NCBI GenBank assembly: GCA_021234155.1
Contig: JAJEKV010000049.1
Coordinates: 5,079,001-5,143,000, forward strand
Reading direction: 5' to 3'
Source of the DNA: Isoetes taiwanensis
Taxonomy: Eukaryota; Streptophyta; Lycopodiopsida; Isoetales; Isoetaceae
DNA: 64,000 nucleotides
Shown: in pieces, positions 1-64,000 of the stretch
Position numbering within the stretch: the stretch's first letter is position 1
How the letters are laid out: each line of letters begins with the position of its first letter
Notes under the pieces: generated by a model
The model's input: only the letters and a program-made list of their open reading frames with translations
Told to the model about the DNA's origin: nothing
Databases searched by the model: none
Made by a program: the position numbers and the translations under genes

Positions 1-640
1 GAAGGTGAAAAGATTATTGATGAAGATGAGGTAAACTTGCTGAATTCGATTGTTGAAAATAAGAACAATACTAACAAGTTATCTCATGCTCTTGTAGTTG
101 ATAGTGGAGCTGAAAGATCGATGAGTCCACTCTGCTCATTTGCTTAAAATTTGGAACAAGGAGAAGCCAAAAGTGTGCAAGTAGGAAATGGAGCCTTGCA
201 AAAGATTGAAGGAAGGGGATTATTGCAGCTATGGGATTTGCAAGGAAATATAGTGAACATTAAAAATGTTTTGTGTGTACTGGAATTATCAAAAATCTTA
301 TATCCGTTAGCCGCTTAGTTGATTTGGGTTCTGAGTAGTGTTTGATGATGTTGGCTGTAACATATGGTTGAATAATGAAATTAAGTTTCATGCTAAGCGA
401 GTTGGTAAACTATTTCAGTTTGAGCATGTCGATGATTTACCTTGTCAAATGTTGATGCTGTCAGAATTTGAGATGTGGCACAATAGATTAGCACACACTC
501 ATGCAAACAATCTCAAGTTATTAGCAAAGAAAGGATTCATTAAATATGAAAATGAGGAAAAAGGGCATATATGTGAAGGATGCATGCTAGGCAAAATTAA
601 TAGATTGCCTTTCCTCCAAAAGGTGCTCTGCCCGCCTTTC
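1..640 (+). pseudogene. Ty1/copia pol, protease and GAG-pre-integrase part
   Basis: This is the upstream part of a copia polyprotein whose gag and 5' LTR lie outside the window. The aspartic protease signature VVDSGAERSM reads at about 94-123 and is followed by an in-frame stop near 145. After a frame change a GAG-pre-integrase domain reads from 338, with WHNRLAH at about 475 and the zinc-type CEGCMLGK motif near 575. The reading stops abruptly at INRLPF near 620, where GC-rich LINE sequence begins. The same polyprotein resumes with the integrase core at 5880, so this is one element cut in two. It is dead by stop, frameshift and insertion. Confidence 0.85.
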
Positions 641-2354
641 TGAGTCCCCAAATTGGATTCTAAGCACCCTTGAGGCAGCCAGAGACCCCTCAAACTTTGG
701 AAGTCATGGCCACAGAAGATGGGCCGGCCTGGGAAACCCAAGGCGAGGGGCCGCCTTGCAAACGGTCCCGATCAGCCATCATGGACAGGGGAGAGTCATC
801 CTCCATGAAGAAGGAGGCTCGGGCTAAGGCTAAGGCCCCCTCAGCGAGGCCAGCCCGGCCGGAAGGGATTGATTGCTCAGACCACATAGGAACTCACACT
901 TTCGGCGAGAATTGGAGCCACATCAAAGCGGGAGTGGAGGCTAACGGTGCTTCGTGTTGAGGCTAACAGCGTACCGGCTTCCCCGGCCGGCATGGCAAAG
1001 GAGATGGAGTCCTCGGCATCCCATGTGCTCAAAAGGCAAATCCCGGGGTTTCCAGAAGAACCGCATCCGCGTGGCTGGAGACCCGCATGCCGCATGTGGA
1101 AGATGGCCTTGGCCTTGCACACCGGCGAAAGGCAACAGGCGGGGAGGGAGGTCGCCGGACATGCGGAGCCCGCCTAGACTCTGTTTTCATCACTCTGGAC
1201 ACCATGACACGGAGAGGGCCCCGCGCAATGTAGGAGACGATGGTCAGCGGTGTCACCGGCCGGTCCGGAGGTGGAGGCAGCCACCACCATGGCATCGGGG
1301 CGCTTGGCTGCTCTGCGCGCAGCCGGATACGGCCGGGATCTTGAGTAAGATCGAACAACAAGCCCGCCCTCGGCGCCCGTGTCTTGGGGCTCGAGCACGC
1401 TCGGCTACTGCCGAGCACGGAGCTCCGGGGTTGCGTGCAACCATCCTGAGGCACGAGCGGGGTCTCCCTACCGGGTTCATAGTCAGCTGCGGCCGGTCGG
1501 CGAGGCCGGGATGGCCAGCGGCGTGCCCTCGCAAGAGCCTGTGCTCCCGACTTCACCCGGGGCGCGAACGGCTCGGACCGCTACCCCCGCCCACGGCCTC
1601 CCACGCCCGGCAGCCATGCCCCGCCTGCTGCCCGCCCTCGGCCACTCCACGCCATCCCAGCCACACTCTAGCCACTCCACACCATCCCAGCCACCACCAC
1701 CACCCCCAAAGGGACCCGCCCCTCGCCCACCTTTGACCCGCAGCCGCGGAACTCGGGGGGAGCGCAGGCGGAGAGGCCACAATCTGGTAGTGAGGCATGC
1801 CCCGAAATACGCGGGGAGAGTCTCCCCACAACATCCGAACACACATTCTCGGATGGATGACATTCCCGGCGGTTCACATTTCTCGAAAGCAGCCCGTCAT
1901 GGGGCTCGGCACCGGTCGTGACCACATTGTCATATTCCGCGGTTCGCGGATGCCGCAGTGCGTGATGCCATATTGCGCCCGGGGCGGATCTTTGAAGGGA
2001 CATCCACATGCGTGGGCCGGGACCTCACACCCGTGCAGCGGGGAGGCCGCGAGGCGGGGAGCTGGTCAGGGTCGAGGCATTAGCCACCCGGGGGTGCCGG
2101 GATTGTTCGGCCGGGATGCACATTTTCCGACAGCCTGCTACTGCTGCAGACCCCGCAGCCCCAGCCCGGTGCCGCCCCACCACTTCTCCTACCCACGGCC
2201 CCCTTCTCCCACTCCTACTCCTGCTCCCTCCACGGCCCGCCCTCTGGGTCACATCTTGCCTCCGCTCCATCTACTTCTCACTCAGCCTCTGCTTCCCGTC
2301 CTCCCCCCGCGACTCAGGCTGCGCATACCATCCCTGCTGACAAATAGGAATTGT

Positions 2355-3215
2355 GTCTCCGGGTGGTCTCATGGAATTGTCGAGGCTTCCCTTGGCAGAA
2401 GGGGGACAGTCTGAACTCCGTGGCAGCCGATATGGATCTCATCTTTCTCATGGAGACATGGGAGCATCTTTGAGCCTGAGCTACCTGATCCGCCGGGTTA
2501 CCAACATTTCTCGGTCTTCAATGCATGCGGGGCCGGAGGGTCATGGTGGAGTGGCTTGCTACTACCGGACAACCTTGGCACATTCGGTTACCCTCCGTGG
2601 AAAACAGACGGGACACAACCGGTACTTGTGGGTTCGTGTGCATAATACCAGTGGCAACCCTCTTTTTCTGGCCGCCTGTTATTTCCCTCACGCAGACAGC
2701 ACCTTCTATCGCAGCCACCCCGATGCGGATAGGATGGACCCTTATGTCGATCTATATGATGACATACATCTGGCCATTCAAGAAGCCGGTTGGGTAGGGT
2801 CGTCCTTCTTGGAAATTTCAATGCACGCACGGGGAGTAGAGCAGCCCATGCGACTTGACCCCCTCGGCGACGTCCTGCGGCTTCGCCCCGCCGAAGCAAC
2901 CCTGCCCGCGAGGGTCGGATGGCGGCCAGTCACTTTCGCTTTGGCGCATTTCCTGCTATGTGGCATTTTGACTTCATAATTTGCAATGGCCTTTCACGGT
3001 GGCCCGATTCTACCGCAAGTGCACGCGGAGCAGGACAATCGGGGGAGGGTCTAGTGTGGTGGACTATGTGCTTTCGTAGTTGCGCCAAGATATGCATCTC
3101 ATCGGGTCGTTTCGGGTGGGCACAGACCGATCCGGGATGAGGGAGGTCGACTCGGATCACCTCCCACTTTATTTGGACCTGGTTTGGCAAGCCGCCCGGA
3201 ACCCCCACTATGCTA
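2355..3215 (+). pseudogene. LINE-A endonuclease domain (degenerate)
   Basis: The typical start of an APE endonuclease, VVSWNCRGFPW, reads from about 2363, followed by LIFLMETWE. The reading then shifts frame and continues through RYLWVRV and a stretch with FLAACYFPHADS. The C-terminal catalytic motif of the family appears as SDHLPLYLDLVW at about 3151-3186. At least three frame changes are needed to follow it, so no functional endonuclease is encoded. The order and spacing fit the EN domain of a LINE ORF2. Confidence 0.75.
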
Positions 3216-3879
3216 TGACCCCTGGCCGTCCTCGGTTGAGACTAGATTATGAGCGAGAGGACTACGCCCGAGATGCTCATGGGCCCCCTCCGGTAATTCT
3301 GCGGACCTCCACACTAGAGCGGCCAGAGCCGGACCCGGTGACTTAGCTATTACGGGATCACGTGGACAGTGCTTTGGCAGACCCCGTCGCCGCTCGAGGG
3401 TCGCACATTCCAGCGTAACCCGATGGTTTGATGCGGAGTGTAAAGAAGCATAGCGGCAGCTCGACGTCACGATCCGGATCAGTGCCAGCTTGCGAGGCCA
3501 CCACCGCGATCATCGCCCATCCGGCTGGACACAAAGCGGTACCTTCTTGCCGTGCATCGAGGGGAGATGTTGACCTTCTGGACACTCATCCTCGAACCGT
3601 TTGGCGAGTGCCGAAGGCCAACCCGAAAATCTGGGGGACATCACACCCGGCGATGGGAACGGTACTTACGGCGACTCTATGACCCGCCCGGGGGACCGTC
3701 GCCCATACCCCCCAGGATGGCCCCCATTGGTTCGTGGGCCCGAGGATGTTGAGGAGGGCACGCAACGGTGGCTAATGGGAAGGCAAACTGACCTCGATGG
3801 TATCTTGTAGAAGTTACTCAAATGGGCGGGGCAACCGCTTGTGCGGTCCTCACTACCATTCAACGAGCATTGCGGAAGG

Positions 3880-4800
3880 TCTCCCCGACAATGGACCACA
3901 AGCGGGGTTGTCCCCATTCACAAAGCAGGCGACCCACCTTTGTCGGCCATTAGCTTTATGCGATCATGGTCGATTCGATGTTTGCCAAACTGTTGGCGGC
4001 ATTCTCGAAAGCAGCGATTGACCATTGACCGAGGCGGCGATGTCGCGATCCCTCACACACCGCAGGCTTTAGACCCCGCCACTCAACGATTGACCATATC
4101 TTTACTTTGCGGGCACTTGAAGAAGACCGACGGAAATCATCGGCGGGACTTGTATTGCTGCTTTGTGGACTTCCGCACGGCTTTGATCGGTTCCGGGAAA
4201 AGCTGCGGGCTAGACTAAATGAGCGTCAAATGGGGCTCCATTTTGTGCGAGAATGCCATATCTGGTTGTATGAGAGTTGTTTTGGCGGGATGCGGTAGAA
4301 GGGCCAAGCATTCACCAAAAGTATCGAGTCCGGCAGGGTTGCCCCTCTCGCCAACACTTTTGGCCTCTACATTGATCGATTAGAGCCACAGCTTCTGCGA
4401 GCATGGGGATGGCATCAGCTTTTTGCACGGGTCATCCGCTAGCTCATCTATCTGCGGGCGATGTTGGCCTTGGCCCACACCCCGGCTATCTATGCATCTC
4501 ACTGGATGCCCTAGACACATTTTGTCGCTACTCTGATTACATGCGGCGTCAATCCGCCAAGACCGTGGGTGGTTCTCATATCCTCTTCACGTCACCCCAT
4601 GCCTCACACACTCACATATCGGGGGACAGCCTGTGGACGTCACACCCACCTACAAATTACCTAGGGGTGGGTTTCCCTCCTCACTTTCTGGCAGGGGCGT
4701 CTATCCGCTTTCTGCGGGTGACAGCCCAGGCGGAAAGCTTTATGCCATCTCAGAACAATGATCCTGGTGTTTCTCTATGATTGGGGCCATCGGTCACATC
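3880..4800 (+). pseudogene. LINE-A reverse transcriptase domain (degenerate)
   Basis: RT blocks are readable in several frames: GVVPIHKAGD at about 3904-3933, LYCCFVDFRTAFDRF at about 4150-4195, and VRQGCPLSPTLFGLYIDRLE at about 4326-4387. The catalytic YADD box is decayed to SAGDV at about 4452-4466, after which HPGY and LDALDTFCR continue the usual downstream text. The loss of the first Asp pair and the frame changes make it inactive. Confidence 0.75.
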
Positions 4801-5399
4801 CGTTCGGGCCGGTCGAGCCCGCCTTAAATGCGAAGTCGAGGTTTGGGGCCGGTCGTCTCTTTGGCGACCTGGAATGAATTGGAGCAGGTGCGAAGGCATT
4901 TTTGCACCGGGCACTTGGTGAAACCTTCAGTCCCCTATCGGTCTGCTGCGAGAAAACGGATTCTTGCCACCAAATGGCCCCTTGATAGACACATCGTCTA
5001 TTTTTGGAAAAGTGGTTACTATGGGTGATGCTTTCGGCTCCCCGCACAGGCTTACTTTGTGGCCATGGGTCCGCCAGCAGCTTAGAAGGCCCGTTGGAGG
5101 GGTAAGAGAGATCGATGGTTCACCGGGATGGAACGTCGGCAGGGAGCCGCGGATGCGTCTGGGGCACGGTGGCCCGATCGTGGCTGACTGCTTGAGTACC
5201 TAGGCGCTTTGTTTCCTTGGCAAGCTCTGGGACCGGCTCTAGAACGAGTCAAGATGGCCCATTACAAAGGAGCACATCAACCCCGTGTTAGCCCGGGCCC
5301 ACAGCTCTACTGCGTTCCCGTTTGCCCACAGAAAAAGCCGGACTCATTGCCTCCATTCGCCCGCAGTGCCCACCATCTTCGCTTCCCGAGGCAGGCGAG

Positions 5400-5560
5400 G
5401 TGGATTGGGAGCCCGCCAAAACAAAGGCTCTGTCGGTCTTTGTCAAGCGGGTGCCATTGAGGATGAGTCTCACACTTTCCGAGAGCCCCAAATGGTCCCG
5501 GTCCGGGCCGAATGCACTCCCCTTAATGCGGTAGGACTTGCCCCTTGCATTTGCTGATGA
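5400..5560 (+). pseudogene. LINE-A C-terminal Cys/His segment
   Basis: The text LCQAGAIEDESHTF reads at about 5435-5480. The same signature appears in two other fragments of this family: CACCQLQVIEDESHTLLSCP in the minus-strand insert at 32.5-32.9 kb, and a CQQ...AIEDENHA reading at about 14,255-14,290. This ties the three insertions to one LINE family and marks the end of its ORF2. Confidence 0.65.
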
Positions 5561-5794
5561 ACACACCACAAGACGCGCCACGGGTCGTACATTCGAGGAG
5601 GTAATCGGACCTGCGAGGTCACCTTTGCCCCACTTTGGCTGCCCGCTAATTAGGCACTCGGGTGTGGTGCATGGCTCAGATATATTTGGGTGTTTTACGC
5701 ATTTTATATGTTAGGATAGGTTTGTCCGGGGCTGATTCTTTTGCCACGGTTTTTTTTTCGAAAACCCTTTGGGGGGTTTTAACCCGGGCAGTAA

Positions 5795-5880
5795 TCCGCT
5801 TGCTGCATTTTTGTATTGGGTCCCATAGACCGATTGGTCTCCGTGGACGATAAAAGTACCTTCCTTCCTTCCTTCCTTCC
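5795..5880 (+). repeat. LINE-A 3' terminus: hairpin plus (TTCC)n tail
   Basis: The element ends with a perfect small hairpin, AGACC-GATT-GGTCT, at about 5826-5839. CCGTGGACGATAAAA follows, and then five TTCC units. Matching ends occur at about 14,620-14,680 and, inverted, at about 32,468-32,545, but with a different simple-repeat tail. Confidence 0.75.
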
Positions 5881-6491
5881 TCAAAGCAAAGAAAAGAAGT
5901 AAGGAGATACTGGAATTGGTTCATACTGACTTGTGTGGACCTTTGAATGTCAGAGGTAGGACAAGCAAAAGGTATTTTATCACATTCATTGATGATTATA
6001 CCAGAAAATGTAAATGTTACTTGCTAGCCACCAAATCTCAAGCTTTGATAGCCTTTAAACAGTTTGTTGCTGAATCAGAAAGGCAAACAGGTAAGAAATT
6101 AAAGTGCATAAGATCTGATAGAGGGGGAGAGTATCTTTCAGCCAAGTTTAAGAGTTTTTGTATTGCAAATGGCATCAGGAGACAATTAACATGTAGATAC
6201 AGTCCCCAACAAAATGGAATAGCAGAAAGAAGAAATAGGACGCTTATGAATGCAGTCAGGTCAATGATTAAGAACAGTGGATTACCAAATTATTTATGGG
6301 AAGAAGCTTTATTGACAGCCAATACTATACAAAATAAGCTGCCTTCATCAAGCTTGCAAGGGAATATTCCTGATTTAATGTGGTATGGAGAAGGTTCAGA
6401 AATTGATTATGAAAAATTTAAAGTTTATGGCTGCCTGGCTTATGTTCATAAACCAGATGAACTCGTGGAAAAGCTTGATGCCAAAGTCTGA
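5881..6491 (+). pseudogene. Ty1/copia integrase core
   Basis: The copia frame resumes after the LINE. The DDE integrase core is visible: ELVHTDLCGPLNVRG, then FITFIDDYTRKC with the first Asp, IRSDRGGEYLSAKF with the second, and NGIAERRNRTLMNAVRSM with the Glu. The open frame runs about 190 codons and ends at 6491 in a frameshift; the C-terminal integrase text SEIGFLVGYDSHSKGYRIF continues from about 6484 in the next frame. The core itself is well kept. Confidence 0.88.
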
Positions 6492-6930
6492 GATTGGTTT
6501 TCTTGTAGGCTATGATAGCCACTCGAAAGGCTATAGAATTTTTATTCCAGAAAATAAAAATATTGTGACTAGTAGGGATGTGATATTCTGTGAAGATGTT
6601 TTGTACAAACATAGACGTCAAGTTCAGAAGGAATTGCCTACTCCTCAAGCTTCACAGATGACAAATAATCAAATTGATTATGAAGAGGAGGAGGAGGATA
6701 AAATAGATGGATTAGTCAGCGGATCAAATACCTCAAACTCGAGAGATCCAAGGCAAACGAAAGTTCTTGAAGCGGATAAAGCACCGAGAGAAGAAGACTC
6801 GAAAGAGGAGAAACGAGAAGCACAAAGACTGCAAGATGAAATTAAATTTGACAAAGAAATCTATGGAAGAAATCCTTTAGGTGGGGAGCGAAGATTGGAA
6901 CCGCTGCAACCAAATCAAGCAGAGGGATGA
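6475..6930 (+). pseudogene. Copia integrase C-terminal and linker region
   Basis: The reading continues as GFLVGYDSHSKGYRIFIPEN and SRDVIFCEDVLYKHR, the usual copia segment after the integrase core. An acidic, low-complexity linker rich in Glu, Lys and Asp follows, before the RT domain. It ends at a stop near 6930, and the RT frame opens at 6954. No catalytic role is expected of this part. Confidence 0.75.
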
Positions 6931-6953
6931 AATTGAAACAGTTATGGCAATAA

Positions 6954-7946
6954 TTGAAGATATTGAAATACCCAGAACAATCAGTTGAGCAGGCCTTAGA
7001 AAGTGTTAATGCAGAAGAATGGAAAAAGGCTATGCATGATGAGTTAAGCTCTTTTGCAGATACTCATACTTATGATGTTGTTGAGCAACCTGCTGGACAA
7101 AACATAGTTGGCAGTAAATGGATTTTTAAAATCAAAACCAATGCAGATGGTTCACAAAAATATAAAGCACGTTTAGTGGCTCAGGGGTTTACTCAAAAAC
7201 AGGGACAAGATTATGATGAAACTTATTCACCCATAGTAAAGCTCACTAGCCTAAGGGTATTGTTAAGTTTGGCCAATGCTCTTGACTATGAAATCCATCA
7301 CATGGATGTGAAAAAGCAAATTTTAAATGCTATACTAGAGGAAGACATCTTCATGAAACAGGCTCCTGGTTTTGAGAAAGGAAACAATTTGGTTTGGAAA
7401 TTGAATAGGGCAGTATATGGTTTGAAGCAAGCTCCAAGAGAATGGTATCTTTGCATAGACACTTTTCTAAGAGAGCAAGGGTTTGAAAATTTTCAAAATG
7501 ATGGTAACTTATATAGATACAAAATAGGAGATAAATTTTGTATTATAGCCTTGTATGTAGATGACTGCATCATGGTTGCTAATTCCACTCAAGTTCTGGA
7601 AGTTTGCAAAAATATTCTACAGCACAGATTCAAGACGACAGACTTAGGGCCCTTGCAAAAATTTCTGGGAATTGAGGTGATTAGAGACAGGAAAAACAGA
7701 TTGCTGAAACTAAAACAAAAAGGGCATATAGAAAATATGCTTAAAAGGTTCAATATGCAACAAGCTTGTACTGTCAAAACTCCAATTGTATCAGGCCATC
7801 GTTTAACTGTAAGTTCTGAGGTTGATGCAGATGAACTGGAGTACATGACACAGGTCCCATATCGTGCTCTAGTAGGGTGTTTACTGTACTTAAGCAACAG
7901 TACTAGGCCGGACATAACCTATCTTTGTCAATATCCCGAAGCGTAA
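6954..7946 (+). pseudogene. Ty1/copia reverse transcriptase
   Basis: This is an RVT_2-type domain of about 330 codons. Landmarks are GSKWIFKIKTNADGSQKYKA, LVAQGFTQKQGQDYDETYSP, the catalytic region HHMDVKKQILNA (the usual MDVKTAFLNG, altered), AVYGLKQAPREW, and an intact YVDD box at about 7554-7565. The domain runs into the RNase H region, where the frame breaks near 7930. The part from 7431 onward has a near-identical copy at 18,268. Confidence 0.88.
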
Positions 7947-8460
7947 GATGCGACAATCCCGAGAAGGTTCACCGGTTGGCTGCAAAAAGAGTATTAAAAT
8001 ATCTGAAAGGAACTCAAGATTATGGGATAACTTTCAATGATAATAATCTAGAAATGTATGCCTATTCAGGATGCGGTCAGGCGGTGATCAAACGTAAAGG
8101 AAGTCTACTACAGTTATGTGATTTTTCTTGGAGGGGCACAATAAGTTGGAGAACCAAGAAACAATCTGCTATAGCCTTATCTTCGCCAGGTTTGAATATG
8201 CAACCTCATCTCTTTTGTCCGGAGAAATAATTTGGCTCGGAAGACTTCTAGAAGAGTTGGATATCAAACGGATAAATCCTACAACTATCTTTTCTCGATA
8301 GCCAAAGTTGCATTGCAATAGTCAAAAATCCAAATTGAACATGAGAGAACTAAACATATTGAGTTAAGCTTGCATTACATCGGAGATCAAGCGGCAAGGG
8401 CAATATCCAAATGATGTATATCGAACCCCACAAACAAATAGCGATGTTTTCACAAAAGGG
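7925..8460 (+). pseudogene. Copia RNase H region, frame-broken
   Basis: RNase H text is readable: LAAKRVLKYLKGTQDYGI, GTISWRTKKQSAIALSS. The conserved SSAEAEY box, intact in the copy at 19.0 kb, is replaced here by SSPGLNMQ. Comparing the two copies, the breaks here fall on CAG/CTG trinucleotides, for example TCTTCAGCAGAAGCTG there against TCTTCGCCAGGTTTG here. Part of the damage may therefore be a sequencing artefact rather than real decay. Confidence 0.8.
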
Positions 8461-8520
8461 CTTCCGAAAAGTAAGTTTACTGAGTTTTCAAAAGCGTTAA
8501 AGGTTAATTGCTTATGCAAT

Positions 8521-8850
8521 GAAGGAGGAGTGTTAGAAAAATGAGGTCATTGCATAAGAGTGTGTCATGTGATATTCGAGCACATAAGGGATTAGTGACC
8601 ACATTTTGGCTCCCCTAGGCTAATGAGGATTCATACAAGCATTCATGAGAAACAAATGGCGATGAATGCAAGAAAGAAAAGCTCGAAATTGAAAAGTGGC
8701 GGGCAGGTACTACCCGAGGTTGCTACGCCGCCCGCTAAAATCGCTTGGTACCCCCTACCCCACTTAGGGTTTTGGGTTGACCGGTCAACGGTCAAAGTCA
8801 ACGGCACCGGAACTTAAGGACAGCCGGGGCATTCTATTATCCGTGCAAGT
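8521..8850 (+). repeat. Copia polypurine tract and start of 3' LTR
   Basis: The purine run GAAGGAGGAG at 8521-8530 is followed by TGTTAGAAAAATGAGG, the expected polypurine tract and TG start of a 3' LTR. The same junction recurs at 19,368-19,378. The LTR end cannot be fixed without the 5' LTR, which is outside the window; the stretch with GGTCAACGGTCAAAGTCAAC near 8780-8805 is probably still LTR. The end given is approximate. Confidence 0.6.
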
Positions 8851-9279
8851 TGGAAAACTTTCTATATGAAGGGCATGCACGATTTGACAAGTGGATATGT
8901 CCAGATTGGCAAGAAAATATTCATATGTATATAGGGATGATGGGGATAGATGAATGCATCTGTTGCAGATGAAGTTATAGGTGCGGATTGGAAGAGGCAG
9001 AAGCATATACTTGGTATACTTGAGTTCATATCCTAAGCTTTGATTCTAACAGCCCTGTCTAATCGCACAAACAGACCTGGTAGAATTTGCAATATCAGAT
9101 ACACAAAGTGTGTAATGTACTCCACACAGAGTCGCCTTCCATGCAACGGTTTCTGAGGATTTTAGAATGGCTACACCCAGTGAGCACTGTATGAACATAG
9201 TAAGAAGCATTATGATGCCGGATCCCTCATCCCAAAGAAATGCATGCTGGTGGGGAACCCCGAACAGTTGCTTGGATAT

Positions 9280-9718
9280 TCCTAAAGACCAAAAAGCTTC
9301 TCTACAATCTTAGTATATGCATTTTCATGGCGCTTTTCATCAGCTGCAACAAGGCCACAGATGGTGGCTAGCTTAGGATCACCAAGCTCCATAGCATGGC
9401 GGGCGGTATTACCATGGGATATGGCAGTGGCTCGCCCCTAAAAGGAGGTATAGATGAATCCCAAGTAAGGGTTGTTCTCTATTTGCGCTGTTGCATTTGA
9501 ATCCAGATGCGAAGCCAATCTGCCAAATCCGATCCCCTTTTTTGATCCTTACCTTGGCCTCTGTATAAGCCAGCTCGTACCACAGCGAGCTGCTTGACGT
9601 ATTACCAAATCGATACAGTGTCATCCTTGAAGGTTCCATATGCCACGAACTCAATTAGCTTAAATTCTTCTCTAGTTCGTCTAACACAGCTCTTCCTCCG
9701 CATGGAAGTAGGAAAAAG
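9280..9718 (-). pseudogene. Chimera of 3-ketoacyl-CoA synthase and stearoyl-ACP desaturase fragments, copy 1
   Basis: Read on the minus strand, about 9718-9490 matches the C-terminal part of a plant 3-ketoacyl-CoA synthase ([41 protein letters not shown] with the family's active-site Asn). It then passes directly, with a frame change near 9485, into a plastid stearoyl-ACP desaturase exon ([11 protein letters not shown], then [17 protein letters not shown]). Here the desaturase frame has a TAG where copy 2 at 20.3 kb has CAG. Both parent enzymes act on acyl chains, but in different compartments (ER elongase, plastid desaturase), and neither part is complete. I read it as fused gene debris. Confidence 0.8.
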
Positions 9719-9956
9719 CTTCGACCTAGCAACCCTAAAAAAATAATCCACACAACCCTAAAAAAAAAACCATGAAACCCACCACAAAAAAAGCCACCAC
9801 AGGATTTGCCCCTTTTCTAAAATCAACGGCTAACAAAAAGGGTGCACTCTAGAAATACTATTTAGTATACCTGGATGAATACGGCCACCAAATCATATGA
9901 AAACCTTAGAGAAAACAGTACAAAAACAAAAAAAAACCCTTGTTATAATGCTACAT

Positions 9957-12281
9957 ATTCAAATGCTTTAAGTCTTTATTTTTTCATGTTTACATGTAAA
10001 TGAAGGGTTCACTTGACAGACCTTATTTCTGAAACCAGTAGTCATTTTGATTTAATATGATATGCTGCTCCTTTGTAATTGCTATTCAGATACTGGCATA
10101 TATGCTTCCTACTTTTTCCAAGACTACAATGTCACATCTAATGTTACTGCATGGTCTTTGTGGCTCTGGCATTGGCATTTTTGGTTTTGTCGCAGGCCTT
10201 CATGGACTCTGTTTGCTAGTGTATAAGTAGCAAGGGAAGTTCAGGCGTATTAAAGATTAATCGTCTGATTAAGTTTACATGGTTATAAGGATAACTTGTC
10301 TTGGACTTGTACTTTGGATATCAGACTATAGGAACACAAGTACCAAGTTTGAATGCGTTCAGATTTTTGGATTGATAATACAGTGGATGGATTGACTGAA
10401 GCTGATGCTGACCTAGGATACTAGGTTAGGCCGGGTTTTTTTTAGACACTTCAATTCTCTGGTTTAACTGGAGTTGCTTGTGTCCTTCAGTCTATTATCC
10501 TATCGATCATGCATTCAATCTCTATATTGATTTATCTTAAACCAGCATTACTAATGACTGCTAAACTTTTACAGGATTTTCTCTATTCGTTATTACAGAA
10601 GGATTTTTCAGCAAGAAATCTTATAAAAGATTCTAATTCTTTAAGGCAACCTCTGCCACTTGGCTTAATACCAATGATCATATGCCACTCGGCCTGATAA
10701 ATTATAAGTTACCAGAGAGACTCACGCATGAACTTGGACTCAATTTTGACATAAAGACTATGCTACAGGGAATCATTAAACGCCATCAGAGGTATTTAGT
10801 CTGATCCTGCTGATAATATAAGGGTTTTTACTTATTGGGTTGGGTCTGGCCTCTGCTGTATAGTAGGGGTCACCCCTCCCTATTTATACAATCAAATTAT
10901 CCTGAGGTCAACCTCACCTTACGGGTGGTGGTAGGTTTTTTTTATAATTATGAACATCACGTTATCCTGATGCACTGAACATCATCATGTTGCTCTAAAA
11001 TGACATAAAATAGCCAATGGGGCACTTGTTTACTATATGAACATGCTCATTTTACCTTAGAAATGTTAAACATGGATTTCACGTAAGAAAACATACATAT
11101 GTGTACTTTGGCCTCATCCAATTTCGATTTATAAGGTTAGAAACTTTTAGTAAATTTGTGGGTCTCATTATTATATCCAATTACCTTGAATATACATGCA
11201 TGCATGCATGTTTGCCATGTGTTGGCTTTTCGATTGCACTATACCTTTTTGTTGCATGAAAGTGACGTTCTACATGAGGATCAAAAAGATGAAAAAACAC
11301 ACTTACCTTATTGACGACCACGGCATGGCTCATTTCATAATACAAAGAGCAAGGATTTATCTTGCCATCAAGGACAATACCATTTGGGTGATAATGGTAG
11401 TGGATATCATCTTTTTCTTGAACTCTCTTGTATTCCATTGCCCTAATGTATTTCTGTGACCTAATACAAAAATTGTGCCCTAGCATAGCCGCTTCTTCAT
11501 TTGCTTCGTCACACTGCACAATGTATGCTGTAATGTTTACTTCTACGCAAAATATGAGATCGCCAAAGAAGTCCGACCATGGCCTCTGTTATAAAATCGT
11601 TTGGGGCAGCTCCAATATTCAAAAGGTGCAATGTTGCTGATATATTTTACAAAAGGCCTCTTTAACTTCATGTTCTACACGGTGCTAGTCTTAAAGACTT
11701 GACATTCATGCAACAAGAAAAATGCAAAAGTGTTTTTTAGCTTCCGGTTGGGGCTTCATAACCGGGTTCTTATCACTAGATTGTTTATATTCATCCGCTT
11801 TTTATTATATTCAATTACTAGCTTTGAACAGTCTACATTCTATTTCTACATTTGCCATTCCATTTTCCTCTAGAATCTAACTTTGGGCAAAGGGTTACAA
11901 AGGGTGATCGGCCATAAGCCGAGAGGACCCAATGTACCTTTTGGCCCTTGCTATGTTACCATTTTCATGCTAACATAGTATTGTTTGGTCTGCAGTACGG
12001 ATCCTCTCTTCCCTTTGTGATTCCTTTGTTGTTTATGTTAGTATTTTTTGAAGTGGATATGGAGCATCCAAGAAGCTGCTACCAAACGTCTCGATATGAT
12101 AAGTTCTTCCTTTCGTCTGGTGTAATGCTGGCGTAAAATTATTCTTAAGGGCTATCACTTTTTGTTTTAATTTCATGGAACAGAAATCAATTTACTAATC
12201 TAAAACATACTTGAGTAATTAAGCATGTAAGCAAGCATTCTTGTGCATTGGATTGGTGTATCCCATATATTGAGAAACAAT
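9957..12281. repeat. Array unit U1 (short form)
   Basis: This is the first full unit of the head-to-tail array, starting at ATTCAAATGCTTTAAGTC. Further units start at 12,282, 18,119 (truncated), 20,802, 23,103, 28,077 and 35,157. The short form lacks the 2.6-kb segment present in long units; its junction is TTTATTATATTCAATTACTAG near 11,800. It carries one conserved minus-strand exon and an unrecognised plus-strand open stretch (PLGLINYKLPERLTHELGL) near 10,690-10,800. No promoter or complete gene is visible. Confidence 0.88.
11307..11513 (-). pseudogene. Unidentified 69-codon exon, copy in U1
   Basis: A 207-bp exon-like segment is bounded on the minus strand by GTGCAG before it and GTAAGT after it, and is open throughout in one frame. 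It begins CDEANEEAAMLGHNFCIRSQ and contains DDIHYHYHPNGIVLDGKINP and LYYEMSHAVVVNK. Four other copies exist (13,641, 22,129, 24,453, 29,432). I do not recognise the family. The clean splice borders and open frame suggest a real captured exon. No neighbouring exon of the same gene could be identified with confidence. Confidence 0.6.
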
Positions 12282-13640
12282 ATTCAAATGGTTTAAGTCT
12301 TTATTTTTTCATGTTTACATGTAGATGAAGGGTTCACTTGACAGACCTTATTTCTGAAACCAGTGGTCATTTTGATTTAATATGATATGCTGCTCCTTTG
12401 TAATTGCTATTCAGATATACTGGCATATATGCTTCCTACTTTTTCCAAGACTACAATGTCACATCTAATGTTACTGCATGGTCTTTGTGGCTCTGGAATT
12501 GGCATTTTTGGTTTTGTTGCAGGCCTTCATGGACTCTGTTTGCTAGTGTATAAGTAGCAAGGGAAGTTCAGGCGTATTAAAGATTAATCGTCTGATTAAG
12601 TTTACATGGTTATAAGGATAACTTGTCTTAGACTTGTACTTTGGATATCAAACTATAGGAACACAAGTACCAAGTTTCAATGCGTTCAGATTTTTGGATT
12701 GATAATACAGTGGATGGATTGACTGAAGCTGATGCTGACCTAGGATACTAGGTTAGGCCGAGTTTTTTTTAGACACTTCAATTCTCCGGTTTAACTGGAG
12801 TTGCTTGTGTCCTTCAGTCTATTATCCTATCGATCATGCATTCAATCTCTATATTGATTTATCTTAAACCAGCATTACTAATGACTGCTAAACTTTTACA
12901 GGATTTTCTCTATTCGTTATTACAAAAGGATTTTTCAGCAAGAAATCTTATAAAAGATTCTAATTCTTTAAGGCAACCTCTGCCACTTGGCTTAATACCA
13001 ATGATCATATGCCACTCGGCCTGATAAATTATAAGTTACCAGAGAGACTCACGCATGAACTTGGACTCAATTTTGACATAAAGGCTATGCTACAGGGAAT
13101 CATTAAACGCCATCAGAGATATTTAGTCTGATCCTGCTGATAATATAAGGGTTTTTGCTTATTGGGTTGGGTCTAACCTCTGCTGTACGGGTCAGCCCTC
13201 CCTATTTATACAATCAAATTATCCTGAGGTCAACCTCACCTTACGGGTGGTGGTAGGTTTTTTTTATAATTATGAACATCACGTTATCCTGATGCACTGA
13301 ACATCATCATGTTGCTCTAAAATGACATAAAATAGCCAATGGGGCACTTGTTTACTATATGAACATGCTCATTTTACCTTAGAAATGTTAAACATGGATT
13401 TCACGTAAGAAAACATACATATGTGTACTTTGGTCTCATCCAATTTCGATTTATAAGCTTAGAAACTTTTAGTAAATTTGTGGGTCTCATTATTATATCC
13501 AATTACCTTGAATATACATGCATGTATGCATGTTTGCCATGTGTTGGCTTTTCGATTGCACTATACCTTTTTGTTGCATGAAAGTGATGTTCTACATAGT
13601 TTTATATGCAAGGATCAAAAAGATGAAAAAACACACTCAC

Positions 13641-13861
13641 CGTATTGACGACCACTTATTGACGACCACGGCATGGCTCATTTCATAATACAAAGAGCAA
13701 GGATTTATCTTGCCATCAAGGACAATACCATTTGGGTGATAATGGTAGTGGATATCATATTTTTCTTGAACTCTCTTGTATTCCATTGCTCTAATGTATT
13801 TCTGTGACCTAATACAAAAATTGTGCCCTAGCATAGCCGCTTCTTCATTTGCTTTGTCACA
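13641..13861 (-). pseudogene. Unidentified exon, copy in U2 (14-bp duplication at 3' end)
   Basis: This is the same exon as at 11,307, but 221 bp long because the 14-bp string TTATTGACGACCAC is duplicated next to the donor site. The reading becomes VVVNKWSSIR before a GTGAGT donor. The length change is not a multiple of three, so the downstream frame would differ. U5 (29,432) shares the duplication; U1, U3 and U4 lack it. Confidence 0.58.
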
Positions 13862-13884
13862 CTGCACGCTGCGGCTTCTTGCTT

Positions 13885-14680
13885 TGGCAGTGGCGATGGG
13901 CCCGCAGCGACTCAAAGCCTGCTGGAAAGACAAGCAAGCCCAGTGGTTCTCGCTATGGAATGTGCAGGCACACAGATGTGGACCAGTGCATACAATCAAG
14001 GAACGCTACCTTGAAGCGGTGCCCGGATGCTTGCTTCATGGCCAAGCTTTTGGGATGCAGAGGCCTGTCACATCATGTCAAGGTGGCAAATTATTGACCG
14101 GAGTTAATCCCATGCTCACGAGGGGCCCACACCACTACCCCGCCGCACCCATCTACCCATGAAAAAGCGGGGTGATTGCTTCCATTCGCGCAGTGCACAC
14201 CACCTCCGCGATTGAGACGGAGATGGATTCTGGAGCCGCGGAGGACAGAGTCGATCTTTGTCAACAGAAGCCATTGAGGATGAAAATCACGCCCTCCGGG
14301 CTGTCCGTGCACGAGCATATCCCGGTCCTGCTCGGTATGCTTTCGGTTAGTTATGCCCCATCGGGCCTTGCATGAGCTACTGAGCCGCGGCCTCTGTAGG
14401 GCTTATTGGGATCGTACCTCCGGGAGGTAATGGATCACGCGGACTCGCTTATGCCCCCCATCCGGCATTAACCTCGGTTGTACTTGTGATTATGTATATA
14501 ATCATGCGGTATGTCAAAGATCCTTATTGCTACTAAGGTTTTCCCCGAAAACCCTTCCGGCGGGGTTTTTAATCCTGGTAGTAATACGCCTGCTGCTCTC
14601 TCTTTGTACTTGGGTCCCATAGGCCAGTTGGTCTCCGTGGACGATAAAATCATATTCTATTCTATTCCATTCTCTTTGCT
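13885..14680 (+). mobile_element. 5'-truncated LINE-A fragment
   Basis: A GC-rich insert interrupts U2 just after CTGCGGCTTCTTGCTT and ends before TCTCTTTGCTTCATC. U5 at about 29,660-29,700 shows the same place uninterrupted, so it is a true empty site. The insert reads the LINE-A C-terminal CQQ and AIEDENHA segment and ends with the shared 3' end (GGTCCCATAGGCC, then GTTGGTCTCCGTGGACG, then ATAAAA) and an ATTCT-type tail. A few target bases (about CATCG) were lost on insertion. The fragment is non-coding in practice. Confidence 0.82.
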
Positions 14681-16023
14681 TCATCTGCTTTGTTTCATAA
14701 AGATTGAAGAGTGTATTCCACCACAGTGTATGCTGTAATGTTTACTTCTACGCAAATATGAGACTGCCAGCACGTCCGACCATGGCCTCTGTTATAAAAT
14801 CGTTTGGGGCAGCTCCAATATTCAAAAGGTGCAATGTTGCTGATACATTTTACAAAAGGCCTCTTTAACTTCATGTTCTACACGGTGCTAGTCTTAAAGA
14901 CTTGACATTCATGCAACAAGAAAAATGCAGAAGTGTTTTTAGCTTCCAGTTGGGGCTTCATAACTGGTTCTTATCACTAGATTGTTTATATTCATCTGCT
15001 TTTTTATTACAAGAAATTTATCGCAGCGGCCTTGCTTTTGTTCGAATTGTTTCTAGTTTGAACTGTGATTATATGAATCGGTCTGATAGTCTTAGTGTCA
15101 AAGATGCCTAGTTTGACAATGTTGTGGTCTTTGTGATCCTTAGATTCTATTTGGGTTATGCATTCTATACAGGAATGGTAGACCATGGATTTATGTTTTC
15201 CTAGCTAGGCGGTATTTTAGTAGGCTCACCTAAGACCGAGCGAGAAGCCATGGACATGATAGCAAGAAGAGAATTGAAGCATTGAAGTACCATGCTAGCA
15301 AGGGACAATAAAAGCCAACAATGAGTATCATCAAATAAGTTTGTTGAAAAAAAAAATGGTTGGAACCATTTTTTAAATTGGTTATAAAAAAGCAAAGCAC
15401 CAAAGACATTAAGAAAAAGGAGATATTGTTGTTCTTTACCCTCGAAAACTATTACAACAAATCCAAGAGAACCAGGAAAAAGGAGATATTATTCTTAAAA
15501 ACTATTACAACAAATCCAAGTGAGCCATGCTGATCAGCCAACAGAACAGTCTGGGAATGGATGTGGTGCAAGGAGCAAAAGCCTTTGGATGCCAAGTTGC
15601 ATATTATTCCAAGAACCAGAAGCCAGATTGTGCTTTCCCCGATGTTCCTAATTATTAATCATATTAACTAGGAAATTACAATCTGAAAAAAAAGGCAAGT
15701 GCCAAGTAGAAAATTTTGGTTTATATAAATTACAAATGCTTCAATGAAGAATTTGTTGGTTTTGCTATGCAAACAGCATTATTGGCTAGTCTCGTCCATT
15801 TTGTTACATAAAAGTAGCAGGTCAATAACACGGGCATAAGAAGGTGACCTGAAATTCATAACATAGGTGACAGTATTGCCATGCAACTACTTGTTCGAGC
15901 TGTACAGTGTCAAGTGAGATTGCTATGTTTTATGGTTGAATTATTACAATAAGGAAGAAATGTTTTGCTGCATCAAAAAGAGTCACTGCACGAGCATGGT
16001 AGGTATTCATATTGCACTGGTAC

Positions 16024-16990
16024 CTTAATCGTGAGGCTCCAAAGTGCTCAGAAAATGTGATTATTATATCTGGTATATTATACATATTAAATCCTGCATC
16101 AATGGAACGGGCAAATGCCATCCGCTGCTCCCTTTGAAGCATTGATCTGCGCGCTTCCATTGCTTTTGTTAAGCGTAACCTGCACATCCCTTAAAGATTA
16201 GCCTAGATTAAAATTGTGCACCATATAGATGCTTAAAAGACACTCAAATAAAAAACAAAACCTCACTTGGAGCTCTCCCCTCCATCTTGATCCACATCAT
16301 CCAGGGATTCACGCCTTATTAACTATATTAACCATGAGCAAGAAAGGTAACCTCCCATTAGCCATGAATTCTAATAATCAGGACAAATGCACCAGGTATT
16401 GTTCACCCGATACACACCTTTGTCATACCCCCATCGTTATCCAGAGTTGACTTCTGAGTCGCTTTGCCACCTACAATTAAGTTACTTCAAATCTGTTAAA
16501 GCCCTTGATCCAGGTCTAGAAAATAAGAGTTTATCGGCTGAACGTATCATGATCATTGGTAATGTAATGATTGCCCACTACATGGCAGCGGTTAGAGCCA
16601 GGTTCCAGCTTTACCTGAGTCTTCATTTGCTTGATTGTATAAAGCTTCTTCTATTTGTAAAAGTTCTGCATCTATCTTGTTCTAATACTTCTGGCGTAAT
16701 CACAAAACGTAACCTAAAATCAAAGGAATGAGTAAGCAGATCAGGAATGCAAACGGCCTACAAATACATGAAAATTATATATACTTCTGCATGGTGCCCT
16801 TTGTAAACCAGCTCGCATTAATCTCTGAAGGGGGCTCCAATCTGATAGAATAGCCTCCAGCGGCTGTTTGTACTTCTGCAACTCGTAGGTGAGTAAGGAA
16901 CGGCTGCAGAAGGCCCGAAGTAAGCTTTTCTGTGACACCTTTGGCGCAGACCATGAGCTCGCATCTAGATATCGCAATGTCCCATGAATA
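16024..16990 (-). pseudogene. CIP7-like (COP1-interacting protein 7 family) exon fragments, copy in U2
   Basis: Three minus-strand pieces match the plant CIP7-like family in order. The first, 16,990-16,785 (5' border approximate), reads [20 protein letters not shown] and [20 protein letters not shown]. The second, 16,713-16,615, follows an TTTTAG acceptor and joins in phase as LRFVITPEVLEQ, then after a one-base frame change IDAELLQIEEALYNQ, ending at a GTAAAG donor. The third, 16,179-16,024, reads RLTKAMEARRSMLQREQ and FSEHFGASRLR before a GTACCA donor. In the family these lie in the N-terminal half of a large nuclear protein. Phases of pieces two and three do not match, so an exon is missing. 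U4 and U5 have copies. Confidence 0.75.
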
Positions 16991-18118
16991 ATCATGTTAT
17001 TTGAAACCTAGGCTTGGTCTACATAGGTATCCAAGTTCAGTCTGCAACAAAAATGAATACGCAGGTTGAATCTGCGAGAAACATGGGTTATCAGGAAGAA
17101 GAAATATACCAAGATCAGTCTCTGAAAAATATCGATTCCGGTGATCAAGTTGCCGCTCCTGCTTGCCCTTCTCATATTGGGGCCTTGCATTGGGTATTTT
17201 TTCAGAGTCCTTGCCATCGCCCTGTTTGCCCAGATAACTTTTTCAGAAAGCGGAAAGGAAGCATTCAGCCTATGCGTCTCGTACCTACGAAATCTTTGTG
17301 AAGCTTTAGAAAAGACTAGAAAGTAAGTATTCCGACCCACCACTATGCAAAGCCATAGCTCGCCATGCCACAACACTTGAGCTGAGGTCGTGCCCGCCAT
17401 CGCCAATAGCCAGGCGTCGAAATAGCAGGAGAATGCAAGAAGCTTAAGGAGAGGATTTGACGGAGCCGATTCCTCCCAAACGGATAAGGACAAAAACGTG
17501 GCATCGTTCGAAATTTTTTCCCAAATATTTTTCCCTCGCCATTTTTCCCCCCACCCAGGAATCTAAGGCATTAAAGAATCGAATCTTGGTGAGTCTCGAT
17601 TATATAAGTGTAGATATTCAATTACTAGCTATGAACAGTCTACATTCTATTTCTACATTTGCCATTCCATTTTCCTCTAGAATCTAACTTTGGGCAAAGG
17701 GTTACAAAGGGTGATCGGCCATAAGCCGAGAGGACCCAATGTACCTTTTGGCCCTTGCTATGTTACCATTTTCATGCTAACATAGTATTGTTTGGCTGCA
17801 GGTACGGATCCTCTCTTCCCTTTGTGATTCCTTTGCTGTTTATGTTAGTATTTTGTGGGAAGTGGATATGGAGCATCCAAGAAGCTGCTACCAAACGTCT
17901 CGATATGATAAGTTCTTCCTTTCGTCTGGTGTAATGCTGGCATAAAATTATTGTTAAGGGCTATCACTTGTGGCTTTAACTTCCATGCAGTTGGCTTTGT
18001 TTTAACTTCATGGAAAACAGAAATCAATTTACTAATCTAAAACATACTTGAGTAATTAAGCATGTAAGTAAGCATTCTTGTGCATTGGATTGGTGTATCC
18101 CACATATTGAGAAACAAT

Positions 18119-18267
18119 ATTCAAATGCTTTAAGTCTTTATTTTTTCATGTTTACATGTAAATGAAGGGTTCACTTGACAGACCTTATTTCTGAAACCAG
18201 TGGTCATTTTGATTTAATATGATATGCTGCTCCTTTGTAATTGCTATTCAGATATACTGGCATATAT
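18119..18267. repeat. Truncated array unit ending at a duplication breakpoint
   Basis: A seventh unit starts here but runs for only about 150 bp. At 18,268 the array text GGCATATATGCT passes directly into copia RT text CTCCAAGAGAATGG, which belongs at about 7434. The two parent sequences share only GCT at the join. Confidence 0.85.
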
Positions 18268-19368
18268 GCTCCAAGAGAATGGTATCTTTGCATAGACACT
18301 TTTCTAAGAGAGCAAGGGTTTGAAAATTTTCAAAATGATGGTAACTTATATAGATACAAAATAGGAGATAAATTTTGTATTATAGCCTTGTATGTAGATG
18401 ACTGCATCATGGTTGCTAATTCCACTCAAGTTCTGGAAGTTTGCAAAAATATTCTACAGCACAGATTCAAGACGACAGACTTAGGGCCCTTGCAAAAATT
18501 TCTGGGAATTGAGGTGATTAGAGACAGGAAAAACAGATTCTTTGTGAAACTAAAACAAAAAGGGCATATAGAAAATATGCTTAAAAGGTTCAATATGCAA
18601 CAAGCTTGTGCTTGTCAAAACTCCAATTGTATCGGGCCATCGTTTAACCAAGTTAAGTTCCGAGGTTGATGCGGATGAACTGAGTACATGACACAGTCCC
18701 ATATCGTGCTCTAGTAGGGTGTTTATGTACTTAAGCAACATTACTAGGCCTACATAACCTATCTTTGTCAATATCCTCCGAAGTAGAAGATGCAGCAATC
18801 CTGAAAAGGTTCACTGGTTGGCTGCAAAAAGAGTATTAAAATATCTGAAAGGAACTCAAGATTATGGGATAACTTTCAATGATAATAATCTAGAAATGTA
18901 TGCCTATTCAGGATGCGATCAAGGCGGTGATCAAACGTAAAGGAAGTCTACTACGGGTTATGTGATTTTTTCTTGGGGGGCACAATAAGTTGGAGAACCA
19001 AGAAACAGTCTGCTATAGCCTTATCTTCAGCAGAAGCTGAATATGCAGCCTCATCTCTTTTGTCCAGAGAAATAATTTGGCTTAGAAGACTTCTAGAAGA
19101 GTTGGATATCAAACAGATAAATCCTACAACTATCTTTTCTGATAGCCAAAGTTGCATTGCAATAGTCAAAAATCCAGCTTGAACATGAGAGAACTAAACA
19201 TATTGAGTTAAGCTTGCATTACATCGAGATCAAGCAAAGAAAGGGCAATATCCAAATGATGTATATCAGAACCCGACAAACAAATAGCGGATGTTTTCAC
19301 AAAAGGGCTTCCGTAAAGTAAGTTTACTGCTTTTCAAAAGCGGTTAAAGGTTAATTGCTTATGCAATG
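18268..19368 (+). pseudogene. Copia RT/RNase H fragment, second copy
   Basis: This is a near-identical copy of 7431-8520, beginning inside the RT domain at APREWYLCIDTF. It keeps the YVDD box and a better RNase H region than copy 1, with SSAEAEYAASSLLSREI and FSDSQSCIAIV intact in one frame (about 18,973-19,182). A frameshift lies near 18,610 (copy 1 GTACTGTCAAAAC, here GTGCTTGTCAAAAC). It arises from tandem duplication, not a new transposition, because it has no start of its own. Confidence 0.88.
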
Positions 19369-19690
19369 AAGGAGGAGTGTTAGAAAAATGAGGTCATTGC
19401 ATAAGAGTGTGTCATGTGATATTCGAGCACATAAGGGGATTAGTGACCACATTTTGGCTCCCCTAGGCTAATGAGGATTCATACAAGCATTCATGAGAAA
19501 CAAAGGCGTTGAATGCAAGAAAGAAAAGCTCGAATTGAAAAGTGGCGGGCAGGTACTACCACTCGAGGTTGCTACGCCCGAAAATCGCTTGGTACCCCCC
19601 CCTCGCCACTTAGGGTTTTGGGTTGATCGGTCAACGGTCAAAGTCAACGACAAACCGAACTTAAGGACAGCAGGGCATTCTATTATCCAG
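19369..19690 (+). repeat. Copia polypurine tract and LTR start, second copy
   Basis: This duplicate of 8521-8850 is again GAAGGAGGAG followed by TGTTAGAAAAATGAGG. Small indels relative to copy 1 cluster at CAG/CTG and CCG positions. The end is approximate. Confidence 0.55.
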
Positions 19691-20127
19691 GCAAGTTGGA
19701 AAACTTTCTATATGAAGGGCATGCACGATTTGACAAGTGGATATGTCCAGATTGGCAAGAAAATATTCATATGTATATAGGGATGATGGGGATAGATGAA
19801 TGCATCTGTTGTAGATGAAGTTATAGGTGCGGATTGGAAGAGGCAGAAGCATATACTTGGTATACTTGAGTTCATATCCTAAGCTTTGATTCTAACAGCC
19901 CTGTCTAATCGCACAAACAGACCTGGTAGAATTTGCAATATCGGATACACAAAGTGTGTAATGTACTCCACACAGTAGTCCTTCCATGCAATCTTTTTCG
20001 AGGATTTTAGAATGGCTACACCCAAAGCCTTTAATATGAACATAGTAAGAAGCATTATGATGCCGGATCCCTCATCCCAAAGAAATGCATCTTTGGTGGG
20101 GAACCCCGAACAGTTGCTTGGATATTC

Positions 20128-20562
20128 CTAAAGACCAAAAAGCTTCTCTACAATCTTAGTATATGCATTTTCATGGCGCTTTTCATCAGCTGCAACAAGG
20201 CCACAGATGGTGGCTAGCTTAGGATCACCAAGCTCCTTAGCATGGCGGGCGGTATTACCATGGGATATGGCAGTGGCTCGCCCCTGAAAGGAGGTATAGA
20301 TGAATCCCAAGTAAGGGTCGTTCTCCGTTTGCGCTGTTGCATTTGAATCCAGATGCGAAGCCAATCTGCCAAATCCGATCCCCTTTTTTGATCCTTACCT
20401 TGGCCTCTGTATAAGCCAGCTCGTACCACAGCGAGCTGCTTGACGTATTACCAAATCGATACAGTGTCATCCTTGAAGGTTCCATATGCCACGAACTCAA
20501 TTAGCTTAAATTCTTCTCTAGTTCGTCTAACACAGCTCTTCCTCCGCATGGAAGTAGGAAAA
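20128..20562 (-). pseudogene. KCS/stearoyl-ACP desaturase chimera, copy 2
   Basis: The better copy of the chimera. On the minus strand, 20,562-20,335 gives the KCS C-terminal text (GGRAVLDELEKNLS, one stop, [20 protein letters not shown], then [18 protein letters not shown]). After a frame change near 20,332 comes the desaturase exon, open for about 67 codons: [37 protein letters not shown], and [19 protein letters not shown]. The last includes the EKRH ligand motif of the di-iron site. It ends in a stop at 20,128. The KCS part keeps the active-site Asn region but lacks Cys and His motifs. Both are fragments. Confidence 0.82.
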
Positions 20563-20801
20563 AGCTTCGACCTAGCAACCCTAAAAAAATAATCCACACA
20601 ACCCTAAAAAAAAACCATGAAACCCACCACAAAAAAAGCCACCACAGCATTTGCCCTCTTTTCTAAAATCAACGGCTAACAAAAGGGTGCACTCTAGAAA
20701 TACTATTTAGTATACCTGGATGAATACGGCCACCAAATCATATGAAAACCTTAGAGAAAACAATACAAAAACAAAAAAAAACCCCTGTTATAATGCTACA
20801 T

Positions 20802-23102
20802 ATTCAAATGCTTTAAGTCTTTATTTTTTCATGTTTACATGTAAATGAAGGGTTCACTTGACAGACCTTATTTCTGAAACCAGTAGTCATTTTGATTTAA
20901 TATGATATGCTGCTCCTTTGTAATTGCTATTCGAATCTTGGCATATATGCTTCCTACTTTTCCAAGACTACAATGTCACATCTAATGTTACCGCATGGTC
21001 TTTGTGGGCTCGCATTGGCATTTTGGTTTTGTCGCAGCCTTCATGGACTCTGTTTGCTAGTGTATAAGTAGCAAGGGAAGTTCAGGCGTATTAAAGATTA
21101 ATCGTCTGATTAAGTTTACATGGTTATAAGGATAACTTGTCTTGGACTTGTACTTTGGATATCAGACTATAGGAACACAAGTACCAAGTTTGAATGCGTT
21201 CAGATTTTTGGATTGACTGAAGCTGATGCTGACCTAGGATACTAGGTTAGGCCGGGTTTTTTTTAAACACTTCAATTCTCTGGTTTAACTGGAGTTGCTT
21301 GTGTCCTTCAGTATATTATCCTATCGATCATGCATTCAATCTCTATATTGATTTATCTTAAACCAGCATTACTAATGACTGCTAAACTTTTACAGGATTT
21401 TCTCTATTCGTTATTACAGAAGGATTTTTCAGCAAGAAATCTTATAAAAGATTCTAATTCTTTAAGGCAACCTCTGCCACTTGGCTTAATACCAATGATC
21501 ATATGCCACTCGGCCTGATAAATTATAAGTTACCAGAAAGACTCACGCATGAACTTGGACTCAATTTTGACATAAAGACTATGCTACAGGGAATCATTAA
21601 ACGCCATCAGAGGTATTTAGTCTGATCCTGCTGATAATATAAGGGTTTTTACTTATTGGGTTGGGTCTGGCCTCTGCTGTATAGTAGGGGTCACCCCTCC
21701 CTATTTATACAATCAAATTATCCTGAGGTCAACCTCACCTTACGGGTGGTGGTAGGTTTTTTTTTATAATTATGAACATCACGTTATCCTGATGCACTGA
21801 ACATCATCATGTTGCTCTAAAATGACATAAAATAGCCAATGGGGCACTTGTTTACTATATGAACATGCTCATTTTACCTTAGAAATGTTAAACATGGATT
21901 TCACGTAAGAAAACATACATATGTGTACTTTGGCCTCATCCAATTTCGATTTATAAGGTTAGAAACTTTTAGTAAATTTGTGGGTCTCATTATTATATCC
22001 AATTACCTTGAATATACATGCATGCATGCATGTTTGCCATGTGTTGGCTTTTCGATTGCACTATACCTTTTTGTTGCATGAAAGTGACGTTCTACATGAG
22101 GATCAAAAAGATGAAAAAACACACTTACCTTATTGACGACCACGGCATGGCTCATTTCATAATACAAAGAGCAAGGATTTATCTTGCCATCAAGGACAAT
22201 ACCATTTGGGTGATAATGGTAGTGGATATCATCTTTTTCTTGAACTCTCTTGTATTCCATTGCCCTAATGTATTTCTGTGACCTAATACAAAAATTGTGC
22301 CCTAGCATAGCCGCTTCTTCATTTGCTTCGTCACACTGCACAATGTATGCTGTAATGTTTACTTCTACGCAAATATGAGACTGCCAGCAAGTCCGACCAT
22401 GGCCTCTGTTATAAAATCGTTTGGGGCAGCTCCAATATTCAAAAGGTGCAATGTTGCTGATATATTTTACAAAAGGCCTCTTTAACTTCATGTTCTACAC
22501 GGTGCTAGTCTTAAAGACTTGACATTCATGCAACAAGAAAAATGCAAAAGTGTTTTTAGCTTCCAGTTGGGGCTTCATAACTGGTTCTTATCACTAGATT
22601 GTTTATATTCATCTGCTTTTTTATTATATTCAATTACTAGCTTTGAACAGTCTACATTCTATTTCTACATTTGCCATTCCATTTTCCTCTAGAATCTAAC
22701 TTTGGGCAAAGGGTTACAAAGGGTGATCGGCCATAAGCCGAGAGGACCCAATGTACCTTTTGGCCCTTGCTATGTTACCATTTTCATGCTAACATAGTAT
22801 TGTTTGGCTGCAGGTACGGATCCTCTCTTCCCTTTGTGATTCCTTTGTTGTTTATGTTAGTATTTTGCGGGAAGTGGATATGGAGCATCCAAGAAGCTGC
22901 TACCAAACGTCTCGATATGATAAGTTCTTCCTTTCGTCTGGTGTAATGCTGGCGTAAAATTATTCTTAAGGGCTATCACTTTTTGTTTTAATTTCATGGA
23001 ACAGAAATCAATTTACTAATCTAAAACATACTTGAGTAATTAAGCATGTAAGCAAGCATTCTTGTGCATTGGATTGGTGTATCCCATATATTGAGAAACA
23101 AT
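20802..23102. repeat. Array unit U3 (short form)
   Basis: Short unit, 2.30 kb, nearly identical to U1 and in the same position relative to the copia/KCS block. It lacks the CIP7-like segment. A 14-bp deletion near 21,213 removes GATAATACAGTGGA relative to U1, and CAG/CTG-type differences occur near 20,935 and 21,010. Confidence 0.88.
22129..22335 (-). pseudogene. Unidentified 69-codon exon, copy in U3
   Basis: A 207-bp copy, open throughout, with GTGCAG acceptor and GTAAGT donor. On the minus strand the open frame extends upstream to 22,491 without a stop (162 codons in all), so a longer upstream coding exon cannot be excluded. The upstream part is not recognisable. Confidence 0.6.
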
Positions 23103-24452
23103 ATTCAAATGGTTTAAGTCTTTATTTTTTCATGTTTACATGTAGATGAAGGGTTCACTTGACAGACCTTATTTCTGAAACCAGTGGTCATTTTGATTTA
23201 ATATGATATGCTGCTCCTTTGTAATTGCTATTCAGATATACTGGCATATATGCTTCCTACTTTTTCCAAGACTACAATGTCACATCTAATGTTACTGCAT
23301 GGTCTTTGTGGCTCTGGAATTGGCATTTTTGGTTTTGTTGCAGGCCTTCATGGACTCTGTTTGCTAGTGTATAAGTAGCAAGGGAAGTTCAGGCGTATTA
23401 AAGATTAATCGTCTGATTAAGTTTACATGGTTATAAGGATAACTTGTCTTAGACTTGTACTTTGGATATCAGACTATAGGAACACAAGTACCAAGTTTCA
23501 ATGCGTTCAGATTTTTGGATTGATAATACAGTGGATGGATTGACTGAAGCTGATGCTGACCTAGGATACTAGGTTAGGCCGAAGTTTTTAGACACTTCAA
23601 TTCTCCTCGTTTAACCGGAGTTGCTTGTGTCCTTCAGTCCTATTATCCTATCGATCATGCATTCAATCTCTATATTGATTTATCTTAAACCAAAGATTAC
23701 TAATGACCAAGCTAAACTTTTACAGGATTTTCTCTATTCGTTATTACAAAAGGATTTTTCAGGAAGAAATCTTATAAAAGATTCTAATTCTTTAAGGCAA
23801 CCTCTGCCACTTGGCTTAATACCAATGATCATATGCCACTCGGCCTGATAAATTATAAGTTACCAGAGAGACTCACGCATGAACTTGGACTCAATTTTGA
23901 CATAAAGGCTATGCTACAGGGAATCATTAAACGCCATCAGAGGTATTTAGTCTGATCCTGCTGATAATATAAGGGTTTTTGCTTATTGGGTTGGGTCTAA
24001 CCTCTGCTGTACGGGTCAGCCCTCCCTATTTATACAATCAAATTATCCTGAGGTCAACCTCACCTTACGGGTGGTGGTAGGTTTTTTTTATAATTATGAA
24101 CATCACGTTATCCTGATGCACTGAACATCATCATGTTGCTCTAAAATGACATAAAATAGCCAATGGGGCACTTGTTTACTATATGAACATGCTCATTTTA
24201 CCTTAGAAATGTTAAACATGGATTTCACGTAAGAAAACATACATATGTGTACTTTGGCCTCATCCAATTTCGATTTATAAGCTTAGAAACTTTTAGTAAA
24301 TTTGTGGGTCTCATTATTATATCCAATTACCTTGAATATACATGCATGTATGCATGTTTGCCATGTGTTGGCTTTTCGATTGCACTATACCTTTTTGTTG
24401 CATGAAAGTGACGTTCTACATGAGGATCAAAAAGATGAAAAAACACACTTAC

Positions 24453-24659
24453 CTTATTGACGACCACGGCATGGCTCATTTCATAATACAAAGAGCAAGG
24501 ATTTATCTTGCCATCAAGGACAATACCATTTGGGTGATAATGGTAGTGGATATCATCTTTTTCTTGAACTCTCTTGTATTCCATTGCCCTAATGTATTTC
24601 TGTGACCTAATACAAAAATTGTGCCCTAGCATAGCCGCTTCTTCATTTGCTTCGTCACA
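24453..24659 (-). pseudogene. Unidentified 69-codon exon, copy in U4
   Basis: A 207-bp copy with the same splice borders and an uninterrupted frame, identical in protein to the U1 and U3 copies over the exon. The surrounding unit differs more than the exon does. Confidence 0.6.
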
Positions 24660-25973
24660 CTGCACAATGTATGCTGTAATGTTTACTTCTACGCAAATAT
24701 GAGACTGCCAGCACGTCCGACCATGGCCTCTGTTATAAAATCGTTTGGGGCAGCTCCAATATTCAAAAGGTGCAATGTTGCTGATACATTTTACAAAAGG
24801 CCTCTTTAACTTCATGTTCTACACGGTGCTAGTCTTAAAGACTTGACATTCATGCAACAAGAAAAATGCAGAAGTGTTTTTAGCTTCCAGTTGGGGCTTC
24901 ATAACTGGTTCTTATCACTAGATTGTTTATATTCATCTGCTTTTTTATTACAAGAAATTTATCGCAGCGGCCTTGCTTTTGTTCGAATTGTTTCTAGTTT
25001 GAACTGTGATTATATGAATCAGTGCGAGATAGTCTTAGTGTCAAAGATGCCTAGTTTGACAATGTTGTGGTCTTTGTGATCCTTAGATTCTATTTGGGTT
25101 ATGCATTCTATACAGGAATGGTAGACCATGGATTTATGTTTTCCTAGCTAGGCGGTATTTTAGTAGGCTCACCTAAGACCGAGCGAGAAGCCATGGACAT
25201 GATAGCAAGAAGAGAATTGAAGCATTGAAGTACCATGCTAGCAAGGGACAATAAAAGCCAACAATGAGTATCATCAAATAAGTTTGTTGAAAAAAAAATG
25301 GTTGGAACCATTTTTTAAATTGGTTATAAAAAAGCAAAGCACCAAAGACATTAAGAAAAAGGAGATATTGTTGTTCTTTACCCTCGAAAACTATTACAAC
25401 AAATCCAAGAGAACCAGGAAAAAGGAGATATTATTCTTTCTTAAAACTATTACAACAAATCCAAGTGAGCCATCTTGATCGAATATGAACGATGTACCGG
25501 GAATGGATGTGGTGCAAGGAGCAAAAGCCTTTGGATGCCAAGTTGCATATTATTCCAAGAACCAGAAGCCAGATTGTGCTTTCCCCGATGTTCCTAATTA
25601 TTAATCATATTAACTAGGAAATTACAATCTGAAAAAAAAGGCAAGTGCCAAGTAGAAAATTTTGGTTTATATAAATTACAAATGCTTCAATGAAGAATTT
25701 GTTGGTTTTGCTATGCAAACAAAGATTATTGGCTAGTCTCGTCCATTTTGTTACATAAAAGTAGCGGGTCAATAACACGGGCATAAGAAGGTGACCTGAA
25801 ATTCATAACATAGGTGATGATGTTGCCATGCAACTACTTGTTCGAGTGCATGCAAGTGTCAAGTGAGATTGCTATGTTTTATGGTTGAATTATTACAATA
25901 AGGAAGAAATGTTTTGTCTGCATCAAAAAGAGTCACTGCACAAGCATGGTAGGTATTCATATTGCACTGGTAC

Positions 25974-26935
25974 CTTAATCGTGAGGCTCCAAAGTGCTCA
26001 GAAAATGTGATTATTATATCTGGTATATTATCCATATTAAATCCTGCATCAATGGAACGGGCAAATGCCATCCGCTGCTCCCTTTGAAGCATTGATCTGC
26101 GCGCTTCCATTGCTTTTGTTAAGCGTAACCTGCACATCCCTTAAAGATTAGCCTAGATTAAAATTGTGCACCATATAGATGCTTAAAAGACACTCAAATA
26201 AAAAACAAAACCTCACTTGGAGCTCTCCCCTCCATCTTGATCCACATCATCTAGGGATTCACGCCTTATTAACTATATTAACCATGAGCAAGAAAGGTAA
26301 CCTCCCATTAGCCATGAATTCTAATAATCAGGACAAATGCACGGGTATTGTTCACCCGATACACACCTTTGTCATACCCCCATCGTTATCCGAGTTGACT
26401 TAAATTAAACTTTGCCACCTACAATTAAGTTACTTCAAATCTGTTAAAGCCCTTGATCCGGTCTAGAAAAATAAGAGTTTATCGGCCGAAGCGTATCATG
26501 ATCATTGGTAATGTAATGATTGCCCACTACATGGCGTGATTTAGAGCGGTGTTCCAGCTTTACACGAGTCTTCATTTGCTTGATTGTATAAAGCTTCTTC
26601 TATTTGTAAAAGTTACGCATCTATCTTGTTCTAATACTTCCAGCGTAATCACAAAACGTAACCTAAAATCAAAGGAATGAGTAAGCGGATCGAATGCAAA
26701 CGGCCTACAAATACATGAAAATTATATATACTTCGCATGGTGCCCTTTGTAAACCAGCTCGCATTAATCTCTGAAGGGGCTCCAATCGATAGAATAGCCT
26801 CCAAATTTGTTTGTACTTCACACAACTCGTAGGTGAGTAAGGAACACGGCTGCAGAAGGCCGAAATAAGCTTTTCTGTGACACCTTTGGCGCAGACCATG
26901 AGCTCGCATCTAGATATCGCAATGTCCCATGAATA
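25974..26935 (-). pseudogene. CIP7-like exon fragments, copy in U4
   Basis: Same three-piece arrangement as in U2. The third piece, 26,129-25,974, is open and reads RLTKAMEARRSMLQREQ with GFNMDNIPD where U2 has GFNMYNIPD. The first piece (about 26,935-26,732) is broken by several one- to three-base changes at CAG/CTG positions that are absent from U2, so its frame is lost here. Confidence 0.7.
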
Positions 26936-29431
26936 ATCATGTTATTTGAAACCTAGGCTTGGTCTACATAGGTATCCAAGTTCGATCCGCAACAAAAATG
27001 AATCACGCAGGTTGAATCTGCGAGAAACATGGGTTATCGGGGAAGAAGAAATATACCAAGATCAGTCTAAAAAAATATCGATTCCGTGATCAAGTTGCCG
27101 CTCCGCTTGCCCTTCTCATATTGGGGCCTTGCATTGGGTATTTTTTCGAGTCCTTGCCATCATACTTTTGCCCGGATAACTTTTTTTCGAAAGCGGAAAG
27201 GAAGCATTCACCTATCGTCTCCATTACCCTCTAAATCTTTGTGAAGCTTTAGAAAAGACTAGAAAGTAAGTATTCCGACCCACCACTATGCAAAGCCATA
27301 GCTCGCCATGCCACAACACTTGAGTCGAGGTCGTGCGCCCGCCATCGCCAATAGCCAAAGCGCCGAAATAGCGGGAGAATGCAAGAAGCTTAAGGAGAGG
27401 ATTTGACGGAGCCGATTCCTCCCAAGCGGATAAGGACAAAAAACGTGGCATCGTTCAAATTTTTTCCCAAATATTTTTCCCTCGCCATTTTTCCCCACCC
27501 GGGGAATCTAAGGCATTAAAGAATCGAATCTTGGTGAGTCTCGATTATATAAGTGTAGATATTCAATTACTAGCTATGAACAGTCTACATTCTATTTCTA
27601 CATTTGCCATTCCATTTTCCTCTAGAATCTAACTTTGGGCAAAGGGTTACAAAGGGTGATCGGCCATAAGCCGAGAGGACCCAATGTACCTTTTGGCCCT
27701 TGCTATGTTACCATTTTCATGCTAACATAGTATTGTTTGGCTGCAGGTACGGATCCTCTCTTCCCTTTGTGATTCCTTTGCTGTTTATGTTAGTATTTTG
27801 TGGGAAGTGGATATGGAGCATCCAAGAAGCTGCTACCAAACGTCTCGATATGATAAGTTCTTCCTTTTCGATGCGGTGTAATCTTTGGCATAAAATTATT
27901 GTTAAGGGCTATCACTTGTGGCTTTAACTTCCATGCAGTTGGCTTTGTTTTAACTTCATGGAAAACAGAAATCAATTTACTAATCTAAAACATACTTGAG
28001 TAATTAAGCATGTAAGTAAGCATTCTTGTGCATTGGATTGGTGTATCCCACATATTGAGAAACAATATTCAAATGCTTTAAGTCTTTATTTTTTCATGTT
28101 TACATGTAAATGAAGGGTTCACTTGACAGACCTTATTTCTGAAACCAGTGGTCATTTTGATTTAATATGATATGCTGCTCCTTTGTAATTGCTATTCAGA
28201 TATACTGGCATATATGCTTCCTACGTTTTCCAAGACTACAATGTCACATCTAATGTTACTGCATATCTAATGTTACTGCATGGTCTTTGTGGCTCTGGCA
28301 TTGGCATTTTTTGTTTTGTCGCATGCCTTCATGGACTCTGTTTGCTAGTGTATAAGTAGCAAGGGAAGTTCAGGCGTATTAAAGATTAATCGTCTGATTA
28401 AGTTTACATGGTTATAAGGACAACTTATCTTAGACTTGTACTTTGGATATCAGACTATAGGAACACAAGTACCAAGTTTGAATGCGTTCAGATTTTTGGA
28501 TTGATAATACAATGGATGGATTGACTGAAGCTGATGCTGACCTAGGATACTAGGTTAGGCCGGGTTTTTTTTAGACACTTCAATTCTCTGGTTTAACTGG
28601 AGTTGCTTGTGTCCTTCAGTCTATTATCCTATCGATCATGCATTCAATCTCTATATTGATTTATCTTAAACCAGCATTACTAATGACTGCTAAACTTTTA
28701 CAGGATTTTCTCTATTCGTTATTACAGAAGGATTTTCCAACAAGAAATCTTATAAATGATTCTAATTCTTTAAGGCAACCTCTGCCACTTGGCTTAATAC
28801 CAATGATCATATGCCACTCGGCCTGATAAATTATAAGTTACCAGAGAGACTCACGCATGAACTTGGACTCAATTTTGATATAAAGACTATGCGACAGGGA
28901 CTCATTAAACGCCATCAGAGGTATTTAGTCTGATCCTGCTGATAATATAAGGGTTTTACTTATTGGGTTGGGTCTGGCCTCTGCTGTACCCTCCCTATTT
29001 ATACAATCAAATTATCCTGAGGTCAACCTCACCTTACGGGTGGTGGTAGGTTTTTTTTATAATTATGAACATCACGTTATCCTGATGCACTGAACATCAT
29101 CATGTTGCTCTAAACATGACATAAAATAGCCAATGGGGCACTTGTTTACTATATGGACATGCTCATTTTACCTTAGAAATGTTAAACATGGATTTCACGT
29201 AAGAAAACATACATATGTGTACTTTGGCCTCATCCAATTTCGATTTATAGGGTTAGAAACTTTTAGTAAATTTGTGGGTCTCATTATTATATCCAATTAC
29301 CTTGAATATACATGCATGCATGCATGTTTGCCATGTGTTGGCTTTTCGACACTATACCTTTTTGTTGCATGAAAGTGACGTTCTACATAGTTTTATATGC
29401 AAGGATCAAAAAGATGAAAAAACACACTTAC

Positions 29432-29652
29432 CGTATTGACGACCACTTATTGACGACCACGGCATGGCTCATTTCACAATACAAAGAGCAAGGATTTATC
29501 TTGCCATCAAGGACAATACCATTTGGGTGATAATGGTAGTGGATATCATCTTTTTCTTGAACTCTCTTGTATTCCATTGCCCTAATGTATTTCTGTGACC
29601 TAATACGAAAATTGTGCCCTAGCATAGCCGCTTCTTCATTTGCTTCGTCACA
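29432..29652 (-). pseudogene. Unidentified exon, copy in U5 (14-bp duplication)
   Basis: Like the U2 copy, 221 bp long with the duplicated TTATTGACGACCAC next to a GTAAGT donor. One amino-acid change (HNFRIRS for HNFCIRS) and LYCEM for LYYEM distinguish it. Confidence 0.58.
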
Positions 29653-30339
29653 CTGCACGCTGCGGCTTCTTGCTTCATCGCCATCTCTCTTTGCTTCATC
29701 TACTTTGTTTCATAAAGATTGAAGAGTGTATTCCACCACAGTGTATGCTGTAATGTTTACTTCTACGCAAATATGAGACTGCCAGCAAGTCCGACCATGG
29801 CCTCTGTTATAAAATCGTTTGGGGCAGCTCCAATATTCAAAAGGTGCAATGTTGCTGATATATTTTACAAAAGGCCTCTTTAACTTCATGTTCTACACGG
29901 TGCTAGTCTTAAAGACTTGACATTCATGCAACAAGAAAAATGCAGAAGTGTTTTTAGCTTCCAGTTGGGGCTTCATAACTGGTTCTTATCACTAGATTGT
30001 TTATATTCATCTGCTTTTTTATTACAAGAAATTTATCGCAGCGGCCAAGGCCGCCGCGAACATTTCTTTTGTTCGAATTGTTTCTAGTTTGAACTGTGAT
30101 TATATGAATCAGTGCGAGATAGTCTTAGTGTCAAAGATGCCTAGTTTGACAATGTTGTGGTCTTTGGGATCCTTAGATTCTATTTGGGTTATGCATTCTA
30201 TGCAGGAATGGTAGACCATGGATTTATGTTTTCCTAGCTAGGCGGTATTTTAGTAGGCTCACCTAAGACCGAGTGAGAAGCCATGGACATGATAGCAAGA
30301 AGAGAATTGAAGCATTGAAGTACCATGCTAGCAAGGGAC

Positions 30340-31894
30340 AATAAAAGCCAACAATGATTTTCATTGGTAAGGATGATTCTCCTGGCCTGAGGTGGTTGGT
30401 GCAGTCGATTCAGCATTGTCTCTCCCGTTTCATAAAGCAACCATTAAGCCCCTCCTTCCTTGGGCTTTGATTTATCATATGCATCCGTATCCTAATGCTT
30501 CTCCCTTTCTGAAGGGGTTGCTTGCTGCTTGGGACACTGTCAGGTCTCTTTTCCATATTAATCCTGAGGCATGTCTTCAGTTGTCCGCTCCATGCTGGTG
30601 GATTCCGGTGCAGGACACTCCAGAGGATGTGCCTCTAAGTGTGGTTGTTCATCCAAAGACTCAACGACGATGGGTAGCAGCTGGTATCAGCACTATTGCA
30701 GCTTGGTATGAGTCTGGTCATCTCATGTCATGGGAAGCATTTAGAACAAAGTTCTTGTTGTACAGATGGGACAGAGTAATCTGAAATCATATTGCTGCAT
30801 TGTTGCCACAGGATTCTGGTCCACAGAGTGAGGTAGTCGTATGGGGTTGCCATCAGGATATTCAGCCAGAGCGGTTTGTGTCTTCTGTGTACAAATTGCT
30901 TTTGCGTTCTGAAATCCTGCCTTTATCTGATAGGTGGCATCTTCAGGTCCCTCAGCCACAATAGAAAAGTGTTTGGATATGGGTTTGGGATAAGCTGCTT
31001 CATCCCAAAGTAGTAGTTCTGTGGTGGCAAGTGGTCCATAGATGTCTCAGAGTCAACAAGTTAGTCCATAAAATGGATAATCGGATTTCAGAGCTCTGTT
31101 CTTTATGCCAGCAAAGGGTTGAGAGTATTGAGCATTGTTTTTTCTTGTGTGAGCGGCTTCGGCAGGCATGGTCTTGGTTGTTGATCCTATTTGGCACGTC
31201 TAGATTCTAGCCAGCAAATTTTGCTTGCTATCTATCCGGATGCTTGGCCCAAACTACGGAAACGAGCTTTTCATCTCGCATGTGGCTGGCTTTTATGGTC
31301 AATCTGGAAGAGAAGGAGGTTGTTTATCTTTAAGGGCGTAGATACTGCAGATGAGATTGTTCTTCAGTGGGCGCAAAATAAAATTATTATGGCTTACAAT
31401 TGTTCTTCTCTTGATCAAGAGAAGAAAGTACTGATCTGGCATACTTACCTTCAGATTCATTCTTTTGCATAGGCAGGTGGTTGTGCTCAGTTGGATCGGT
31501 TTGTCCACTGGGGTTATATTCTTGTCTTTGCATTTTATGTTGGGGTAAAAGCATGTTAGGGCCTACATAAAAAATTACCAAAAAGGTACTTTTCTGTGTA
31601 CTTCTGTGCAAGTACATAATTGTATTTTAAAGTACCTAGACTACAAGATTGACTAAAAGAAATTGTGTTATGTTCAAGAGTAGTAGTACATACATGTTGT
31701 AAGATACTTTGTGATGTCAAGAAGATGTTAAGAACTCAAATATATCATCATCTTTGACTACCCAGAGTATTTTCCAGGTAGTTTCCAAAACATGTAGGCC
31801 CTAACATGCTCTTACCCGTTGCTCTGATTTTTAGTTGGTGAATAAAGCTTGTCGTCCTTCAAAAAAATAAAAATAAAATAAAAGCCAACAATGA
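30340..31894 (+). mobile_element. 5'-truncated L1-type LINE with perfect target-site duplication
   Basis: The insert lies between two identical 18-bp copies of AATAAAAGCCAACAATGA (30,340-30,357 and 31,877-31,894). U2 and U4 have the site once and uninterrupted (near 15,307 and 25,252). The body reads the C-terminal end of an L1 ORF2: WWIPVQDTPED, an RVT zinc-binding segment LLHPKVVVLWWQVVHRCL, and LCSLCQQRVESIEHCFFLCE. It ends in an A-rich tail. Few stops interrupt it, so the insertion is fairly young. It contains a MITE. Confidence 0.9.
31543..31817. mobile_element. 275-bp MITE with 26-bp terminal inverted repeats
   Basis: The ends are inverted copies with one mismatch: GGGTAARAGCATG then TTAGGGCCTACAT on the left, and its reverse complement on the right. 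A possible 4-bp target duplication, GTTG, flanks it (31,539-31,542 and 31,818-31,821). It has no coding capacity. It sits inside the 3' untranslated part of the LINE at 30.4-31.9 kb, so it is the youngest of three nested layers. GGG-type ends could suggest a PIF/Harbinger or hAT relative; the target length does not settle it. Confidence 0.8.
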
Positions 31895-32467
31895 GTATCA
31901 TCAAATAAGTTTGTTAAAAAAAAAAATGCTTGGAACCATTTTTTAAATTGGTTAAGAAAAAGCAAAGCACCAAAGACATTAAGAAAAAGGAGATATTGTT
32001 GTTCTTTACCCTCGAAAACTATTACAACAAATCCAAGAGAACTAGGAAAAAGGAGATATTATTCTTCTGTATCCTTGAAAACTATTACAACAAATCCAAG
32101 TGAGCCATGCTGATCAGCCAACAGAACAGTCTGGGAATGGATGTGGTGCAAGGAGCAAAAGCCTTTGGATGCCACTGAGTTGCATATTATTCCAAGAACC
32201 AGAAGCCAGATTGTGCTTTCCCGGATGTTCCTAATTATTAATCATATTAACTAGGAAATTACAATCTGAAAAAAAAAGGCAAGTGCCAAGTAGAAAATAT
32301 TGGTTTATATAAATTACAAATGCTTCAATGAAGAATTTGTTGGTTTTGCTATGCAAACAGCATTATTGGCTAGTCTCGTCCATTTTGTTACATAAAAGTA
32401 GCAGGTCAATAACACGGGCATAAGAAGGTGACCTGAAATTCATAACATAGGTGACAGTATTGCCATG

Positions 32468-32928
32468 AATAGAATAGAATAGAATAGAATAGAATAGTTT
32501 TTTTAACGTCCACGGAGACCAATAGGTCATGGGACCCATACAATGGGCTAGTACAATCATTACTACTAGGATTAAAAAACCCCTGCCTCGAAAGGTTTTC
32601 AAGGGAAAAACCTTTGCAGTAATGATGATACTAGACAAGATTAGATAATGACTACTGAGGGCTCAGTAATTGCAGACGTTTATCTAGAACCTCAAGTATG
32701 TATAATGCCAAGTCATGCACAGATGGTGCGCTGAGAAGTTGTGGAAGCGTGGAATGGAATGCTAAGGTCGAAAAATGATTCCGGACTATCTCAAAAGCAG
32801 GGCAACTCAGAAGAGTATGGCTTTCATCTTCAATAACCTGTAACTGGCAACAGGCACATAGTCTCGCTTCTCGCGGCAATTGCGGCCGCTCCCATCTACC
32901 TGTCTCAATTGCGGCAATTGCGGCATGA
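32468..32928 (-). mobile_element. LINE-A 3' fragment, inverted
   Basis: An insert in U5 between TATTGCCATG and AACTACTTGTTCGAGC, which are adjacent in U2 (about 15,880). On the minus strand it carries the LINE-A C-terminal reading (CACCQLQVIEDESHTLLSCP, 32,879-32,652) and the family's 3' hairpin and CCGTGGACG end, followed by six TTCTA-type units. At the 5' junction there is extra sequence in which GCGGCAATTGCGGC occurs twice, probably filler DNA. Only the last 75 codons of ORF2 remain. Confidence 0.82.
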
Positions 32929-33055
32929 TAACTACTTGTTCGAGCTGAGATTGCTATGTTTTATGGTTGAATTATTACAATAAGGAAGAAATGTTTTGTC
33001 TGCATCAAAAAGAGTCACTGCACAAGCATGGTAGGTATTCATATTGCACTAGTAC

Positions 33056-34015
33056 CTTAATCGTGAGGCTCCAAAGTGCTCAGAAAATGTGATTATTATA
33101 TCTGGTATATTATACATATTAAATCCTGCATCAATGAAACGGGCAAATGCCATCCGCTGCTCCCTTTGAAGCATTGATCTGCGCGCTTCCATTGTTTTTG
33201 TTAAGCGTAACCTGCACATCCCTTAAAGATTAGCCTAGATTAAAATTGTGCACCATATAGATGCTTAAAAGACACTCAAATAAAAAACAAAACCTCACTT
33301 GGAGCTCTCCCCTCCATCTTGATCCACATCATCCAGGGATTCACGCCTTATTAACTATATTAACCATGAGCAAGAAAGGTAACGTCCCATTAGCCATGAG
33401 TTCTAATAATCAGGACAAATGCACCAGGTATTGTTCATCCTATATACACCTTTGTCATACCCCCATCCTTATCCCGAGTTGACTTCTGCTTTGCCACCTA
33501 CAATTAAGTTACTTCAAATCTGTTAAAGCCCTTGATCCAGGTCTAGAAAATAAGAGTTTATCGGCTGAACGTATCATGATCATTGGTAATGTAATGATTG
33601 CCCACTACATGGCAGCGGTTAGAGCCAGGTTCCATCTTTACCCGAGTCTTCATTTGCTTGATTGTATAAAGCTTCTTCTATTTGTAAAAGTTCTGCATCT
33701 ATCTCGTTCTAATACTTCTGGCGTACTCACAAAACGTACAAACCTTATATCAAAGGAATGAGTAAGCAGATCAGGAAGGCAAATGGCCTACAAATACATG
33801 AAAATTGTATATACTTCTGCATGGTGCCCTTTGTAAACCAGCTCACATTAATCTCTGAAGGGGGCTCCAATCTGAATAGCCTCCAGCGGCTGTTTGTACT
33901 TCTGCAACTCGTAGGTGAGTAAGGAACGGCTGCAGAAGTCTCGAAGTAAGCTTTTCTGTGACACCTTTGGCGCAGACCATGAGCTCGCATCTAGATATCG
34001 CAAAGCCCCATGAAT
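33056..34015 (-). pseudogene. CIP7-like exon fragments, copy in U5
   Basis: Third copy of the CIP7-like pieces. The 156-bp exon (33,211-33,056) is open, and the upstream exon (about 34,015-33,825) reads [19 protein letters not shown]. The one-base frame change in the middle piece is shared with U2, so it predates the amplification of the unit. The family assignment is by recalled family text only. Confidence 0.72.
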
Positions 34016-35156
34016 AATCATGTTATTTGAAACCTAGGCTTGGTCTACATAGGTATCCAAGTTCAGTCTGCAACAAAAATGAATACGCAGGTTGAATCTG
34101 CGGGAAACATGGGTTATCAGGAAGAAGAAATAAATACCAAGATCAATCTCTAAAAAATATCGATTCCGGTGATCAAGTTGCCACTCCTGCTTGCCCTTCT
34201 CATATTGGGGCCTTGCATTGGGTATTTTTTCAGAGTCCTTGCCATCGCCCTGTTTGCCCAGATAACTTTTTCAGAAAGCGGAAAGGAAGCATTCAGCCTG
34301 TGCATCTCCTACCTACGAAATCTTTGTGAAGCTTTAGAAAAGACTAGAAAGTAAGTATTCCGACCCACCACTGAGCAAAGCCATAGCTCGTCATGCCACA
34401 ACACTTGAGCTGAGGTCATGCCCGCCATCGCCAATAGCCAGGCGTCGAAATAGCAGGAGAACACAAGAACCTTAAGGAGAGGATTTGATGGAGCCGATTC
34501 CTCCCAAGCGGATAAGGACAAAAACGTGGCATCGTTCGAAATTTTTTCCCAAATATTTTTCCCTCGCGATTTTTTCCCCACCCAGGAATCTAAGGCATTA
34601 AAGAATCGAATCTTGGTGAGTCTCGATTATATAAGTGTAGATATTCAATTACTAGCTATGAACAGTCTACATTCTATTTCTAAATTTGCCATTCCATTTT
34701 CCTCTAGAATCTAACTTTGGGCAAAGGGTTACAAAGGGTGATCGGCCATAAGCCGAGAGGACCCAATGTACCTTTTGGCCCTTGCTATATTACCATTTTC
34801 ATGCTAACATAGTATTGTTTGGCTGAGGTACGGATCCTCTCTTCCCTTTGTGATTCCTTTGTTGTTTATGTTAGTATTTTGCGGGAAGTGGATATGGAGC
34901 ATCCAAGAAGCTGCTACCAAACGTCTCGATATGATAAGTTCTTCCTTTCGTCTATTGTAATGCTGGCGTAAAATTATTGTTAAGGGCTATCACTTGTGGC
35001 TTTAACTTCCATGCAGTTGGCTTTGTTTTAACTTCATGGAAAACAGAAATCAATTTACTAATCTAAAACATATACTTGAGTAACTAAGCATGTAAGTAAG
35101 CATTCTTGTGCATTGGATTGGTGTATCCCACATATTGAGAAACAATATTCAAATGC

Positions 35157-35974
35157 TTTAAGTCTTTATTTTTTCATGTTTACATGTAAATGAAGGGTTC
35201 ACTTGACAGACCTTATTTCTGAAACCAGTAGTCATTTTGATTTCTGCTCCTTTGTAATTGCTATTCAGATACTGGCATATATGCTTCCTACTTTTTCCAA
35301 GACTACAATGTCACATCTAATGTTACTGCATGGTCTTTGTGGCTCTGGCATTGGCATTTTTGGTTTTGTCGCAGGCCTTCATGGACTCTGTTTGCTAGTG
35401 TATAAGTAGCAAGGGAAGTTCAGGCGTATTAAAGATTAATCGTCTGATTAAGTTTACATGGTTATAAGGATAACTTGTCTTGGACTTGTACTTTGGATAT
35501 CAGACTATAGGAACACGAGTACCAAGTTTGAATGCGTTCAGATTTTTGGATTGATAATACAATTGGATGGATTGATCAAGGCGATCTTTGACCTAGGATA
35601 CTAGGTTAGGCCGGGTTTTTTAGACACTTCAATTCTCTCGGTTTAACCGGAGTTGCTTGTGTCCTTCGGTCTATTATCCTATCGATCATGCATTCAATCT
35701 CTATATTGATTTATCTTAAACCAAAGATACTAATGACCGCTAAACTTTTACGAGGATTTTCTATTCGTTATTACGTAAGGATTTTTCAAAGAAGAAATCT
35801 TATAAAAGATTCTAATTCTTTAAGGCAACCTCTGCCACTTGGCTTAATACCAATGATCATATGCCACTCGGCCTGATAAATTATAAGTTACCAGAGAGAC
35901 TCACGCATGAACTTGGACTCAATTTTGACATAAAGACTATGCTACAGGGAATCATTAAACGCCATCAGAGGTAT
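35157..35974. repeat. Array unit U6, left part
   Basis: The start of a sixth unit, cut at AGAGGTAT by the CACTA transposon; it resumes at 44,073. The pre-insertion text (CATCAGAGGTATTTAGTCTG) is intact in U1 to U5. The part near 35,575-35,790 has several CAG/CTG-type rewrites. Confidence 0.85.
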
Positions 35975-35989
35975 CACTACAGGAGAATG

Positions 35990-36260
35990 AATAATCGTCA
36001 GAGAGCCTTTATAAAATAGACAACTGCCCAGGCCCTTATTCCTGACGAATATACTGACGAGTTTTATCTGACGATTTAACGTTAGAATAATCGTCAGATC
36101 ATTAGTCAGACATAGTCAGAGGAATAGTCAGTTGAATAGTCAGAGAATTAGTCATTTGAATAGTCATTTGAATAGTCATTTTGTTAGTCAGATAGTTCGT
36201 CAGTTAATCATAATATTAGTCAGTTTATTAGTCAATGCATTAGTTAGAATAATGGTCATT
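35990..36260. repeat. CACTA left subterminal repeats
   Basis: More than ten copies of a 7-bp motif TAGTCAG or close variants (TAGTCAT, CGTCAGA) occur at roughly 10-20-bp spacing, interleaved with AT-rich spacers. In CACTA elements such arrays bind the element-encoded DNA-binding protein. The same motif fills the right end. Confidence 0.85.
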
Positions 36261-36315
36261 TTATTGAAAATATTAACAATAAATAAAAATTGGTATTTTT
36301 CGTACTGCAAATAAA

Positions 36316-36360
36316 TGAAAGGAGCTCCAAGGAATCGAACCTTGGTTAAACCATTATCTC
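36316..36360 (-). other. tRNA T-arm-like sequence (B-box match)
   Basis: On the minus strand the text AACCAAGGTTCGATTCCTTG resembles a tRNA T arm and the RNA polymerase III B box. I find no convincing A box, anticodon arm or acceptor pairing, so I do not call a tRNA gene. It could be a tRNA-derived remnant or chance. Confidence 0.3.
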
Positions 36361-37196
36361 CAGTTATTCAAATAGATATATAAATAGCAATCAAGTAAGC
36401 CAACAACAATAAAAGAAATATATTTGCAAAACAAAGTTAAAATATGACATCCAATTATCTGTTTCATTCGCAATAGATGTAGCCATAACCAGATTTCATC
36501 ACAATATATCATACCTGTATTGACGATCCATTTTGAACCTTGTTCCCATTTTCGAGCCAGAATCAACTCTGCTAGTCAAGAATTTAAGGTGCCTAATACT
36601 AAGAACTGAATTGTTTCTGCATTTCCAAACCCCTAAAATATCACACAACCTGGTCTGTCCTGAAGCAACTGGCAGTGCAATCCTTCATTGCTATACTGTG
36701 CTGCCTTGTCTGGAGTATTGAGCGGCCTCTGCCGCTTTGCCTCTACATATGATTAAAAATGCCATATCCTAATCCTGTCTTTTGCTGCATTCAAAAATTT
36801 GATAGTAGAATCAAATTAGGGGCAAGCAAAACCCTCAAAAGCACACTAGATACTAGGCAGAGGGGAGAGAAGACTAGTTGGGAAAGCCATAAGTCTGAGA
36901 CAACCAAAACAAATCCAGCAATCAACGGAACTAATGTCTTAATGAAATCGAGCCGAGCAAACAAATAATCTAGGATAACCAAAGCAAGGCTACAGGCAAA
37001 CAAGAATTAAATCCTGACCTGAAAACAAATGGAGTTGGAAAATCGACCTTCTACTGCAGGCAAAGGAGGACAAAGCCAAGGCAAAGGAGGCAGAGCAAAG
37101 GCAAAGGGGCGGGCTGTACTTTAATTTAAGATCAAACTAATACATAATGACATGTTTTCCATAGAAATTCTGCCTTAGAAATTGTCATCAACATAC

Positions 37197-38257
37197 CACA
37201 ACAGGCCATGACAATACATTCTCAGGTGTAATTCCCTCAATGCATGGCTCTTCAAATGCACACTGTTTTGCAAGCGGTAACATTGCAGACACTGCCAAAA
37301 GGAAAAAAATAAATCATATCAGAAGAACTTCAGCTCCATATGTACTTTCTTTGTGCTGTCCAGAACAACCCACAACACAACTGTCTACTTTTCCTAGAAT
37401 GGACGTTAAATAACAGACACATACTTTACGGGCAACAAACGTTAATACTGAATCCTTACTATCGATTCCATATACTTCATGCCAGAAGTCAATGCTGTCC
37501 CTATAGCGGTCTGGGTTCGTAATAGGAGCAACATAAAGCTGCAACAGGACAAGACAAGGCATTAGCTTTTTGTCAATTCTCGGAATGCAGAGTACAACTA
37601 CTAAAACCAGTTTCTATTATGTATCTTAGCTATCATGATAGTTGAGACCCCTCTCTGACACATAGAACCTAGGAAAAGCAAACTTTTCATGCTCCATGGT
37701 GCTTAATATTAAGAGGAATACGCAACTCTCACATAAGCATCAACTAGGAGCTAATGGAAAGTTAATGTTTTTCTAAGGAAATCTTTGAAGATAAAGAATA
37801 GCAAAGTAAATTACATGAACATACAGTGGCAAATGAAGGAAGCATTAAGCCTCCTGGTTTTAGCCAACGATCTCTGGCATATATTACACTGCCCAGCATG
37901 CTCTGCACATTACAAACATAGTTGGAGGATTACACAAGAAAGTTGTAGGACTGTCTGTCAAATGAGCATAAGCCCACATACCTCATACAAAAGCATATAA
38001 CCCATCCATTCTGAAACAATAACATCTGCTTCCTCTTCCAGTTGCACTTCCTAAAAAGAAAACCAGTGGCTCTTTTGTAAGAAGTTAGAGCTAAAAGCAA
38101 TGAAATGTGATGCATGCCTATATTCTTGGTATCCCACTGCTGTATAAGAATTTACTGCAGGTCTGAAATTCTAGCCATGGAAAACAGGGTGTGCTAGATG
38201 ACAACAATAGGAAGGATAAAAATAACTAATTGTTACCTCAACTCGGCCCCATTCGCT
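37197..38257 (-). pseudogene. Captured protein arginine methyltransferase gene fragment (PRMT6-like), five exons
   Basis: Minus-strand exons with intact GT-AG borders join in one frame: the end of an exon reading GRVE (ending 38,237); 38,050-37,982, DVIVSEWMGYMLLYE; 37,902-37,825, YARDRWLKPGGLMLPSFAT; 37,538-37,460, LYVAPITNPDRYRDSIDFWH; 37,291-37,197, MSAMLPLAK and CAFEEPCIEGITPENVLSWP. The SEW...LYE segment is the double-Glu loop of type I arginine methyltransferases, enzymes that methylate Arg in histones and other proteins. The AdoMet-binding motif I and the THW loop are missing. The text closest in memory is plant PRMT6. The frame is uninterrupted over about 111 codons, which suggests recent capture. 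Confidence 0.85.
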
Positions 38258-38465
38258 TTCTGATGCTTGTGTTGATGCTTGTACGATGGCAAAACTTCAC
38301 CGACTGAGTGTGAATCCCCTGTTTACCATATCTGGAAAGCCCTATCGGTATGCAAACCTTCCCAAAATCATTCCGGCGGTCATGGATGCGGCAGAGGATC
38401 ATTCCAGAAACCTAACCCTACTGCCATTTTTTCGCAAACGTCCTAGCACTTTGAATTTTCTACTT

Positions 38466-38655
38466 TATTTTTAGCACACCAGCCCTACCGGGCCTACAGC
38501 CTTTCCTCAAATTCTAGCCTATCCACGTGTAATTTCCACCTCATCAAAATCTAAAGTGGCATCAATCTACACCATTGAATCTCTAGCTTCATAAATCAAG
38601 GGTCGAGAAAATTAGAAAATAGCCAAGAAAATAGAACGGAGATAGGATGAGTCGC
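38466..38655. repeat. Dispersed repeat R, copy 1
   Basis: Begins TTTTTAGCACACCAGCCC and continues with AAATTCTAGCCTATCCACGTG, CACCTCATCAAAATCTAAAG and GAAAATTAGAAAATAGCC. Two further copies lie at 39,025 and 61,051 in the same orientation. It has no coding potential. The boundaries are estimated from the shared text. Confidence 0.6.
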
Positions 38656-39024
38656 AATCCCTCTCCCAATTCCCTATTTTATTTCTCCTCCTTTCCATTT
38701 CTTCCCTGCCTCCTCCGTTTCCTGCTTCTTTCCATCAATTCATCGCCCCTCTGTTTCCATCTTTTTGCTATGGCGTTTTTACCACTACTTTGCTATTTTT
38801 TTTCTTACCTTTTTATTTGGTTTTCCTTTTATGATTTCCATATCTTAACCATAACTATTTAAAGTCATCTTATTTTATTCATATAACACAAATTCATGCC
38901 TAAGTTTTCCCATATATACCCTTACGCTTATTTTATTTTCTACAAACCCATTAGACATCCAGAACCATGATTAAACCCTTAATAATTTTAACCGCTAAAC
39001 CAACACCTCATTAATTATACCCTT
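38656..39024. other. AT- and pyrimidine-rich stretch inside the CACTA element
   Basis: Between the two R repeats lies pyrimidine-rich DNA with runs such as CTCCTCCTTTCCATTTCTTC and then AT-rich text. I see no gene, RNA or further repeat in it. Confidence 0.5.
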
Positions 39025-39215
39025 ATTTTTAGCACGCCAGCCTAACCAAGCGTGCAACCCTCCTTGTAATTCTAAGCTATCCACGTAGCATGTCCACCTC
39101 ATCAAAAATTGAAGTGGCATTAATTTTTGCCGTAAGATTCATTTTTTTTTCAAGATCTACGGTTAAGGAAATTAGAAAATGGGCAAAAATAGGGCACGGA
39201 GATACAAACTGTCAC
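39025..39215. repeat. Dispersed repeat R, copy 2
   Basis: Begins TTTTTAGCACGCCAGCC, then TAATTCTAAGCTATCCACGT, CACCTCATCAAAAATTGAAG and GAAATTAGAAAATGGGC. The order and spacing match copy 1 about 560 bp upstream and copy 3 at 61,051. Confidence 0.6.
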
Positions 39216-39457
39216 GACCATAGTTTGCCGATTTGAGCTTTATAAAGACCGCTTATTTTAAGAGTGAGGCAAAAATTCCCTATCAGGCGAAGGTATGCCG
39301 TGAAAGGTTTCATTCATTTGCATACTTCGGCAATGGCTCTTGCACAGATTGTTCGGCGTACTGGCGAGATTCCGAAACCATATGCCTGCTTCTAGCTCTT
39401 TTTTGAATTTGTAACTTCTGTCCTGCTTCAATATGAAAGTGGAACTCCACAAATTCG

Positions 39458-39548
39458 CAGCTCCAAAAGCCTGCTCTGGACCATAGTGTTTTTACAAATT
39501 TGCATCTCCAAAAGCCCGCTCTGGACCATAGTGTGTTTACAAATCGGA
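39458..39548. repeat. 45-bp tandem duplication upstream of the captured SerRS start
   Basis: The segment CTCCAAAAGCCYGCTCTGGA followed by CCATAGTGTKTTTACAAAT occurs twice in direct order. It lies just upstream of the captured start codon at 39,594, in what would have been the donor gene's 5' flank. Confidence 0.65.
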
Positions 39549-39593
39549 AGCAGAGTGCTAATCCATTTCTGACTATTGCCCTGGGCCACGGCA

Positions 39594-41040
39594 ATGGCAA
39601 GCACCATAGGAGTCGCCTTCAACCTTACCTTCGTTCACTATGCAGTCACAAAATGCCGCATTGTCGGCCCACAATTCCATCATAAACAGCTCTCGTATCC
39701 TGGTGGAATACGATTTCTGTGCAATGCTGTGGCGATAAACACTGAGAATGAGGCCTCAGCAGGTCCCAAGATTACCTTGCATGTTTTTTCTACATTTTTA
39801 TTTTCTGCTTGCTTAGTCTAGCATGTTTTTCTCAGTTGTAGGAAAAGATACTGGAAGTGGACCAAGCTGGCGAGCCAACGTCGATTTTAAATGGATTCTT
39901 GATAACAAGGACGCAGTGGCTGCAAATATTCAGTGCAGGAAATCTGGACTGATGTTGATTTACTTGTGAAGCTTTATGAACAATCCTGTAATCTGACAGC
40001 GGTAAGCTACATTTCTATTGTTAAATTGGATACCGTCTTGTATTGATGGTAAGAGCTTCATTCTCTTTTGAGATACTTGTGCATCTTTTAGATGGTCTTT
40101 CAGCTCCATTCTGCAATAAATCCTGTATTTTTTTTATCCTAGATTTATAGATGATTTAAAATCATGCATAAGAGTTACAACACGATTTTTTTGGCTCTTT
40201 TATGAAGGACTTCTCAGATACCAGAACTGCTATATTCAGCCTGTAATTATAAGATCCTTCAGATATTGTCCTCATAATTGTAAGGTTTCATCATATATAT
40301 GCCTCAAGATGAGCTCTTATTCACGCTCAAGCATTGATCTAGTCTTGGGATCTGGGAATCAGAACAAAATGGTCTTCATATGCATAATTACTTGGTTGGA
40401 AACCATGCTGCCAAGTCTGAGATTTTCATCTGAGATGCATCCCTGATCTCAGCCACATATCATGTCCCATATGATCAAAATCACAACACTTATTGTACTC
40501 ATGTATGGTATATCCTCAGGGTTTTTGATGACTCTGACCCAGTAGATATTTAGTTATCATATTCTTAAAATCAGTTGCTTTCTAGACTGTGAGGTTTCCA
40601 GAAGTGCTGAGCATGTATACAGTTTTTCTTATTATGTTTAGTGCTTATGCATTTGTTCTTAAAACTTGTTTCCTTTTGTTATAACTTTACTAAGTCTGTC
40701 TAGCCTAACACAATCAAGAACTGTGTAATATCACAGGAAGGCATAAGATCCGTGAGCAGAGAAATGCTGTGGCAGATGCAATGAAAGGGAAGCTAGAGTT
40801 GTTACAGAGGCAAGAGATTATAGAAGAAGGTATGTTGCTCTGCTTTATAGATTGTTCCATGACAATATTTGTATGCATTGCTTCCAGGTAAACAATTAAA
40901 GGAGCAATTATCTGTTCTCGAGGCTAATCTTACATCAGTATCGGATGTGCTTCAGCGGTAAGGACAGAGGATACCAAATATGAGCCATCCGGATGTTCCC
41001 AATGGTTCAGAAGAAGCAGCAGTACTGCAGAACATTGCAT
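39594..41040 (+). pseudogene. Captured organellar seryl-tRNA synthetase 5' gene half
   Basis: Four plus-strand exons with GT-AG borders. Exon 1, 39,594-39,762, starts with ATG and encodes a transit-peptide-like leader (MASTIGVAFNLTFVHYAVTK). Exon 2, 39,842-40,001, joins in phase and reads NVDFKWILDNKDAVAANIQ, then after a one-base frame change VDLLVKLYEQSCNLTA. Exon 3, 40,737-40,829, reads KIREQRNAVADAMKGKLE. Exon 4, from 40,888, reads KQLKEQLSVLEANLTSVSD, one TAA, then RIPNMSHPDVPNG. This is the tRNA-binding helical arm of plant plastid/mitochondrial SerRS, which charges tRNA-Ser. The catalytic motifs 1-3 are absent. It is a pseudogene by truncation, frameshift and stop. Confidence 0.82.
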
Positions 41041-41879
41041 GCATCAGCTTCAACATGGACAGGCCATCTACTGATGAGACAAAACATCTAATAAAAGGGA
41101 GAAAAGCAACTTGCCGCCACTAAAATTTGTTCATACTCTAAATGCAACCACTTGTGTTGTGCCATGAATGATTCTCGCCATACTGGAGAATTTCCAATTT
41201 CCAAGAGAGTGATGGTTCAGTCCTTGTTCCTGAGGTGCTACAACCTTTTATGGGAGGACTTAAAAGTATTTTGCCAAAGTCAGCATCATGATATTTGATG
41301 CCTAGGTCAATATTTATCCCAGTTTCTATGATGTTACTATAGCAATTTGAATGGAAATTGACGATATGGGATTTAATAACTCCACAATACACCTGTATGA
41401 ATGAATTGGGCTGATCTTCTGGATACCTTCACGTAAATGATTTCGAGTCACTCTTCTGTTCTTTTGTGAATGCATCTTTGTCTCTTTTTTACTCCAAAAT
41501 GCTTGACATTCAAAAGAAGAAATTCTATTTGTCGTCATGTCATCAAAAAGGTTTAATAATGGATTAACTTGATGCATGATTCATGCTCTTGGTAATTATG
41601 CAATTAGATGTCATAAGAAAGATGATCCAACATTTCTTTATATTGCATTAACCACCACAAATACAATTCAATTTATACTACTTTGCCCTATTTTTTTATA
41701 CCTTTATTTTCTATAGCCTCTGGCGTGCCTCTAGGGGGGCAAACCCTCGTTTATGTGGGTATGTGGGCATATTCAAGTATATGCTGGCATATACCTAGCA
41801 TATGCTGATGACTGCTAAAAACTGGCTGCTGCCTGTAAATGCTCGGTCATCCGCCGGACTTGGCTATGGCTTCTGCACC

Positions 41880-42140
41880 TCGGATTCTGCCCTCCCTTCC
41901 GCGCCTTCCGTCAGGGTTCTCTGCGTACAAAGAAAATGGAGGGACTTGACTGCGGCCAGAAGGGTTCAGTTCCTTGTAACATCTACTGGGCTGGACTCGA
42001 TTGCTTTCTTGGGCAACCATCTGATACGCGTCTATATAGGTTGGGGGAGTTTGTTTGAAGCAAATCGGGCATTCAATAAAGTTGTGAAGCCTATTGTGTT
42101 CAAGATGGAGTATGGGACTGCTTGCTCAAAAAATGGATGA
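41880..42140 (+). pseudogene. Captured PPR gene fragment
   Basis: The open frame 41,802-42,140 contains LTAARRVQFLVTSTGLDSIA and GLDSIAFLGNHLIRVYIGWG followed by SLFEANRAFNKVVKP. This is the text of a PLS-type pentatricopeptide repeat protein near its first repeats. Such proteins bind organellar RNA. The expected continuation (VFTWNAIISAH) is altered to VFKMEYGTACSKNG and stops. Only one to two repeats are kept, without the C-terminal E/DYW domains. No splice borders are needed, as these genes usually lack introns. Confidence 0.75.
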
Positions 42141-43660
42141 GCAAAAAGGTGGTTAGGTACTGAAGCTACAAGGTCGACCAGCTATGGTACAGGTAAGAAA
42201 CAAGGTCTGGGTATCAGACAATCTTAATCCCTTTTCCAAAACCTTATTTGCATTTTCCAGTTCTTCTCCCTCCACTCCAAGCTTTCAAAGTAATTAGAGT
42301 ATATGTATATGGTTTGATGGTATTGAACTTCTTCATGGCGTTCCAGTTCGAGGTAGCATCTTCTTCACTTTGGCCTCCTTACTCTATAGAGGATGTATGG
42401 TCGGATTTTTAAGAGGAAAAAGGGGTTGTTTTGCTCCAAGAGCATACCAAATTTCTAATCCACTATAGAGGGCATGATCTTTTTACAATGACATGTTTGA
42501 GAAATTCATGAATATGGAAGAAATAGGCAAGCCATTGCTCAAAGATCTGGAAAGAATTAAATATTATCTACATTGGAAGACACTTGAAGAAGCTCTGCAT
42601 AAATATATGTGTGAACAAATATTCTTTCTATAGATTTTTGTACGTACCGGCACTTTTCCTAGCAAATCTCAACTCTACCAGCTAATTTCCTATTAATCTT
42701 CACATGTACAAGCTTATTATAGGACAGTTTCTATGAAAAAGTTTGTGTACCAGGAACATAGAAATTTGTACCGGCAAAATTGGCATGCGTAGGACTTTTC
42801 CCACCATTGATTTCAAACCCTTCCCCTTTTAGCAATACTATTAATGCTTTGAAAAATCACCAAAAAGCTCGGGCAATTGCTTACGTGAGCATGTATAGGG
42901 CACATCAGGCTGGGTAGTAACTAGTGTACCCCAAGTTTGGCAAAACCTTAGGCTTGACTTTGACAAAGTTTATGACAATGTTTTTTACTTTCTTTTTAGA
43001 GATCATGCACACGTTGGGTTTTAGGCCCATCTTTTGCGAAAGAGCGTGGAAGTCGGGGCTCGAAAATAATGATGCCCTTAACCAGTAACAATGCCGCCTT
43101 GTATTTCAGACAAGTTAATAACTTATACAAGTTAATATTTCTATTATTATAACAAGTATTATTATAATGTAATGGACGGTTGTTCCACAGTCAGCCCTAA
43201 TAGACACATGACGTGTGTCCTCCTTTCAAACACAGAAATTCATCCTTCATACATTGTTTCGTAATCCTTGTTCCATGACGAGCACCAAAAATTCCTTCAG
43301 GCCAATTTTCATAAAGTCATGGTATCAAGTATTCTATTGTTTTTGAAGTAGCAATTTTGATTGGCTGTGGAAACATGACTTGGAAATATAATTTAAGCCA
43401 CTCCACCCTCTGGCCATGGAGGGCAACCCTCCGTGCGCAGCACCTTATTTTCTTTTGCATAATATATCCCTTGATCCTTTTAAGAAGCATAAACTCTATG
43501 GTATTCCTTTTCAATGTCTTAGAACACACTAACACCCTTCCCCATGAGATAATCTCATTACAACCCACATTAAGCCTAAAGGGGCCAAAGCCTAAATATG
43601 TTATATCACCCTACTAAAATGCAAATCATATGTATTTGTAGGCCACTAGTAGCCATCGGG
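42141..43660. other. Non-coding interior of the CACTA element
   Basis: About 1.5 kb with no recognisable gene or repeat. Short open frames on both strands do not resemble known domains and show no splice-consistent joins that I could follow. If a decayed transposase remains it is not recognisable by eye. Confidence 0.5.
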
Positions 43661-43669
43661 ATGGCAAAA

Positions 43670-44045
43670 TAGGAGATAGTCAACATAATAGTCACAAAAT
43701 TAATCAGTGTAATCGTCAACTTGTAAGTCATCTAATTAGTCAGATATTTAGTCAAACATTTGGACAGACAGATAGTTAGGTTACTAGTCAGACTCTTAGT
43801 CAGCAAAATCGTCAGAAATGATTCGTCCGACTACTCGTCACCTCATTAGTCAGATTATTAGACAACTAATTAGTCAAGGTAAACGTTAGTTTAAACGTCA
43901 GGAAATTCGTCAGATGCTTATTAGTCAGTTTATTAGTCAGATTTTTCGTCAAATCCAAATGTCAGTTTGTTATCAGATCAAGCGTCATATTAATAGTCAA
44001 ATAAGCATTTGACAAACTATTTTAGAGCCTCTGACGATTTCTCTG
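43670..44045. repeat. CACTA right subterminal repeats
   Basis: About twenty copies of TAGTCAG-like heptamers (TTAGTCAG, TCGTCAG, ACGTCAG) spaced 10-20 bp apart, ending in CTCTGACG repeats next to the terminal inverted repeat. The heptamer lies in the same direct orientation here as at the left end, so the subterminal arrays are not simple mirror images. Confidence 0.83.
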
Positions 44046-44072
44046 ACGTTTAGCTGTCATTCTCTTGTAGTG

Positions 44073-44516
44073 TATTTAGTCTGATCCTGCTGATAATATA
44101 AGGGTTTTTACTTATTGGGTTGGGTCTGGCCTCTGCTGTATAGTAGGGGTCACCCCTCCCTATTTATACAATCAAATTATCCTGAGGTCAACCTCACCTT
44201 ACGGGTGGTGGTAGGTTTTTTTTTATAATTATGAACATCACGTTATCCTGATGCATTGAACATCATCATGTTGCTCTAAAATGACATAAAATAGCCAATG
44301 GGGCACTTGTTTACTATATGAACATGCTCATTTTACCTTAGAAATGTTAAACATGGATTTCACGTAAGAAAACATACATATGTGTACTTTGGCCTCATCC
44401 AATTTCGATTTATAAGGTTAGAAACTTTTAGTAAATTTGTGGGTCTCATTATTATATCCAATTACCTTGAATATACATGCATGCATGCATGTTTGCCATG
44501 TGTTGGCTTTTCGATT
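44073..44516. repeat. Array unit U6, right part (array end)
   Basis: U6 resumes after the CACTA element and runs to GTTGGCTTTTCGATT. There it passes into the 180-bp repeat instead of continuing to the unidentified exon. This is the end of the array. Confidence 0.85.
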
Positions 44517-45412
44517 CAGATTTTCATGTGCTTGGGCTTGTTGGAAAGCTGGTTCAGAGATCTTTCCAACGGTGTATGGTACCTGCATGCTTGGCTTTGT
44601 TTCTATGCTCAAATTGGCACTTTTCCGGGCTGTGTGCTAGGGTTTCTGTGGCAACCGGTAGACACTTACACGGACTGTATCTCCCACATCCGGTGTCAGA
44701 TTTTCATGTGTTTGGGCTTGTTGGAAAGCTGGTTCAGAGAACTTTCCAACGGTGTATAATACCTACATGCTTGCCTTTGTTTCAGTGCTCAAATCTGCAC
44801 TTTTCCGGGCTGTGTGCTAGGGTTTTTGTGGCAGCCCTTCTTCTTCCTTCTTTGAGAAGTATAGCCCTCGCCTGATGCCGTTGTTGGCCTTGGCCATGCG
44901 GTGTTGAAAGGTGTGCGTTGTCTTATTGAAGGTTACGAGAATGTTTTACTAATTCATACCCTAATTCCTAATGGTGTTGTTGATGAAAGTCCGACACCAA
45001 TATAGGGATTGGCGTATGTTTTAGTAAGTATTCGATTGGTCTCGTCTTGCGGCAGAATTTTGATCGGTCATATCTCTCACATCCGGTGTCAGATTTTCAT
45101 GTGCTTGGGCTTATTGGAAAGCTGGTTCAGAGGTCTTTCCAACGGTTTATGGTACCTGCATGCTTGGCTTTGTTTCTGTGCTCAAATTGGCACTTTTTTG
45201 GACTGTGTGCTAGGGTTCCTGTGGCAACCGGTAGACACTTCCATGGACTGTATCTCTCACATACGGTGTCAGATTTTCATGTGCTTGGGCTTGTTGGAAA
45301 GCTGGTTCAGAGAGCTTTCCAACGGTGTATAATACCTGCATGCTTGTCTTTGTTTCTGTGCTCAAATCTGCACTTTTCCGGGCTGTGTGCTAGGGGGGGT
45401 TTTGTGGCAGCC
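44517..45412. repeat. Four copies of a 180-bp repeat in two pairs
   Basis: Copies begin at 44,517, 44,697, 45,090 and 45,270, each with CAGATTTTCATGTGYTTGGG. Within each pair the period is exactly 180 bp. Copies 1 and 3 share AAATTGGCACTTTT and copies 2 and 4 share AAATCTGCACTTTT, so a dimer was duplicated as a whole. An unrelated spacer of about 250 bp (44,836-45,088) separates the pairs. Two frames are open across a pair, but the translation is not recognisable. Confidence 0.8.
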
Positions 45413-46480
45413 GGTTGTCGTGGCCCAAGTCATACCCCAAGTCATGGCCCGCAGAACCTATCCCCCGTGTGTGGACCCACACTTGGTTGGTGAGCTACCT
45501 CAGACCACACCAACCCATCACAGGAAGGCCCAACCACACCAACCACGGTTGACCCCCCCGTGAGGAGCCCTGCAGGAAGACCATGAAGCGGGGCCACCAA
45601 GGAAGGAGGAGGCGTCTTCCATGAAGAGGAGGCCGAGCCAAGGCCCGTCGACCCGGCGAGGCGGAGCCCTACAGGAACAATACCCGGTCGAACCTTGGAG
45701 CGCATCGGGGCGAGGAGGTTGAGGCCAGCGGTGCACGCCTTGCGGGCCTCAAGCCGAGGTGGAGGGAACATAACATCTCGGATATTCTTGGCGGTTGGTG
45801 CCGGCGGCCGAATCGCGAAGTGGAGGATGCGTGCGTCAGGCGGTGATGATAGCATCCACTTGCTTACAATTTAATGACGGCAATACCAGCAGGGCTTGCA
45901 GATATAAGGCGTGTAGATACCCGTATTAGCGACTATGGGAAGGCTGGGGCGGGACAAGAACCGGGTAAGCGAGGGACACTCATCAGCCACATCTCGGATC
46001 GGGGCGAGGGTTGAGGAGGCCAAAGGTACGCGGCTTGCGAGAACACGAGCCGCCCTCTATCGAGAGGTTGCCAGCGTGAGGACAGGGGAGTCCCGACTTT
46101 GGGCAGAAGTGGCGCTCTTCCGGATAAGAAGTTTATGCGGGATCGGGAGCTGAGGCCGGTAGTTGCAGCCAAAGGCAAAGGGAGCCTCCAAGGTCGAGGC
46201 ATGAACAACTCTGCCATTGCAGGAGATGGCAAGACATGACAATCTGCAAGTGAGCTCCAGGCTTGGGAGAAACGAAGCCCACTGACAAAGAACCCACAAC
46301 CCATGAACCCACCGCTCGGGAAGCGTCAGCACACGCTTTTGCTGCCCGGACATCGGATCCGCGGCCCAGGGCGCCACCACCCGAGCGCCGGCCTGACCTA
46401 TGCCTCACCCACCTCAGCAGCACGTGCATTTACGAACTTTCCGGGAACATAGGCGCGGGGGCGCAGTACTGACCCAATTT
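45413..46480. other. GC-rich sequence of unknown nature
   Basis: About 1 kb of GC-rich DNA with many overlapping short open frames and no recognisable domain. The string CTTCCATGAAGAGGAGGC at about 45,617 resembles CCTCCATGAAGAAGGAGGC at about 801, in the 5' part of LINE-A. It may therefore be the 5' part of a related element; this is weak. Confidence 0.4.
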
Positions 46481-49400
46481 TTGATTACGGTTTGTTTTAG
46501 TTTATGCGGAAGTGTTGTTTTATACCAACAACACCAAAATGCTTAAAGTCCGTAGCCCGTTTATCGGATTTGCACAAAGAGAGGCGATTGGTTTTTGGCA
46601 AAACATCCTTGTGGTTTCTTCCAACATGTTGGAAGTGGAATCTCACGAGCGGCAAAGGTGGATCACATTGCTGTGATTAATCCTCCTGCTCCTAGATGAT
46701 GACTCGTGGAGTGGGCTGATGGCCTTTGGTGGGTAGGCATGTGGGCCGACACTTCTCCTCCCGGATGAATAGGTCGGTCCTTAGTTGGAATGTGCGGGGT
46801 GCGGTCCTCTAGTAGTAAGAGGGCCCGTGGTTTCTTTTGGCACCTCTCGGCGCTAAGGCCCCGATATTGTTTGCATTCGGGAGCATAAGTGTCATGGGGT
46901 GATATGTCTAGGTCATGAATATGGTTGGTAGGCGGTTTGCCTCTATTGCTTCTTCCTGGCGGACTAGTGGGGGTACTCTTATTGCTTGGAGGATGGATGT
47001 GCAGGTCAACGCACTGCCAGCCATTGTGTTTGGTCGGTGGGCAATAATTAAGTGGTTGGAGGGAGGGCAAGCGTGGGGGATTGTTAATGTTTATGCCCCT
47101 AATCAGCCTTCTGTTGGGGTGCTTTATGGGCCACGTTTGGAATAAGTGCTGAGCCCTTGGTGGGTTGCGTGTCGCTTGGTTGTTGTTAGGGGACTTCAAT
47201 ATGGTAGAGCCAGTAGAGGATCGCCTCGTTCTGGGAACCCGTTGTGCATGGGTTTGAGAGGGACCGGTGGTCTCGTTTATTGCGGGGATTTGGCCTTGGT
47301 TGAGGTCCCCTGGGACTTGTCTTTCAACTATTGTAATAGGCGATTGGTGCGGGCCGGGCGTATGCTAGGCATGACCGGTGTTATGCTTCCCATGCGCACC
47401 GGATGGTGTGCCCCTTTGGCGCCGGAGTAACATTCTGTCTACCTCCATTTCTGATCATTACCCTCAGGTTTTGTCCAGTCAGGTGCGATTACCTCTCGGC
47501 CCTAGGAGGGCGGTGTTCCGCTTGAACACCCTGGCTTCGGCCGATGATTTCGGCTCGCCCGCCGAGTTGTGGCTTTGATACCTTTTCATCTCCTGAAGGG
47601 TATATCCGGTATGGTGACCGCGTTGGCCGGGGTGAAGCCGCTTTTGCCAAGGTCTTTGGTAGGCGGCTGTGGTGCGCCAGGAGCGGCTGTGAGTTGCATG
47701 GTCTCTATCGAGTTGGAGAGGATTGGCGCAGCCTTCCGATGGCATTAGGGGAGAATGCGCTGTTGGTGTTGCCGCATTGTTGCTCTGGAGCAGGTTAAAG
47801 TGCGAGGGAGGCGCGTGTGAAGGCTGCCCCACCGGTTGAAGGAGGGGGACACAAGTTCGTTCGGTGTTCTTCGTGAGCGGCTAAAGCGGGCGATATAAAC
47901 ATCTATGGCATCCCTTGCTTTGCCTGATGGCCAGACTTTGGAGGATTCCGCCGATTTGCAGAGGTATGTGCATGCCCATTTCTCAGGGTTTTTCGCACAA
48001 CGCACTCTTCCCTATGCGCAGGAGATGCATGAGCTTGTTTTGGGGGCTGTTAAGCCATCTATTTTGCCTCACCAGCGTGAGAGCTTGGAGCAGGAGCTCT
48101 CCAGAGAGGATTTAGCGGCGACATGTATGTGCATGGCCAAGGATAAATGTCCTGGGCTAGATGGCATCCCTGTGGAGTTCTTTCAGACTTATTGGGAGTG
48201 GGCTGGTGAGTCGGTGTACCAGGTGTATCTTGAATTGATACAGTCTTCTCAAATGGATCGGATCTTAAATACCGCATGCATTTCCTTGATTCCTAAGGTT
48301 AAGCAGCCTTCTACTATTAATTATTGGAGGCCTATCTCCTTGTTGTCCTCTGTGTATAAGATTATTGCGAAAGCCCTGGCAGAGAAGTTGAAGCCGGTGT
48401 TGACTTCTTCCATTAGTAAGGTGCAATCTGGGTTTGTCCCTGGGAGGAACATTTTGACTAATGTTGCCGCGACTTATGAGGGGGGCCTTTATTGGGCGAG
48501 GAAGAGCAGGTCAAGGCATTGCCTATCTTAAGCTTGACTTTGCCAAAGCTTACGATAGTGTCCGCTGGGGAGTTCTTATGCGCCATGATGTTAGCGTTGA
48601 GGTCGTGGTCCACGCTTTACGAAGACAATCATGAAGCCGCATAGGTCAAGGCATACGGGCTACGGTGGTGTGCGGGGGTGAACCCTCCGCCTTTTTCTCC
48701 TTAGGGCGGAGGGGCGCCAGAGTGCCCTTTGGCGCCATTTTTGTTTACGATTGTGGCGGAGGCAATCGTCTCGATTGTTTTTGGTTGCGGTGGAGGAGGG
48801 AGTGGTGGATGGGGCAGGATGCGGGATGGTAGCCAGCAGATCATTAACCGGGGTTTGTCGATGACACTTTCCTCTTCTTGATGGCGTAAGAGAGGAATTT
48901 TAGGAATGTGAAGGGTTTGTTGGATACTTTCTCCTTGGCCTCGGGCATTCTTCCGAATTGGGGTAAGTGCTCCACATTATGGGCCCAGTGACCTCCCTCC
49001 CCTTGTTTGGCTCTTTTTCCCTTGGAAGGTGCTTCCAGTGTAATGTGTGTACGGCTGTTGGGTATTCCCTTTGGAGGGATGTTTCCATGAGGAGGGTGTG
49101 GGATGAGATTTTTCAAGGGTTGCAGAAACACCTCAATTGGTGGAAGGGTAGCAAGTTGTCCATGGCGGTGTAGGATCACTATTGCCAAGTCAAGACTTTG
49201 TAGCACTCATGTGTATACTGACATTTGCGATGCTAGCTCCCGAGGGTAAGATACGTGCTTTGGATAAGATTGTTCGAAATTTTTGTGGGGCTGGGGATGA
49301 AGGGGCGGTTGTTAAAGTGGCTTGGTGGAAGTGTCTCCGCCCCGAGGAGGGGGGCTTGGCCATTGGATTTGGCGTTTGCATAGTAAGGTGTTGGTCTCCA

Positions 49401-50693
49401 AGTTTGTTTGGAGCATTTCGGCAGGATGGAGCATCTTCTCCCCAGTGCATTGTTGTTGTTGCGATCTCTTAGCCATTGTGTGGCGTTTGGGAAGCCGAAT
49501 GTGCATGTGGAGTTGCCCAGGCCTTTGTTGTATGGTCTTGACCTTTCTCACATGCATCCCCTTTTCTCACAGGAGTGTTGCGGGCTTGGGATCATGTGTG
49601 TGCTCTTCCGCCTAGATTATGCCTCAATTTATCACCACTCTTCTCCTTTCTTGTGGGTTCCTCTACCCCCCTGCGCAAGACTTGCCCTTGGCGCCACTTG
49701 TGCATGCTCGGGGCAGGCCCGTTGGAGGCGAGCTGTTGTGCTTACCTTGGAGGATTGGTATTGGGGTGGTCAGCTAGCTTCATGGGAGTTCTTTTCGAGC
49801 TCGCCGCCCTAAGGGGCGTGGAGGGGCTATCGGGAACACTGGCGGGGAGTATTCGCTACACATACCTATAGTCCCTCGTGATGATGTGGTGGTGCAGGTT
49901 TGGAAGGTTCATCAGGATGTTGTGTCTTCTTGCTTTGTGCGGTCTTCTTACCGGTGTCTTTGGCTATTCATGACACCTTGCCCCCTTCGTGCAAGTGGTC
50001 TCTGCGGCTTAGGGTTCTCGATGGGCTTCGGTTTGGGCGTGGACATGGAGCTCACTTCCCCATCGAAGGTTAGGGTGCTTACGTGGCGGGTGGTGCCTGC
50101 TGTATCGGGGTGAATGCCCTTGTGAGCCTCGGTTTAGGCGGGTGTGAGCCCTCTCGCGCCCTTGTTGTGGCCTTCATCATGATCTTGTGGAGCATTGCAC
50201 GGTTTTATGCCCCTCACTTGCGGTGCGTCGCCTCGAGATTGGGTTAGGGCTTTGTTTCGTGAGGTTGACTAGCCGCCATTTGTCGCTTCATGTTCGGTGC
50301 TTGGTCAGCTCTTGCGGCAAAGAAGCCTTGCATCTGGCGCGTGGCTTGGTTGGTGTGGCTGATTTGGAAGCGGGGCGGTTGTGGATCTTCGTGGGATTCA
50401 AGAGCCTGCAGCCTCTCTCGATTCCTCGACTTCCGTACAAGCTTTTTCAAAGCTTTTCGGTGTTCCGGGGAGTAGTAGAGCCGGAAGTTTACCATTTGTG
50501 GGACTTCTTGGGTGTTGTAGATGGTGATGGTCGGTTTGTACAGCAGTAGAGTTGCAGTTTTTCTGTGAGTTTGTTGTGGAGTGTCGAGGTATCGCTGTCT
50601 CTTTGGGGCAGTTCTCCTTCCTCCTCACTTGCTTTGTAACATTACCATTCTTTTAATATATTGATGACACAGTTCTTCAAAAAAAAAAAAAAG
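46481..50693 (+). mobile_element. L1-type LINE, nearly full ORF2, decayed
   Basis: The domain order of an L1 ORF2 is clear: endonuclease from 46,765 (RSVLSWNVRGAV, GGTLIAWR, GIVNVYAPNQ), reverse transcriptase at about 47,905-48,650, a C-terminal zinc-binding part at about 50,050-50,300 (SKVRVLTWRV, EHCTVLCPSL), and a poly(A) tail at 50,679-50,692. Frameshifts and stops are spread throughout. The 5' end is not fixed, and I found no convincing target-site duplication. It is a different family from LINE-A, which ends in short tandem repeats. Confidence 0.82.
47905..48650 (+). pseudogene. L1-type reverse transcriptase domain
   Basis: The best preserved part of the LINE: 208 open codons with KCPGLDGIPVEFFQTYWEW, ISLIPKVKQPSTINYWRPIS, and SGFVPGRNILTNV. 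After a one-base frame change the catalytic segment AYLKLDFAKAYDSVRWGVL follows at about 48,518-48,575. The FADD box falls in the broken region after it, readable as GFVDDTFLFL near 48,851-48,880. Cytoplasmic RT for target-primed insertion; inactive here. Confidence 0.85.
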
Positions 50694-51215
50694 AGTGTTA
50701 TTCAATCTTTTTAACCTAGAATCTTCTAGAATATGCCTTTGACCATGAATATAGTACCCCTCCTGAGAGTTGACCTTGAATGCTTTGTGTTGATCTTGAA
50801 GATAATGTCTCTTTTGTTTGACCTTCACATCAATGTTGGCTAACAAGCTCTTTTCAACTTTGACCTAATCTCTTGGGGTCATAAATTTTTGATTATATGG
50901 ATCAAATTGCAAGTTAAATACGTCTTGGAAACTACTGCAACTTCTTAGAGGATGCAAAGTTTGGATTATAATGAGAAATGAAATTATATTGGTTTATTCC
51001 CTAGTTTTCATAATTAATTTAAAATGAAGTGCAATGATGATTTTACTAACTCGTCTTTTATGCTAGACTACTTGAAGAACAAGTTTGACGTCAATTTTGA
51101 TGAGAAAGAAGCATCTTTATTCAAAGAATTGCCAATCCAATAAAATTTTAGATACAAGGACAATTTATGGAAACCAAAGCAAAAGAAAAATCTTTTCTAA
51201 TCTGTATAAGCATAC
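50694..51215. other. AT-rich intergenic DNA
   Basis: About 520 bp of AT-rich DNA after the LINE tail. No gene, RNA or repeat is seen. Confidence 0.5.
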
Positions 51216-51700
51216 ATTCGCACATATGGTTAAGTTAAATTATAGTTTTTAACAAGGTTTACATTCGCACTACTAGTTAAGTTAGCATATAGTTAAGAAA
51301 TTTAGTTAAGAATTTAGTTAACTTTTTTTAACCAAAAACACCAACCAAAGTTGTCTTCGCACCTTGTTCATTTATGTTAGCAAAATTAACTAAAAGTTAA
51401 CTAAATTAGAAATTAGCACTAAAAGTTAAATCACACTATAGAGGTCACTTTAAGTTTAGTTAAATGTGCTTATAATTTTTTATGCCTTTGGCTAACTTAA
51501 CTAGACATGTTCGAAAGCATTTAGTTAACTAGTTAAGTTATTTTCTAACCAAAATTTTTAACTAAACGGGTGCGAAATGGTTTTCCATTTAGTTATCTTA
51601 ACTAAAATTTCTAACTAGCTTTCGTGCAAATGCAATCATCCAGTTAGTGTTAACTTAACGACAAAAGTTAACTTAACTAAACTTAACCATGGGTGCGAAT
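51216..51700. mobile_element. Probable MITE rich in TTAGTTAA
   Basis: A 485-bp segment with imperfect inverted ends: ATTCGCACATATGG and TTAAGTTAAATT on the left, and the reverse complement of ATTCGCACCCATGG and TTAAGTTTAGTT on the right. The interior repeats TTAGTTAA/TTAACTAA, which is self-complementary, many times. Two more ATTCGCAC motifs lie inside (51,262 direct, 51,569 inverted). It could fold into a long hairpin. The target duplication is not clear. Confidence 0.6.
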
Positions 51701-52680
51701 AGATCTTAATTTCCCTAAGATTGAGATATAGTGGACTGTTGAGTTTTACAAATGGACATACCAAATGAACTGTTTGTTTTTTTTTTTTGAGATCAATCAC
51801 ATGCAGATGACAGAAAAGCTGTTTGAATACCACAGAGAGTGCTACTATTACCACAGAGGCCGGGCAGATACTTACGGAGCCGTGATATTATTGATGGCAA
51901 CTAGCAATTCAGAGGATCTGATCGACGCAACAGACTGGGGAAAGTATACCAAGTTCATAATTTAACCCATTTTCACTAATCAAATCACCTTTTAGCATTT
52001 GTTTTTTCTAGTAACTCACGGGAATACATATAGTTTTTGTCTCTTAAGTGTCTCTTGAAATTGATCAACCACAAGCAGAGGATCATTATGTTGGGAAGCA
52101 CGCTCATCATGCAAGTCTTAAGGTGCTTGAGAGACTTCATATTAACTAATCTAATTAACAAATGCCCATGTCCAAGGGCCTTTAACTAAATTACATGTGG
52201 GGCGAGAGTTCTTTGATCCTGCATAATAATGGTCATATGGAATATATTGTATTGGGCCTTATATACCAGTTTTCACAATTCTATTTAAAGAAATTTATCA
52301 TAAGTCCTTGTTTAGGTCCTATCTATTTATTATCATTACCAAGTATGGATGGTTCACTATCATTCTTATAGAAAAACTTTAGCTTGTCTCTGTCTCGCCC
52401 TTGTCTTCTCCGTGAATGATAAAAAATCTATTCTATTCTATTCTATTCTATTCTAAACGTAAAGGCAAAGCCCGTTCCCACAAAAATTACCTATTATGCA
52501 ACTACTGGACCTCGTAAGAGTCTTTTATAGTATAATATTTCTGTAATATATATGAGATGATTCACTATATACTTTTTTTTTCCAACTATAGCTGTTGCAC
52601 TTAATGGAATAGCTATTGCCATCTAATGGATTAGCTAAAGGTAAGTTCTGTAATAAGAATATGCATTTCAAATTTAGTAA
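51701..52680. other. AT-rich intergenic DNA with a (TATTC)n microsatellite
   Basis: No gene is seen. At 52,428-52,455 there is a pure run of TATTC units preceded by TCTCCGTGAATGATAAAA, which resembles the LINE-A 3' end (CCGTGGACGATAAAA). The run is probably the tail of an old LINE-A copy whose body is no longer recognisable. Confidence 0.5.
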
Positions 52681-52689
52681 GAAGAGTTA

Positions 52690-53830
52690 CTTTTTCACTC
52701 CTAATTCTCCCAGCAAACAGATGGCTTCCTTTTGTTCTTGCACACGCAAGAAGCACCCTCCATGTGAAGCATCGCTTGCTGCAATTCAGCAATAATACAG
52801 CAAAGGTATGAGGAAAAGAGAAAAGGACAGTTGGATATGGACAAAAACTCTGGTAGACAAGACTCAGTCACGAGTCTAAAGGATATGAAGGATAGAACCA
52901 ACATAAAATAAACCTCCTACCAAATTTTACACGAAGGGCCATAGCCATCCTCCTGGTTTTGAATTTGAACTTCCAAACTCTAAAAAGACACACAGTTTTC
53001 AATAGGACAACATGCATGTGCCACAGTAACCTCCAATTCCAAGCAATGTCTTTGTCACATTGCAATGTCCATGTACACAGGACATGGTATCTCAAATCCC
53101 AACATCCATAAAATTATAATTTCATAAACTTAAGAGGAAAACTCAAGGGAATACATGCACTAAATAAATATTGAGCCTAGAAAGTTGCTTAGAAAACCTG
53201 TACAAGAGAAGTTTTTCTATGCCAGCTACTTACACAATAACACAGTAAAGGAACTAGTTGCATCTTTCAAGTTTCCAAGAAACCTAAGCTGCTGTGGTCC
53301 ACTGCACCTTCCTTTCTAACTAGCAATTTAATTGTAGCTGCGCTTTCCCTTAAAGACAATACCATAATCACTTTCTGCAACCTGATACTACTTGCTCTGA
53401 AGTTGGAAGTGCCAGATAACAAGTCTGGACATGTAAGATTTGAGAATGGCTTTTCGATACCACAACAGGGATTGATGTTGGACCTTAGGCCAAAATGTTG
53501 GATCAAGTTCAGAATTATAAGGTCCACAAGCAGAAGCATCCCTTTCTTCCTTTGGGTTACTCTGCAGAGCTCCGAGTCGGCTTGGACAAAATGTGCACTG
53601 ATATGCCTAGCAAAAAGACGAGAATGTGAACTCATACCTGCATTGTTTTTTGTGTTATCTGTTGCTTGGGCGAAGAGTCAGTCGAAACCCTCTCCACACG
53701 TAGTCTGTAATAGCAGCAAATCCATATTTATTGTTCAAATGTGCCCTAGCATTTTTTATCAGGTTATTCAAACCCTCTCTACCACTTGGAATCTCTCCAC
53801 TTTTAGACTGCTATAATATGATGGTCTAGA
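52690..53830 (-). pseudogene. Decayed, internally deleted copy of the downstream LRR receptor kinase gene
   Basis: Sequence here matches the receptor kinase region at 55.1-56.9 kb piece by piece. 52,700-53,170 corresponds to its 3' flank (both carry GGACAGTTGGATATGGACAA). 53,215-53,800 corresponds to the kinase N-lobe and juxtamembrane part (KPFSNLTCPDLLSGTSNF on the minus strand against KPLSNLTFSDLLSGTFNF). The C-lobe is missing between them, and several frameshifts occur. It is a tandem-duplicate relic in the same orientation, about 2.3 kb from the parent. Confidence 0.8.
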
Positions 53831-55100
53831 TAGACAAGTGGAAAAGGTTTCTCGAAGTCCTGGTGCTATTGGTTAGAGATCACCTCCAAGTAATTGAGAA
53901 GTAAATTCTTCAGAGATCTAAATGCATGTAATTCTCACTTGTAGAGAATAAGGTTTCTTGTCTAATGTGTGACATATACTTTATACCAAAAGATGGGAAC
54001 CTTGCATAGGCACACTTCTTTTAGAAGGTGCCAGCTACTCTCACTTCACAACCATTCTTGTTTCACAACCATTCTTGTTCGTAAACAACAGATCTGAACG
54101 CCTGCTTCATAAGAAACATTTGAGATGGAAAGACTATATTGTTGTATTATATGGATCTTACATTAGACATAGGCCACAAAGGTAGGGCAATTACCTCCAT
54201 TTGTCCTGGGCCACATTTTTTAGCTAATAAAGAGATGCGCTCATGAGCTAGTCTAGATAACAGCGAGAGTTACAGGACTTTAGTATATGGGCTACAGTCC
54301 ATATACTACATAGACCACAAGACTATAATATATGTAGTTGCCGAGGGGGGGAACACTGGAAGAGAGATTTGCTCGAGTACTTGTGGCTATTCAAGTTAGT
54401 CCCATCCAAGTTCACTACCATTTTCATATAGATAAGCTTAATGTTGTTCCATCTTGTCTTTTACAAACAAAATAGGTAAAGACATAAAGCTTATCACGTA
54501 AACCAACATCCCTTGGTTGCCTATTTCAATCATTTTCTAACATGTCAACTTGCATATAGTAACTGATTTCTTCACATGTAAAAACCAACATGCCTTGATT
54601 TTGGGATTTGCTTTACATGATATGCTTGTTCATGCATATTATAATTACTATAACTATGCAACGCCCAACAACATGTGACTGCCAATGCCAAGGTTCATGC
54701 AAAAAAAATAAAATAATAATAGATAAAAAAAATCCAAGCCAAATGTTCCTCGTAGGAGTAATCACAACCTACAACCTGCCATTCCTGCTAAAAGTAGCAC
54801 GGTTGGTCCATGGAAATAATCCAAGCCAAATCTTCCTCTAAGGAATAATGCAATTCAGCAACTTTAGCGTGGATTAGTGGAACCATAGTCAGACCATTAA
54901 CATAGCATATGCTATATGTACATTGCATAATGACTGTAATTATACTTTTTTCTTGCAACTATAGCTGTCTGCTTAATGGAATAGCTAATGCCATTAATGG
55001 ATCAGCCAGGACCACGATGTAAATGCTCTAAAAGCACTCTCATTACAAGAGATTACTAGTGAAAGATGTAGATATGTCATCTTTACTTTTGACTCTTAGT
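53831..55100. other. AT-rich intergenic DNA between the two receptor kinase copies
   Basis: About 1.3 kb without a recognisable gene or RNA. A short duplication of TTTCACAACCATTCTTGT occurs near 54,045-54,080. The 3' part (54,955-55,020) resembles 52,580-52,640 (AACTATAGCTGT...TTAATGGAATAGCTA), so the tandem duplication extends this far downstream of the genes. Confidence 0.5.
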
Positions 55101-55581
55101 TTTCTTCAGAAAATATTGCTTTCTTTTATGCTTGCACACGCAAGAGGAAACCAGAGTACTTCCCATGTGAAGCCTTGCTTGCTGCAAAATCAGCAATGGT
55201 AAACATATGAGGAAAAGAGGAAAGGACAGTTGGATATGGACAAAAACTCTGGCAGACATGACTTAATCACGAGTCTACAGGATATGGACGACGTAACAAA
55301 CACAAAAAAATCCTTGTACCGACCTTTGCATAACTGTATAACTTCCAAGCTTTAAAAAGCCAATACCTGAAACACACAGTTTTCATTCACTTGGAGTGCA
55401 TAGGACATCATATAATGCATGTGCCAAACAATATTTCTGTCACATTGCAATGTCCATGTACACAAGATGTTGGCTCTCAAATTCGTCAACTTAGAATTGA
55501 GAACCCGAACATCCATATATTTTCATACTTAAGAGGAAAACTCAAGGGAATACAGTGATACATGCAGTAATAAACATGGCC

Positions 55582-58062
55582 CTAGGAAGTTGCTTGGTTT
55601 TTCTTCAAGTCTTTCAACAAGCCAACAACCTGTTGCATTGTTGGTCGTTTCGAAGGGAACTCAGCAGTACATAAATATGCAATTCGCAACATTTCGAGCA
55701 TTTCCTCTGTAGACTCTTCACTTAAAAGCCTTGGATCTAGTGCCTTGTGACTGCGTTTATCACGAACTAAGGTCCTTACCCAGTTAATCAGCTTACCAGC
55801 ATAATTTCCTTTCCCAGTGGCAAGCTCAAACAGCACAATTCCAAAGCTGTAAACATCATCCTTTGCTGACAGATCCTTGCTCTCTATGTCTCCTGATTTG
55901 TACTCCCCTTCCTTCATGGCGAATAGTCATGCAATAACAGTGGCTGCCAAATGTGATTCATATTCTGCATCTAGCAATATGTTGCTTGACTTCACACTAG
56001 AATGCACAATTGGCGGAGAACAGCCATGATGCAGGAAAGATAAAGCCCTTGCAGTACCAAGAGCTATTTTATGTCTAGTAGGCCAGCTAAGGTGATCTTT
56101 TGGAAACTCAACCTCAGGCTGTTCCCATGTATCCATGGTCCAATCTTCTGTGTTCTGTATTCCTTCAGGAAGCTCATGAAGTTTGCTATAAAGGTCACCA
56201 TTTTCAAAATACTTGTACAAGAGAAGTTTTTCTATCCCAACCACACAATAACCGAGTAAAGGAACTAGGTTTACATGCTTCAATTTTCCAAGAGACTCAA
56301 GCTGCTGTGGCCCTCCTGTACTTTTGCCTATAATTGTTATAGCAATTTGAATATCACCTGGTAAGGTTCCCTTAAAAACAGTACCATAGTCACTCTCTGC
56401 AACCTGGCAATCCTTGCTGAAGTTAAACGTGCCAGATAACAAGTCGGAAAATGTGAGATTTGAAAGTGGCTTCTCAAATACCACAACAGGAATTGATGTT
56501 GGATCCTTGATGCCTGTGGCCCAAATGCTTGGATCAAGTTCAGAATTATATGGTCCACAGGCAGAAGCATACTTTTCTTCTTTGAGTTTCTTCGGAGAGC
56601 TCCAACTCCGCTGGCACAATATTACTACCATGAAAAGGCCTGATATGCCTATCAAGCTGCCTAAAACAACTCCTATAACTCCTCCAGTTGAAAGATGAGA
56701 ATGTGAACTCATGCCTGCACTGTTTGTTGTGTTATTTGTTGTGTTTGTGCTTGTGCAATTCACTATACATAGTCTGTCATTTCCCACAGTCGCATTAGAC
56801 CCATATCTATTATTGAAATCTGATGAAACAGATCCACTAAGGTTATTATGTGATAGGTTCACGTGATGGAGCTTATCCAAAGTCTCTATGCCACTTGGGA
56901 TCTCACCACTTAGACTGTTATATGAAAGGTCCAAATACTCAAGCAATACCAGCTTAAGAATTGATTCAGGAATACTTCCACCTATGTTGTTATGGGATAG
57001 ATCTATCAGGGAGAGGTTCCTCAAGTCCCCAATGCTATTGTTAATAGATCCTCCAAGCCCAGTTGATGACAGATTTACATATTCCAGATGTTTTGCTTCA
57101 GCAATTTCCAGAGATCTTGCATTTAGATATGGATTATATGCCATATTCACACGCCTCAATTGAGAGAAATTGCTCAAATCTATGGGACCAGCTGATGCAC
57201 TCAAATTGTTTGACGAAACATCTAAAATTTCCAAACTGCTCCATTTCTCAAAGACAGAAGAAATACTTCCATTAAATTGATTATTACTCAGATTCAGCTC
57301 CTTGATATTTGCATTCGAGATATTTGGAAGGTCCCCTGTTAATTTATTATGATCCAATCTAAGAATACTAAGAGAACCCACTGACCATACTTTCTGGGAT
57401 ACTTCCCCTGTGAAGTTGCTATTACTTGCCCATAACTTTTCTAGTTTAGAAGAGTTGGAAAAATAAGGAAACGACCCATGAAACATATTATTTGAAAGGT
57501 CAAGTACCTCTAGACTGGTGCAGTTGATGAAACTATCCATCAGAACACTTCCAAATCCGCTGCTGCTAAGATTTAAGTTGGAGAGGTTCCCCAAGAGACA
57601 AAACTGGCCTGAAATAGCTCCTGTAAATTTGTTATTTGACAGGTCCAGCTTCTGTATCGGCGATGCATTTCCTCTCAGAATAGAAAGTGTTGCATTGAAC
57701 CCATTCGAGGACAAATTTAAATTTGTAAGATTGCTCAATTTCCATATATCTTGCGGAACGGTACCATATATAGAATTGTTGAATAGATTTAACTGTTTCA
57801 AAGAACTCAATTTGCCGATGGAACTGTTAGGAATCACACCATGAAGTCCATAGCTTGTAAGCTGGATTTCTATTATGCTCTGATTTCTCGCATCACACTG
57901 TATTCCTTGCCAGCCACAATATGATCCAGATTCGTTAAATGAGGGGTTAAGTGATTTCATAAAATTTGTAATCGCCGTAGTTTCATTTACCAACGCTTCC
58001 GCACACCATAGCGATGCGAACAGAAGAAAAGTCGCGCCAACAGCTATCATCTTATGTAGCAA
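55582..58062 (-). pseudogene. LRR receptor-like kinase with degenerate kinase domain and one in-frame stop
   Basis: A single-exon frame of 826 codons. It has a signal peptide (residues 1-23), an N-terminal cap with CGWQGIQC, about fourteen leucine-rich repeats (65-425), a membrane span (459-484) and a kinase-like domain from about 550. It matches the plant subfamily of At2g24230 (EDWTMDTWEQ, HKIALGTARALSFLHHGCSP). The kinase lacks the VAIK Lys (IAITII, 573-578), has HSS for the catalytic HRD (687-689), and ATV for DFG. Codon 712 is TGA (55,927-55,929), after which the same frame resumes and ends KKNQATS. The activation-segment text before SGDIESKD is short. It is either a recent pseudogene or a receptor truncated inside its pseudokinase. 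Confidence 0.85.
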
Positions 58063-59880
58063 GCTTTTAAAGTACTAAAATCAAGCGCTGAAGAAGACGA
58101 AATTGACCCAAATGAATGGAAATAAAGCTAGAGAAGCGAATGCAGATTTTGCGTACAAGCACTTGACTACTCTCATCACTGAGACCGAAAAGGCAAACTA
58201 AACTGCACCCAATGAAATATTCAACGATACAGATTGAGAAATTTCCGGCATGCCAAGAAGGAAGTGATGATCATACATTATAATAGACAAGAAAAAAACG
58301 CAGCACCAACTGCTCGGGGCCACAGTTCCGGTAATTGTGAGATGACATCCAGAGGAAATTAGGCTATGCATGTAAGAAATTTCTTACAAGAATGAGTCGT
58401 TAAACGACGCTAGAACAGAGTAATCACATGCCGAATCCAACCGACCACGATAAGCATTAAAAGCTATGACCCAGTTAAGAAACTTCTTAAATGGGCCACC
58501 AAAAGTGGATCGCCATAGCCAGAGAACCGGGGATCGGCGGCGACGGAGCGGACTCATCGGACCCATAGAAGGCGCCAAAAATCTTTTCCACGTAATATAA
58601 TACAATACATATAATAAGATAAGATAAAGATAAATATATTTAGTTATATATTTTTTTATTACAACCATGGTGTATATTTTGCTACTAAGACCATGGCGTA
58701 TATTACTAGACGACAATATTTTTATGCTTTCTACGTATGGGCAATTGGGCATGTGGACATTCTTGGCTTCGGACATAGAGAAAAGACATAGGGGGCCCCT
58801 TCCACACTTGCCTTTTCCATGGAACCCGAACCCGACGGCACCACCTTTGGCATGTATTTGACGCGTAAGTCTGTCCATACATCAGTTGCCTCTGTTGTCT
58901 CTCTAGATTACCTCTTCATACATCAGTTGTTTGTTGTCTCTCTGTATTACCCTTTGTTCTCATGTGTGCCTCGCACTTGACAACTACAATGGCGTGTTGT
59001 TGTGAAAAGGCTGAGGAAGAACACGTGCTACTGGAATGATTATTAGTATTCAACAATGACATTCCTGTCCCTTATGCTTTTGCAGTCTAGCATTTCAAAT
59101 TGGATATAACTTTTACTCCAAATCATGGCCTCAGCAAACCATTCATCATGTGCTTCAAACATTTGGTTCTGTAGTTGTTCTCATTGTATTGCCTTCGCTT
59201 TTGTACTTAAAATAATAGCTCTTGTTTTGGATTGCTCCCCTCAAGGAGCAATTCGATAAGAAGTGAGTACTTTTGACATCTTAAGGCGCATTTTGGGGTA
59301 TCTGAAGATTAGCGACTATAGATTAATGACTATAGTCTTTCTTTCCTTTTTTGGCAGTAGAAAACTCTTTCATAATTTTCTATGTGATTGTGGGCCATGT
59401 GATTGAAGCCCAACCTCAATTTCTTCATCTCACACATGCATTGCTTATTCGAACTTCTTAAGAGTCAAACGGGAAGAATTCCTACTTCAAAATTGTTCAC
59501 AGAATTTCCATACAATTGGTTCTTTTAGTCAATCTTGTAAACTTTGTTATAATTAAGAGTGGAACTTTGTTATAATTAAGATCTAGAATTTCATACTCAA
59601 TACTAGTACAAATGAAAATTATTGTCTCATCTTGGCTGAAATAAATGGTGCAAAGTAACTAATATGTCTTGCATTATGGTAACTTTTATGTGGAGCTCAC
59701 ATGCACAAAAAGGGAAAAATGATAGCTGCAAGAGGTTGTGACATCCTGGGCAGTGCTGCAAATTTTATACCAACCATGTACATCAATTTGTGGAATTGTA
59801 GTAGCTGGAGGGCAAATCACCTATGTTACATCACTGTTCACGCCCATCTCCCTTGCTGTTGTTATTTTAGGGGCTCGTGT
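58063..59880. other. Upstream flank of the receptor kinase and intergenic DNA
   Basis: About 1.8 kb. The first few hundred bases would hold the promoter of the minus-strand receptor gene, but no clear TATA box or other site stands out. The piece 58,470-58,600 is GC-richer and on the minus strand reads KIFGAFYGSDESAPSPPIPG, which I do not recognise. The remainder is AT-rich without recognisable features. Confidence 0.45.
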
Positions 59881-59904
59881 GAACACTACATTAGAGCTTT
59901 ATTC

Positions 59905-60210
59905 TTATATCCCCAAAAACTAAGCATTAAATGATGTCTAATGTAGGACAATTGAAATTAACCTTATACCCCCAAAGTCAGCACCATCTTAAATGGTGCA
60001 TAATGTAGGACAACTAAAATTATCCTTATATCCCATCTTAAATAATGTCCAATGTAAAAGTCAACATTAAATGATGTCTAATGTAGGACAATTGAAATTA
60101 ACCTTATATCTCCAAATTAAGTAAGTGGCCCATCTTACATGGTGTCTAACGTAGAATTGAAATTATTCATGTAGGACAACTAAAATTATTCGAATATCCC
60201 CAACCTAAGC
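59905..60210. repeat. Degenerate tandem repeat, about 45-65 bp units
   Basis: The strings ATGATGTCTAATGTAGGACA and TTGAAATTAACCTTATA recur with variation about five times, with partial units and changing spacing. No coding potential. Confidence 0.65.
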
Positions 60211-61050
60211 AGACGTATTTTATTGATCACACGACATCAAATACAACTCATGCAACATCAAATATATTGGCCAATCTTGAACACGTAACCAGTAACCAGT
60301 GGTGTGGCAAGCTTAATGTCCCATCACTAGACCATGCACCGAAGCGAGAGGTATTTTTGACTAGCAGCTAGTAGTACCTACTTATTTTTAGTCCCTTTCC
60401 CATCTAAACTATGAGACATTGCATGTTCAATACTCGGATGGAATAATTATAATATATGTAAATTAAATAAAAAGAGAGGAATCATTTATTGATCACACAT
60501 TTACAATCTTTACCTATGGTTATGGCGGAATTGAGGAAAAGATTGTGGCTTGTAAATATCTTGCATTACTTTACCTCGTTATTCACAAAAGATGTACTAG
60601 AAATTATTATTCTTTTCATTAATTTGAGTTTCTACATCGGTTTAATCTAATGGTTGTCTTCTTCTTTTTTTCGTCTTGCAATGTGTCACAAATATATGTG
60701 CAATAATGACATATTATAATGCAAAATCAAGATGTAAAAGGACATTGTGACAAGGATAGTCTAAAAAATCGACAAGTACGACCAACATTTAACAGTGCCG
60801 TGAATTTGAGGGGAGTTGTAAGTGGGAGACAAATAAAGAGACAAGTTAAAAAGAAGCAAATGTACGAAGGAATGAAACATGAACAGGCAGCACGATATAA
60901 AACAAAGAAGATAGACAATGGGAATATTAGTAAAGGACTACTACTATGACATCTTGTGAATAGATGGGACCTTTGAGATGCAAAGTTTGACTCAAGGTCC
61001 ACTTTTATCAATGGTTTGGTACATATAGTTTGTTAGGTTGCTATTTTGGA
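60211..61050. other. AT-rich intergenic DNA
   Basis: No recognisable gene or RNA. A plus-strand frame of 76 codons (60,719-60,949) is Lys/Arg-rich and does not resemble anything I know; I leave it uncalled. Confidence 0.45.
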
Positions 61051-61232
61051 TTTTTAGCACGCCAAACCCACCAAGCCTACAACCTTTTTTTGCAATTCTA
61101 GGCTATCATGTAGCACCTCAGCCTCAGCAAAAACCAAGGTGTCACTAGCGGATCATTGGATGTTGGATCTTTTAAATTGGTGGCTAAGAAAATTAAGAAA
61201 AGGCAAGGAAATAGTATGAGGAGATGAAATAC
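61051..61232. repeat. Dispersed repeat R, copy 3
   Basis: Begins TTTTTAGCACGCCAAACCC, then GCAATTCTAGGCTATCATGT and GAAAATTAAGAAAAGGC. It matches copies 1 and 2 inside the CACTA element. It ends about 100 bp before the primer binding site of the LTR element below and may be part of that LTR. Confidence 0.55.
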
Positions 61233-61335
61233 GACGCGTCCCTTGCACGAGCTTCAAGCTTCGGCCTTTTAAATCTTAATCGTTCGGGGAGACGGACAAG
61301 TTTTATTTCCAATTTTTGGACAGGGGACGACACAT

Positions 61336-61347
61336 TGGTATCAGAGC
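61336..61347 (+). other. Primer binding site for initiator methionine tRNA
   Basis: TGGTATCAGAGC is the standard plant LTR-retrotransposon primer binding site, complementary to the 3' end of initiator Met-tRNA. It follows GACGACACAT, consistent with an LTR ending in CA one base before. It marks the start of the internal region of an LTR element running rightward. Confidence 0.8.
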
Positions 61348-61736
61348 AATGATCTTGGAGGACCAGGATCGAGCACTGGCCATTTTCCTAGTAGTACTAA
61401 CAGTCTAGATCTTCAGTCTTGGAGTTGACATCCCAAGCATGAACCTCAAAAATTGGGAAAAAAAATTTCCAATCCTTAGAACAGTAAAGTAGAGGGTAAA
61501 AGCATGAAAGGGTGTCTATAAATGTAGCCCTTTTTGTACATATACATATGTACAAAATGCACATTTTTGGAATAACTGTCATCATGATCCGCTAGTAACT
61601 GCCATGATTAATGGCTATCCACTACTCTAAACCCGCAATTATCGGATTTTGAAATTCTTTCCCAAATTCTTTCTTGGTTTGCCTCCCGCCCCTGCCTTCT
61701 CTGCTTGAATTCCGATCACGAATTCTTCATCTAGCT

Positions 61737-62154
61737 ATGGCCCCAAAACGCCCCCAGATGAGTGCTTGCTCATCATCGGTAAGCAAGAAGCCGGTTCTTC
61801 CGGTAGTGGATTTTACCTCCAAGGAGTTTACGTTTGGGTTCTGAGGTGATCCAAGCCAAAGACCTCCGTGATAAACATGCAGAGGCCCACATACCCAACC
61901 TAGAGATGGTTATGAACGAGGTATGGGGTGAAGCTCCAAAAAACAGACGAGGATTCAAGGAAGGGAGAATCCAGAACGCATGGAAAGATGATTTTTTTAA
62001 ATATTATGAATTGGTTTATGGCAAGAAACAGGTTACAAACCATTATATTTCTACCTATTTTGCCAGAGCATTTGCTCTTCACTTGAAGGGACGGCTTGTT
62101 GATTGGATGGACGTGGCTAGGACCGCCAAAGATCTTGCCAAAACCCTCATTTGA
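61737..62154 (+). pseudogene. Gag-like ORF of an LTR element, frameshifted
   Basis: About 390 bp after the primer binding site an ATG opens a frame (MAPKRPQMSACSSSVSKKPV) that stops at 61,842. A one-base shift at about 61,834 restores an open frame of about 106 codons (SEVIQAKDLRDKHAEAHIPN, then NAWKDDFFKYYELVYGKKQV) ending at 62,154. Its position suggests gag, but no zinc knuckle or known gag domain is visible, and the superfamily is unknown. Confidence 0.5.
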
Positions 62155-63678
62155 GGCGTTATGAGAGGACCCTACAACGAGGTAAATCCTCAACTATCAA
62201 ACCGGACATCGTGATTGCGTGAGGTAATATTAGAGCCCAGGTTATTCTAGATCGGATGTTGACACAATAAAGCGATTATTTAAGCATGGGTTGGAGGAGA
62301 AAACTAACCTATTGAATGAAGTAGAAGCACCGGAAGAAAAAAAGGAGGGATGCATTGAAGGTCATCACCGGATTGAGGGTAGAAAGGATATGCTATCAGA
62401 AGATCTGCAGCAGAATCCGCCGAAAAATAGATGAGACAAAACAGATTTTGACAAATTGTCCCAGGATCCTGGCCGGAAATCAAGTTATCTTTGAGTGTTG
62501 AAGTACAAGTTGGAAGACTTGGTTATGAGTAGACATGATAAAGAGCAAAGACTCTTCTAAGCTAGACATTGGTTTGCGGGAAGCAAACTAAAGAAATTGA
62601 AAGGCATGAAATCTCAATTGAACAAGCAAAGGAAAAACTTAATTGCATTGAATTGGTTCAGCAAAGGCACTCCACAGATTTTGGATTTCATGGGGAGAGG
62701 CGGACCTATTGTTTCGCACCCCGAGGCCCTACCCTATAGGAGCTACTTCTATAGAGCAGTTCATCACATTCGGTTCATGTACTGTTGTGGCCAAGGCTTT
62801 GGCAAAACTGGTTTGTTGTTGCTAGCTCCATAGAGATGCTTATTGCCTCTTTCGCTTGTGTTATCCTGGTCCATGAAAGATGAATTGCATAAAAGGTTGA
62901 TCCGGGATGAGGGCATTCGAATTCAACTTGGTTTCCCCATTTTGTGAAAGGTATGCATTGCTCTCAACTAATTTAAACTTATATTTCACTTAATTCATAT
63001 TTGTTATTGTAATCTGCATAGTTCTACATGTATGGCTTTCGGTGCATTGCTATTCCTTGTACATGTATAACTTTTAGTGTACATCAGAAGTGAGAGGTAC
63101 ATAAGCATATATTTGCTTGTTTATTGATGCTTTTATTTTTGAGCTTGGACCAGAGTTGTATCGGTTGTACATGTCTCTAATGGAGTCTACATCCGCAAAT
63201 AGATGTACATGCATTTATCTTTAGAGTGCATCGTAGATGGATTCATAAGTATGTGCATTTTTACATATATGTGCTTTTTTTGGGCATAGATCTATATTCC
63301 CCGATTTGGATACGGGTACATATCGGGTACATCGGTGTACATCTCGGTACATTGATGTACCTTTATGTACATTGAGGAACATGTACATGTACATTTGGCT
63401 ATAGTTAAATGTAGTTACTTACATTTGGTACATTTTATGTACATGAAATGTACATGCTTGGCAGAATGTACCAGATATTTCTCATTAGTTCTGTTTTCAT
63501 GTTCTTTTTATGTCTATTGAAATTTAGATCATTTGTTTGTTTGGTGATGAGGTCGTTCCTATCCCGAGCGGCTTTAATGGTCGATGTTCTTGAGCCATCT
63601 GCATCGACTCTCTTCTGATTTTACCGAGCATAATAAGCGCACCGAATCAGACCCTCTACCTTCCACTCCAGATCACCA
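62155..63678. other. Internal region of the LTR element or intergenic DNA, with a TGTACA-rich part
   Basis: Short coding-like stretches (near 62,580-62,830) are broken by stops and I could not assign them. From about 63,040 to 63,470 the tetramer GTAC, mostly as TGTACAT, occurs some twenty-five times in AT-rich DNA, ending with ACATGTACATGTACATTT. I see no gene there. Confidence 0.45.
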
Positions 63679-64000
63679 ATGACATTTACGATTACCGCAT
63701 TAATAGAACAATGCGCAGCAGTGCCTCCTCGAACATGGCAAAGTGAAGTTGAGGAAATTGAGAGGATGGCACTTGAGAAAGCTAAAGCAGTGCAAGGTGC
63801 AGACCCTTCAATGACTGCTGCAACAGAAACTCCTTCATCACCAAGTGATAAATTAGTAATTGGAGAAGCTAAGAAAGATTCAGCTTCGTCACAAGATCAT
63901 CTGCGGGTCCCGATTCCGGACACGTTACGTAAGAAGCTACAAAGGAATCGGATTCAAATTTTATCCCGTGAGATACCGGGGAAGAGGAAGGCGAGTTGGT
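63679..64000 (+). CDS. Hypothetical protein, open to the end of the window
   Basis: An ATG at 63,679 (MTFTITALIEQCAAVPPRTW) opens a frame with no stop for 107 codons to the window end. The middle is acidic and helical in appearance (SEVEEIERMALEKAKAVQ) and the visible end is basic (LRKKLQRNRIQILSREIPGK). I do not recognise it. It could be a later part of the LTR element whose primer binding site is at 61,336, or a host exon. The start is uncertain, because upstream text could belong to the same frame after an intron. Confidence 0.45.
   Translation, partial: MTFTITALIEQCAAVPPRTWQSEVEEIERMALEKAKAVQGADPSMTAATETPSSPSDKLVIGEAKKDSASSQDHLRVPIPDTLRKKLQRNRIQILSREIPGKRKASW

Follow-up and report, generated by a model that had tools for sequence, protein, structure and literature searches.

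The 8.1-kb CACTA element at 35,975-44,072 of the window (the 64-kb stretch of DNA analyzed here, taken whole) is very probably a nest of mobile elements and not the product of a triple gene capture (probability roughly 0.87). Of its three host gene pieces, those from a seryl-tRNA synthetase (SerRS) and a PPR gene would have arrived with other mobile elements that landed inside it. Each of the three pieces would therefore go back to a capture of its own, by a different family. The parts of the element are as follows.

35972-35974, no strand: TAT, left copy of the target duplication
35975-36260, plus: CACTA left terminus with subterminal repeats (16 hexamers in the first 300 bp)
36261-37119, no strand: internal CACTA-family sequence, common to sister element L001 (86.5% over 788 alignment columns for 36409-37119)
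37120-38248, minus: captured PRMT segment with introns (exons at about 37979-38053, 37819-37923, 37455-37544 and 37194-37298)
38473-38811, plus: small insertion resembling unit A, not in L001 (left part 72% identical to the left end of unit A)
39024-41730, plus: unit A, Helitron2/HINE-like, carrying SerRS (lacking the 3' tip that other copies have as TTTTTGCTAG)
39584-41512, plus: captured organellar SerRS segment, running from a start codon at about 39594 through the C-terminal exon (donor-like gene L009)
41731-43450, plus: unit B, member of a high-copy family resembling Helitron2/HINE (5' tip cut short where TGCC joins it to unit A)
41934-42111, plus: captured PPR piece of 178 bp (97% to the intact PPR-DYW gene L029)
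43451-43672, no strand: CACTA backbone again, common to L001 (98.0% over 615 aligned positions, 43443-44072)
43673-44072, minus: CACTA right terminus with subterminal repeats (17 hexamers in the last 400 bp)
44073-44075, no strand: TAT, right copy of the target duplication

The element as a whole displays the CACTA...TAGTG terminal inverted repeats, the 3-bp duplication with an empty site and the dense subterminal repeats of CACTA (En/Spm) transposons. Its left border reads CACTACAGGAGAATGA from 35975, its right border closes with TGTAGTG at 44072, and TAT flanks both; this is the sole CACTACA/TGTAGTG pair in the 64-kb window with 1-20 kb spacing and matching 3-bp flanks. Empty sites were found in five sister units (at about 10781, 13108, 21602, 23932 and 28910), which match the joined CACTA flanks at 95-97% identity over 791-793 columns; the 27-bp empty site is present in the fifth unit and carries one G-to-A difference in the unit at 13108. 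The subterminal hexamers TAGTCA, TCGTCA, TGACTA and TGACGA occur 16 times at the left and 17 times at the right, compared to means of 0.3 and 0.4 (maxima of 3 and 5) in 2000 mononucleotide shuffles. The exact borders and strong subterminal repeats of the original prediction are thereby borne out, with one small correction: read inward, the two ends are CACTACAGG and CACTACAAG. Genome-wide, CACTACARGAGAATGA has 373 + 354 occurrences versus 11 + 12 for the backwards-read pattern. In genome searches with these ends, 40 places were scored for the left (of 367 candidates) and 40 for the right (of 281). As also predicted, no transposase was seen inside the element: the longest stop-free stretch between 36250 and 43700 is 113 aa, and no PF02992 match fell within the element among the 150 of 2312 candidates scored in a profile search, the lack of Transposase_21 being as expected of a non-autonomous copy. 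We conclude that a non-autonomous CACTA (En/Spm) element occupies 35975-44072, having inserted into a tandem array.

The captured sequence had been ascribed to an organellar SerRS and a PPR gene, both on the plus strand, and to a PRMT6-like methyltransferase on the minus strand. All three names are right. The SerRS piece matches Pfam Seryl_tRNA_N (1.1e-9) and, weakly, SerRS in the PDB (0.0015); it has an internal deletion and an in-frame stop here. Its donor-like gene, L009, has PF02403 and PF00587, and base 1288 of L009 is the left boundary of the segment in four copies of unit A (the window, L006, L007 and L008). The PPR piece alone gave no Pfam match and is 97% identical over its 178 bp to an intact 823-aa PPR-DYW gene (L029); another candidate donor, L019, was rejected, as it looks like a diverged copy of unit B (73% to L017, reaching the left end of L017). 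For the methyltransferase, the four minus-strand exons match PRMT chains (PDB phmmer, E = 3e-25) and Pfam PRMT_C (6.6e-9), with exon-joined queries succeeding in the PDB where a single exon gave a weak result. The exons in the window match PRMT1/PRMT8-type chains (3e-25 to 4e-24) slightly better than PRMT6 (1.2e-23); the PRMT6 label comes from the longer donor-like string at L004, whose best PDB match is PRMT6 (1.2e-45). The PRMT piece is 95.7% identical to L004 over 1125 aligned positions. Four of the five matched rows of L004 are stop-free, while the fifth begins at an exon joint and contains a TAG that is also in the window and in L001. L005 is a colinear degenerate copy of L004 (89-93% over about 7 kb), and L004 itself may be a duplicate rather than the functional PRMT gene. 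The donor comparison proposed in the original prediction has yielded likely donors elsewhere in the genome for all three pieces (L004, L009 and L029); no coding function is evident for the pieces themselves at this site.

The closest sister CACTA found (L001, in C1018) shares both ends and the PRMT piece with the window element but lacks 39,031-43,442. It aligns to 35989-38248, 38248-38472, 38812-39030 and 43443-44072, with the pieces in common 96-98% identical. The missing 4.4-kb block holds both the SerRS and the PPR piece, and in L001 its two flanks are intact around a T-rich site; this empty site comes from one sister CACTA only, in which some 13 nt at the right junction are without counterpart. 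The PRMT segment with its introns is found in three sister CACTAs (L001, L002 and L003) and is therefore part of the CACTA lineage, making PRMT the one piece that behaves as a host segment captured by a Pack-CACTA. The predicted CACTA element with captured host sequence is thus real as far as PRMT is concerned, but the capture of all three genes by CACTA is not, as the SerRS/PPR block is absent from L001 and is made of two other mobile families. Two other readings of these alignments were rejected. An extra 684 bp in L001 was considered as further PRMT sequence; by eye, L004 sequence resumes beyond it, suggesting that L001 gained it by insertion. A nested Pack-MULE at 39,031-43,442, first suggested by CCTTATTTT at both junctions, was ruled out because self-comparison of the element showed no inverted repeat at the block ends and the flanks of other copies are different and T-rich.

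The two families in the block, units A and B, each recur in the genome between unrelated flanks. Unit A starts at the same place, within 3 bases, in L006, L008, L011 and L013; its right end reads (T)TTTTGCTAG in L006, L008 and L012. By eye, the flanks of these copies are unrelated (40 places scored of 1378 candidates for the left end). The left ends of unit B agree in nine copies (L017, L018, L020 and L030-L035) and its right ends in eight (L014, L016, L020 and L036-L040), with L015 lacking the right tip. No CACTA ends were seen around the A and B copies L006-L020 and L030-L040 in the fetched stretches of 0.5-9.5 kb; an exception to their occurrence outside CACTA is a B unit that lies inside a second CACTA element, C345. 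These copies and L001 largely refute the explanation originally offered, successive Pack-CACTA transduplication of all three genes by the CACTA element itself. All three pieces do sit between CACTA ends, and Pack-CACTAs holding DNA of several loci are known (PMC8903248, in the portions available), but L001 has both flanks of the SerRS/PPR block intact without the block, and SerRS and PPR travel in other families with conserved ends of their own, so that we consider successive capture by CACTA highly improbable.

Both units carry asymmetric terminal inverted repeats, identified by eye (GCACGCCAG/CTGGCGTGC in A and GGGTTGCCC/GGGCAACCC in B), with the right repeat followed by copy-conserved sequence (TTTTTGCTAG in A and GTGCGCAGCACCTTG in B). 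Compared to shuffles, and with sequence of other copies used where the window lacks a tip, hairpin folds were favored at the 5' end of A (z -3.3) and at the 5' and 3' ends of B (z -2.9 and -2.2), while the 3' end of A folded no better (z 0.1). Targets are T-rich: Ts stand at all four left ends and all three right ends of unit A shown, and unit B has a T-rich stretch at the left end in 9/9 copies and, in the eight copies that keep the right end, two or more Ts beyond it. A T-only duplication may occur at the targets. T-rich targets and subterminal inverted repeats are described for HINEs in part of PMC4067079. The 5' TC start and insertion between A and T of canonical Helitrons (Helitron1) were not found, as A starts AGCACGCC in T runs; regardless of their ends, at least 150 matches to Helitron_like_N were found in the genome (150 of 1813 candidates scored). 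Judged by termini and targets, A and B are probably non-autonomous rolling-circle elements of the Helitron2/Helentron (HINE) type. They resemble the DINE-1-like HINEs covered in the available parts of PMC4067079 and PMC5148889 in their asymmetric inverted repeats, T-rich sites, non-autonomy and host gene pieces; terminal hairpins are present at three of four ends, and a difference is that the hairpin at the 3' end of A is not significant. The ends of A partly resemble those of a plain inverted-repeat transposon. With its 9-bp inverted repeats, T runs on either side and no significant 3' hairpin, A could be read, along with B, as a cut-and-paste element with short inverted repeats and T-rich duplications. 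The asymmetry of the repeats, the conserved sequence beyond the right repeat in both units and the hairpins at both ends of B make this unlikely.

Within the nest, the missing 3' tip of A suggests joint movement of the two units as a chimera. Unit B would have inserted into the T run in the 3' tip of A and been fused to it by a short TGCC-TGCC deletion; the resulting chimera, bounded by the 5' end of A and the 3' end of B, would then have transposed into the CACTA element. Taken alone, this chimeric move has about an even chance of being correct. A different course within the nest is successive insertion of A and B, with the 3' tip of A and the 5' tip of B lost to later deletions and no chimera ever moving; this is a serious contender, if somewhat short of even odds. 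The TGCC microhomology at the A-B junction and the frequency of deletions in these copies are consistent with it, as is the finding that the A-B fusion did not turn up a second time (40 places scored of 5256 candidates); yet no remnant of A's 3' tip lies past B's 3' end, so that a second deletion would be needed. Arrangements like the chimera are on record: Helitrons with two 5' termini have been described, and one formed by self-insertion, having one element's 5' end and then the 5' region and 3' end of another, is outlined in the Figure 7 legend (PMC5148889, portions available). In contrast to that case, two different families would be joined here, and a single fused copy is known. C345 holds a similar nest with two 5' termini ahead of one 3' terminus: PPR-coding stretches are enclosed there by B left ends (52942 and 56937) and a single B right end (57814).

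The CACTA element would itself have been moved in trans by a Transposase_21-encoding relative. A search for elements with the same ends, anticipated to include one with such a gene, succeeded: Pfam detected Transposase_21 and DUF4218 in three of five long elements that share the terminal 16-mer. Duplications of 3 bp at the long relatives are TAT, ACA and TGC. The window element is 71-78% identical to transposase-bearing relatives over 109-153 bp at the left end and 67-68% identical to two of them over 365-401 bp at the right; by this measure they are not close to it. In the two remaining long elements (L041 and L044), no transposase was seen in the roughly 10 kb read inside each; five of the stop-free stretches of at least 110 aa from the two elements gave a kinase match only in Pfam, and the remainder was judged by eye. 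Three other candidates for an autonomous partner were rejected, with no transposase seen: an 18.3-kb end pair (L021/L022) with an apparent Ty3/gypsy element inside (by eye), a 13.3-kb end pair (L023/L024) with PPR stretches in a B unit, and L025, with one sub-threshold zinc-finger match. The transposase-bearing relatives also encode a SET-like protein under purifying selection. Its open reading frame had no PDB sequence match, and its AlphaFold model (pLDDT 30) was of no use.

The element shares with the Pack-CACTAs of Arabidopsis, rice and maize, as covered in the accessible parts of PMC8903248 and PMC13317346, its CACTA ends, 3-bp duplication, lack of a visible transposase, intron-containing host segment and presence in several copies. 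Unlike those elements, its CACTA lineage took one of the three pieces and the other two came via nested elements. Chenopodium CACTA elements likewise hold host gene fragments, described as CACTA captures in the available part of PMC8978399, whereas nesting explains two of the three pieces here. We found no report of gene capture of this sort in ferns or lycophytes in the portions of the literature searched. Much less certain than the nest, and somewhat short of even odds, is the fuller reading: that a chimera of two Helitron2-type families, each with its own host gene (one of them SerRS from start codon to C-terminal exon), moved as a unit into a CACTA element with a third gene. Gene carriers from separate transposon classes would then build up step by step into a single vehicle movable by CACTA transposase; the autonomous members of the CACTA family concerned would additionally encode a SET-like chromatin protein that is under purifying selection. 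Likely donor genes, three carrier families and transposase-bearing relatives form the full chain in one plant genome. A count of genes between the CACTA ends would overstate CACTA capture here, since two of the three pieces came via another kind of element; surveys that trust outer ends alone could err likewise, and comparison of sister copies corrects for this.

We found the element at 35,975-44,072 to be a nest of three gene-carrying families, not a single CACTA with three captures. Its outer borders agree with the original prediction: it has CACTA termini with TAT on either side, and it lies within a long tandem array, where joining its flanks recreates an empty site that matches five sister units. 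The predicted subterminal repeats were also found: counted together with their complements, the hexamers TAGTCA and TCGTCA number 16 within the first 300 bp and 17 within the last 400 bp (shuffle control, n = 2000: means 0.3 and 0.4, maxima 3 and 5). No further CACTACA/TGTAGTG pair with matching 3-bp flanks at 1-20 kb spacing was found in the whole window. The array (9800-44500) consists of long units, ~2.3 kb and composite, one of which received the CACTA; most units compared are 95-100% alike, with some parts lower. By eye, stop-free stretches at 5829-7943 and 18241-18666 resemble Ty1/copia-like retrotransposon pieces, and a 715-aa minus-strand stretch at 55930-58074 resembles an LRR-type receptor protein.

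The end sequence CACTACARGAGAATGA occurs 373+354 times in the 1.66-Gb assembly, compared with 11+12 times for the backwards-read pattern. Among the end places scored (40 of 367 left and 40 of 281 right candidates), at least 21 left ends, including the window's, pair with a same-strand right end within 20 kb, with spans of 3.0-18.3 kb. Five long end pairs were picked from 100 listed CACTACARGAGAATGA places, and ~10 kb inside each was read. Relatives with the same ends and Transposase_21, for which the original prediction had suggested a search, were present: three of the five carry Transposase_21 and DUF4218 by Pfam (L042, 6.7e-29 and 1.2e-17; L045, 1.2e-28 and 2.4e-8; L043, 4.8e-8 and 1.6e-18), with 3-bp duplications TAT, ACA and TGC. 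No transposase was seen in the ~10 kb read inside each of the other two (L041, L044), from which five stop-free stretches in total were scanned. The first 42-43 bp of the window right end are 83-93% alike to the ends of the transposase-bearing elements; further in, identity is 71-78% over 109-153 bp at the left end and 67-68% over 365-401 bp at the right. These three are family-level relatives of the window element, not its direct parent. Beside each transposase lies a SET-like ORF:

L042:5637-6509, minus strand, SET-like ORF (Pfam 2.8e-4, just below cut-off)
L045:6129-6884, minus strand, SET-like ORF (Pfam 8.8e-6, above cut-off)
L043:3779-4665, minus strand, SET-like ORF, frame broken (Pfam 5.2e-6, above cut-off)

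The dN/dS of this ORF between L042 and L045 (0.134; transposase part 0.192, DUF4218 0.150) and between L042 and the C-terminal piece of L043 (0.131) shows that it has been maintained by selection, and it is as constrained as the transposase; L043-L045 values of 0.52-0.64 are unreliable because the compared pieces extend beyond the frame break. The ORF had no PDB match, and its AlphaFold model was uninformative. The available text of PMC12730594 mentions SET genes carried by HarbingerS and MuDR elements of Phytophthora, and no CACTA with SET was found in the literature searched, judged mostly by listings.

All three gene names in the original prediction were right, and a donor-like locus was found for each. 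Four minus-strand exons, when joined, match PRMT in PDB (best E 3e-25) and Pfam (PRMT_C, 6.6e-9); alone, they score slightly better with PRMT1/PRMT8-type chains than with PRMT6, and PRMT6 is the top match (1.2e-45) for the longer string from donor-like L004. PRMT exon fragments that contain stops and share 69-72% identity with the query recur at C1007:13887535, C927:234366, C1056:14054405, C1056:7410018, C963:10666700 and C1018:21989065, and are perhaps another amplified PRMT-bearing family. DNA alignments of the PRMT and SerRS pieces to L004 and L009 continue across introns, which are therefore retained, indicating that genomic DNA was captured.

The claim that one CACTA had captured all three genes held for PRMT and failed for SerRS and PPR. 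L001 (C1018:38,767,408-38,771,555), a CACTA with the same ends, aligns to window 35,989-38,248 (including the PRMT piece), 38,248-38,472, 38,812-39,030 and 43,443-44,072, and the DNA alignment shows no counterpart of 39,031-43,442 anywhere in it. The left end is 96.2% identical and the PRMT piece 96.7%; for the two backbone pieces flanking this block the values are 96.8% and 98.0%. PRMT also occurs in sister CACTAs L002 and L003, with different internal boundaries. As PRMT is common to the sisters and the block is absent from L001, PRMT belongs to the CACTA lineage and the block arrived separately. The block junctions are T-rich: L001 reads CCTTATTTTTTAAC... at the site, and in the window the left junction is CCTTATTTTT followed by AGCACG... 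and the right junction ...CACCTTATTTTC, with ~13 nt of L001 lacking a window counterpart. The mobile units are:

38,473-38,811, second unit-A-like piece, 0.34 kb, also absent from L001
39,024-~41,730, unit A, with the SerRS piece, matching L006, L008, L011 and L013
~41,731-43,450, unit B, with the PPR piece, a high-copy family

Both units resemble HINEs in structure, judged against the available text of PMC4067079. The left end of unit A, AGCACGCCAGCC, falls at the same place within 3 bases in its four matching copies and was found at no fewer than 40 places in the assembly (40 scored of 1378 candidates); T runs precede the left end in the copies, and the flanks are by eye unrelated. At the right end, L006, L008 and L012 read CTGGCGTGC[CT], then TTTTTGCTAG and Ts, so that GCACGCCAG forms an asymmetric inverted repeat with its right copy inset ~11 nt. 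The 5' end folds as a hairpin (z -3.3), and no hairpin was found at the 3' end (z 0.1). The joined SerRS exon pieces match Seryl_tRNA_N (1.1e-9), with weak PDB SerRS matches (0.0015); the piece starts ten bases upstream of the start codon, extends beyond the C-terminal exon, and has internal deletions and an in-frame stop. Copies L007 and L008 retain a middle SerRS part that the window copy lacks. Donor-like L009 has the exons in order by eye, from start codon to C-terminus, and when joined they match PF02403 and catalytic PF00587. All four copies compared (window, L006, L007, L008) share one L009 base as their left capture boundary. In L009 this base comes immediately after a run of Ts, which fits, without proving, insertion of A beside the SerRS gene followed by read-through.

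Unit B is likewise recurrent in its left (41,726-41,920) and right (43,242-43,451) regions (40 scored of 5256 candidates). Nine left-end copies start at GGGTTGCCCC within a T-rich stretch, and eight copies read to GTGCGCA[GC]CACCTTG or a near variant, then at least two Ts, on the right; L015 lacks the right tip. Both ends fold as hairpins (z -2.9 and -2.2), the 5' sequence being taken from other copies because the window B lacks its tip, and GGGTTGCCC/GGGCAACCC form an asymmetric repeat. The PPR piece (41,934-42,111; 178 bp) has no Pfam match by itself and shares 97% identity with L029, where the 823-aa PPR-DYW gene is intact. Copies L017, L018 and L020 have the same PPR-bearing form of B, at 82-87% identity.

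At the A-B junction, A's ...GGCGTGCC directly abuts B's ...TCTAGGGGGGC, with ~10 nt gone from A's end, ~12 nt from B's start, and TGCC common to both. In the window element, no trace of A's tip was found past B's right end, where the CACTA backbone resumes. The simplest reading is that B inserted into the T run at A's 3' end, that a TGCC-TGCC deletion joined the two, and that the pair then transposed as one, from A's 5' end through B's 3' end; the available text of PMC5148889 describes the same route for chimaeric Helitrons. Alternatively, A and B may have inserted separately and never moved as one, a possibility with a substantial but less than even chance, which is favored by the lack of a second A-B fusion among the 40 scored of 5256 candidates. 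As in the chimaera model of joint movement, two 5' termini precede one 3' terminus in a second CACTA of the family (C345:46,355-59,660; 13.3 kb), which has two B-family left ends (52,942 and 56,937) and one right end (57,814). The PPR-coding stretches between these ends (PPR_2, 1.6e-24, L024) indicate that a PPR-bearing B unit is nested there too.

Multi-locus Pack-CACTAs and gene-carrying Helitrons are both known kinds of element; this one is of interest because it was assembled stepwise and because it corrects counts of CACTA gene capture.
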